Source: Gemmatimonadota bacterium (GTDB lineage: Bacteria; Gemmatimonadota; Gemmatimonadetes; Gemmatimonadales; Gemmatimonadaceae). From it: a DNA stretch of 45,267 nt. Of the stretch, positions 1 through 45,267 are shown piece by piece. Both the position numbers and the translations under genes were made by a program. The stretch's first letter is position 1, and each line of letters opens with the position of its first letter. Where the stretch lies: positions 1-45,267 of the forward strand of contig JARIEX010000011.1 in assembly GCA_031127095.1 (NCBI GenBank), written 5' to 3'. The notes below the pieces were generated by a model, which ran no database searches, had not been told where the DNA came from, and saw only the letters and a program-made list of their open reading frames with translations.

Positions 1-4338
<4,338 letters not shown>

Positions 4339-4339
<1 letters not shown>

Positions 4340-5142
4340 TGGCTACGCAACTTACTCCTGAAATCTCCTCGACTCCGGGTCCGTCGTTCGGGGTTACGTC
4401 GCCTGGGGGTTCGCACGCCACATCGGCGTCGTACCTCGAGCGGCGGGCCTGGATCGGGGAGTACTTTGACCGCACCGCCGCCGTGGCGTGGAAAACGCTC
4501 ACCTCGGACGCGCCGGTGTCCCGGATCCGCGCGTCGGTGCGGGCGGGGCGCGACCAGATGCGCCACACGCTGCTGCATTGGATCAACCCCGACCTGCACG
4601 GGGTGCGCATCCTCGACGCCGGCTGCGGCACGGGCACGCTGGCCATCGACCTGGCCCGCCGCGGGGCGGAGGTCGTCGCCATCGATCTCTCGCCCACGCT
4701 GGTGGCGCATGCGCGCGAACGGGCCGAGGCCGAGGGGGTCGAGATCGACTTCCGCAGCGGCGACATGCTCGACCCGGCACTCGGCACGTTCGACGTGATG
4801 GTCGCCATGGACTCGCTCATTCACTACGAACCGCGGGAGATGACGGCGGCACTGGCCGCGCTGGCCCCACGGATCCGCGAGCGGATGCTGGTGACCGTCG
4901 CACCCAAAACGCCGCTGCTGTCCGCGATGCATTTTGTGGGGAAGCTGTTTCCGCGGCAGGACCGGGCGCCGTCCATCGTGCCCGTGTCCGAACGGGACTT
5001 CCGAAATGGGCTGCTGACCACCCCTGCGCTCGACAGCTGGGGGATGGTGGGGACACGGTTGGTGGAGCGGGGGTTCTATCGCTCGATGGCCATTGCGCTG
5101 CAAAATGGATCGCTGGCCGCCGCGCGCGGCCCGCGGGCCTGA
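4339..5142 (+). CDS. bchM: Mg-protoporphyrin IX O-methyltransferase BchM
   Basis: 267-residue SAM-dependent methyltransferase that esterifies the ring-C propionate of Mg-protoporphyrin IX, giving the substrate of AcsF. The class I methyltransferase motif I is LDAGCGTGTLAIDLA at about residues 93-107, followed by the acidic VVAIDLS strand. The C-terminal part, including SALHFVGKLFP-like SAMHFVGKLFPRQDRAP, is typical of BchM/ChlM. The ATG at 4339 overlaps the bchL stop. The first 30 or so residues are Ser/Thr/Pro-rich and not conserved in the family as I know it. Confidence 0.95.
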
Positions 5143-5166
5143 CGGTTCACGACGAGGAGCGTGGTT

Positions 5167-5499
5167 ATGGATGGCATGACGTGGGGGATCGTGGCGGCCG
5201 GTGTGGTAGCCGCCGCGGGATGGTTCATGATGCGGCGCACCGTGGACGTGGCGTGCACGATCGACCTCGAGTCGACGCACGATCACTTCCACGCGCACGT
5301 CGATCTCGACGGCGTCGAGGTTGACCCGGGGGATGCCGTGCTGGTGCATAACACGCCCACGCGCATCCCGTTCGGAACGCAGCGTACCTACACGTCGCGG
5401 GCCACCGTGCAACGCGCCAGCTGGCTGCGGCGGCAGTTCGTGAAGCTCACCGGCGGCACGGAACTCTACGAGTTGTACGACGTCGGCTTCGAAGGCTGA
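5167..5499 (+). CDS. Small membrane-anchored protein of the photosynthesis operon, function unknown
   Basis: 110 residues from ATG 5167; GAGGAG at about 5154-5159 suits this start better than the in-frame GTG at 5161. An N-terminal transmembrane segment (WGIVAAGVVAAAGWFMM, about residues 4-20) is followed by a soluble domain of about 85 residues containing VDPGDAVLVHNTPTRIPFG and ending TELYELYDVGFEG. There is no cysteine cluster or catalytic motif I recognise. The topology suggests a single anchor with a beta-rich tail. It sits between bchM and acsF with short gaps (24 and 13 bases), so it is almost certainly cotranscribed. From memory, similar small proteins occur near acsF/puh genes of some purple bacteria, which would suggest a role in the cyclase step or complex assembly; I cannot confirm that here. 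Confidence 0.8.
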   Translation: MDGMTWGIVAAGVVAAAGWFMMRRTVDVACTIDLESTHDHFHAHVDLDGVEVDPGDAVLVHNTPTRIPFGTQRTYTSRATVQRASWLRRQFVKLTGGTELYELYDVGFEG

Positions 5500-5512
5500 G
5501 GAGAGAACCACC

Positions 5513-6598
5513 ATGTACTCCACCACCACCGACCTGCCCGTTCGCGCCTACGACAACGTGAACGAGAGCACGAAGAACGCGCAGCAGGATGCGATGCTGA
5601 ATCCGCGGTTCTACACCACCGACTTCGGCAAGATCGACGCCCTGCGCATCAAGCCGGAACATCAGCAGATGTGGGACGACATTCTCGCCGAGTTCCGCCG
5701 CGATCCGAACAAAAACCACTTCAAGCGCAACGAGGAGTTCGACGCCGATTTTTCGGCCATGGACCCGTCGCTGCGCGAGCAGTTCATCGAATTTCTGGTC
5801 TCGTCGGTGACGGCCGAGTTCAGCGGCTGCATTCTGTACGCGGAAATCAAGAAGCGCATCAAGAACCCCGAAGTGCGCGAGCTGTTCGGGTTCATGAGCC
5901 GTGACGAAGGCCGCCATGCCGGCTTCATCAACCACACGCTCAACGACTTTGATGTCGCAGTCGATCTGAGTTTTCTCACGAAGGCGAAGAAGTACACGTT
6001 CTTCCAGCCGAAGTTCATCTACTACGCCACGTATCTGTCCGAAAAGATCGGGTACGCGCGCTATGTCACGATTTTCCGCAACTTCGAGAAGCAGCCGGAC
6101 AAGCGCTTTCACCCGATCTTCAAGTGGTTCGAGAACTGGTGCCTCGATGAGTTCCGCCACGGCGAAGCCTTTGCGGTGCTCATGCGCTCCAACCCCGAGC
6201 TGCTGGAAGGGCGCAACAAGCTCTGGATCCGCTTCTTCCTGCTGGCGGTGTTCTGCACGATGTACGTGCGCGATCACGCGCGCGCGCCGTTCTTCGCGCA
6301 CATGGGTATCGATGTCGACGATTACGACCGTCGGGTCATCAAGCTCACCAATCTCATCTGCCGCCAGGTGTTCCCGGACACCATCGACACCGAGAGTGAG
6401 GGCTTCTGGGCACTCATGGACCGGATGTGGCGGAATACGGATGCCATGCGGAAAGCCGAAGCCACCGGTGGGGTCGTCGCGACGGTGAAGGTCACCCTGC
6501 TCAAGGCGGCGAATGCGCTGACCTTCGTGCAGCTGTTCCTGCGGACGCCGCACCGGCAGGCGCTGCCCGCCGATGTCCGCATGCAGCCGGTCTGGTAA
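5513..6598 (+). CDS. acsF: Aerobic Mg-protoporphyrin IX monomethyl ester cyclase AcsF
   Basis: 361-residue diiron enzyme that forms the fifth (isocyclic) ring of bacteriochlorophyll using O2. Two carboxylate/histidine iron-binding stretches are visible: EFSGCILYAEIKKR followed by SRDEGRHAGF, and ENWCLDEFRHGEAF. The ferritin-like fold and length match the family. GAGGAGA lies 6 bases before the ATG. An oxygen-dependent cyclase in the main operon points to bacteriochlorophyll synthesis under (micro)oxic conditions; the anaerobic cyclase BchE is not in this window. Confidence 0.97.
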   Translation: MYSTTTDLPVRAYDNVNESTKNAQQDAMLNPRFYTTDFGKIDALRIKPEHQQMWDDILAEFRRDPNKNHFKRNEEFDADFSAMDPSLREQFIEFLVSSVTAEFSGCILYAEIKKRIKNPEVRELFGFMSRDEGRHAGFINHTLNDFDVAVDLSFLTKAKKYTFFQPKFIYYATYLSEKIGYARYVTIFRNFEKQPDKRFHPIFKWFENWCLDEFRHGEAFAVLMRSNPELLEGRNKLWIRFFLLAVFCTMYVRDHARAPFFAHMGIDVDDYDRRVIKLTNLICRQVFPDTIDTESEGFWALMDRMWRNTDAMRKAEATGGVVATVKVTLLKAANALTFVQLFLRTPHRQALPADVRMQPVW

Positions 6599-6603
6599 CG
6601 CCG

Positions 6604-8055
6604 ATGTCCGCGAAACCCGGGGTTTCCGTTCGCGTCTGGCTGACGCTTGGTACGCGGTTCATGCCGTTCGCCGACGTGGCGACGGCGGACATGCCGCTCA
6701 GCCGGTTGCTGCGGTTGTCCCTGTTTCAGCTGTCGGTGGGCATGGTGCAGACGCTGTTCGTGGGCACGCTCAACCGCGTCATGATCCTCGAGCTCCGGGT
6801 GCCCGCGTCGCTGGTGGCCATCATGCTGGCCATCCCGCTGCTGGCCGCGCCGTTCCGCGCCCTGATCGGTTTCAAGTCGGACACGCACAAGAGCATTCTC
6901 GGATGGAAGCGGGTGCCGTTCCTCTGGGGCGGCACCATGCTGCAGTTCGCCGGTCTGTCCATCATGCCGTTCGCGCTGCTGGTGCTTTCCGACGGCCCGC
7001 GGGTGGGCCCGTCTTGGATTGGGCACGTGGGCACCGCCATCGCGTTCCTGCTCGTGGGGGCGGGGGCGCACACCACGCAGACCGCTGGGCTGGCGCTGGC
7101 CACTGATGTCGTGTCCGAGGACAAACGGCCGCGCGTCATTGCGCTGATGTATCTGATGATGCTCATGGGCACGTTGATCAGCGCGCTCTTTCTCGAGTCG
7201 GTGCTGCGCGACTTCACCCCGCTGCGGCTCATTCAGGTCATTCAGGGCACGGCCGTGTTCACGATTCTGGTGAACATGATTTCGCTGTGGAAGCAGGAAG
7301 CCCGCGTCCGCGGCATCGTCGAGTACGCCAAGGGTGAGCGCCGACCCATGTTCCGCGAGGCGTGGCGCACGTTCGCCGCCGGCGGACAGGCCGTCCGGTT
7401 GCTGGTCGCGTCGGGGCTGGGCTTCTTCGCCTTCAATCTGCAGGACGTCCTGCTCGAGCCGTACGGCGGGGAAGTCCTCGGGTTGTCCGTGTCCCAGACC
7501 ACCATGCTCACCGCTATCATGGCCGTGGGTGCGGTGATCGCGTTCGGCATTTCAGCGTCACTGCTCCGTCGCCATCTCGATCCCATCCGGCTCGCCGCCA
7601 TCGGGGTCATGGTGGGCATCGTCGGCTTCGCGCTCATCGTCTTCGCCAGTCCCGTCGAGTCGGCCCTGATGTTCCGCACGGGCGTCGCGCTGATCGGCTT
7701 CGGCGAAGGGTTCTTCGGCGTCGGGACGCTGTCGTTCGCGATGCAACTGCGCGATCCGTCGCAGCACGGCATCGCGCTCGGGGCCTGGGGGGCGGTGTTC
7801 GCCACCGCCGAAGGGCTGTCATTCGCGCTCAGCGGCGTGCTGAAGGATTGGCTGTCCCATCTGGTGCAGCGTGGGGCCCTCAGCCCGGGGCTCAACGTGC
7901 CGTCGGTCCCGTATTCCGCGGTCTATCATCTCGAGATCCTGATGCTGTTTGCCACGCTGGTGGCACTGGGACCTCTCGTCTCCCGTCGCGTCGCCGGTCA
8001 AGCCGAGCGCGATCGAGCCGCCCGTTCGTTCGGGCTGGCGGACATTCCCGCTTGA
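6604..8055 (+). CDS. lhaA: Light-harvesting 1 assembly protein LhaA (PucC/BCH2 family transporter)
   Basis: 483-residue polytopic membrane protein of the BCH2/PucC branch of the major facilitator superfamily, needed in purple bacteria for assembling LH1 around the reaction centre, perhaps by delivering bacteriochlorophyll. About twelve hydrophobic segments can be seen. Family stretches include [42 protein letters not shown] near residues 80-105 and the [33 protein letters not shown] region near residue 365-395 (quoted in part). It starts at ATG 6604, five bases after the acsF stop; no strong Shine-Dalgarno is visible, so coupling to acsF is likely. The puh genes follow, the same lhaA-puhABC order as in proteobacteria. 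Confidence 0.94.
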
Positions 8056-8083
8056 CCACACTTCAACGCACGGAGCCGTAGCG

Positions 8084-8284
8084 ATGCAGTACATCGACGG
8101 AGCCCAGATTGCGCTCTACGCCTTCTGGATATTCTTCGCAGGGCTCATCATCTACATTCGGCGGGAAGACAAGCGGGAAGGGTATCCGCTTGACTCCCCG
8201 CAGGGACCGCGTGACGGGTGGCCCAAGTCGGCCGGTCCGAAAACGTACCTTCATCGGCCGCATGGCGGCGAGGAGACGCACTGA
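8084..8284 (+). CDS. puhA: Reaction-centre H subunit, transmembrane half (split PuhA, part 1)
   Basis: 66-residue protein equal to only the N-terminal part of a normal (about 250-260 residue) PuhA. It has the single transmembrane helix ([17 protein letters not shown], about residues 10-26) followed by the family signature [13 protein letters not shown] and [11 protein letters not shown]. It ends with a TGA that overlaps the ATG of the gene for the cytoplasmic half (TGATG at 8282-8286). GAGGAG at 8270-8275, inside this gene, is correctly spaced for the second start. The two halves together give 246 residues, about the whole usual length. This therefore looks like an evolved gene split rather than decay, although a frameshift sequencing error cannot be wholly excluded. 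CGGAG precedes the ATG by about 10 bases. Confidence 0.9.
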
Positions 8285-8826
8285 TGTCGGAGATCAAGGC
8301 GGTGCCGGTTGACGGCTACAATGGATCGCCGATGGTGCCCACCGGGAACCCGATGATTGACGGCGTCGGTCCCGCGTCGTGGGCGAATCGGGCCGATGAA
8401 CCCGATCGCACCTTCCATGGCGCGCCCAAAATCGTGCCGATGCGGCTCGATCCGACCTTCTCGGTGGCGTCGGGCGATCCCGATCCACGTGGACTGCCGG
8501 TTGAAGCGGTGGACAAGGTGGTGGTCGGCACGGTCATCGAACTCTGGGTGGATCGCGCCGAGCCGCAGGTGCGCTACTACGAAGTCCGGCTCACGGACTC
8601 CGATCGCCGCATCATGCTGCCGGCCGGCTACGTGCAGTGGCCGAACTTCGGCCTCTGGGGCAACGACCGGCTGCTCGTGAAGGCCATCACGGCGGCGCAG
8701 TTCGCCGACGTCCCGGCCATCCGTCGGGAGGATCAGATCACGCTGCTCGAAGAGGACAAGGTCATGGCCTACTTCGCGGGCGGTCATCTGTACGCCACGG
8801 CCGACCGGAGCGAGCCGATCATATGA
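8284..8826 (+). CDS. puhA: Reaction-centre H subunit, cytoplasmic half (split PuhA, part 2)
   Basis: 180 residues matching the cytoplasmic domain of PuhA. Signatures in order are PMIDGVGPASWANR (about residues 22-35), GLPVEAVDKVVVG and IELWVDRAEPQVRYYEV (PRC-barrel strands), then the C-terminal hallmark LLEEDKVMAYFAGGHLYA. There is no signal or membrane segment, so it must dock on the L/M subunits and on the separate transmembrane peptide encoded just upstream. It begins in a different frame from part 1, with its own Shine-Dalgarno and a one-base overlap. In purple bacteria this domain gates proton delivery to the QB site. The stop overlaps the puhB start (ATGA). Confidence 0.93.
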   Translation: MSEIKAVPVDGYNGSPMVPTGNPMIDGVGPASWANRADEPDRTFHGAPKIVPMRLDPTFSVASGDPDPRGLPVEAVDKVVVGTVIELWVDRAEPQVRYYEVRLTDSDRRIMLPAGYVQWPNFGLWGNDRLLVKAITAAQFADVPAIRREDQITLLEEDKVMAYFAGGHLYATADRSEPII

Positions 8827-9503
8827 CCGGTGCAGGGATGGGGCACGCCACGTACATCAAAGGAGTTCCCCATCCGCTCCCCGCCGGCGAGCATCTGCTT
8901 TGGGAGGGGGCGCCCGATGCGCGGGCAATGGCCGTGCATGTGTTTCATCGACGGCTCGTCGCGGCGTACTTCGGCGCCATGCTGCTCTGGTGGGCGGTCG
9001 CGACCACCGATCCGGTCACCAGTCCGGTGTTCGTCAGTGGTCTCGCGTTGCGCGTGCTCCTCACACTGGTCGTCCTCGGCATCGCCGAGGGGCTCGCGCG
9101 CGCGTCAGCCCGCACGTCGTGGTACGCGATCACCAACCGTCGGGTGGTGCTGCGGCTCGGGGTCGTACTCCCCATGTCGATCAATATCCCGTTTTCCATT
9201 ATCGATGGCGCACGCATCGGCACATTCGGTGACGGGACGGGACAGCTCGTGCTCACGCTGGGCAAGGCGCATCGCTTGGCGTACATCGCGTTGTGGCCGC
9301 ACTGTCAGGTGTTCCGTTTTACCCACCCGGAGCCGGTACTGCGCGGGTTGCGTGCTCCCAAGGCGATCAGCGCGCTGCTGGTGAACGCCGTGGCGGCCGC
9401 AGGGGAGACGGATGTGCAGATCACGCCGGCAACGACGGCGCCGCCGGGGCCGGCCAGCACCTCGCCAGCCGCGGTCGGATCCGCCTCATCGGTCGTGGCG
9501 TGA
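8823..9503 (+). CDS. puhB: Photosynthetic complex assembly protein PuhB
   Basis: 226-residue membrane protein with PH-domain-like organisation: GEHLLWEGAPD at about residues 24-34, two or three hydrophobic segments at about 45-95, then TSWYAITNRRVVLRLG with INIPFSIIDGARI. In purple bacteria PuhB helps reaction-centre assembly. The start ATG 8823 overlaps the stop of the H-subunit gene by four bases; the stop overlaps the puhC GTG. The last 35 residues are Ala/Pro/Thr-rich and probably disordered. Confidence 0.92.
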   Translation: MTGAGMGHATYIKGVPHPLPAGEHLLWEGAPDARAMAVHVFHRRLVAAYFGAMLLWWAVATTDPVTSPVFVSGLALRVLLTLVVLGIAEGLARASARTSWYAITNRRVVLRLGVVLPMSINIPFSIIDGARIGTFGDGTGQLVLTLGKAHRLAYIALWPHCQVFRFTHPEPVLRGLRAPKAISALLVNAVAAAGETDVQITPATTAPPGPASTSPAAVGSASSVVA

Positions 9504-10000
9504 GTCCGATCCATTTCGAGCCGGAACCGGGCGCGCGTACGGATGCGCCGCCCCTCCAGGTCCCCAAGCCGGCGCTGGTGATGGCGGCGGCGCTCATCGT
9601 GGTGGTGATCACCCTCGCGCTGTCCGCACGTGTGTTCGGTTTCGGCGCCTTCGCTGAACAGCCGCCGTCCGCGGTGATTGCCGCACGCCAACTCACGTTC
9701 ACCGACGCCAGCGACGGGGGCATTCTCGTGGTGGATGCCACCACGAAGGCGGTCGCGGCCTCGCTGCCACCCGGTACGAACGGATTCCTGCGCGGGGCGC
9801 TGCGCGCCCTCACTCGCGGCCGGTCTATGGCGGGCATCGGTCGCGAGGCGCCCTTTCAGTTGGTGCGCTATGCGGACGGCCGGCTGGTGCTGTCCGATCC
9901 CATGACGAAGCGCTCCGTCACCATCACGAGCTTCGGTGCCACGCAGGTCGAGGCGTTCGACCGTCTGCTCGTCCTGCCGCCGGCCGCCGCACCGCGCTGA
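9500..10000 (+). CDS. puhC: Photosynthetic complex assembly protein PuhC
   Basis: 166 residues from GTG 9500, which overlaps the puhB stop (GTGA). A cytoplasmic N-terminus carries FEPEPG, then one transmembrane segment (about residues 29-48) and a periplasmic domain with LTFTDASDGGILVVDA, FLRGALRALTRGR and the C-terminal GATQVEAFDRLL. These are recognisable PuhC elements. PuhC assists assembly of the RC-LH1 core. It is the last gene of the forward operon; the next gene is convergent, 50 bases away. Confidence 0.92.
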   Translation: MSPIHFEPEPGARTDAPPLQVPKPALVMAAALIVVVITLALSARVFGFGAFAEQPPSAVIAARQLTFTDASDGGILVVDATTKAVAASLPPGTNGFLRGALRALTRGRSMAGIGREAPFQLVRYADGRLVLSDPMTKRSVTITSFGATQVEAFDRLLVLPPAAAPR

Positions 10001-10050
10001 GGCGGTCCGGGGGCGCGGCTACGTCCGTACTCCACAGCGGCCGTACTCCG

Positions 10051-10509
10051 CTACTGCGCCGGCATCGGCAGTGGTTCGCGTACCACGCCGGGGATCGGAT
10101 CCTGCCCCGTGAGTAGGCGCTTGGCACTGGCGGCGACCGCCGCGTCGGGGTGCGTGCTGTACTGCGTGAGCAGCAGCGCCACCTCCTGATGCCGCAGGCG
10201 CGAGGCGATCTCCAGCGCGCACACCAGCGTAACCTGATCGGACGCTGACGAGGCGATCGCCTCCATCAGCGTGAACGTCCGCATGTACGCGATGCGGTCC
10301 ATTGCCTTGGCCAGCGAGGCCGGCAGCGCCCGGTCCAGCGCCGTCGCGCCGCGTCCGCTCACGAAGTCGGGATTCCGCAGGCTGATGCAGCCGCTCATGG
10401 CCGCGTCCACACGCTGCGCGAGCGTGCCGCCGCACGCCGACAAGCCCAGGCACACCAGAGTGGCCAGTACACGGACGGATGGAGTGCGTCGGGAAGTCGG
10501 AATGGGCAT
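10051..10509 (-). CDS. Small putative lipoprotein downstream of pufC, function unknown
   Basis: 152 residues from ATG 10509. The N-terminus is a lipoprotein signal with lipobox LSAC at about residues 23-26, so the mature protein is about 127 residues and probably periplasmic. The remainder looks all-alpha: ALPASLAKAMDRIAYMRTFTLMEAIA, then an ALEIASRLRHQEVALLLTQY segment resembling a degenerate HEAT-type repeat. I do not recognise a family. It lies between puhC and pufC, on the puf strand, but a terminator at 10602-10634 separates it from pufC. Placement inside the cluster suggests, without proving, a role with the photosystem. Confidence 0.72.
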   Translation of the reverse strand: MPIPTSRRTPSVRVLATLVCLGLSACGGTLAQRVDAAMSGCISLRNPDFVSGRGATALDRALPASLAKAMDRIAYMRTFTLMEAIASSASDQVTLVCALEIASRLRHQEVALLLTQYSTHPDAAVAASAKRLLTGQDPIPGVVREPLPMPAQ

Positions 10510-10576
10510 CAACTCGGGGGCGTAGGGGAGACGGGCAAGGGATCATCATGCCGGTGCGCGGCCTCGTCAAGCGGTG

Positions 10577-10592
10577 GATGCCCGGTGGCATC
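10577..10592. other. Short hairpin upstream of the lipoprotein gene
   Basis: GATGCC-CGGT-GGCATC gives a perfect six-pair stem with a four-base loop. It lies in the 206-base gap between pufC and the lipoprotein gene, just beyond the puf terminator. It has no U tract. Beyond this hairpin and the terminator I see nothing definite in the gap. Confidence 0.45.
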
Positions 10593-10601
10593 GATGGATG
10601 C

Positions 10602-10634
10602 AAAACCCCGCAACACCGGATCGGCATTGCGGGG
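10602..10634 (-). terminator. Rho-independent terminator of the puf operon
   Basis: On the minus strand CCCCGCAA and TTGCGGGG (arms 10627-10634 and 10606-10613 on plus coordinates) form a perfect eight-pair stem with a 13-base loop, followed by UUUU from the AAAA at 10602-10605. It lies about 80 bases past the pufC stop, as expected for the end of the puf message. Confidence 0.82.
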
Positions 10635-10715
10635 TCGGACGCGCGGCGGGCGGGAGCCCTGTGCGCGGTGCATCCGGCCGCAGGCGGCCGACCAGCGCTG
10701 ACTGGTATCGCGGAC

Positions 10716-11843
10716 CTACGGTTGGTTGAGACTGCCCGCCGCACCCATGGCCGCGGCAGCCGGAACCGACCGGCTGCTGCTGGCCTTGACCGGTGGGACC
10801 ACCGGCGCGGCGCTCTTGGTGGCGCTGTCCATCGGAGCGATCGAGTCCATGGTCGGTCCGAGCCCCTGGAACGGCACGCCATTCCATTCGGCACGTCCCC
10901 ACAGCGCCGGGTAGTGCTTGACCATCTGCGCACCGTACAGCGGCTTGTAGGCCCCGTTGTGGCAGGTAACGCACTGGGCCTTCGGGGCATCGCCCTGCTG
11001 GCCGAGGCGCACCGCGGGATAGACCGGCTGCAGCGGCGCGAGGTAGTTCTGGTTCACGTCGCGCAGCATCAGGATGCCGTGGTACGCGGTGACACGTGCC
11101 GGCGGCGCTTCCTTCCAGCTGGCGAACTGCCGGGAGTTGTGGCAGTACGTGCAGTTCACCCCCAGCGAGCGCGACTGCGACATCATGAGCGCGTACGTCC
11201 ACTCGGTCTGCTTCACCGAGCTGCGGTTCATGTTCGACGGCGCCACTTCACGCGACACGACGCGTGCGCCGTCACGATCGAGATAGTGCCGCAGATAGTC
11301 GGTCTGGCTGGAGTAGAACCAGAGGCCGTTCGGCAGCGGCTTCCCCATGTGGCAGGTGTAGCAGGTCACGCCGGTGTTTTTCACGTGCTGTGAATACTGT
11401 CCGTTGATCTGCCGGGTCATCTGCAGCATCCGACGGGCCACCAGTTTCGCGTAGAGCGGCTTGCCGTTGGGGAGCGTATCCGACGCGAGGTTGGCGATGT
11501 TGTGGCAGTAGGCACAGTTGCCGGTGCCAGCCACCCACGTGCTCATCGCCACCATGGTGCGGTTGAACTCGCCCACCGAGATATCGTTGAGCACCTGTAC
11601 GTTCTTCCACGGCAGCGGCCCGGGCGGCGACGCGCCGGCCGGGGGCAGCGGCGCGGGAATCTTGACGGCGGCGAACTTCGCTTTCAGATCGCCGTGGTCG
11701 TAATTCTGTTCCATCGCGGTGCCGCGATACCCCACCTGCACCGAGTCGGTCTTGGCATCGCCGCAGGCGGCGAGCGAGACCAGCACGAGCGGGGTGGCGA
11801 CCGCCACGATGGAACGGCGAAGCGTGCGCGTGGTGCGGCTCAT
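10716..11843 (-). CDS. pufC: Reaction-centre tetraheme cytochrome c subunit PufC
   Basis: 375-residue periplasmic cytochrome that re-reduces the oxidised special pair. Four CxxCH haem motifs are seen: CAYCH (110-114), CYTCH (161-165), CTYCH (231-235) and CVTCH (291-295). The Met ligands lie in upstream helices, for example MVAMSTW and LQMTRQ. The N-terminus has a signal with lipobox LAAC (Cys27), so it is likely lipid-anchored. The C-terminal 45 residues are Ala/Ser/Pro-rich. ATG 11843 overlaps the pufM stop by four bases; GGAGGA precedes it. The frame is open further upstream but that part reads across pufM. Confidence 0.97.
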
Positions 11844-13021
11844 GGCGTCTTTCCTCCGACGGGCGGAGCAGGCGGCGTAGCGGGCGGCGTGGCCGCCGCG
11901 GGAGCGGCGGCGGGGGCAGCGACTGGCGTCACGACAGCGGTCGAGTCGGTGGTCAGCGAGTCCGTCGGCGCCATCAGGGCGGCCGAGTCGGGCATCACGG
12001 CCGGCTGCGGCACGACGTAGGTCGGGAAGGAATCCGGCGCGGTCCCCTGATACCGTCCGCGCAGCAACTCCTGCTGCTCCGGGGTCAGCGTGTTCTGGTC
12101 CGGATACGGCGCGACCAGGCCATGCTTGACGCCCCACAGATACCAGTTGTCCACCACGGTGCCGGTGAGCAGAATGCCGATCCCGCCGGTGAACGTGGTC
12201 AGGACGGCAAACCACCAGGCCCAGCGATGGATCGACTCCATCGTGGCGTTGAAGCCCATCGTCCAGCGCCAGAACAGCATGGAACGCTCGGCGGCCGTAC
12301 CACGATCGGTGATCTGTTCGATTTCACGCTCGCCACCCAGCCGAGCCACGGCGAGGATCGTCGCGGCATGCATCGCGAAGAGCACCGCGCTGCCGTACAG
12401 GAACACGATCGAGAGCGCGTGGAACGGATTGTAGTACAGGTTGCCGTAGCGGATCGAGAACGCCGACGTCCAGTCGAGGTGCGGGAACAGCCCGAACGGC
12501 ACCATTTCACTGAAGCTGCCGACGAGCAACGGCTGCAGGAAGAAGCAGAGGAACAGGAAGATCGCGGAGGCGAACGCCCAGGGCAGGTGCGTGCCCATGT
12601 TGAGCGCGGTCGCGCGGCGGTACACACGCACCCACCAGAGCAGGATGCTGACGGTGAGGAAGAAACCCGCCATGAGGTACCAGCCGCCCTGCTGCAGCGG
12701 CGGCACGTGCAGCCCGTACTGGGGTGGCGGCGGCTCGAGGGCGAGCCACGGCAGCTGCCGGATGAACTCGATGGGATCCCACCCAACGGAGGCCCACATG
12801 TTCAGGCCGATGATCTCGAAGGCGAGAAAGCCGAAGAGCAGCGAAAACGTGCCGGCCGTGCCGAGATACACCGGCCCGATCTGCGCATCGCCGAACTTGC
12901 CGGCGAGATACGAGAAGGTGCCGCTGCCCACCCGGAGGCCGGGGGAGTCTTCGATCGGCAGTCCCGCTTCGGGGACGGTGCGGACCTGCACACGGGTGAA
13001 GAGATTCTGATATTCGAGCAT
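11840..13021 (-). CDS. pufM: Reaction-centre M subunit PufM with a C-terminal extension
   Basis: 393-residue five-helix reaction-centre subunit. [24 protein letters not shown] carries the bacteriochlorophyll-ligand histidines (His181 and His201, split quote). The non-haem iron ligands are expected at His218, Glu233 or Glu235, and His265. Family members usually end near residue 305-325. Here about 70 residues follow, from [12 protein letters not shown] onward, rich in Pro, Ala, Thr and Val and ending in an Ala/Pro run. This tail should lie in the periplasm next to PufC, since the C-terminus of M faces that side. GAGGAG precedes ATG 13021; pufL ends 14 bases upstream. Confidence 0.97.
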
Positions 13022-13035
13022 GATGTCGATTCTCC

Positions 13036-13860
13036 TCAGCGCCAGATCGGAAGATTAAGCCACCAGCCCCACCACTCCGGCCAGCCCGAGGCCCAGAACG
13101 GCCCGGAGATCACGATGCAGATCGCGCTCCAGATGGCGGCGCCCATGGCGAGAAACAGGCCAAGGCGATGAATGCCGATCGCGCCGATCGAGTAGCCGAG
13201 CAGGTCGCGAAAGAAGACGTTTTCAGTTTCACTGGTACCGACCGGCGTGCCCTTCTTCGGATTCGTGACCGAGAGAATCAGCGACCCATGCATCGCGAGT
13301 GCGAGGCAGTTGGTGAAGAAGAAGGTCACGGCGATCATGTGCGCCGGATTGTAGTGGAAGTGCAGGTACTGGTACCCGACGTTCGACACCCAGTCGAGGT
13401 GCGAGAAGATGCCGTAGGGGAACCCATGTCCCCAGGCACCTAGCAGCACCGGACGGATCACGACGAGCGTGACGTAGGCGAGGACGGCTGCGCCGTACGC
13501 ATAAGGGATGTGCATGCCCATGCCGAGCTTCCGGCTGATCTCCGCCTGCCGCAGCGCCCAGCTGCCGAAGGCGCCGATCGCGCACATCGTGATGATCTGC
13601 CACAGGCCACCCTCGCGGAGCGGGGCGAAGCCGAGGCCATATTTGAGGTCTGGCGGCGCGATGGAAATCTGCCAGAGATTCCAGGTCGGCCCCATCGCGG
13701 CGCCCCAGACACAGAGCACCGTGCCGAGGACAATGAAGAAAATCGCAGCGACGCCGAAAAAGCCCACGTAGAACGGACCGAACCAGAAATCGAAGAGATC
13801 TCCGCCGATCAGCGTGCCACCGCGAACCCGGTACTTCTTCTCAAAACTGAGCATCGCCAT
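13036..13860 (-). CDS. pufL: Reaction-centre L subunit PufL
   Basis: 274-residue five-helix subunit that with PufM binds the special pair, bacteriopheophytins and QB. The start is ATG 13860 ([20 protein letters not shown]), matching the family's MALLSFERKYR start and preceded by TTGGAGAAA; the upstream reading contains the intercistronic hairpin and is not coding. [21 protein letters not shown] includes the pigment-binding histidines, and AMHGSLILS and [10 protein letters not shown] carry iron-binding histidines. The length is normal. Confidence 0.97.
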
Positions 13861-13904
13861 GGGCGATTTCTCCAAGCGAGCGACGAGGGCTGAGACTGGC
13901 GTCG

Positions 13905-13949
13905 GCCGGAGATGGCATCGCACCGACACGTGCGAATTGCCACTCCGGC
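13905..13949 (-). promoter_or_regulatory. Intercistronic pufA-pufL mRNA hairpin
   Basis: On the minus strand three nested stems align: GCCGGAG with CTCCGGC, TGGCA with TGCCA, and TCGCAC with GTGCGA, closing a six-base loop GTGTCG. Only a single-base bulge and a two-base bulge interrupt 18 pairs. It sits in the 105-base gap between pufA and pufL. In purple bacteria a hairpin at this place protects the pufBA segment from 3'-to-5' decay and so raises antenna over reaction-centre output; the same role is inferred here. Confidence 0.85.
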
Positions 13950-13965
13950 GTGGACGCGCGAAGAG

Positions 13966-14181
13966 TTACCGACCCGGCGGGAGCGGCGACATTTCTGCCG
14001 CGACTGCCGGAGCCGATATACCGACCGGGGCCTGCGCGGCGGACAGCGTCCCGTTCTCGATCCACGAGTAGCGCTGCGAGCTGAGCAGGATGAAATGAAT
14101 GACGAACGCGAGCGCCCCGACGAAGCCGGCGACGGCTACCATCACGCGACGCGGGTCATACATGAGCCATATCCGATGCAT
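13966..14181 (-). CDS. pufA: Antenna alpha polypeptide 2, LH1-type, with C-terminal extension
   Basis: 71 residues. The N-terminus HRIWLMYDPRRVMVAV and the segment LAFVIHFILLSSQRYSW are classic LH1 alpha: the His in VIHF binds bacteriochlorophyll, and the aromatic motif about 10-12 residues later tunes its absorption. About 30 residues after the usual end (IENGTLSAAQ...) are Ala/Pro-rich and would be periplasmic. It starts at ATG 14181 with AGGAG. The stop of the first alpha gene is only nine bases upstream. Of the two alpha proteins this one looks more like a normal core LH1 subunit. Confidence 0.92.
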   Translation of the reverse strand: MHRIWLMYDPRRVMVAVAGFVGALAFVIHFILLSSQRYSWIENGTLSAAQAPVGISAPAVAAEMSPLPPGR

Positions 14182-14190
14182 GACGGCTCC

Positions 14191-14361
14191 TTAACGGGTG
14201 GCGGCAGGGGCGGCCGTGTTCGCGTACGTCGCCTTGAGCGACGCGGGCCAGTTCAGCTGGCTGAAGGCAAACAGGTGCATGAACAGCACGGCGCCGGCGA
14301 CAAACGAGCCGATGCCGCCCATGATCAGGTGCGGATCCAGCCCAATCCAAATACGGTACAT
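14191..14361 (-). CDS. pufA: Antenna alpha polypeptide 1, second alpha type
   Basis: 56 residues: MYRIWIGLDPHLIMGGIG, a hydrophobic span with the pigment-ligand His in VLFMHLFAFS, then LNWPASLKATYANTAAPAATR. The KIW-type N-terminus and single central His make it an alpha antenna protein. Its tail (NWPASL...AAPAA) recalls LH2-type alpha chains more than LH1. It differs widely from the alpha encoded nine bases downstream, so the two are not a recent duplication. It lies directly after pufB. A role in the outer antenna ring reported for G. phototrophica is an inference. Confidence 0.88.
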   Translation of the reverse strand: MYRIWIGLDPHLIMGGIGSFVAGAVLFMHLFAFSQLNWPASLKATYANTAAPAATR

Positions 14362-14406
14362 GTCAGTCTCCTGATTACGCTGTTGAGAGAGATGGTCTGG
14401 CGAAGC

Positions 14407-14547
14407 CTAGAACCAGGGACGCCACGACCACGCCAACAGGTGCGCACCCACCGCGCCCAGGACCCACACACCCGTTCCCGCGATCCAGTACTTGTTGAAG
14501 CGGATCGCTTCCTCTTCCGTCATGCCGCTCTTGTCGTACATCGACAT
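14407..14547 (-). CDS. pufB: Antenna beta polypeptide PufB
   Basis: 46 residues: acidic N-terminus (MSMYDKSGMTEEEAIRF), one membrane span, and the beta hallmark GAHLLAWSWRPWF at the C-terminus. His36 in AHLL is the bacteriochlorophyll ligand. The usual second His 18 positions earlier is Asn18 here. GGAGG precedes ATG 14547. It is the first gene of the puf operon and the only beta gene in the window, although two alpha genes follow. Confidence 0.92.
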   Translation of the reverse strand: MSMYDKSGMTEEEAIRFNKYWIAGTGVWVLGAVGAHLLAWSWRPWF

Positions 14548-14641
14548 CGAAACCTCCGGAGTGTTTTCGAAGCTGCCGCGCTCGTCCCGCGCGGCTGGGG
14601 TGTCGTTCCCCGGTCGGGGCGCGACAGAATGCTTGTGAAGA

Positions 14642-14677
14642 CGGGTGTAAACTGTGCCTGACAGTTCAAAGCGTCAA
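14642..14677 (-). promoter_or_regulatory. puf promoter with embedded PpsR/CrtJ-type operator
   Basis: On the minus strand a -35 box TTGACG (14672-14677) is followed 17 bases later by CAGTTT (14649-14654). TGT-N12-ACA, the PpsR/CrtJ consensus, occupies 14646-14663 and covers the -10 box. The sequence from TGTCAGGCACA to TTTACACC is nearly repeated at the bchC promoter. The leader to pufB is about 95 bases and has a good Shine-Dalgarno. Repression by a PpsR-type regulator under high oxygen or light is inferred; no ppsR gene is in the window. Confidence 0.7.
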
Positions 14678-14696
14678 GGAAAACTTACAGTTTTCC
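14678..14696. promoter_or_regulatory. Perfect palindrome abutting the puf -35 box
   Basis: GGAAAACT-TAC-AGTTTTCC has two perfect eight-base arms around a three-base centre. It lies directly upstream of the puf -35 box and about 35 bases before the bchO start. Position and symmetry suggest a binding site for a dimeric activator or for a regulator shared by puf and bchO. It does not match the TGT-N12-ACA consensus. The rest of the 184-base puf-bchO gap shows no other clear element. Confidence 0.6.
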
Positions 14697-14731
14697 GAAG
14701 ATTTCCTCGCTACCATCCCTGATTTTCCCAG

Positions 14732-15613
14732 ATGTCACAGTCAGAGCACGCTTCATCATCGTTTCAAATACCGGAAAACTGGCCGGATCGGGACGTCTCG
14801 TCCTTCCACACGCTCGGACCGGTCCGCTGGCACGTCCAGCAGCGCGGACAAGGGCCCACCGTGCTCCTCCTCCACGGCACCGGCGGCGCCACCCACTCTT
14901 GGGCCAGCTGCAGCGGCCCGCTCGCTCAGCGGTACCATGTGGTCGCCATTGATCTGCCGGGACACGGGTTCACGCGCCCCGCCGCTCCGGGGGCCCGCAC
15001 ACAACAGCCGTTCGCCCTCGCCGACATGGCCGCCGCGCTGGCCGGGCTCCTGCGCCACCTTGGCGTCGCCCCGCAGTTCGCCGTGGGGCACTCGGCCGGC
15101 ATGCCCGTCCTGATGCAGTTGGCCCTGCGGGGGGATATCGCGCCGCAGCACATGCTGGGGGTCTGCCCCGCGCTGGTCGCGCCGCCGGCCTGGTACGTGT
15201 CGCTGGTGGCGCCACTCCTCGCCACCCTTGTCGAATCCGACGCGGTCGCCAACGGCGGCGCCTGGATGGCCCAGCGCACCCGCCTCGTCCGCCTCATGCT
15301 CGGCAGTGCGGGCTCCCCGCTCACCGCACCGCAGCTGGCCCGCTACGAGTGGCTCTGTCGGCAGCCCGACCATGTGCACGCCGCCCTCGCCATGATGGCC
15401 CGGTGGGACCTCCCGGCGCTGATGCGGGAGGCCGCGACCCTGCGTGTCCCGCTCACCCTGCTCGCCGGGCGGCAGGACCGGTGGGTGCCGCTCCCGTCGC
15501 TGCGCCGTGCCGCCGCGCGACTCCCCAGCGCGACCCTCGTGGACGTGCCGGGGGGCCATCTGCTCCCCGAAGAACACCCCCACGAGGTGTTGGCCCGGAT
15601 CGAAGGGCCGTAA
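14732..15613 (+). CDS. bchO: BchO, alpha/beta hydrolase of bacteriochlorophyll synthesis
   Basis: 293-residue alpha/beta hydrolase. LLLHGTGGATHSW (oxyanion region) comes near residue 45, the nucleophile elbow GHSAGMP near residue 130, the acid in GRQDRWVP and the His in PGGHLLPEEHP near the end. BchO accompanies Mg-chelatase genes in purple bacteria and is regarded as an accessory factor; its reaction is not established. It normally follows bchID; here it stands alone, divergent from puf, and ends two bases from the convergent bchZ stop. No strong Shine-Dalgarno is visible before ATG 14732. Confidence 0.9.
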   Translation: MSQSEHASSSFQIPENWPDRDVSSFHTLGPVRWHVQQRGQGPTVLLLHGTGGATHSWASCSGPLAQRYHVVAIDLPGHGFTRPAAPGARTQQPFALADMAAALAGLLRHLGVAPQFAVGHSAGMPVLMQLALRGDIAPQHMLGVCPALVAPPAWYVSLVAPLLATLVESDAVANGGAWMAQRTRLVRLMLGSAGSPLTAPQLARYEWLCRQPDHVHAALAMMARWDLPALMREAATLRVPLTLLAGRQDRWVPLPSLRRAAARLPSATLVDVPGGHLLPEEHPHEVLARIEGP

Positions 15614-15615
15614 CG

Positions 15616-17070
15616 CTACGCGGTGGCGCCGGCGAGTCCACGCCGTGAGGCCAGCACATGGTCGCGCGTGACGACCGGGTCGTTCAGGTCGCGCGCGTCC
15701 TTTTCCGAGAGATCCCGCAACCGCTTGGCCGCGCTGATGCGGATCAGGATGGGATACGTCTCCACGATCTCGTCGAAGGCGCTCTTCGCGTCGTCATCCC
15801 ACGGCAGCTCTTTGTGCATGCGCGCGGGCGTGGCGTCGATCTTGTCCATGTCCGTGCCCAGCGGCAGGATGTGAAACAGCGCGTCGAACAGCTGGTTGCA
15901 CACCTCCTGAATCAGGTACGTCGCGCCCGAATAGCCCATGAACGGCGTCCCCAGGTGGCGACGGATGATCGCCCCCGGAAACGACGCGGGGATGTACATC
16001 GAGCGGGCGCCCATCTCGGCCAGATACATCCGCTCGTTGTAGCTGCCGAACATGATCAGCGGCGGCGTGGCACGAATGGCCTCGCGCACCGCCTGATTGT
16101 CGGGCTTCACGCCTGGGCGGCGCGAGAACGCGAAGGTGCAGGGCAGTCCCATCTCCGTTTCGAGGAAATGGCGCACACCGCGGGCGTACGTTTCGTTGGC
16201 CACGATCGCGAAGCTGGCCGTGCCGAAGAAGTCCTGCGTGACGCTGCGCCAGAGATCCCACAACGGCTTGATCGTGGTGTGCTTCTCCTTCTCGATGAAC
16301 GGCTCGGGGTCGAGCCCCAGCATCTCGCCGAGCGTGCGCAGGAACTTGGTGGTGCTGTGCAAGCCGATCGGCGCCTGCAGATACGGACGCTCCAGCGCTT
16401 CGCACAGCATGCGGCCGAACTCGCGATACATGCACACGTTCACGTCGGCGTCCACCAGACGCGGCACCGCTTCCAGATGGCTGCCCATGGGGAACACCAT
16501 GTTCACCTCGGCCCCGATCCCTTCCACCAGCCGGCGGATCTCGGCCAGGTCGCTGGGCGAGTTGAAGGTGCCGTAAATCGTGCCCACGATGTTGACGCGC
16601 GGCTTGTCGCCCTCCTTCCGCTCACGGCGCTTGGGCGCCACGCCCTTCTTGAGGCCGTACTCCGTCCACAGCCAGTAGAGCGCCCGCTCCGCGGCCTGCC
16701 ACTGGTCTTCGTCGATCGTGCGTGGCAGGAAGCGCTGAATGTTCGTGCCTTCCGGCGTCACGCCGCCGCCGATCATTTCGGCGATGCTCCCCGTCACGAC
16801 CACGGCGGGCAGTTCGGGATCGAGCGTCTTGTGCGCGCGGCGCATCGCGCCTTCGGTGCCGTTGCGGCCAAGTTCATCTTCGCCGAGGCCCGTGACGACA
16901 ATGGGCAGTTCGTGCGGCGGTAGGCCGTCGGTGTAGTGCAGCACCGAGGTGACCGGCAGGTTCTCGCACCCCACCGGTCCGTCGATGACGACCTGCAACC
17001 CCTTGATGGCCGTGAAGACATACACGGCGCCCCAGTATCCGCCTGCGCGATCGTGATCGAGCACCAGCAT
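15616..17070 (-). CDS. bchZ: Chlorophyllide a reductase subunit Z (BchZ)
   Basis: 484-residue NifK-like catalytic subunit of chlorophyllide a reductase (COR), which with BchY and the BchX ATPase reduces ring B to give the bacteriochlorin. Recognisable pieces are the N-terminal [16 protein letters not shown], the cysteine in [26 protein letters not shown] and [20 protein letters not shown]. The length is normal. ATG 17070 overlaps the bchY stop by one base. It ends the crtF-bchCXYZ run. Confidence 0.97.
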
Positions 17071-18683
17071 CAGACCATCTCCTCCGCCTTGCGCGCCTTC
17101 GCCATCTTGGCGAGGTGGCGCTTGTAGTGATCGCGGAACTCAGGATGATCCTGCGGTACCTCTTCCCATACGCCGCTCGCGAAGCCGGTGCCGACGCCCT
17201 CGAAGAAGGTGGTCATGGTGTCGAAGCGCGCCTTGTTGCCGAGCGCGGCGTTCACCACGGTGGCCAGTGAGCCGGCACCCGCGGGGCCCATGAGCGGACG
17301 CGCCGAGATGAGATTGGTGAAGTACAGCGACGGGATGGACAGCTCCTTGGCCTTCTGCACGACCGGGGTGGTGCCAATGGCGAGGTCGGGCTTGAACTCA
17401 TGCATCGCGGCGAGATCCTGCTCCAGCGACGCGCGGAATTGCACGTGGATGCCGCGCGCCGTGAGCCACTCGCGATCCGCATCGCTGTGGACGGTGCGCG
17501 GGCACGCGGTGCCCACGTAGCGCACGTCGGCGCCGCTCTCCACCAACAGCCGGGCCACCAGCAGCTCCGAGCCTTCATAGCCCGACATCGTGATGCGTCC
17601 CGAAATCGGCATCTTGGCGAGGGCGCCCTTGATGGCCGGCAGAAATTTGTTCTTCGCTGCATCGATGCGATCACGCGCCACGCCCGCCATCTGACCGATG
17701 GCTTCGAGCCACCCTTCCGTGCCGTCGTAGCCCACCGGGGCGGAACCCACGATGGGGCGGCCCGCGGCGGTGAATTCGCGATACGAGGCGGTGTAGAACG
17801 GATGAATGGCGGCCACGCCCACGCAGTCGAGCGCGGCGTACAGCTCACGCCATTCCCGCGTGGGCACCACCGGACCGGCCGCCAATCCCATCGGCTCGAG
17901 CATCATGCCGATGCCCACGGGATCGGCGGGGAACATCTCGCCCACCAACGTGACCGTGGGCTTGTCGCTCACGCCGCCGCGCGGCGCGGCCACCGGGCCA
18001 AGCTCCGCTTCGGTGCGTGCGTAGCGCAGCATGGCGCCGGCCAGCACGTCTTTCGCTTCGGCGTGCGTGGGCACGCCGAACCCCGGCACGTCGATGCCGA
18101 TAATGCGGACGCCGTTGATCTCCTTCGGCAGCAGCTGCAGCGGCACACCCGATGCCGTGGGCACACACAGGTTGGTGATCACGATGGCATCGTACAACGC
18201 GGGATCGGCCATCTTGTACACCGCATCGCGGATATCTTCGAACAGCTGTCCCGTCACGAGACTTTCGGAGTTGAACGGCACGTACCCCACCGTGCGTCGC
18301 GCGCCGTAAAAGTGCGACGTGAACGTGAGGCCGTACACGCAGCACGCCGAGCCTGACAGAATCGTGGCCGTGCGGCGCATGCGCAGTCCCACGCGCAGCG
18401 ATCCGAACGCCGGGCACATGCTCTGCGGCTGATCGTGCGGTCCCTTGGGATAGTCGGCGGCGTAGCGGTCGAGTGTCTCGCTCTTGCCCGCCGCTTTCGC
18501 GGCCGCCAGCATTTCGTCGGCACCGGCGTGACATCCGAGTCCGTCGGCGGCGGTCGCGGCGGTGTTGATCGCGCTGCCGTCGATCACCGGCAACGCACGG
18601 GAGGTGGGCTGGTCGGCATCGTTCGCCGTGGGCGTGCTGCCCGCGCCGTCGTAGACGACTTCGCCGCTCGAGGGATGGCTCAT
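17070..18683 (-). CDS. bchY: Chlorophyllide a reductase subunit Y (BchY)
   Basis: 537-residue NifD-like subunit of COR. Cysteines likely to hold the inter-subunit [4Fe-4S] cluster lie in [16 protein letters not shown] and [12 protein letters not shown] (near residues 89 and 114). [17 protein letters not shown] is also typical. The N-terminal 45 residues are extra and poorly conserved. It starts 13 bases after the bchX stop. Confidence 0.96.
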
Positions 18684-18696
18684 CGCGATCTCGTGA

Positions 18697-19713
18697 TTAA
18701 ACGGTGTCGTACACGACTTCGAGCGACGGCTTGGTCACATCTTCCCGTCCAACGAGATCGAACATGGTGGCGGGTTCGAGCACGACGTTGCCGCCCACCT
18801 GGCTGGCGGCAAACAACCCAAGCAGTTCGTCCTGCGTGAGCGGCTTCGGGCGCACGGGCGGCGCGTCAGCCACGGCCTGCGCGAGTTCCCCGAACAACGG
18901 CCCCCACTCACCACCGGGGAAGCCGATGATTTCGTAGTTCGCGCTCTTCTTGCGGATGTCGTCGTTGGCCGGAACCTTCGCCAGAATCGGGATGCCCGCC
19001 TTGGCCGCGAACGCTTCGGCTTCGCCGGTGCCGTCATCCTTGTTGATGAGAATGCCGGCCACGCCCACGTTGCCGCCGAGCTTGCGGAAGTATTCCACCG
19101 CCGAGCAGACGTTGTTGGCCACGTACAGCGATTGCAGATCGTTCGAGCCGACCACGATCACCTTCTGGCACATGTCGCGCGCGATCGGCAAGCCGAAGCC
19201 GCCGCACACCACGTCGCCAAGGAAGTCGAGCAGCACGAAGTCGAAGCCCCACTCATGGAAGCCGAGTTTCTCGAGAATTTCGAAGCCGTGGATGATGCCG
19301 CGTCCGCCGCAGCCGCGCCCCACTTCGGGGCCGCCCAGTTCCATGGCGAACACGCCGTCACGCTTGAAGCAGACGTCGCTGATGGACACCTGCTGGCCGG
19401 CAAGTTTGAGCCGTGATGACACTTCGATGATGGTGGGGCAGGCGCGTCCACCGAAGAGCAGCGACGTGGTGTCGCTCTTGGGGTCGCAGCCGATGAGCAG
19501 CACCTTCTTGCCCTGCTGCGCCATCATGTAGGAGAGATTGGCGAGCGAGAAGCTCTTGCCGATGCCGCCTTTGCCATAGATCGCGATGATCTGCGTTTCT
19601 TTGGTGACCGGACCGGTGTGCACCGCATCGGGTGCAGTGGCGGCTTCATCGCGCATGCTCGAGTGCAACTGATGCAGGGCGCCGTTGGCGGTGCTGGTAC
19701 CGTTCTCACTCAT
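18697..19713 (-). CDS. bchX: Chlorophyllide a reductase ATPase subunit BchX
   Basis: 338-residue NifH-like protein that supplies electrons to BchYZ. The P-loop is [15 protein letters not shown] near residue 47; cluster cysteines are in GRGCGGRG and GDVVCGGFG. BchX rather than BchL is shown by the longer, divergent N-terminus, LLFGGRACPTIIE and the company of bchY/bchZ. ATG 19713 overlaps the bchC stop by four bases and has GGAG about nine bases upstream; the frame is open further 5' but that part overlaps bchC. Confidence 0.96.
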   Translation of the reverse strand: MSENGTSTANGALHQLHSSMRDEAATAPDAVHTGPVTKETQIIAIYGKGGIGKSFSLANLSYMMAQQGKKVLLIGCDPKSDTTSLLFGGRACPTIIEVSSRLKLAGQQVSISDVCFKRDGVFAMELGGPEVGRGCGGRGIIHGFEILEKLGFHEWGFDFVLLDFLGDVVCGGFGLPIARDMCQKVIVVGSNDLQSLYVANNVCSAVEYFRKLGGNVGVAGILINKDDGTGEAEAFAAKAGIPILAKVPANDDIRKKSANYEIIGFPGGEWGPLFGELAQAVADAPPVRPKPLTQDELLGLFAASQVGGNVVLEPATMFDLVGREDVTKPSLEVVYDTV

Positions 19714-20663
19714 GCTGCCGTTCTCCAGTCGAGGATCATCTTGACACAACGGGAATCACCAAAAGCCGTGGCATAGGCCTCGGCGGCACGCGCCGCAGGC
19801 TCGCGGTGCGTGATCAGGCCATGCAGGTCGAGCGTGCCGTCGTTCGCCAGGCGCGCGACGGTGTGGAGGTCGTGCTCCTTCCACTGCGCCGCAATACGCA
19901 GGCGCATCTCGCGCAGAAACGCGGGTGGGAAGGTGAAGTGCACGGGTTCACTGTAGAAGCCGGCGAGACAGATCTCGCCGCCGGGCGCGAGGTGCGCGAT
20001 GAGCGTGTCGAGCAGGCCATCGGCCCCGCTCACATCGCAGATCGTGCGGTAATTGCGGCGCTGGTCGTCGTCGGGGTGCAGCACGACGTAGCCCTGGGCA
20101 CCATCGCGGCGCACGGGATTGGTTTCCCATACGGTTGGTGCCGTCCCGCCGTAGAGCACCACCAGCCGCGCGATGAGCCGGCCCAGCGCCCCGTGCCCCA
20201 CGATCAGCTCCGGCATCTGCGCCGGGTGGGTGATGGGATCGTCGCCCAATGCATGATGGGCCGTGGCGGCCAGGGCGAGGAGCGTGCCGCGCTCACCCAG
20301 TTCGGCGTGCAACGGGATGGTCTTGGCCCCCGGCGCCACCACCGTCGCGGCCTGTCCGCCGAAGAGTCCCTGCGCACCGGTGAAGCCGCGCGAGCCCGCC
20401 ACGTACACCAGCTGCCCTACCTCACGCCCCGAGTCGGCGCCGGCGGTGACGACCTCGCCGACCCCCTCGTAGCCCGGCACCAACGGATAGGCGAGCCCGG
20501 GAAAGGGGGGCATCCGTCCGGTGAACAGGAGCTTTTCGGTGCCCGTGCTGATCCCCGACCAGCGCATGGCGACGACCACGTCCGCGGCCGTGGCCGGAAC
20601 GAGCTCGAGGGTGCGCACGGAAAGCTGCTGCGGTTGTTCGAAGACGACGGCGAGGGTGTCCAC
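19710..20663 (-). CDS. bchC: 3-Hydroxyethyl bacteriochlorophyllide a dehydrogenase BchC
   Basis: 317-residue zinc-type medium-chain dehydrogenase family protein that oxidises the 3-hydroxyethyl to the 3-acetyl group. GTG 20663 is chosen because it aligns the N-terminus (VDTLAVVFEQPQQLSVR) with the family start; further upstream the frame runs through the promoter. Hallmarks are GISTGTEKLLFTGRMPPFPGLAYP (split), VPGYEGVGEVV and the coenzyme region LIVGHGALGRLIARLVVL. No Shine-Dalgarno is visible and the GTG sits six bases after a predicted -10 box, so the message may be leaderless. Confidence 0.95.
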   Translation of the reverse strand: MDTLAVVFEQPQQLSVRTLELVPATAADVVVAMRWSGISTGTEKLLFTGRMPPFPGLAYPLVPGYEGVGEVVTAGADSGREVGQLVYVAGSRGFTGAQGLFGGQAATVVAPGAKTIPLHAELGERGTLLALAATAHHALGDDPITHPAQMPELIVGHGALGRLIARLVVLYGGTAPTVWETNPVRRDGAQGYVVLHPDDDQRRNYRTICDVSGADGLLDTLIAHLAPGGEICLAGFYSEPVHFTFPPAFLREMRLRIAAQWKEHDLHTVARLANDGTLDLHGLITHREPAARAAEAYATAFGDSRCVKMILDWRTAA

Positions 20664-20664
20664 A

Positions 20665-20698
20665 GGTGTAACGTGTGGTTGACACCACAGGCTGTCAA
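20665..20698 (-). promoter_or_regulatory. bchC promoter with PpsR/CrtJ-type operator
   Basis: Minus strand: TTGACA (20693-20698), eight bases, then TGT-N12-ACA (20667-20684). A 17-base spacer puts the -10 at CACGTT (20670-20675), inside the operator. Six bases later comes the bchC GTG. TGTCAACCACA...TTACACC matches the puf operator in 16 of 20 positions and at the same offset from the -35 box. Confidence 0.7.
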
Positions 20699-20763
20699 TA
20701 TTCACGGCGATCCTATTCGGGATTGCGTGGGGCCCACGCATTCCAGCCTCCGCACGCGCCCCG

Positions 20764-21999
20764 TCAGGCCTCGGCGACGATTAACCCCGTCTGGATCGGA
20801 AAGCGCGTGCCCACCTCGCGGCTGCGCCGGAATCCGGCCGCCCGCAACATCTGGTGCAGCTCCGCCGCCCGCCGGGCCCGCCCCTTGCCCATCGCCATTA
20901 GATAGAAGGAGAAGTAGGCATCGCCCACGGTTTCCGCCCCGCGGACGCCGGCCATGGCCTCCGCGATGAGCAGCACCCCGCCGGCGGGAAGGGCGGCGCG
21001 CGCCTGCCGCAGCAGCCGCATCACCGATTCGTCGTCGTGGTCGAGCAGCACGCGCACCAGCGAGATCACGTCGGCGCCGGTGGGGAGGGCATCCGCGTGG
21101 AAGTTGCCGCCGTGGCACGTGACCCGGTCGCCCAGGCCGGCCTGCTCCAGACGGTGCTTGGCCCGCGAGGCCACCGCCGGCAGGTCGAACAGCCGCAGCT
21201 GCAGGGAGGGATGCCGTGCGCCCACCAGCGAGAGGAACACGCCTTCACCGCCGCCCACGTCGAGCAGGCACTCGTGCTTCGACAGGTCGTACGCGTCGAG
21301 CACGTCGTTGGCCACGGGGGGGAGCGTCGCCGCCATGATTTCGGAATAGGCCGCCACCCGGGCATCGTCGATGGCCTGCGGACGCGGGGCATCGGCGTAC
21401 GACCAGTAGCGGGACAGCTCGGTCCGGAAATCGGCGCCCTGACGCAGCAGGGCGACCGGATCGCTGAGATCCTGATACGCCATGCGGTGATGCCGGATGA
21501 GCGCCAGCACACCGGTGTTCCCCACCAGCGGGGCCCCGAGCGCGCCCAGCGCATACCGGCCGTGCCGACGCTTCATGAGCAGCCGGAGCGACACGGCCGC
21601 GTTGAGCAGCCGTTCCGTGCTGGCGGTGGACAGGTTGCTCCGCTCGGCGATCTCCTCGATCGTGCGGGCGCCGCCAGCCAGATAGTCGAACAGGTCGAGC
21701 TCCACGCAGGCGAGGAGCGTTTGCGTGTACACGAAACCGGACACGATATCGAACAGCGCCCGCGACCGCCGCATGGTGACTGGACGGGTGAGCGGGAATC
21801 GGGCGCTCCAACGCTGGAACTGGTCGGTGGCGACCAAGGCGTTCCAGCGGTCGCGGATCCGTTCGTGCCAGGCGGGCGGGGGTGCAGCGGCGGGCGCAGC
21901 CAATCCGGGGGCGGGTTGGGCCGTGATCGGCGTTCGGACGCGCGTAGGCGCGATGGCCTGTGCCGGGGGGGCCGACAGGGCCTGCTCGGGAGGGTTCAC
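20764..21999 (-). CDS. crtF: Carotenoid O-methyltransferase CrtF
   Basis: 411-residue SAM-dependent methyltransferase of the acyclic carotenoid (spheroidene/spirilloxanthin) type, which methylates the C-1 hydroxyl. FQRWSARFPLTRPVTMRRSRALFD (split) and GFVYTQTLLACVELDLFD are typical of CrtF. SAM motif I is LLDVGGGEGVFLSLVG near residue 245, and a dimerisation-type winged helix (ARTIEEIAERSNLS) precedes it. The GTG at 21999 has no Shine-Dalgarno and lies six bases after a predicted -10 box; about 45 N-terminal residues are Ala/Pro-rich. No other carotenoid gene is in the window, so what substrate it meets is unknown. Confidence 0.92.
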   Translation of the reverse strand: MNPPEQALSAPPAQAIAPTRVRTPITAQPAPGLAAPAAAPPPAWHERIRDRWNALVATDQFQRWSARFPLTRPVTMRRSRALFDIVSGFVYTQTLLACVELDLFDYLAGGARTIEEIAERSNLSTASTERLLNAAVSLRLLMKRRHGRYALGALGAPLVGNTGVLALIRHHRMAYQDLSDPVALLRQGADFRTELSRYWSYADAPRPQAIDDARVAAYSEIMAATLPPVANDVLDAYDLSKHECLLDVGGGEGVFLSLVGARHPSLQLRLFDLPAVASRAKHRLEQAGLGDRVTCHGGNFHADALPTGADVISLVRVLLDHDDESVMRLLRQARAALPAGGVLLIAEAMAGVRGAETVGDAYFSFYLMAMGKGRARRAAELHQMLRAAGFRRSREVGTRFPIQTGLIVAEA

Positions 22000-22005
22000 G
22001 GGCCG

Positions 22006-22034
22006 ACGTTAAGTCACGTCACCAAGAGTGTCAA
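22006..22034 (-). promoter_or_regulatory. crtF promoter, possibly giving a leaderless message
   Basis: TTGACA (22029-22034, minus strand), a 17-base spacer and TAACGT (22006-22011), then exactly six bases to the crtF GTG at 21999. The -35 box overlaps the TGT-N12-ACA site at 22029-22046. Confidence 0.6.
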
Positions 22035-22046
22035 GAAAAGTGTACA
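22029..22046. promoter_or_regulatory. PpsR/CrtJ-type site between crtF and bchI
   Basis: TGTCAAGAAAAGTGTACA fits TGT-N12-ACA exactly. It covers the crtF -35 box and lies about 115 bases before bchI, so it could control both directions. The following CC also matches the puf and bchC operators, but its centre is different. Confidence 0.6.
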
Positions 22047-22063
22047 CCTCGCGTGTCAAAGTC

Positions 22064-22092
22064 TTGCGACGTCGTGGCCCTGCTTCTAACGT
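22064..22092 (+). promoter_or_regulatory. Candidate bchI promoter
   Basis: TTGCGA, 17 bases, TAACGT. The -10 hexamer is identical to the one predicted for crtF on the other strand. The leader to bchI would be about 60 bases. The -35 box is weak (four of six consensus positions). Confidence 0.4.
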
Positions 22093-22159
22093 GGCCGGAG
22101 GTGGCACGGCCACGGAGCGGCTCCCACGGCTTGGCATCCACGACCCTTTGCGAGTGTGC

Positions 22160-23203
22160 ATGAGACCGGTCTATCCGTTCAGCGCGATCGTTGGCCAGGA
22201 CGAAATGAAGCTGGCGCTGTTACTCGTCGCGATCGACCCCACGATCGGTGGGGTGATGGTGTTCGGCGACCGCGGCACCGGCAAGTCGACGGCCGTGCGG
22301 GCGCTGGCCGGACTGCTGCCCCCCATGAAGGTGGTGGCGGGGTGTCGCTACGGCTGTGACCCCCACGGGACGGCCACGCGCTGCGACGACTGTCGTGAGC
22401 GACTGCAGGCCGGTGGACCGGTCCGCTCGGTGCTCGCCCCCGTCCCCGTGGTGGACCTCCCGCTCGGCGCCACGGAAGACCGCGTGGTCGGGGCCCTCGA
22501 TCTGGAGCGCGCCCTCACGACAGGCGAAAAAGCGTTCGAGCCGGGGCTGCTCGCGCGCGCGCACCGCGGCTTCCTGTACGTCGATGAAGTCAATCTGCTC
22601 GAAGATCATCTGGTGGATCTGCTGCTCGACGCCGCCGCGACCGGCGAAAACGTCGTCGAGCGCGAGGGGGTGAGCATCCGCCACCCGTCGAAGTTCGTGC
22701 TGGTGGGCAGCGGCAATCCCGAAGAAGGCGAGCTCCGGCCGCAGCTCCTCGACCGGTTCGGGCTGGCGGTGGACGTGCGCACGCCCACCGTGATCGCTAC
22801 GCGGATCGAGGTCATCAAGCGGCGTGATGCCTTCGACCGTGACGCCGACGCGTTCATGACGCATTGGCACAAGGCGGACGCCAAGATCCGGCGCCACCTC
22901 GAGAAGGCGCGCACGCGGCTCGATGCGTTGGCGGTGTCGGACACGGTGCTCGAGCGGGCCGCGTCGCTGTGCGCGCAGCTCGGCACCGACGGACTGCGCG
23001 GCGAGCTCACGTTGCTGCGCACCTCGCGCGCCCTCGCGGCGTACGACGGCGACTCGGAGGTCACCATGACGCATCTGCGTCGCGTGGCACCGATGGCGCT
23101 GCGGCATCGCCTGCGCCGTAATGTGCTCGACGACGCGGGGTCCACGACCCGCGTGGAGCGGGCCATCGCGGAGCTGTGGGGCGATGTCGTCGCCCCACGC
23201 TGA
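22160..23203 (+). CDS. bchI: Magnesium chelatase AAA+ ATPase subunit BchI
   Basis: 347-residue AAA+ motor of Mg-chelatase. FSAIVGQDEMKLALLL starts the domain, Walker A is GDRGTGKSTAVRAL near residue 36, the cysteine-rich insertion CRYGCDPHGTATRCDDC follows near residue 65, Walker B is FLYVDEVNLLEDHLVDLLLD (split). VGSGNPEEGELRPQLLDRFGL is the sensor/arginine region. ATG 22160 gives the family-like start MRPVYPFSAIVGQ; no clear Shine-Dalgarno precedes it, and GTG 22154 is an alternative. bchD starts inside its last 20 bases. Confidence 0.96.
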   Translation: MRPVYPFSAIVGQDEMKLALLLVAIDPTIGGVMVFGDRGTGKSTAVRALAGLLPPMKVVAGCRYGCDPHGTATRCDDCRERLQAGGPVRSVLAPVPVVDLPLGATEDRVVGALDLERALTTGEKAFEPGLLARAHRGFLYVDEVNLLEDHLVDLLLDAAATGENVVEREGVSIRHPSKFVLVGSGNPEEGELRPQLLDRFGLAVDVRTPTVIATRIEVIKRRDAFDRDADAFMTHWHKADAKIRRHLEKARTRLDALAVSDTVLERAASLCAQLGTDGLRGELTLLRTSRALAAYDGDSEVTMTHLRRVAPMALRHRLRRNVLDDAGSTTRVERAIAELWGDVVAPR

Positions 23204-25106
23204 CCTGCCGCGCGGCGGCCCGGCGCTCACGGCGCTCTTGCTGGCGGTGGATGCGCGCGGGCTGTGCGGCGCGGTGCTCGATCATCCCCTGCACGAGCAC
23301 GCGCGCGCCTTCACGGCGCTGCTGCAGCGCGCCTTACCCGAGGGGGCGCCGCTGCGTCGGGTGCCCGCCGGGGTGACCCCCGACCGGTTGTACGGCGGCG
23401 TCGATCTGGCCGCCACCTTGTCGCGCGGGCGGATCGTGTCGGAGAAGGGCGTGCTGGCGGCGGCCGACGGCGGCGTGCTCGTGGTGCCGATGGCCGAGCG
23501 ACTGTCGATTGCGGCCCGGACGGCGCTGTGCGAGGTGCTCGACCACGCCGATGTGCAGGTGGCTCGCGACGGGATTGCCGAACGTCATTCCGCGCGGGTG
23601 TGCGCGGTCATCATGGACGAGTCGATCGACGACGAGGCCGTGCATGACGCCCTGCGCGACCGCCTCGCGTTCGTGGTGCGCCTCGACGGCACGGCCGACA
23701 CGGCACTCCCGGATGACATGGCGGCGCCGATGACCGCGACGTGGGCGCGACTGGCCCGCGATGCCCGTCACCGCCTGATGAGTGTCAGTATCGACGACAC
23801 GTGGATAGAAGCACTCTGCCAGACCGCGGACGCCTTCGGGATTGATTCCGTGCGTGCGCCGTTGCTGGCGCTGCGCTGTGCCCGCGCGCATGCGGCGCTG
23901 CACGGCCGGCTCATGATGATAGAGGCCGACGCCGAGATCGCGGCAGCGCTGGTGTTGGCGCCGCGTGCCACGCGCTGGCCGGCGCCGCCGGAGACGCCGC
24001 CCGAGCAACCGCCCGCCGGGGACGAGGCCGACAGCGCGGCGCAGAACGCCCCGCCACCGACACCGCCGCCGGCCGGTGAGTCTGAGCAGGCGGAGCCGGA
24101 GACGCCGCCCGACGACCCTGATCGCGAGCAGCCGACGTCGCCCTCGAGTCAGACCGATCTGCTGCGACAGGCGGTGGCCTCGGCGCTCCCGCCCGGTCTG
24201 CTCGCGCAGTTGCTGGAGCAGGTGACCGGTGGTGCGATGCATGGCCGTGTTGGTGCCGAGCGGCAGAACATGCTGCGCGGGCGTCCCCGTGGTGCGCGGA
24301 GCGGCCTGCCACGTGGTGGTGCACGGCTGCACCTGCTTGACACGCTGCGTGCCGCCGCACCGTGGCAGCGCGTGCGTCAGCGTTATGCGGCGCTGCTGGC
24401 GGCATCCACCGCGCCCGCGAGCGCGCCCCGCATCGCCATCCGGCGGGAAGACTTCCGGATCCGCCGCTACATCGAGAAAACGGGAACCACGGTGCTGTTT
24501 GTCGTGGACGCCTCGGGGAGTTCGGCGCTGCACCGTCTGGCCGAGGCGAAAGGGGCGGTGGAAATGCTGCTCGCGGAGAGCTACGCGCGTCGTGACCGCG
24601 TCAGTCTGCTGGCATTCCGGGGGCAGGGCACCGAGGTGTTGCTGCCGCCCACGCGCGCATTGGCCCGCGCCAAAAAAGTGTTGGCCGCGCTGCCCGGCGG
24701 GGGCGGTACGCCCATGGCGCACGCGATCGAGACGGCGCTGGAGCAGGCGCTGGCCACCCGCCGCGGCGGCAGCGCGCCGTTGGTGGTGATGCTCACCGAC
24801 GGACGCGCCAACATTGCGCGCGACGGCACCCCGGGACGTGCCGGTGCGGAACGTGATGCGATCGCCGCCGCCGGCCGGTTGGCCCAGCAGAACATTCCGG
24901 CGCTCTTCGTCGATACATCGCTGCGTGGCGAGCCCGTGGCGCGGCGTCTCGCCGACGCGATGCGGGCCCGCTACGTGCTGCTCCCGGCTGCGAATGCCAA
25001 GGCGCTGGGCGGACTCGTGCGCACCGCGATGCAGATGGCAGACGGCTCCGATCGTGGCGATGCGTCTCGCGGCGGTACATCTCGCGGCGGTGGTGGTCGT
25101 GCCTGA
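23184..25106 (+). CDS. bchD: Magnesium chelatase subunit BchD
   Basis: 640-residue Mg-chelatase subunit: a degenerate AAA+ domain (about residues 1-260, lacking a proper P-loop), a Pro/Glu-rich acidic linker (about 270-330) and a C-terminal von Willebrand A domain with MIDAS motif VVDASGSSALHR near residue 440 and MLTDGRANIARDG near residue 535. It is somewhat longer than the Rhodobacter protein, mainly through the linker. The ATG at 23184 overlaps the end of bchI by 20 bases. The last residues are a Gly/Arg/Ser tail, which is read through the start of puhE. Confidence 0.95.
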   Translation: MSSPHADLPRGGPALTALLLAVDARGLCGAVLDHPLHEHARAFTALLQRALPEGAPLRRVPAGVTPDRLYGGVDLAATLSRGRIVSEKGVLAAADGGVLVVPMAERLSIAARTALCEVLDHADVQVARDGIAERHSARVCAVIMDESIDDEAVHDALRDRLAFVVRLDGTADTALPDDMAAPMTATWARLARDARHRLMSVSIDDTWIEALCQTADAFGIDSVRAPLLALRCARAHAALHGRLMMIEADAEIAAALVLAPRATRWPAPPETPPEQPPAGDEADSAAQNAPPPTPPPAGESEQAEPETPPDDPDREQPTSPSSQTDLLRQAVASALPPGLLAQLLEQVTGGAMHGRVGAERQNMLRGRPRGARSGLPRGGARLHLLDTLRAAAPWQRVRQRYAALLAASTAPASAPRIAIRREDFRIRRYIEKTGTTVLFVVDASGSSALHRLAEAKGAVEMLLAESYARRDRVSLLAFRGQGTEVLLPPTRALARAKKVLAALPGGGGTPMAHAIETALEQALATRRGGSAPLVVMLTDGRANIARDGTPGRAGAERDAIAAAGRLAQQNIPALFVDTSLRGEPVARRLADAMRARYVLLPAANAKALGGLVRTAMQMADGSDRGDASRGGTSRGGGGRA

Positions 25107-25929
25107 GCTGTCGGCGGCTGCTGGCTTCACGCCGCACGACACCGAGAGCCCCGCCCGCGAAACGACCCTGCGTGTTGCCGCGCGCTCGCTACTCGTGGTG
25201 GTGCTGTTCTGGTGGAGTGCCACGGGGATCATCTTCGCCCTCGAGCGCTCGCCCGCCACGCGCCTGCTGGGATTGGTGCTGGCCACCGCGCTGGCCGGGT
25301 GGGGCGCGTGGCTGCTCTACGTGGAACGCGATCGGGACACGGCGTCGGGCGCCCGCCGCACCTTTTTGGGTGCGGCATTCCTGTGGACGTGGGTGCAAGT
25401 GGCCTTCTACGGCGGCTGGCTCGTGGGACCGGTGTCGCTGATGCGGCCGGTGCCGGCCGAAGCGCCCAGTTGGTCGCTGGCCGTGCGCGCGGTGCTGTCG
25501 ATGTTCTGGTACCAGTTGGCGATGCTGGCCGTGCTCGCGATCACCGGCGTCCTCACGGCGCGCCGGGCCAATCGCGCGGGGTGGTGGGCCCTGGTGCTGT
25601 TCTGGGTCACGCATCAGGCGGCCAGCATCAACATCTTTCTCGGCGTCGAGAATCCCGGCCGCGGCTTCTTTCCCGATCCGCTCACGTATCTCGAATCGTA
25701 CTTCGGTCCGCAGCGCAACAGCGTGCTGTTGCCGATCACCGTCGCGTTGCTGCTGCTGTTCACGCTGCGCACGATCGTGCATGCGCTGCGCGATGCGTCA
25801 CCGCTGCGGCGGCAGGGGATGATGCTGCTCTCTGTGCTGGGCGTGCTAGGGGTGCTGGAACTGTCGGTGCTCGGGATGCCGGTGTCGCTGCCGCTGTGGG
25901 ACGCGTTCCTCACGCTGCGCGGCTACTGA
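25060..25929 (+). CDS. puhE: Putative photosynthetic complex assembly protein PuhE (DUF3623)
   Basis: 289-residue polytopic membrane protein with about seven hydrophobic segments. Family stretches are VVVLFWWSATGIIFALER near the N-terminus, FLWTWVQVAFYGGWLVGP, INIFLGVENPGRGFFPDPLTYLESYF (split) and the C-terminal LELSVLGMPVSLPLWDAF. Its role is inferred from association with photosynthesis clusters; no reaction is known. ATG 25060 overlaps bchD by 47 bases. A GTG at 25099 would give a more usual overlap with the bchD stop, so the start is uncertain. It is the last photosynthesis gene and meets a convergent exporter gene seven bases later. Confidence 0.88.
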   Translation: MRLAAVHLAAVVVVPELSAAAGFTPHDTESPARETTLRVAARSLLVVVLFWWSATGIIFALERSPATRLLGLVLATALAGWGAWLLYVERDRDTASGARRTFLGAAFLWTWVQVAFYGGWLVGPVSLMRPVPAEAPSWSLAVRAVLSMFWYQLAMLAVLAITGVLTARRANRAGWWALVLFWVTHQAASINIFLGVENPGRGFFPDPLTYLESYFGPQRNSVLLPITVALLLLFTLRTIVHALRDASPLRRQGMMLLSVLGVLGVLELSVLGMPVSLPLWDAFLTLRGY

Positions 25930-25936
25930 GCGCCAC

Positions 25937-27184
25937 CTACTCGTAGCGCAGCGCTTCGATCGGATCGAGTCGGGCAGCGCGTCGGGCGGGCACCATGCCG
26001 AACACGATGCCGATGCCAACCGACACCACGACGGCGATGATGGTGAGTGTCACCGGCACCGGCGCGGTGACATCCAGCGCAAACGACGCCGCGCGCCCCA
26101 TCGCGAGACCCACCAGAATGCCGATCACGCCCCCGATCCCGGTCAGCGTGCAGGCCTCGATGAGGAACTGCAGCAGGATGTCACGGCGCGTGGCACCGAG
26201 CGCTTTGCGGACCCCGATCTCGCGGGTGCGGCTGGTGACCGACACGGTCATGATCGCCATCACGCCGATCCCGCCCACCAGCAGCGCCACCCCGGAGAGT
26301 ACGATCATCACGAGGAAGAACACACTCGTGATGCCGTTGAAGGTGTCGAGAATCTGATCCTGCGTTACGAGATCGAAGCTGTTCATGCTGCCGGGGCGCA
26401 GCCCGCGCATCTCACGGAGCGCCATCACGGCCGCCCCCTGCGCTTCGGCCACACTCACACCGGCGCGCGGCTTGACCGGAATCCAGAGCGCGTTGGTTTT
26501 ATCGATGGGGAAGCTGCGCTCGAGAAACCGGTACGGCACCACGGCGCCCACCGATTGTCCCGGGGGCGCAAAAATGTTGCCGGGTTCCTGCCACAGGCCG
26601 ATCACCTCGAGCGGGCGCCCGCCGATACGCACGAGCCGCCCGAGCATGCGCTCGCGGCCGAACAGGCGCCGCGCGGTCTCTTCCTGCAGCACGACGACCG
26701 CGGTGCCGGCGGAGAGTTCGTTCCGGGTAAACCACCGCCCTTCCACGAGCTCGCCGCCCTGAATGCGCGTGAACCCGTCGTCGGCGCCGAAGATCGCCAT
26801 CGACTGCGAGCGCGTGCCCTCGGATTCGATGCGCGCCAGCGTCTGCCCCCACAGGGAGGCGTACGCCACTTCCGGCAGCCGCCGCAACCGCTCGGCCTCG
26901 CGCTCGGCGAGATCGGGTCGGATGCGGACCTCCTTGGGCAGGTTGTCCGGATTGAGCGGCGTTTGCGAGAACTTCTTGAGTACGTAAAACGTGGTGGGGC
27001 CGGCCACTTCGATCGTGGTGACGATCTGATTGCGGATCCCGTCCACGATGGCCGCCATGGCCATGACCGTGGCCACGCCGATGACCACGCCAAGAATGGT
27101 GAGCGACGAACGCAGCTTGCTCACGCGCAGCGCCTCGAACGCGAGGCGGATGTTCTCGGACACCGCGCCGGCACGCATCGCCAC
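25937..27184 (-). CDS. MacB/FtsX-type ABC permease (fourth of four)
   Basis: 415 residues from GTG 27184 (ATG 27178 is possible). Architecture is MacB-type without an ATPase domain: one transmembrane helix near residues 25-50 (LRSSLTILGVVIGVATVMAM), a large periplasmic MacB_PCD domain, and three C-terminal helices with the family signature TSRTREIGVRKALGATRRDI and a final RLDPIEALRYE. It would pair with the ATPase encoded at 31011-31817. It is last in the exporter operon and three bases after the preceding stop. Confidence 0.9.
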   Translation of the reverse strand: MAMRAGAVSENIRLAFEALRVSKLRSSLTILGVVIGVATVMAMAAIVDGIRNQIVTTIEVAGPTTFYVLKKFSQTPLNPDNLPKEVRIRPDLAEREAERLRRLPEVAYASLWGQTLARIESEGTRSQSMAIFGADDGFTRIQGGELVEGRWFTRNELSAGTAVVVLQEETARRLFGRERMLGRLVRIGGRPLEVIGLWQEPGNIFAPPGQSVGAVVPYRFLERSFPIDKTNALWIPVKPRAGVSVAEAQGAAVMALREMRGLRPGSMNSFDLVTQDQILDTFNGITSVFFLVMIVLSGVALLVGGIGVMAIMTVSVTSRTREIGVRKALGATRRDILLQFLIEACTLTGIGGVIGILVGLAMGRAASFALDVTAPVPVTLTIIAVVVSVGIGIVFGMVPARRAARLDPIEALRYE

Positions 27185-27187
27185 CGT

Positions 27188-28432
27188 TCAGGTCTCCGCG
27201 CGCATCGCGGTGATCGGATCGAGCTTGGCCGCGCGGGCCGCCGGATACACGCCGAAGAGCACCCCGATACCCGCGCCGAGCGACAGGGCCAGCGCGACGC
27301 TCCAGGGCGTGACGCGGGCGGGCAGGGGCGAGAAGGCGGCGATCGCGACGGCGAGCGCCCAGCCCGCGGCCACGCCGAGCAGACCGCCCGTGAGTGCCAG
27401 CGCGACGGACTCGGCGAGGAATTGCCGGCGGATGTCGGTGGCGGTGGCCCCCATCGCCTTGCGCAGCCCGATTTCGTGCGTGCGCTCCGTGACCGCCATC
27501 AGCATGATGTTCATGATCACGATGCCGCCCACGAGCACGCCGATGGCGACGACGGCCGGCACGACGGCGAAGAGCACCTTGGTGAGCTGCTTCCAGAAAT
27601 CCACGAGGGCATCGGCCGTGCCGACGTCGAAGTTGTCGCGGTCGGAGGGGCGTAGGCGCCGCGCCAGCCGCATCGCTTCCTGCGCGCGCGCCATGGCCGG
27701 GCCCACTTGGTCGGCCTCCGCCATCTTCACCGAGATGGTCGTGTTCAGGCGGCGCCCATAGATCCCCTCGAAGGCCGAGATGGGCATCAAGGTGAAACCG
27801 TCGAACGACTGGCCCAGCACGCGTCCCTTGCGCGCCACCACGCCGACGATCGTGAACCGCTGTCCCATGATGCGCACGTCCTGCTCGATGGCGGACGCGC
27901 CCTGAAACAGATTCTGCGCCACGTCGGCCCCGACCACGACCACGTTGCGCCGCTCGCGTACGTCGATGTCGCTGAGCGGGCGCCCCGCCGTGAAGCGGTA
28001 ATCCTGCACGGTCTGATAGTCGGCCGTGACGCCGAAGATCAGCACACTGCCGAGCGTGCGGTCGCGCCACACGAGGTCGGCCTGCGGCGTGGGCCACCCG
28101 GATTGCAGGGCGATCGCCTGCGCATCGGGGAGCGCGGTGCGGACGGCGTCCGCGTCGCGCTGGTCGACACGGGGCCGACGCTGGAGCAGGCGGAACTGAT
28201 CGTCGGTGAAGAGGCCGAGGCTGATCGGCAACCGCCGGACCTGGAAGGTGTTCATGCCGATCATGGCGTCGGCGATGTTCTCCTTCACGTACGCATTCAT
28301 TCCTTGAATGATCGCCACAACGGCCACCAGAAACCCTACCGACACCACGATCCCCAGCAGGGTGAACACGGTGCGCAGTGGGTTCACCCGCAGCTGCAGG
28401 AGGGAGAGGAGGACGATGTCGGCGAAGCGCAT
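27188..28432 (-). CDS. MacB/FtsX-type ABC permease (third of four)
   Basis: 414 residues from ATG 28432, ten bases after the stop of the preceding permease. LRTVFTLLGIVVSVGFLVAV forms the first helix; the periplasmic domain begins MNAYVKENIADAMIGMNTFQVRRLP (split). The C-terminal half has VTERTHEIGLRKAMGATATDI, LLGVAAGWALAVAIAAFSPLP and AAKLDPITAMRAET. It is closest in style to the first permease (30945-29704), whose periplasmic domain starts similarly (VEEDFAARLIGANTFTLRR), suggesting two alternating permease types. Confidence 0.9.
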   Translation of the reverse strand: MRFADIVLLSLLQLRVNPLRTVFTLLGIVVSVGFLVAVVAIIQGMNAYVKENIADAMIGMNTFQVRRLPISLGLFTDDQFRLLQRRPRVDQRDADAVRTALPDAQAIALQSGWPTPQADLVWRDRTLGSVLIFGVTADYQTVQDYRFTAGRPLSDIDVRERRNVVVVGADVAQNLFQGASAIEQDVRIMGQRFTIVGVVARKGRVLGQSFDGFTLMPISAFEGIYGRRLNTTISVKMAEADQVGPAMARAQEAMRLARRLRPSDRDNFDVGTADALVDFWKQLTKVLFAVVPAVVAIGVLVGGIVIMNIMLMAVTERTHEIGLRKAMGATATDIRRQFLAESVALALTGGLLGVAAGWALAVAIAAFSPLPARVTPWSVALALSLGAGIGVLFGVYPAARAAKLDPITAMRAET

Positions 28433-28442
28433 GGCGGGCGGG

Positions 28443-29699
28443 CTACTCGTGCCGCAACGCCTCCACGGGGTCGAGCTTCGAGGCACGCAGCGCGGGAATC
28501 ATGCCGAAGGCCACGCCGGTGACGGCGCTGGCGATCAGGGCCGTGGCCACGATGCCGGCGGGCAGACTTGCCGGAATGGCGCTGTTGCTGCGAATGACCC
28601 ACGCCAGCAACGCGCCGATGGCGAGCCCGATCAGCGCTCCGATGCTCGTGAGCGTGGCAGCCTCCACGAGGAACTGCCAGCGGATGGTGCCGGCGGTGGC
28701 GCCCAGCGCCTTACGCACCCCGATCTCGCGGGTGCGTTCGGTAACGGAGATCATCATGATGGCCACCACGCCAACGCCGCCCACCAGCAGGGCGACCGCC
28801 GACAGGGCCAGCCCCACGGCGAAGATCGCGCCGAAGAGCTGGTCGAAGGTTTCCATGATGCGGTCCTGCTCGACGAGATAGAAATCGTTGCGTTCGCCGG
28901 GGCGCAGCCCGCGGCGGGCCCGCATCGCAGCGAGCACTTCATCCATCACCTCGCCCTGCGCGGCCGTCTGCTCGGGGCGCACCATGAGGCTGAGGCCATT
29001 GCGCGACAAGTCCAGCTGGCGGATGGCCGCCTGCATGGGGATGATCGCGCGCGGGTTGTCGGGTCCTTTGCCACTGAGCGACTTCAGGAAGCCGGCGCGC
29101 GGGGTGTAGATGCCGATCACGGTGAACTGCCGCCCACTGATCATGATCTGCTTGCCGATCGGCTCGGATTCGCCGAACAGCTGCGTCTTGAGCGTGTCGT
29201 TGATCAGTACGACCGGCTGCCCCGCGTCATACTCGGTGCGGGTGAAGTTGCGTCCCGGCGAGATATCCGACGCATCGACTTCGGGCCACTCCACGCTGTA
29301 CGCGTCGTAGCCCACGTTGTCGATGCGGCTGTCGCGATAGGCGAAATTTCCCTGGCCGCCGGACAAGCCGATCACGGCGGCGACGCCGGGGATCCGCTTG
29401 ATCATCTCCCATTCAGCCAGCGACACCTGCGGGTTGCGCCGGTCGGGGCATTTTTCGTCGGTGCCGTCGCAGCTGTTGAACCCCGGATTGCGGCGTTGCA
29501 CGATGAACGTGGTGGCGCCGATTTCCTCGAGGTCCTTCTGGAAGGAGGCACGGATTCCCGTGACCACCGCCCCCATCGCGACCACCACGAACACGCCGAT
29601 GGCCACGCCTGCGATGGTGAGCCCCGCACGCACTTTGTTGGAGCGGATGGAATCGAGCGCCATCGACACCCCTTCCAGCACCAGTAACAGGCGATTCAT
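28443..29699 (-). CDS. MacB/FtsX-type ABC permease (second of four)
   Basis: 418 residues. First helix KVRAGLTIAGVAIGVFVVVAM, periplasmic domain with a short Cys-containing insertion (FNSCDGTDEKCPDRRNP, two cysteines that could form a disulfide), then ERTREIGVRKALGATAGTIR and SKLDPVEALRHE at the C-terminus. It resembles the fourth permease more than its immediate neighbours. It starts four bases after the stop of the first permease, clearly in one operon. Confidence 0.9.
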   Translation of the reverse strand: MNRLLLVLEGVSMALDSIRSNKVRAGLTIAGVAIGVFVVVAMGAVVTGIRASFQKDLEEIGATTFIVQRRNPGFNSCDGTDEKCPDRRNPQVSLAEWEMIKRIPGVAAVIGLSGGQGNFAYRDSRIDNVGYDAYSVEWPEVDASDISPGRNFTRTEYDAGQPVVLINDTLKTQLFGESEPIGKQIMISGRQFTVIGIYTPRAGFLKSLSGKGPDNPRAIIPMQAAIRQLDLSRNGLSLMVRPEQTAAQGEVMDEVLAAMRARRGLRPGERNDFYLVEQDRIMETFDQLFGAIFAVGLALSAVALLVGGVGVVAIMMISVTERTREIGVRKALGATAGTIRWQFLVEAATLTSIGALIGLAIGALLAWVIRSNSAIPASLPAGIVATALIASAVTGVAFGMIPALRASKLDPVEALRHE

Positions 29700-29703
29700 G
29701 CGC

Positions 29704-30945
29704 TTACTCCTGTCGCAGGGCGGCGATGGGGTCCAACCGCGAGGCGCGGCTGGCGGGGTAGAGTCCGGCCCCGATGCCGACGCCGGCGCCGGTGAGGAGG
29801 GCGGCGGCGATGGACCACGGGGCCACGGCTGCCGGCAGCGGCGTAAAGGCGGCGATCGTTTCCGCGAGACCGATGCCGAGGGCGATCCCGATGGCGGCGC
29901 CCAGCGTGCTCAGCGTGGCGGCCTCCACCAGGAACTGCGCCATGATGTCCTTGCGCTTGGCCCCAAGCGCCTTGCGTACGCCGATCTCCCGCGTGCGCTC
30001 GGCAACGGCTACGAGCATGATGTTCATGATGACCATCGCGCCGACCACGAGACTGATGGCGGGCAGGGCGGTGCCGAACAACACGAGGCGGCCTTTGAGC
30101 TGCTTGATGAACCCGAACGCCGCATCCTGCGTGACCAGGCCGAAGTCGTCGGGCTCGGCGGCGCGCAAACCGCGGAAGGCCCGCAGCGCGCTGCGCGCCG
30201 CTTCCATCCCCTCCGCGAGATCCTGCTGATTCGGCGCCTGCACGATCAACGACGAAATGTCACGCTGCGGCCGGATGATCCGGCCCATCGGTGACGTGTA
30301 CGGCGCAATGGCGAGGCGGTCGAGGGAGAAGCCGAACACCGACCCCTGCTTCTCGATCACGCCGATCACGGTGAATGGCACGCCGGCGATGCGGAGCTGG
30401 CGTCCTTCCGGATTCAGTCCCGGAAAGAAATGCTCCGCTACCTCGACGCCGATCACCAGCACCGGTGCACTGGTGCGCACTTCCTGGTCAGAGAACGCCC
30501 GCCCCTGCGTGACGGCAAATTTTTTGATGGCGAAGTAGTTGGCGTCGGTGGCCACCGACTGCACCTGCCGCGGGCGCGCGCCGGGCGCGGACGCGTACTT
30601 GAACGTTTCGCTCGCGATCGTAGCGCGCATGTTCGCCGGGAGCGCGGCGCGCACCACGTCGATCTCCGGCATCCGGATCAGCGGGCGCCGCTGCGCCAAT
30701 CGTGCGTCGGCCCCCCGGTTACCGCCGGGCCCCACATTGCTGAAGCGGCGTAACGTGAAGGTGTTCGCGCCGATGAGTCGGGCGGCGAAATCCTCCTCCA
30801 CGTAGCGCCCCATCCCTTCCACGATGGACACGACGGCGATGAGAAACATCACGCCGATGGTGACCCCGAGCAGGGTAAAAGCACTCTTGAGTTTCTGAAC
30901 CCGGATCTGGGACAGCGCCAGACCGATCGCGTCTCTAGTCTTCAC
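29704..30945 (-). CDS. MacB/FtsX-type ABC permease (first of four)
   Basis: 413 residues: KLKSAFTLLGVTIGVMFLIAVVSIVEGMGRYVEEDF (split) at the N-terminus, periplasmic MacB_PCD domain, then ERTREIGVRKALGAKRKDIMAQF and SRLDPIAALRQE. It follows the ATPase gene after a 65-base gap that holds a perfect hairpin, the only sizeable gap in the operon. Confidence 0.9.
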   Translation of the reverse strand: MKTRDAIGLALSQIRVQKLKSAFTLLGVTIGVMFLIAVVSIVEGMGRYVEEDFAARLIGANTFTLRRFSNVGPGGNRGADARLAQRRPLIRMPEIDVVRAALPANMRATIASETFKYASAPGARPRQVQSVATDANYFAIKKFAVTQGRAFSDQEVRTSAPVLVIGVEVAEHFFPGLNPEGRQLRIAGVPFTVIGVIEKQGSVFGFSLDRLAIAPYTSPMGRIIRPQRDISSLIVQAPNQQDLAEGMEAARSALRAFRGLRAAEPDDFGLVTQDAAFGFIKQLKGRLVLFGTALPAISLVVGAMVIMNIMLVAVAERTREIGVRKALGAKRKDIMAQFLVEAATLSTLGAAIGIALGIGLAETIAAFTPLPAAVAPWSIAAALLTGAGVGIGAGLYPASRASRLDPIAALRQE

Positions 30946-30972
30946 GTTGGATTAAATGACAGCCTCTGCAGG

Positions 30973-30996
30973 TCCGGCCGGTGAATACCGGCCGGA
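30973..30996. other. Perfect ten-pair hairpin between ATPase and first permease
   Basis: TCCGGCCGGT-GAAT-ACCGGCCGGA is an uninterrupted ten-pair stem with a four-base loop. No U tract follows on either strand, so a simple Rho-independent terminator is unlikely; a processing or stability element between the two parts of the operon is more plausible. Confidence 0.65.
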
Positions 30997-31010
30997 TCGT
31001 ACCGCACCAC

Positions 31011-31813
<803 letters not shown>

Positions 31814-31817
<4 letters not shown>

Positions 31818-33097
31818 GACTTCGTTCCGGCGGCGGCTTTCTTCTCCTCGGCCTTGGGCGTCTGGATCAGCGCGCCGTCCTTGAGTTCGCGGATGGCCTG
31901 GTAGGTACCGGCTACGATCGTCTCGCCCGCCTTGAGACCACTGAGCACTTCGAAGTGCCGCTCGCCCGCGATCCCGACCTTGACCTGACGGAAGCTGACC
32001 TTCTTGTCCGGCCCCACCACGAACACCCCTTCCACGTCGCGCTTACCCACTTCCTTGGCCGGCTCACGTCCCACGGTCACGGCGGAATCGGCATTGGGCA
32101 GCTCCTCGTTCTCGCGCACGGTCAGGGCGATGATCGGAATGCTGAGCACCTTCGTCCGCGACGCCGTGACGATCTTGGCGGTGGCCGAGAAGTCGGGGCG
32201 GGTTTCGAGCGGCGGGTTCACGAGCTCGACGCGCACTTCGTAGTCGATGGCTTGATCGCCGGTGTTCGCGGCGGCGGTCTTGGTGACCGAACTGTTCGAG
32301 ATCTCGACCACGCGACCGACGAAGGTGGTGTCCGGGAAGGCGTCGATCTGGATGAGCGCGGAATCGCCCACGCTGATGCGCGCCACGTCGGTCTCGTCCA
32401 CCTTGACCTTCGTTTCCAGCACGCTCATGTCACTGATCGTCATGAGCGTGGCGGCGTCCTTGTTGAGCGTGCCCATGATGGCCGTTTCGCCCTCTTCCAC
32501 GTTGAGCCGCGTGATCTTCCCGCTCATGGGCGCGACGATCGTGGTGCGGTTCAGCGCCTGACGCGCATCGCGCACCGAGGCCACCGCCTGGTCTACGCTG
32601 AAGCTCGCCGCGGCGGCCAACTCCTTGTTCACGTCGGCCTGCGTCTTGAGCTGCTCGAGCTGCTCGTCGCTCACGAGGTCCGGCGACTGCTGCTTGATCT
32701 TGAGGGACCGTTCGTAGTTGCGCTGCGCTTGCAGCAGGCTGGCGCGCGATTGCGCCGACTGAGCGCGCGACGACGCCAGAAAGGCCTCCGACCGCTGCAA
32801 TGCGGCGGTGACCTGCTCGGGGTCGATCTGGAGCAGGAACTGCCCCTTCTTGACGACGTCGCCTTCCTTCACGGCAAGGCGCACGATCTTGCCCGTCACG
32901 TCGGCCGACACATCGACCTTGGTGCGCGGCTGGATCTGGCCGCTCGCGGTGACAGACGCCACGAGGTCGCGTGTTTCGACGGCTTCGATGCGCACCTCCA
33001 CCGGCTTGACGCTGTTCTTCTTCGCACTCAGGAACGCCAGCGCGGCGATGCCCGCCACGACCACGCCACCAATCCCGATCTTCACACCTTTCGTCAT
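31814..33097 (-). CDS. Periplasmic membrane fusion protein (MacA/HlyD type)
   Basis: 427 residues. N-terminal membrane anchor [23 protein letters not shown] (about residues 7-24), lipoyl halves around [19 protein letters not shown] and [16 protein letters not shown], with a coiled-coil hairpin between them ([20 protein letters not shown]...). The beta-barrel and membrane-proximal domain follow. It bridges the inner-membrane exporter to the TolC-like protein encoded 12 bases upstream. C-terminal residues are Lys/Ala-rich. Confidence 0.92.
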
Positions 33098-33109
33098 GAC
33101 TGCTCTCTG

Positions 33110-34594
33110 TTAGCGGATGGGCCGGCCGACGGCGTTTTCAAGCGCGGCAAATGCCCGTTGGACATCATAAATGGCGGTAATGCGATCGGTCTCGGCGCGT
33201 TCGTAGTCCCCGCGCGCCTGCACGAGATCGACGATGCTGATGGCGCCGACGCGGTAGCGCTCCTGCGCCAGCGACAGGGCCGTGCGGGCCGTGCGCACGT
33301 TCTGCTCCTGCAGCACCACCGTCTGCTGGGCCGTGCTCAGCGAGAGGGAGGCCGCGGTCACGTCGGCGGTGATGCGCAGCTCCTGCGCGCGCACGTCGTT
33401 CTGCGCATTCCGGCGCTGCACGCTGGCCTGCTCGATCTGCTGCTCCCGACGGAAGCCGTTGAAGACGGGCAGGGAAAAGCTGGCGGAGAGGCTGTACGGA
33501 TTGCGTGTGAAGTCGAGCGGATATTTGCCCTGGGCAGCGCGGATGGCGGCTTCCTGCGCCGACGAGAACGTGATCGCGTTGCACTGCGTCAGATTGTTGG
33601 GCAGGCCGAGACGGTCACGCACCTCCTCGGTGCGGATGCACGAGGCCTTGCCGGCCAGGGTGCTCGTCTGGCTCTGGTTGATCAGCAGCCCGGTGTTGGT
33701 GAAGCGGTTGGTAAACGCCGACACGTTGGCCGAGAGGGACATCGACGGGTAGTAGGCGCTGCGTGCCGACGCCTGCGAGCGGCGCGCGGCTTCTTCGCGG
33801 GCGCGGAAGGCGCCGAGCGCCGGGTTGGAGCGCCTGGCGAGGTCCATCACGGCCGCGAGATCGATCACCGGGGGGGCGGGGAGCACCGGGTCGAGCTTGG
33901 CGTCAGGGGTGGGGTCGATACCGATCTGCTGGAAGAGCCGCACGATTTCGATGGCGGCCTGGTTGCGCGCATTCAGCGACGCGACGCGCTGCTGGCCGTC
34001 GGCGACTTCCGCACGCTGCACATCGAGCTGGGTGCCGGAGCCCACCTGCAGGCGGGCGCGGGCCAGCTGCAACTGCGTCTGCGTGGTGGCTTGCAGGGTG
34101 TCCTGCAGCGAGGCGCGCGCCTGCGCCTGCAGGGCCGAGAGGTACTGGTTGGTGACATCGTTGCGCACGCGCTGTTCAGCGGTGGCGATGTCCGCTTCCG
34201 TGGCGTTCTGATTGGCAAGGATGGCACGCCGGTCGTTGATCGACGCCATCGACACGTTCAGCGAGGCCGAGACGCTGGCATCGGTGGACAGCTGGTCGTT
34301 GGTGGAGCCGAACCCCTGACCCTGAAAGAAGGTCTGACGGCCTTCGCGATAGCCGCCACCCATGCTGGTGTTCACGCTGGGGAGGAAGGCGCCATTCGCG
34401 GCGCGCACGGCCGCGGCGGCCGTGCGCCGGGCGTTCGTGGAGCTTTGCAGCGCGGGATTGTTGCGCCGCGCCAGCGCGAGGGCGTCGGTGAGGGTCAGGA
34501 CGGCACCGGGGGCCGGCGCTTGCGCGACGGCGGCTGCCGGAAGGGCCCCGCCAACGGCCAGGCCAAGCGCGAGCGCAACAGCGTGAATTCTCAT
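33110..34594 (-). CDS. TolC-family outer-membrane efflux protein
   Basis: 494 residues with a signal peptide (MRIHAVALALGLAVGGALPA, cut near AVAQA). Two outer-membrane-efflux repeats follow: LTLTDALALARRNNPALQS near residue 35 and VIDLAAVMDLARRSNPALGAF near residue 245, each leading into long helices (GSGTQLDVQRAEVADGQQRV, RYRVGAISIVDLVQARGDYE). A two-Cys loop (ASCIRTEEV...TQCNAITF) near residues 322-345 is unusual. It is first in the exporter operon; ATG 34594 was chosen because the signal peptide begins there. Confidence 0.93.
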   Translation of the reverse strand: MRIHAVALALGLAVGGALPAAAVAQAPAPGAVLTLTDALALARRNNPALQSSTNARRTAAAAVRAANGAFLPSVNTSMGGGYREGRQTFFQGQGFGSTNDQLSTDASVSASLNVSMASINDRRAILANQNATEADIATAEQRVRNDVTNQYLSALQAQARASLQDTLQATTQTQLQLARARLQVGSGTQLDVQRAEVADGQQRVASLNARNQAAIEIVRLFQQIGIDPTPDAKLDPVLPAPPVIDLAAVMDLARRSNPALGAFRAREEAARRSQASARSAYYPSMSLSANVSAFTNRFTNTGLLINQSQTSTLAGKASCIRTEEVRDRLGLPNNLTQCNAITFSSAQEAAIRAAQGKYPLDFTRNPYSLSASFSLPVFNGFRREQQIEQASVQRRNAQNDVRAQELRITADVTAASLSLSTAQQTVVLQEQNVRTARTALSLAQERYRVGAISIVDLVQARGDYERAETDRITAIYDVQRAFAALENAVGRPIR

Positions 34595-34657
34595 AGAGTG
34601 CAAACGGGTGGGAGACGACGTCTGAGTGGCGTACGCGCCACGGACTGTGATGGTTTC

Positions 34658-34679
34658 AAAAAATTGGACCGATGGGTCC
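34658..34679 (-). terminator. Rho-independent terminator after the secreted unknown
   Basis: On the minus strand GGACC-CATC-GGTCC (34666-34679) is followed after two bases by six U residues (34658-34663). The stem is short (five pairs) but the U tract is perfect. It lies 19 bases after the stop at 34698 and insulates that gene from tolC. An inverted repeat TGGCG-TACG-CGCCA (34627-34640) nearer tolC could be a regulatory site. Confidence 0.65.
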
Positions 34680-34697
34680 GGACGTCGACCGGCAGCG

Positions 34698-35423
34698 TCA
34701 ACGCGGCACATCGTCGCGGATCGCCTCGAGACGGCGGGCCGGAATCGACAGGCGCAGCAACCGCCCGTCCGCGTCGGTCCACACCAGCCGGCGATCACCA
34801 TCGCCGACCACCACCCGCCACCGACGGGCGTCGCGCCGTCCCCCCGCCAGCGTGATCGTGTCCGACACCGCCTCGAGGACGACGCGCACGGCACCCTGAC
34901 CGTTGGCCGTCGGGGTGAGGCTCGGCAGAGTCACGCCGCTGTCCACGGCGAGCGCCCGGTTGTGCACCAGCAGCGCGTACTGGACGACACCGTCGTCTTC
35001 CACCACCACCGCACCCGGGCGCAGCAAGTACTCGCGTGCCGCTTCGCCGGTGGAGCTGCGCGCGAGCGTCGCAAAGCGCCCCCGCACACGCTGACCGCCC
35101 AGCCGCAGCGTCACATCGGCCCCTTGGCGCGCCTCGACGGAGTAGCGCACCGGCGTCCCGGCGGAATCCGTCTCGAGGCGCATGGCCACGCGGCGATCGC
35201 CGATGGCCGATTCCGACCGGACTTCCAGCGTGCCGCCGTCCGGCGACTGCACGCGTTGCACCGAAAACTGTTCGCGCCCCGCGCGCTGCCCGTTGATGAG
35301 CAGCGTGAAGCTGCCAACGTCCAGCCGTCCGGGTTGCGCGAACGGTGCGGCCGGCCGCGACGCGGCGAGCAGCGGGAGGAGCACGATCGGCAGCACGCGC
35401 CGGGGGACGGAAAACACAGGCAT
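34698..35423 (-). CDS. Secreted protein of unknown function
   Basis: 241 residues from ATG 35423. N-terminal signal peptide (VLPIVLLPLLAASRPAAPFA), then a beta-rich domain beginning LDVGSFTLLINGQRAGREQF and ending LRLSIPARRLEAIRDDVPR. The pattern of repeated short strands (GTPVRYSVEARQGADVTLRL, RRWRVVVGDGDRRLVWTDADG) resembles periplasmic or outer-membrane-associated beta-barrel-like domains; I do not assign a family. It is a single-gene unit with its own terminator, divergent from the sensor kinase. Confidence 0.78.
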   Translation of the reverse strand: MPVFSVPRRVLPIVLLPLLAASRPAAPFAQPGRLDVGSFTLLINGQRAGREQFSVQRVQSPDGGTLEVRSESAIGDRRVAMRLETDSAGTPVRYSVEARQGADVTLRLGGQRVRGRFATLARSSTGEAAREYLLRPGAVVVEDDGVVQYALLVHNRALAVDSGVTLPSLTPTANGQGAVRVVLEAVSDTITLAGGRRDARRWRVVVGDGDRRLVWTDADGRLLRLSIPARRLEAIRDDVPR

Positions 35424-35489
35424 CAAGGAAAGATAACAGAACCGGGCCGTCCCCTTCGCCAGACAGGGGCCCGCGGGGTATTGTGGGCC

Positions 35490-38400
35490 ATGTTCTCTGG
35501 TGCGCGCCTCGCGCGATTTGGTTCGTGGCCTGTCGGGTGGGTCGCGGCGGCCTCCACGGCGCTCGTGGCCGCCGCGTGGTGGCAGCAGGATCCGGCGTGG
35601 GCGTCGCTCATCGTCGCGGCCCTCGCGACGGGTGCGGCGGCGTGGCGGCTGCCCACGGTGCGACGGCCGCGTGTCGTGGCGGCCGGCACGGTGCTGCTGC
35701 TCGCGATCACGGTCGCGCTCGCCGTGGTCGAGACCGTCACGCTGTCGTCGGTGCGGCGGGACTGGGCGGCGTGGTCGGCCGGCGAGCGCGAGGATCGCGC
35801 GCAGCGAGTGGCGGCGCGGCTCACCGAGGTGGCGGCGACGTTGCGCCGCGCCGCCGAGGCGCGCGTCAGCGACGAGGGTATGCTCGAGACGCTCGCCCGG
35901 GAGGCTGAACCGCTGCCTCGCGATGTCGAGTCGGCGCTGCTCGTGTTCCGCGACGGCCGCCTGCTCGCGCGGGCGGGTCAGATGCGCACACCGATTGCCG
36001 CCGGCGCGCCGGTGGGCGTTCGTCTGGTGGAGGGCGCGTTTCACACGTCGCTCGTGGCACGCGCGCGCTCCAACGACGGGCGGCTGGAGGCCGTGGCGGT
36101 GGCGCTGGTGGCCTCGGCCCCGCCCGCCGACCGGTTTGCCCGTCCGCTCCTGAACCGCGTGTGGGGGCGGACCGACGTGGCGCACACGATCGTCGAATCG
36201 CCCGACTCCAGCAGTGTCGCGCCGGGATCGACGGTCGTCGTGGTCCCCGAGGGACGGACCCGGCTGGCGCGGGTCCGTGCGCTCGATTTTTCAGAGGGGG
36301 AGACGCGGCTGGCCTTGCTGCAGCGCGCCCGCACCCGCACCAATCTGAGTCTCGGACTCGCCCTGCTGTGTCTGCTGCTCGGCGCCTGGCGACGACCGGC
36401 CACCACGGGGCAGCGGGTGGCCGTGGCCGCCGCCGCGTTACTCGCCATCGCGGTGGCACCGCTCACCGCGCTGTCCAACGTGTCCCCGCTCTTCGATCCG
36501 GCAAGCTACTTCGCGGCCATGGGCGGGCCGCTGACCTCCAATGTGGCCGCGCTGCTCATGAGCAGCGCGCTCGTGCTGGCGGTGCTGCTGTTGATGCTGC
36601 GCCGGCCGGGGCCAGCGCTCCCCCATCTGCCGGCGCTGATTATCCTCGCGGCCGTCGCGACCGGTGGCCCCGTGCTGCTGCGTGATCTGGCGCGCGGCAT
36701 TGCGGTGCCGGCCGCCGGTGCCGGATTCAGCTTGTGGGCGGCGTGGCAACTGGCCCTCGCGCTGGCCGGCGTGGTGGTCCTCCTGCTCGGGGCCAGTGCC
36801 GGTCGCGCCGTACTGGGCGCCCGTCGCGGCCTGCCAGCCACGGGGGCGCCAGTGCTCGCGCTGCTGAGTGCCGTCGCGGCACCGGTCCTGTGGGATGCCC
36901 CAGGCGGGTGGCCCGTGTGGTATCCGGCGCTGTGGGTGGCGGCCATGATCGTGCTGGCGTTGACGCGTCGCGGGGTGGGGCAGGTGGTGGCCGCGGCCAT
37001 CGTGGCGGGAAGCGCCGCGGTGACGTTGACGTGGGGGGGCACGGCGCGTGCGCGGATGGATCTCGCACGGCACGATCTGGAACGCATCTCGGCGGTGGAC
37101 GAAAACGCGTCCCGCCTCCTCGAGCGCTTCGCGACGGCGATGCGCGACGAAGTGCGGCCCGTGCGCAGCGTCGATGCGCTCTTGCGACGCTATGCGGCCA
37201 GTGAACTGGCGTTGGCCGGCTATCCGGCGCGACTGGCGCGCTGGGCGCCCGACGAGCTCACCGTGCCGGTATCGGATCTCGCGCTGGCACCGGTGAACGA
37301 CACGATCGGCGCGCAGGCGATCATCGCCGCCATGGCACGTGAGAGCGGCAGTGTGGAAATCCGCGCCGTTGGCGATGGTCCCACCACGCTCCTGGTGGCG
37401 GCCGTGCCGGCGCCCGACGGCGTGGTGACCACGATCACGGTACCGCCGCGCACGCGCCTGCTGCCGGTCGATCCGTTTGCCGCGTTCACGGGGGTCACCG
37501 GCGCGCGCGGCACCGCCGCGCCGTACCGCCTGGCGCTGGCACCGCCGATGGCAGGCGACACGCTGGCTCAGCCTCTCACGTGGCGCCGGCGCGGTGATGC
37601 GATGCACGGCGACGGCGTCGCGGGTGCGGGGATCGACGTGCGGCGGGTCCACGTGGAGGTCGCGCTGGGCACGCTCGCATCGTTGCTCCCACGCGGCGCG
37701 CTGTTGATCGCGCTCGATGTGCTCGTCGTGATGCTGCTCTGGTCGGCCACCGCCGCGGCCGACGGCGCGCTCGCGCGCCTCGTGCGACTGCGTCGTGCCC
37801 GTTGGTCGCGGTCGTACCGTGTCCGGCTAAGCGGTGCGCTGCTGGCGTTCTTCGTGGCGCCGGCGGCGGTGTTCTCGGCGTGGGCGTGGTATCGACTTCA
37901 GGACGACGATCGCGCGGCCCGCGAGCTGCTCGTGCGGGAAACGCTGCGCGTGGCGGCCGCTGAGGCGGAGCAGCGTGCCTTGGAGACGGCACCGTCCAGC
38001 ACCGGGGCGCCGCTCTTTTTGTACCGTGATGGGCAGCTGAGCGCGGCCAGTGCGGCGCTGCTCGATGCGCTCGCGCCGCTCGGCCGGCTGCTGCCGGTCG
38101 CGCGGCGCACCGATGATGCCGGCATCGACGAACTCTTCACGACCCAGCGCCTTACGGTCGGCGAGCGGCAGGCACTGGTCGGTTTCCGCGTGCTCCCGGC
38201 GGGTCCGGCCGAGCTCGTGCTGGCCACGCCGGCGCGCGGCGACGAATTCGCCCTCGATGCGCGACGCGAAGACCTGGGCATCCTGCTGCTGTTTGCGTCG
38301 CTCATGGGCGCGCTCGCCGCGATCTGGTCCAGCGGGCTGGCGGCGCGCGCGCTGGCGCGGCCCGTTGGAGCACTGCGGCAGGCCGCCTTGGCGTTGGCGG

Positions 38401-39575
38401 CGGGACGGGAGGTGCCCACGCTGGGTGCGGCACCGGCCACCGAGTTTGCGCCGGTGTATCGCGCCTTCGGCCGCATGGCCGGCGACCTGGCCACCAGCCG
38501 GGCGGCGCTCGAGGCGGCGCAACGCCGCACCGAGGCCGTACTGCAGCACGTGGCCAGTGGCGTGCTGGCCTTGCGCACGCGCGAGGCGCCGGACGCGCCC
38601 GAACACGCCGTTGAGATCCTGATCGCGAATCCGCGTGCCGAAACGATGCTTGGCCTCTCGCTGCACGGGATGCCGACCTCACTGGCCGAGCTGCCGTCCA
38701 CGCTCGCGCCGCTGGTGGACCGGTCGGTGGCCTTCCTTGCCGGCACGCTCGACGATGATGCCTTCGACCTGCTGGTGCTCGGGCGTCAGATGCGGGCCCG
38801 CCTGACCCGGTTGCCGCACGGTGCCGTGCTCACGCTTGACGATGTCACGGAGCTGGCCACCGCACAGCGCGTGCTGGCGTGGGGCGAGATGGCGCGGCAG
38901 GTGGCCCACGAAATCAAGAACCCGCTCACGCCGATCCGGCTCGGCGTGCAGCATTTGCGGCGCGCGTATCGCGACCAGCGGGGCGACTTCGGCGCGATCC
39001 TCGACACGAACGTGTCACGTATTTTGGCGGAGATCGATCACCTCGATGAGATCGCGCGCGCCTTTAGCCGGTACGGCACGGCACCCACGGATCGCGTGCC
39101 GCCGGTGCCGGTCGACGTGGTGGCGGTGGTGCAGGATGTGCTGGCGCTCGAACGGTTGGGTGACCAGGCCGACGGTGAGGATCGCATCCGCTGGGACTTC
39201 GCGGTGCCGGAGTCCGGTGGGGAGCCGTCGCGGGCAGTGGCGCTGGCCCTCGCGCAGCGTGATGAGTTGCGCGACGTCGTGTTGAACGTGCTGGAAAATG
39301 CACGGTTGGCCCACGCCACGGTCGTGTCGGTGCAGTTGTCGTCCACGGCCACGCACGTCGTGCTGGACGTGACGGACAACGGCGGGGGCATTCCCGCCGA
39401 CGTCTTGCCGCAGGTGTTCGAGCCGCATTTCTCGACGCGCACGAGCGGCAGCGGGTTGGGACTCGCGATCAGCCGCCGGTTGATCGAGGGGTGGGGCGGC
39501 ACGATCGGCCTCACGAGCACCGTCGGGGTCGGCACCACCGTTCGGATCACGCTGCAGCGTCCGCCCTCGGCATGA
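35490..39575 (+). CDS. Large NtrY-like membrane sensor histidine kinase
   Basis: 1361 residues from ATG 35490; the frame is open far upstream but that reads across the divergent gene. Many hydrophobic segments occur, two near residues 10-75 and a block at about 280-510, followed by a second extracytoplasmic region and a helix pair near 725-800. A HAMP-like stretch (ARALARPVGALRQAALALAAG, near 955) and a PAS-like domain (near 1010-1100) precede the kinase core. The phospho-acceptor is in ARQVAHEIKNPLTPIRLGVQ (His1140), the N-box is VLENARLA, then DNGGGIP and GSGLGLAISRRL. HEIKNPLTPI is typical of NtrY. No response regulator gene is adjacent. The signal it reads is unknown. Confidence 0.88.
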   Translation: MFSGARLARFGSWPVGWVAAASTALVAAAWWQQDPAWASLIVAALATGAAAWRLPTVRRPRVVAAGTVLLLAITVALAVVETVTLSSVRRDWAAWSAGEREDRAQRVAARLTEVAATLRRAAEARVSDEGMLETLAREAEPLPRDVESALLVFRDGRLLARAGQMRTPIAAGAPVGVRLVEGAFHTSLVARARSNDGRLEAVAVALVASAPPADRFARPLLNRVWGRTDVAHTIVESPDSSSVAPGSTVVVVPEGRTRLARVRALDFSEGETRLALLQRARTRTNLSLGLALLCLLLGAWRRPATTGQRVAVAAAALLAIAVAPLTALSNVSPLFDPASYFAAMGGPLTSNVAALLMSSALVLAVLLLMLRRPGPALPHLPALIILAAVATGGPVLLRDLARGIAVPAAGAGFSLWAAWQLALALAGVVVLLLGASAGRAVLGARRGLPATGAPVLALLSAVAAPVLWDAPGGWPVWYPALWVAAMIVLALTRRGVGQVVAAAIVAGSAAVTLTWGGTARARMDLARHDLERISAVDENASRLLERFATAMRDEVRPVRSVDALLRRYAASELALAGYPARLARWAPDELTVPVSDLALAPVNDTIGAQAIIAAMARESGSVEIRAVGDGPTTLLVAAVPAPDGVVTTITVPPRTRLLPVDPFAAFTGVTGARGTAAPYRLALAPPMAGDTLAQPLTWRRRGDAMHGDGVAGAGIDVRRVHVEVALGTLASLLPRGALLIALDVLVVMLLWSATAAADGALARLVRLRRARWSRSYRVRLSGALLAFFVAPAAVFSAWAWYRLQDDDRAARELLVRETLRVAAAEAEQRALETAPSSTGAPLFLYRDGQLSAASAALLDALAPLGRLLPVARRTDDAGIDELFTTQRLTVGERQALVGFRVLPAGPAELVLATPARGDEFALDARREDLGILLLFASLMGALAAIWSSGLAARALARPVGALRQAALALAAGREVPTLGAAPATEFAPVYRAFGRMAGDLATSRAALEAAQRRTEAVLQHVASGVLALRTREAPDAPEHAVEILIANPRAETMLGLSLHGMPTSLAELPSTLAPLVDRSVAFLAGTLDDDAFDLLVLGRQMRARLTRLPHGAVLTLDDVTELATAQRVLAWGEMARQVAHEIKNPLTPIRLGVQHLRRAYRDQRGDFGAILDTNVSRILAEIDHLDEIARAFSRYGTAPTDRVPPVPVDVVAVVQDVLALERLGDQADGEDRIRWDFAVPESGGEPSRAVALALAQRDELRDVVLNVLENARLAHATVVSVQLSSTATHVVLDVTDNGGGIPADVLPQVFEPHFSTRTSGSGLGLAISRRLIEGWGGTIGLTSTVGVGTTVRITLQRPPSA

Positions 39576-39603
39576 CATCGCGTCGCCGGTTAAACTGTCT
39601 CGC

Positions 39604-41385
39604 ATGAGTCAGTTCGCCCCTACCTCCGATCAACGGCATACGGCCTCGCCGCCGCCGCACCTCGAGGCGTGGTCGCTGCCTCCGGGCTGGTCGTGGGGCG
39701 CCGAAGCGATTTTGCGCGAGCACCGGCACTATCAGGAAGTGGTCGATGCGCTGGGGCGGTCGCTGTCGCTGGTGAGCGCGCCCGATCCGTCCCACGACGA
39801 ATGGCTCCAACACGAGGCGCGGGCGCTCGCGCACCGCAACCATCCGTCGGTGCCCACGACGTACCACTACTGGGCGTCGTATGAAGAGAGCCGACGCGGA
39901 CCGGGCTATCTGCGTCGGTGGATTGGCGGCGAGACGGTGTTTTCGCGCATCTCGCGACTGGGCCCCGACGATGTGCCGTTTGCGCTGCAGGTGCTGCGCG
40001 AAGCGGGGAGCACGCTGGCCTACTTGCACGACACCGGGGCCGCCCACGGTGCGATCTCCGCCAGCACGGTGTGGCTGACGCCCGGCGGCCGGCTCTGGTT
40101 GCTGGGGTGGGAGTGGGTGCTGCCCCGCGATCAGCGCCCCGCCGGCTTGCAGCCGGATGCGGCGCACACGCCGTGGCCCCCCGAATGGGCCCCGGGCGAG
40201 TGGCGCCCCACGCCGGCGTCCGATCAGTGGCAGCTCGCGGCGATGCTGTTCACCATGCTCACGGGGGAGACGCCGCCGGAGCGCGCCGTGCCGCCGCTGT
40301 CGTTGTTGCGCCCTGACTGTCCGCTCGCGCTGGGCGCGGTGCTCGAGCGTGCCCTAGCCACCGATCCGGCCGATCGCTTCCCGAGCGTGGCGGCGATGCT
40401 GCGCGACATGGACCGGCACGTGTCGGTCCGGCCGGTGCTGATTGCGCCCGAGGGCGATGAACTGCCGGCCGCGCTCGACTCCGCGGAAGCGCGCCTGCGC
40501 TGGGCTACCGCCGACGACTACGAGATTCTGTCGCCGCTGGGCAAGGGCATGTTCGGCAGTGTGTGGCGGGCGCGTGACCTCTCGCTCGCGCGCGAAGTCG
40601 CGATCAAGGTGCTGCACCCGCACATCGCCCGCGACGACGTGGCCGTGGCGCGATTCCGGCGCGAGGCGCGGCTTGCCGCGCAGCTCGCGCACGCGGCCAT
40701 CGTGCCGATCTACGACACCGACAGCCGGGGCGACATCGTGTGGTACACGATGGAGCTGGCCGAAGGTGGATCCGTGGCCAGCCTGCTCTCGCGCAGCGGA
40801 CCGCGGTCGTTCGAGGAGATCGCGCCGCAGGTGGACGAAGTGCTCGAAGCGCTGCACGCCGCGCACACCAGTGGCATCATCCACCGCGATCTCAAGCCGG
40901 AGAACATTCTCATTGATCGCTACCGGCGCTGGCGGATCGGTGACTTCGGTATTGCGTATGCCTTGGGCGAAGAGGGGGCCGGCACGTCCGGTACCCCGTC
41001 CTTTGCGGCGCCCGAACAGCTGCTGGGCGAAGCGCAGGGGCCCGCCACCGACTGCTACGCGCTGGCGAGCATCGTGTACTTCGTGGTCACGGGCCGGGCT
41101 CCATTCGGAGACGGGCGGGCGGAGACGGTGCTGGCGCAGCAGCTCTCCAACACACTCCCGGCGCGATTGCTCGAGGAGGGACTCCCGGGGGCGCTGGCCG
41201 ACTGGCTGCAGCGCGGCCTCGCGGTGCGCGTGGAGGACCGGTTCGAGGACGCGCTCGAAATGCGCGTGGCGTGGCGCGAGGTCGTGCGCGCGATGCGGCG
41301 CGTGGAGGACGTGCGGCCGTGGTGGCGACGTCTGATCGAGGGCGGGCAGGAAGACGGAACGAGCGAACCGCCGTCGGGTTGGTGA
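39604..41385 (+). CDS. Serine/threonine protein kinase with an N-terminal pseudokinase domain
   Basis: 593 residues made of two kinase-like domains. The C-terminal one (about 305-565) is complete: GKGMFGSVWRARD glycine loop, Lys335 in EVAIKVL, HRDLKPENI with Asp429, DFG at 447-449 and APEQL. The N-terminal one (about 30-285) keeps the fold but has lost catalysis: the HRD region reads AAHGAISASTVWL near residue 146-158 and the DFG region reads LLGWEW near 166-171; it still ends with a typical lobe (ASDQWQLAAMLFTMLTGETPP). No membrane helix is present. The start is 28 bases after the histidine-kinase stop, so the two signalling proteins may be cotranscribed. Confidence 0.93.
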   Translation: MSQFAPTSDQRHTASPPPHLEAWSLPPGWSWGAEAILREHRHYQEVVDALGRSLSLVSAPDPSHDEWLQHEARALAHRNHPSVPTTYHYWASYEESRRGPGYLRRWIGGETVFSRISRLGPDDVPFALQVLREAGSTLAYLHDTGAAHGAISASTVWLTPGGRLWLLGWEWVLPRDQRPAGLQPDAAHTPWPPEWAPGEWRPTPASDQWQLAAMLFTMLTGETPPERAVPPLSLLRPDCPLALGAVLERALATDPADRFPSVAAMLRDMDRHVSVRPVLIAPEGDELPAALDSAEARLRWATADDYEILSPLGKGMFGSVWRARDLSLAREVAIKVLHPHIARDDVAVARFRREARLAAQLAHAAIVPIYDTDSRGDIVWYTMELAEGGSVASLLSRSGPRSFEEIAPQVDEVLEALHAAHTSGIIHRDLKPENILIDRYRRWRIGDFGIAYALGEEGAGTSGTPSFAAPEQLLGEAQGPATDCYALASIVYFVVTGRAPFGDGRAETVLAQQLSNTLPARLLEEGLPGALADWLQRGLAVRVEDRFEDALEMRVAWREVVRAMRRVEDVRPWWRRLIEGGQEDGTSEPPSGW

Positions 41386-41425
41386 GCGCGCGGGTCGCCC
41401 GGACGCCACGCTGCCGGATGCACGG

Positions 41426-41470
41426 CGCGGCACGTCAACGCGCGGCACGTCAGCGCGCGGCACGTCAGAC
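41426..41470. repeat. Three tandem 15-bp repeats
   Basis: Three back-to-back copies of CGCGGCACGTCA plus three variable bases (ACG, GCG, GAC), just after the kinase gene and before the hairpin at 41479. Each contains GGCACGTC. Replication slippage is the simplest origin; a binding array is possible. Confidence 0.8.
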
Positions 41471-41478
41471 AAAGAACT

Positions 41479-41508
41479 CGGCGCTCACCCCCGTGGGGGC
41501 AAGCGCCG
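41479..41508 (-). terminator. Strong hairpin, likely terminator of the GG-leader gene
   Basis: CGGCGCT and AGCGCCG (41479-41485 and 41502-41508) pair perfectly; inside, a C-run faces a G-run around a small loop. On the minus strand it is followed by AGTTCTTTG, a weak U-rich tract. It lies about 55 bases past the stop at 41564 and may act for both strands, since the kinase gene also ends towards it. Confidence 0.55.
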
Positions 41509-41563
41509 ATGTGAGCCGGAGCGCGGTGCGGGGTGCCGCCGGGCTCGCGTGGCCCGCGGGATC

Positions 41564-41755
41564 TCAGACGTTATGCACCTTCGACTTGTGCCGTGTGAGC
41601 GCGTCGTTCGAGTCGAACGGCGGCACGTCACAGAGATCGCACGGGTAGTTGATGGAGATCGTTCCCGGCCGACCACCGCCGCCGGCGATCTCGCTGAGTT
41701 GGTCGTCGCTGAGCGGCTGGTGGTCGTGCTGGGCGGGCGTTGCGGAATCGGACAT
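41564..41755 (-). CDS. 63-residue GG-leader protein with C2H2 zinc-finger-like core
   Basis: Starts at ATG 41755 with AGGAG seven bases upstream. Residues 1-30 look like a double-glycine leader: LSDDQLSEIAGGGG, as in bacteriocin and Nif11/NHLP-type precursor peptides. The remaining 33 residues hold YPCDLCDVPPFDSNDALTRH followed by KSKVHNV, that is C-x2-C-x4-F-x5-L-x2-H-x4-H, essentially the eukaryotic-type C2H2 finger pattern including the hydrophobic core positions. If the GG site is cut, the finger would be exported. No maturation enzyme or peptidase-type ABC transporter is encoded near it. It may equally be a stand-alone metal-binding protein. Confidence 0.78.
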   Translation of the reverse strand: MSDSATPAQHDHQPLSDDQLSEIAGGGGRPGTISINYPCDLCDVPPFDSNDALTRHKSKVHNV

Positions 41756-41866
41756 CGTGTCTCCTGAAAGAGTCGTCGTGACGAGTTCTGGTGCATTATG
41801 CACCCATGCTGTGTGCGCGTCCACGGTCCGGCCGCCAATCCCGTGACCGCCGGATGCCGCGGTCCG

Positions 41867-42655
41867 CTAGTCCGACGCGGTGAGCGTGATCGTGTCCACA
41901 TCGATCACGGCGCCGTTCTCGGACACCGCGACCACGCGTACCTGCCATGTCCCGGCGGGGGCGCGACCCGACAGGGAGAACTGCCCCCACGCGTTGCCGA
42001 CCGTGGGTGCCGCCACCTGCTCGCTGATCAGGTTCTGCGCCTGATCGCGGAACTCGAGCCGTAGCCGGGCGGTGGCCGTGCCGGCGGTGGATTTCCGCAG
42101 GGAGGCGGAGGCCGAGTACAGGCAGGACACCGGCGAGGGGGTTGGCGCCGGGAGCCCGAGCTGCGCGGCCAGATGGGCGGCCAGGATGTTGGCGTGGCCG
42201 GCCTGTTCGCAGTACACCCGGTGCTCCTGACCGGAGAGCCACGGCAGTCGTACCCAGGACACTTTGGCGTCGCCTGCCCCCTGCAGGGCGCCGGCGATCT
42301 CGTGCACGTAGTTCGCGCTCTCGTTGTACGACCAGCCGTACGACGCCGCGAGGACGATGTGCGCGTTGGGGTAGCGGGGGCGCAACTGCGTGGCCACAAA
42401 CCCCTGCATCGCAGTCATGATCTGCGCCTTGGTGGCGCCTTTGATCACGTCATTGTCGCCCAGATTCACCACCACGGCATCCGGCGTGTACCGGCTGAAA
42501 TCCCAGAGCGGCGAGACATCGCGCTGCAGCGTCCGATCAAACACCTGCGGCATCGTGTTGGTGGCGTACCCGTTGAATATGCCGATCCCGCTCCATGACT
42601 GATTGGCGATCTCGGCGTTCAGCAGCTGGCCCACGAGGGCAGGGTAGGAGTAGCC
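41867..42655 (-). pseudogene. 5'-truncated SGNH esterase (CE2-like) remnant
   Basis: The readable protein has family features of a CE2-type SGNH hydrolase from its middle on: GYSYPALVGQLLN, QSWSGIGIFNGY, TMPQVFDRTL, WDFSRYTPDAVVVNLGDNDV (block III, with Asn) and a distal QAGHANILAAHLAAQLG (catalytic-His block). A C-terminal beta domain follows (SASASLRKST... to ITLTASD). The N-terminal part with the GDS catalytic serine is absent: an in-frame TGA at 42665-42667 stands just before GYSYP, and no GDS motif can be read upstream. A GTG at 42634 could start a 255-residue product, but it would lack the nucleophile. Confidence 0.68.
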
Positions 42656-42792
42656 GGCAGCCTGTCAACCGTCAATCCGCGCTGCTGTGACGGCGCGCGT
42701 GGGTTTCCTTCTGATCACGCCGAAAACTCGTGGCGCTATGTGACGGTCCCCTGTGTTGTTTGCTTCATGTGGTGCCGGGCACCCCTGTTGTG

Positions 42793-42847
42793 CCAAGCGC
42801 CGCGTGACGCCGATCGTGTGCTGCAGATCGCGTGACGCGGCGCTTGG
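42793..42847. repeat. Long inverted repeat downstream of the GGDEF gene
   Basis: Arms CCAAGCGCCGCGT and ACGCGGCGCTTGG (42793-42805 and 42835-42847) pair over 13 bases; within the loop CGATC and GATCG can pair too. It lies in the 228-base gap between the esterase remnant and the GGDEF stop. No U tract follows on either strand. A 13-base palindrome GGTGCCGGGCACC occurs nearby at 42771-42783 and again at 42908-42920. Confidence 0.7.
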
Positions 42848-42883
42848 TGGCGATGCGAGATCGGCCGTGTCTCGGCCCGTGTC

Positions 42884-44185
42884 CTAGGCCGCGTGGGTCG
42901 GGATCAGGGTGCCGGGCACCGGGGCGGGGAGTGTGTGCGAGGTGGAGACGCCGGCGTTCGGCAGGGCCATCGCGGCCGCGTGGGCCACTGCGGCCACCTC
43001 GGGCGGGATCGGCATCGGCGCCAGCCGGGCTGGGCGACGCGTGGCTGACGTCGGGGTTTGCTGCACCGCGGGTTGATGACGGGCTGCGGTGGCGTTCGTG
43101 AGCCGGCGACGGCGCTTGCGGGCATACAAGAGCTGGTCGGCGCGCGCCAGCAGCTCAGGCAGTGCGGCGGAGTCGCTGGACCGTACGCGGGTGTGGCCGA
43201 CGGTCAGCGCGAGCGTCGCCGGCAGTTCACCGGAGGCGTTGAAGAGCGCGAGGCGCTCGTCGAGGCGCTTCTGGATCGCCTTCGCGCCGTTTCCGTCGGC
43301 GTCCAGGGCGATCACGGTGAATTCGTCGCCACCCATGCGTCCCACGATATCGCAGTCGCGCACGGTGCTCTGGAGCAGGCGCGACACCGCCTTCAGCGCC
43401 CGGTCGCCCATGGCATGCCCATGCGTGTCGTTGAGCTGCTTGAAGTTGTCCATGTCCACGTACATCACCAGCGCGTCCTTCCCCTGACGCCGCGCGATGC
43501 GCAGGTGCTGTTCGGCCAGCGTCATGAAACCACGGCGGTTGTACAGTTGCGTGAGCTCATCGACCAGGCACGCCTTGCGCAGGCGGATTTCGTCGCGCTT
43601 GCGCACGGACACGTCGCGGATCGTGACGGCGAGGCCGTCGGCCGTCGGGGCTGCCTGATGGAACAGCCAGCTAGCCGCCAGCGTGCGCCGGTTCACCCGC
43701 ACCTCTTCCACGAGCGGCGAGCGCAGCGTGATCGCGTCGACGTAGCGCTCGAAGAGCAGCTCGGCGATCGGGCCGGGGAGCGCTTCGCGGAGCGGTCGGC
43801 CGATCAACTGATCCCGCGTCCGGTACACGGTCGCGGCCCCGCTGGCGTTCACGTCGGAAATCTCGAAGTCCGTGATCTCGCCGGCGGCGGACCGGACGGA
43901 CCGCAGCAGGAACATGCCGTCGACGTTGGCGTGCATGGCATCATGCAGCCGCTGCACCCGATCGCGGAGGCGGTCGTCGTCCTGCGTGCGGCGGAGCAGG
44001 TCCCGGTGGAGCAAGCGCCAGCCGGCCACCGCGACGAGCAGTGCGGTCCCGGCGATCCACGGCGACACGTCCACGAGGCTGGGCAGCGTGGAACCGGCCT
44101 GGCCGAGCGAGAGTCCGGCCGCGGAGACCGCGGCGAGGGAGATGGCGCCCCAGAAGGGCGTGCGGAGAGCGAGATGATCGAACAT
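42884..44185 (-). CDS. Diguanylate cyclase with PAS domain
   Basis: 433 residues from ATG 44185 (in-frame GTG 44245 or TTG 44248 are alternatives). Two N-terminal membrane helices (about residues 12-60) flank a short periplasmic piece; a PAS-type sensor follows (FLLRSVRSAAGEITDFEISDVN, split), then a GGDEF domain with MGGDEFTVIALDADG near residue 285. The active-site GGDEF is intact and an RxxD inhibitory site (RDCD) lies five residues before it, so product inhibition by cyclic di-GMP is expected. The last 70 residues are Ala/Pro-rich and low in complexity. Confidence 0.92.
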   Translation of the reverse strand: MFDHLALRTPFWGAISLAAVSAAGLSLGQAGSTLPSLVDVSPWIAGTALLVAVAGWRLLHRDLLRRTQDDDRLRDRVQRLHDAMHANVDGMFLLRSVRSAAGEITDFEISDVNASGAATVYRTRDQLIGRPLREALPGPIAELLFERYVDAITLRSPLVEEVRVNRRTLAASWLFHQAAPTADGLAVTIRDVSVRKRDEIRLRKACLVDELTQLYNRRGFMTLAEQHLRIARRQGKDALVMYVDMDNFKQLNDTHGHAMGDRALKAVSRLLQSTVRDCDIVGRMGGDEFTVIALDADGNGAKAIQKRLDERLALFNASGELPATLALTVGHTRVRSSDSAALPELLARADQLLYARKRRRRLTNATAARHQPAVQQTPTSATRRPARLAPMPIPPEVAAVAHAAAMALPNAGVSTSHTLPAPVPGTLIPTHAA

Positions 44186-44499
44186 GAACAGGGGGAGTGA
44201 TGCTGATCGGGCGTCCGGAACAACATCGATCCGGAGTAATCCCACCAACGGTGCACCGTCCGTGTGGCACCCATCACCATTGCAACCGCCGTGCCGTGTC
44301 CGGATTTTTGGCGACGCCGGCGCCCGCTAGGTCGCCGCAATTGGCAGCTAAACATTTGTAAAACAATCACTTACGAAATTGTGCGCGGCGTCACGGTGCG
44401 CTTGTGGCTGCGAGCAAGTCGGCAGTCTTTGCCGGTTGTCCACGCCGGCCGACCCCGGCACAATCGGGTCGGCCGCGGGCGGCAATTTGTGCCGGATGT
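44186..44499. other. Non-coding gap with an AT-rich island
   Basis: This 314-base stretch holds no convincing gene. A notably AT-rich segment at about 44338-44392 (around AACATTTGTAAAACAATCAC) stands out against the GC-rich background and is a likely promoter region for the GGDEF gene. Overlapping inverted repeats occupy 44446-44495. Confidence 0.5.
44446..44495. repeat. Two overlapping, mutually exclusive inverted repeats
   Basis: CGGCCGACCC with GGGTCGGCCG (44446-44455 and 44466-44475) can form a ten-pair stem. CCGGCACAA with TTGTGCCGG (44455-44463 and 44487-44495) can form a nine-pair stem using the first stem's loop. Both cannot form together. They lie 5-54 bases after the symporter stop on its transcript. 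Confidence 0.7.
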
Positions 44500-45267
44500 C
44501 TAGTCGGCACCCAGCAGGAGGCGGGTTTCGAGGGCTGCGTGGCGGGCCTCCGACGCCCGGTCGGGGCGCAGCAGTGACACCAGAATACCGGTCGCGAACG
44601 ACAGCGGGATCGTGACGAGCGCCGGATTCTTGAGCGGAAAGATCGCCGTGGTGTGGTGCAGGAGGTCGATCTGCACGGCCGGGGAGAGGGCGATGAGCGT
44701 GAGCGTGGAGACGGCCCCCACGATCATGCTGCTGGCCGCGCCGGCGGTGGTGGTGCGCCGCCAGAACACGCTCAGCACCAGCGCCGGGAAGTTGGCGCTG
44801 GCCGCGATCGCGAAGGCGAGTCCGACCATGAAGGCGACGTTCTGCCCCTTGAAGGCAATGCCCAGCGCCATGGCGACCAGGGCCAGCACAATGGTCGCGA
44901 TCCGCGCCACCTTGAGCTCCTCACCCGGCTTGGGATGCCCCTTTCGGATCACGCTGGCCCAGATATCGTGCGAGATCGCGGCGGCGCCGGACAGGGCGAG
45001 CCCCGCCACGACGGCCAAAATGGTGGCGAAGGCCACGGCGGCGATGAAGCCGAGGAAGGCCCGTCCCCCCAGCAGTTCGGCCAGCATGGGCGCCGCCATG
45101 TTCCCACCGGCATCGATGGCCTTGATGGCCTCGGGGCCCACCAGCACCATCGCCCCGAAGCCCAGCACGAACGTCATGAGGTAGAACAGCCCGATCAGCC
45201 CCGTGGCGATGAACACCGAGCGACGGGCGGTGCGCGCATCGGGCACCGTGTAGAAGCGCATGAGAAT
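44500..45267 (-). CDS. Sodium:solute symporter, acetate permease (ActP) type, 5' end outside window
   Basis: C-terminal 255 codons of an SSS-family symporter; the frame stays open to the window edge (..ILMRFYTVPDARTARRS), so MRFYT is internal. That stretch and SGAAAISHDIWASVIRKGHPKPGEELKVAR (split) are close to ActP-type acetate permeases; at least six hydrophobic segments follow, with ALAFAIAASANFPALVLSVFWRRTT-like sequence (read as GLAFAIAASANFPALVLSVF). Acetate or a related monocarboxylate is the likely substrate. About half the protein is missing. Confidence 0.9.
   Translation of the reverse strand: MLMRFYTVPDARTARRSVFIATGLIGLFYLMTFVLGFGAMVLVGPEAIKAIDAGGNMAAPMLAELLGGRAFLGFIAAVAFATILAVVAGLALSGAAAISHDIWASVIRKGHPKPGEELKVARIATIVLALVAMALGIAFKGQNVAFMVGLAFAIAASANFPALVLSVFWRRTTTAGAASSMIVGAVSTLTLIALSPAVQIDLLHHTTAIFPLKNPALVTIPLSFATGILVSLLRPDRASEARHAALETRLLLGAD

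Follow-up and report, generated by a model that had tools for sequence, protein, structure and literature searches.

The reaction centre of Gemmatimonas phototrophica has a divided subunit H, with a chain Hc of about 19.9 kDa and a chain Ht of about 7.7 kDa, according to passages of a 2023 review (PMC10214105, citing Qian et al. 2022). In Gemmatimonas groenlandica, the two genes are named puhA1 and puhA2 in passages of PMC12817894. Both chains are known in the photosystems of these two relatives (passages of PMC10214105 and PMC12817894; PDB entries). In the entries 7o0u to 7o0x, chain H1 has 67 residues and chain H2 (“RC-Hc”) has 181, and the chains of 9h22 and 9h19 are named “reaction centre Ht” and “Hc”; we assigned 9h22 to G. 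groenlandica from PMC12817894 and the matching chain names, not from the PDB title. The split itself is already published, and in that sense the finding is known. Passages of PMC12817894 date it to shortly before the divergence of two genera and raise a related idea, the split as an assembly aid, which the authors themselves call speculation. Two gene orders of the gemmatimonadotal cluster are distinguished in passages of PMC9426454, subtype I with acsF downstream of lhaA and the puh genes between them, and subtype II with acsF upstream of lhaA; they are interpreted there as two evolutionary routes after one acquisition by the ancestor of the phylum.

The window (the whole stretch of 45,267 nucleotides analysed here) is one of the 229 contigs of a 3.5 Mb assembly and carries a photosynthesis gene cluster (Table 1). 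In this cluster, puhA1 extends from an ATG at 8084 to a TGA at 8282-8284 and puhA2 from an ATG at 8284-8286 to a TGA at 8824-8826. The two genes are in different frames, and the A of the puhA1 TGA is also the A of the puhA2 ATG. The first-pass annotation had described this arrangement, with the TGATG overlap, a correctly placed GAGGAG and a joint length of 246 residues (66 + 180), and its description proved exact when compared with the sequence and the ORFs. It had also assigned to the first gene only the membrane helix and first segment of PuhA. The membrane part stood, but Ht is more than a membrane helix, as about 35 residues are kept beyond it (judged by eye, without membrane-helix prediction).

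Table 1. Features of the puhA1/puhA2 locus, with coordinates in the window.
Feature	Position	Strand	Description
acsF, upstream of lhaA (subtype II order)	5513..6598	+	TIGR02029 AcsF, 442.1 bits
lhaA ORF (PUCC family), directly upstream of puhA1	6427..8055	+	PF03209, 439.5 bits from residue 114
puhA1 (Ht)	8084..8284	+	66 aa, membrane-spanning part of subunit H of the reaction centre; coordinates include the TGA
GAGGAG, ribosome-binding-site-like	8270..8275	+	8 bases 5' of the puhA2 ATG
TGATG stop-start overlap of puhA1 and puhA2	8282..8286	+	Read from the sequence; junction type common to 32/43 genomes including that of the window
puhA2 (Hc)	8284..8826	+	180 aa, cytoplasmic part with PRC-barrel; stop TGA included
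puhB	8823..9503	+	NF040894 puhB, 166.5 bits; ATG overlaps the puhA2 stop (ATGA)
ORF containing puhC	9293..10000	+	TIGR03054, 147 bits, match at residues 90-226

Both products belong to the PuhA family by sequence. Ht matched positions 6-71 of the TIGR01150 puhA model (262 positions) with 76.8 bits, under the curated cut-off of 200, and Hc matched positions 86-262 with 232.2 bits, above this cut-off. In the Pfam model PRCH (134 positions), Ht covered 5-67 and Hc 82-133; since the two halves match consecutive stretches of PRCH, the break lies within one domain. The order lhaA, Ht, Hc, puhB, puhC gives the pair the position of the PuhA family between lhaA and puhB, with two ORFs in different frames instead of a single continuous polypeptide. 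The best PDB matches were separate chains, 7o0u_H1 (E 6.4e-37) and 9h22_H (E 1.8e-34) for Ht, and 9h22_K (E 9.5e-99) and 7o0u_H2 (E 1.2e-95) for Hc. The adjacent genes of the window are homologous to the solved Ht and Hc, and its H subunit is a two-chain variant, not the one-piece form. The structure of G. phototrophica with separate H polypeptides, which the first-pass annotation had mentioned, does exist (PDB 7o0u, chains H1 and H2), and its proposal that the split is functional has been shown in near relatives, whose chains were solved separately (7o0u H1/H2, 9h22 H/K). Its further proposal on the purpose of the split, by which the cytoplasmic domain could assemble as a soluble partner, is conjectural, like the published idea of an assembly aid. 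The acsF gene is located upstream of the lhaA ORF and adjacent to it, as in subtype II; the lhaA ORF, whose true start is probably internal, had no NCBIfam match at 1e-8.

Two other observations were made in the window. The PufM ORF (11843-13021, minus strand) matched its model over residues 1-302 and continues for about 90 extra residues, among which Ala, Pro and Thr are abundant. Beside the cluster, at 25940-34894, genes all on the minus strand encode four consecutive MacB/FtsX-type permeases, an ABC ATPase, an HlyD-like protein and an outer-membrane efflux protein.

We searched 395 Gemmatimonadota genomes. The puhA model had a match at E <= 0.001 in 92 of them, and the score was above its cut-off in 42. 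The 43 genomes examined correspond to these 42 and to G289, in which both halves are present (Hc 176 bits); for the other 49 of the 92, among the matches listed, it was mainly the second half of the model that matched. A genome of the window's genus (G372) gave a single weak match, and one locus that begins inside Hc (L049) stands outside the judgement between split and one-piece. Ht and Hc were encoded by two ORFs in 43/43 examined genomes, three of which are single-contig (G039, G074 and G129). An uninterrupted puhA, which the first-pass annotation had named as an argument against its own reading when proposing this comparison, was recovered in none of them (0/43). Five Gemmatimonadota had appeared as candidates for an unsplit puhA, with one long match each, yet their halves are separated by a stop with a new ATG downstream of it. 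The 43 genomes belong to three families, that of the window (f1, 35 genomes), another of the same order (f2, one) and a third of the same class (f5, seven). The split is thus wider than the two genera named in print, as it covers three family codes and both gene orders; in the text passages of the open-licence literature, we found no report of a phylum-wide split. A contig titled Candidatus Kuenenia stuttgartiensis (L040, CALQGY020000004.1) also carries a gemmatimonadotal cluster with a split puhA and joins the window's genus in the tree; it is probably a mislabelled bin.

The junctions were of several types: TGATG in 32 genomes, ATGA in four, in-frame in five and gapped in two. In the in-frame type, found in the lineages g18, g30 and f2, the stop (TGA, TAG or TAA) is followed by three bases and then by an in-frame ATG. 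In the gapped type, the distance from the first base of the stop to the ATG is 22 or 53 bases; the start is uncertain for the 53-base gap (G245), where a GTG fits too. G039, which encodes 7o0u_H2 letter for letter (181/181), and G074, which does so for 9h22_K (180/180), both have the TGATG junction of the window. A Shine-Dalgarno consensus match of at least 4 bases precedes the second ATG in 41/43 genomes versus 28% of control positions, and one of at least 5 bases in 27/43 versus 8% (19,873 control positions inside Hc genes); as the genomes are related, these counts are not 43 independent cases.

The break was found at the same linker in all 10 split rows aligned. Median lengths were 66 residues for Ht (61-116, with the start set by a simple rule) and 180 for Hc (170-197). 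Between the conserved EGY and PxGxP anchors that flank the break, we counted a median of 50 residues (Ht and Hc together) in the 41 split rows that could be judged, 2/43 split and 27/64 one-piece rows having no visible anchors. The count was 74-100 in six f5 loci (L016, L029, L073, L075, L077 and L078) and in L017 (G245), compared with 47-52 in all remaining split loci that were judged. Compared with the one-piece median of 59 (37 judged rows), most f1 genomes thus have a linker shorter by about nine residues, and f5 has a longer one. The extra residues of L073 and L075 form a low-complexity tail of Ht.

Outside the phylum, 27/385 Alphaproteobacteria and 47/399 Burkholderiales genomes exceeded the puhA cut-off; the sampling left out Myxococcota, Eremiobacterota and the purple sulfur bacteria except two Ectothiorhodospira. 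The first-pass annotation had treated puhA as a single gene in Proteobacteria, and this holds in our sample, as PuhA was in one frame in 73/74 of these genomes (in G551, one 342-aa frame was matched in two pieces), the last one being cut by a contig end. This last case, G1155, had been a candidate for a proteobacterial split and was rejected, its match (3845-4402) reaching the end of the contig, which is 4407 bases long. No split puhA was thus found among the 73 judged proteobacterial loci. Nine proteobacterial genomes searched through their loci, two of them among the 74, were all one-piece. One gammaproteobacterial MAG (L066, CALBPI010000084.1) has a fast-evolving one-piece PuhA, which falls among the split rows in the PuhA trees and with Proteobacteria in the tree of AcsF, LhaA and PuhB.

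Both gene orders were present among the split loci. The subtype II order was found in 18/18 f1 loci with both acsF and lhaA, and the subtype I order in five f5 loci, in the f2 locus and also in 24/24 proteobacterial loci with both genes. In f5, the flanks were long enough to judge the order in 5/7 genomes. L151 has no acsF within the available stretch. The f2 locus (L002/L061) corresponds to MAG S09.Bin022, the single exception named in the passages of PMC9426454. As both orders carry the split puhA, the split would predate the move of acsF, and it is probably older than both gene orders. A break present under both orders fits one acquisition and calls for an earlier split than the date proposed in passages of PMC12817894.

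The number of origins was addressed with trees of PuhA and of its neighbours. In a quick PuhA tree of 107 rows (43 split and 64 one-piece), the 43 split rows formed one set together with L066 (support 99) and two state changes were needed; holding the 43 split rows together gave a higher likelihood and was not rejected (AU 0.886). When the long rows L066 and L079 were removed, the remaining 42 split rows formed one clade (support 98). The careful PuhA tree, restricted to 81 rows (26/107 were dropped, 12/43 split and 14/64 one-piece), separated the three g18 rows from the remaining split rows and required three state changes, and one change sufficed in 8% of the bootstrap trees only; the careful tree of PuhA itself shows no single origin. 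The tree of AcsF, LhaA and PuhB, built with no puhA columns by a quick method without bootstrap (L161, in which two genes are wanting, being left out), had a single branch (SH-aLRT 100) between 24 Gemmatimonadota and 25 proteobacterial loci. Since one branch parts the two sets, split versus one-piece is a single change on this tree.

We consider it very probable that puhA1 and puhA2 specify separate Ht and Hc chains standing for the one-piece PuhA, and that they go back to one early split, this latter part being less sure. In detail, the two genes would be translated as separate chains of the reaction-centre H subunit in a phototrophic bacterium of the Gemmatimonas type. A ribosome ending puhA1 at the TGA would most likely re-initiate at the overlapping ATG, aided by GAGGAG, and such re-initiation could hold Ht and Hc near a 1:1 ratio. 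Hc, as a peripheral subunit, would then dock at the cytoplasmic side of the reaction centre, and Ht and Hc together would replace the one-piece PuhA there, as the solved structures show for two relatives. The break common to the 43 phototrophic Gemmatimonadota most likely had a single origin, to judge from the trees and the gene order, with less certainty than the two-chain state itself. As a guess, it could have started with a nonsense change and re-initiation at a nearby ATG, later small deletions leading to TGATG; by their junction letters, the five in-frame junctions in g18, g30 and f2 would fit such an origin.

Other readings have to be weighed against this one. The window comes from a fragmented assembly of 229 contigs, and a sequencing or assembly error, or the decay of the gene, could have broken a single puhA. 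We give this practically no credence, as the break recurs in all 43 examined genomes, including the single-contig ones, and both halves are conserved and match solved separate chains; an error or a pseudogene is refuted by the solved structures of two relatives, which share the junction and have two H chains. Programmed frameshifting at the overlap could alternatively yield a full-length PuhA, with the separate chains as by-products. The two genes do overlap in 36/43 genomes, many of which have a second frame already open far 5' of the junction (in the window, by 67 bases), so that a frameshift would be possible there; in G170, where the genes are without overlap, it is open 581 bases before the junction. 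In five genomes, however, the halves share one frame behind a TGA, TAG or TAA and could be joined by nothing but read-through of the stop. In G245, the second frame is closed at the junction and becomes open 14 bases downstream of the first stop base. The solved Ht and Hc chains are also separate, and we regard frameshifting as very improbable, if slightly less so than an error. Repeated splitting within Gemmatimonadota, in a linker that tolerates breaks, is more plausible than either but still unlikely. The variety of junctions (32 TGATG, 4 ATGA, 5 in-frame, 2 gapped) and the position of the three g18 rows in the careful PuhA tree, with its three changes, speak for it; against it, the same linker is broken in the 10 aligned split rows, 0/73 judged proteobacterial loci are split and, in the neighbour-gene tree, a branch has the split loci together on the same side. 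The split thus likely arose once in Gemmatimonadota, before the two gene orders diverged.

A separate question is whether the two-chain H, a small membrane peptide with a PRC-barrel protein, could be the older state, the one-piece proteobacterial PuhA resulting from a later gene fusion. We know of no outgroup PuhA that could decide the direction. The PUCC tree was rooted by letting the paralogues LhaA and Bch2 serve as outgroups to each other, in a first run without L151 and in a second after removal of fast rows (8/27 Bch2, 15/49 LhaA and 8/8 PucC). For Bch2, both runs gave one nested clade (100) of all sampled Proteobacteria with Gemmatimonadota basal, which fits a fusion. In the LhaA half, Gemmatimonadota were at the base in the first run, in which LhaA of Proteobacteria as one clade was not rejected (AU 0.848); once the fast rows were removed, they nested inside Proteobacteria (95/86), against a fusion, and the two halves disagreed on the rooting. 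This rooting is prone to long-branch error through the fast gemmatimonadotal rows, and the branch between the paralogues LhaA and Bch2 is very long, which also weakens the case for a fusion. Room for a fusion is left by Chloroflexota and Eremiobacterota, reportedly without puhA in passages of PMC6920907 and PMC6664022, which for this reason provide no PuhA outgroup to fix the direction. The published view, in passages of PMC12817894 and PMC9426454, is a transfer from Proteobacteria. We thus find a fusion improbable, less so than frameshifting and more so than repeated splitting; a one-piece gene transferred from Proteobacteria and then split in the gemmatimonadotal stem is likelier than the reverse. 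The PUCC tree also included a third PUCC-family gene in two Gemmatimonadota genomes (L232, G135:C1:36620-37837; L237, G289:C297:5390-6613). These two genes clustered with six PucC-like genes of Proteobacteria (support 99) and apart from the LhaA of their own genomes, and may represent a separate transfer.

Two adjacent ORFs for puhA provide a simple marker whatever the place of acsF, being found in 43 gemmatimonadotal loci versus one-piece genes in 73 judged proteobacterial loci. The split H also allows a natural test of the extent to which subunit H must be covalently joined. Among known systems, the RC-dLH photosystem of G. phototrophica (7o0u, 7o0v, 7o0w and 7o0x) resembles the window in having two chains from two genes with a TGATG junction; the Ht and Hc sequences have diverged. 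The puhA1/puhA2 pair of G. groenlandica (9h22 and 9h19) likewise shares the two genes and the junction, with diverged sequences. The one-piece PuhA of purple bacteria (TIGR01150; e.g., PDB 3wmm chain H) is homologous over both halves and has the same neighbours lhaA and puhB, but it is encoded by one gene instead of two, with a median of 59 residues between the EGY and PxGxP anchors (37/64 rows judged) compared with 50 in the window, and acsF is downstream of lhaA in the proteobacterial loci with both genes, whereas it is upstream in the window.
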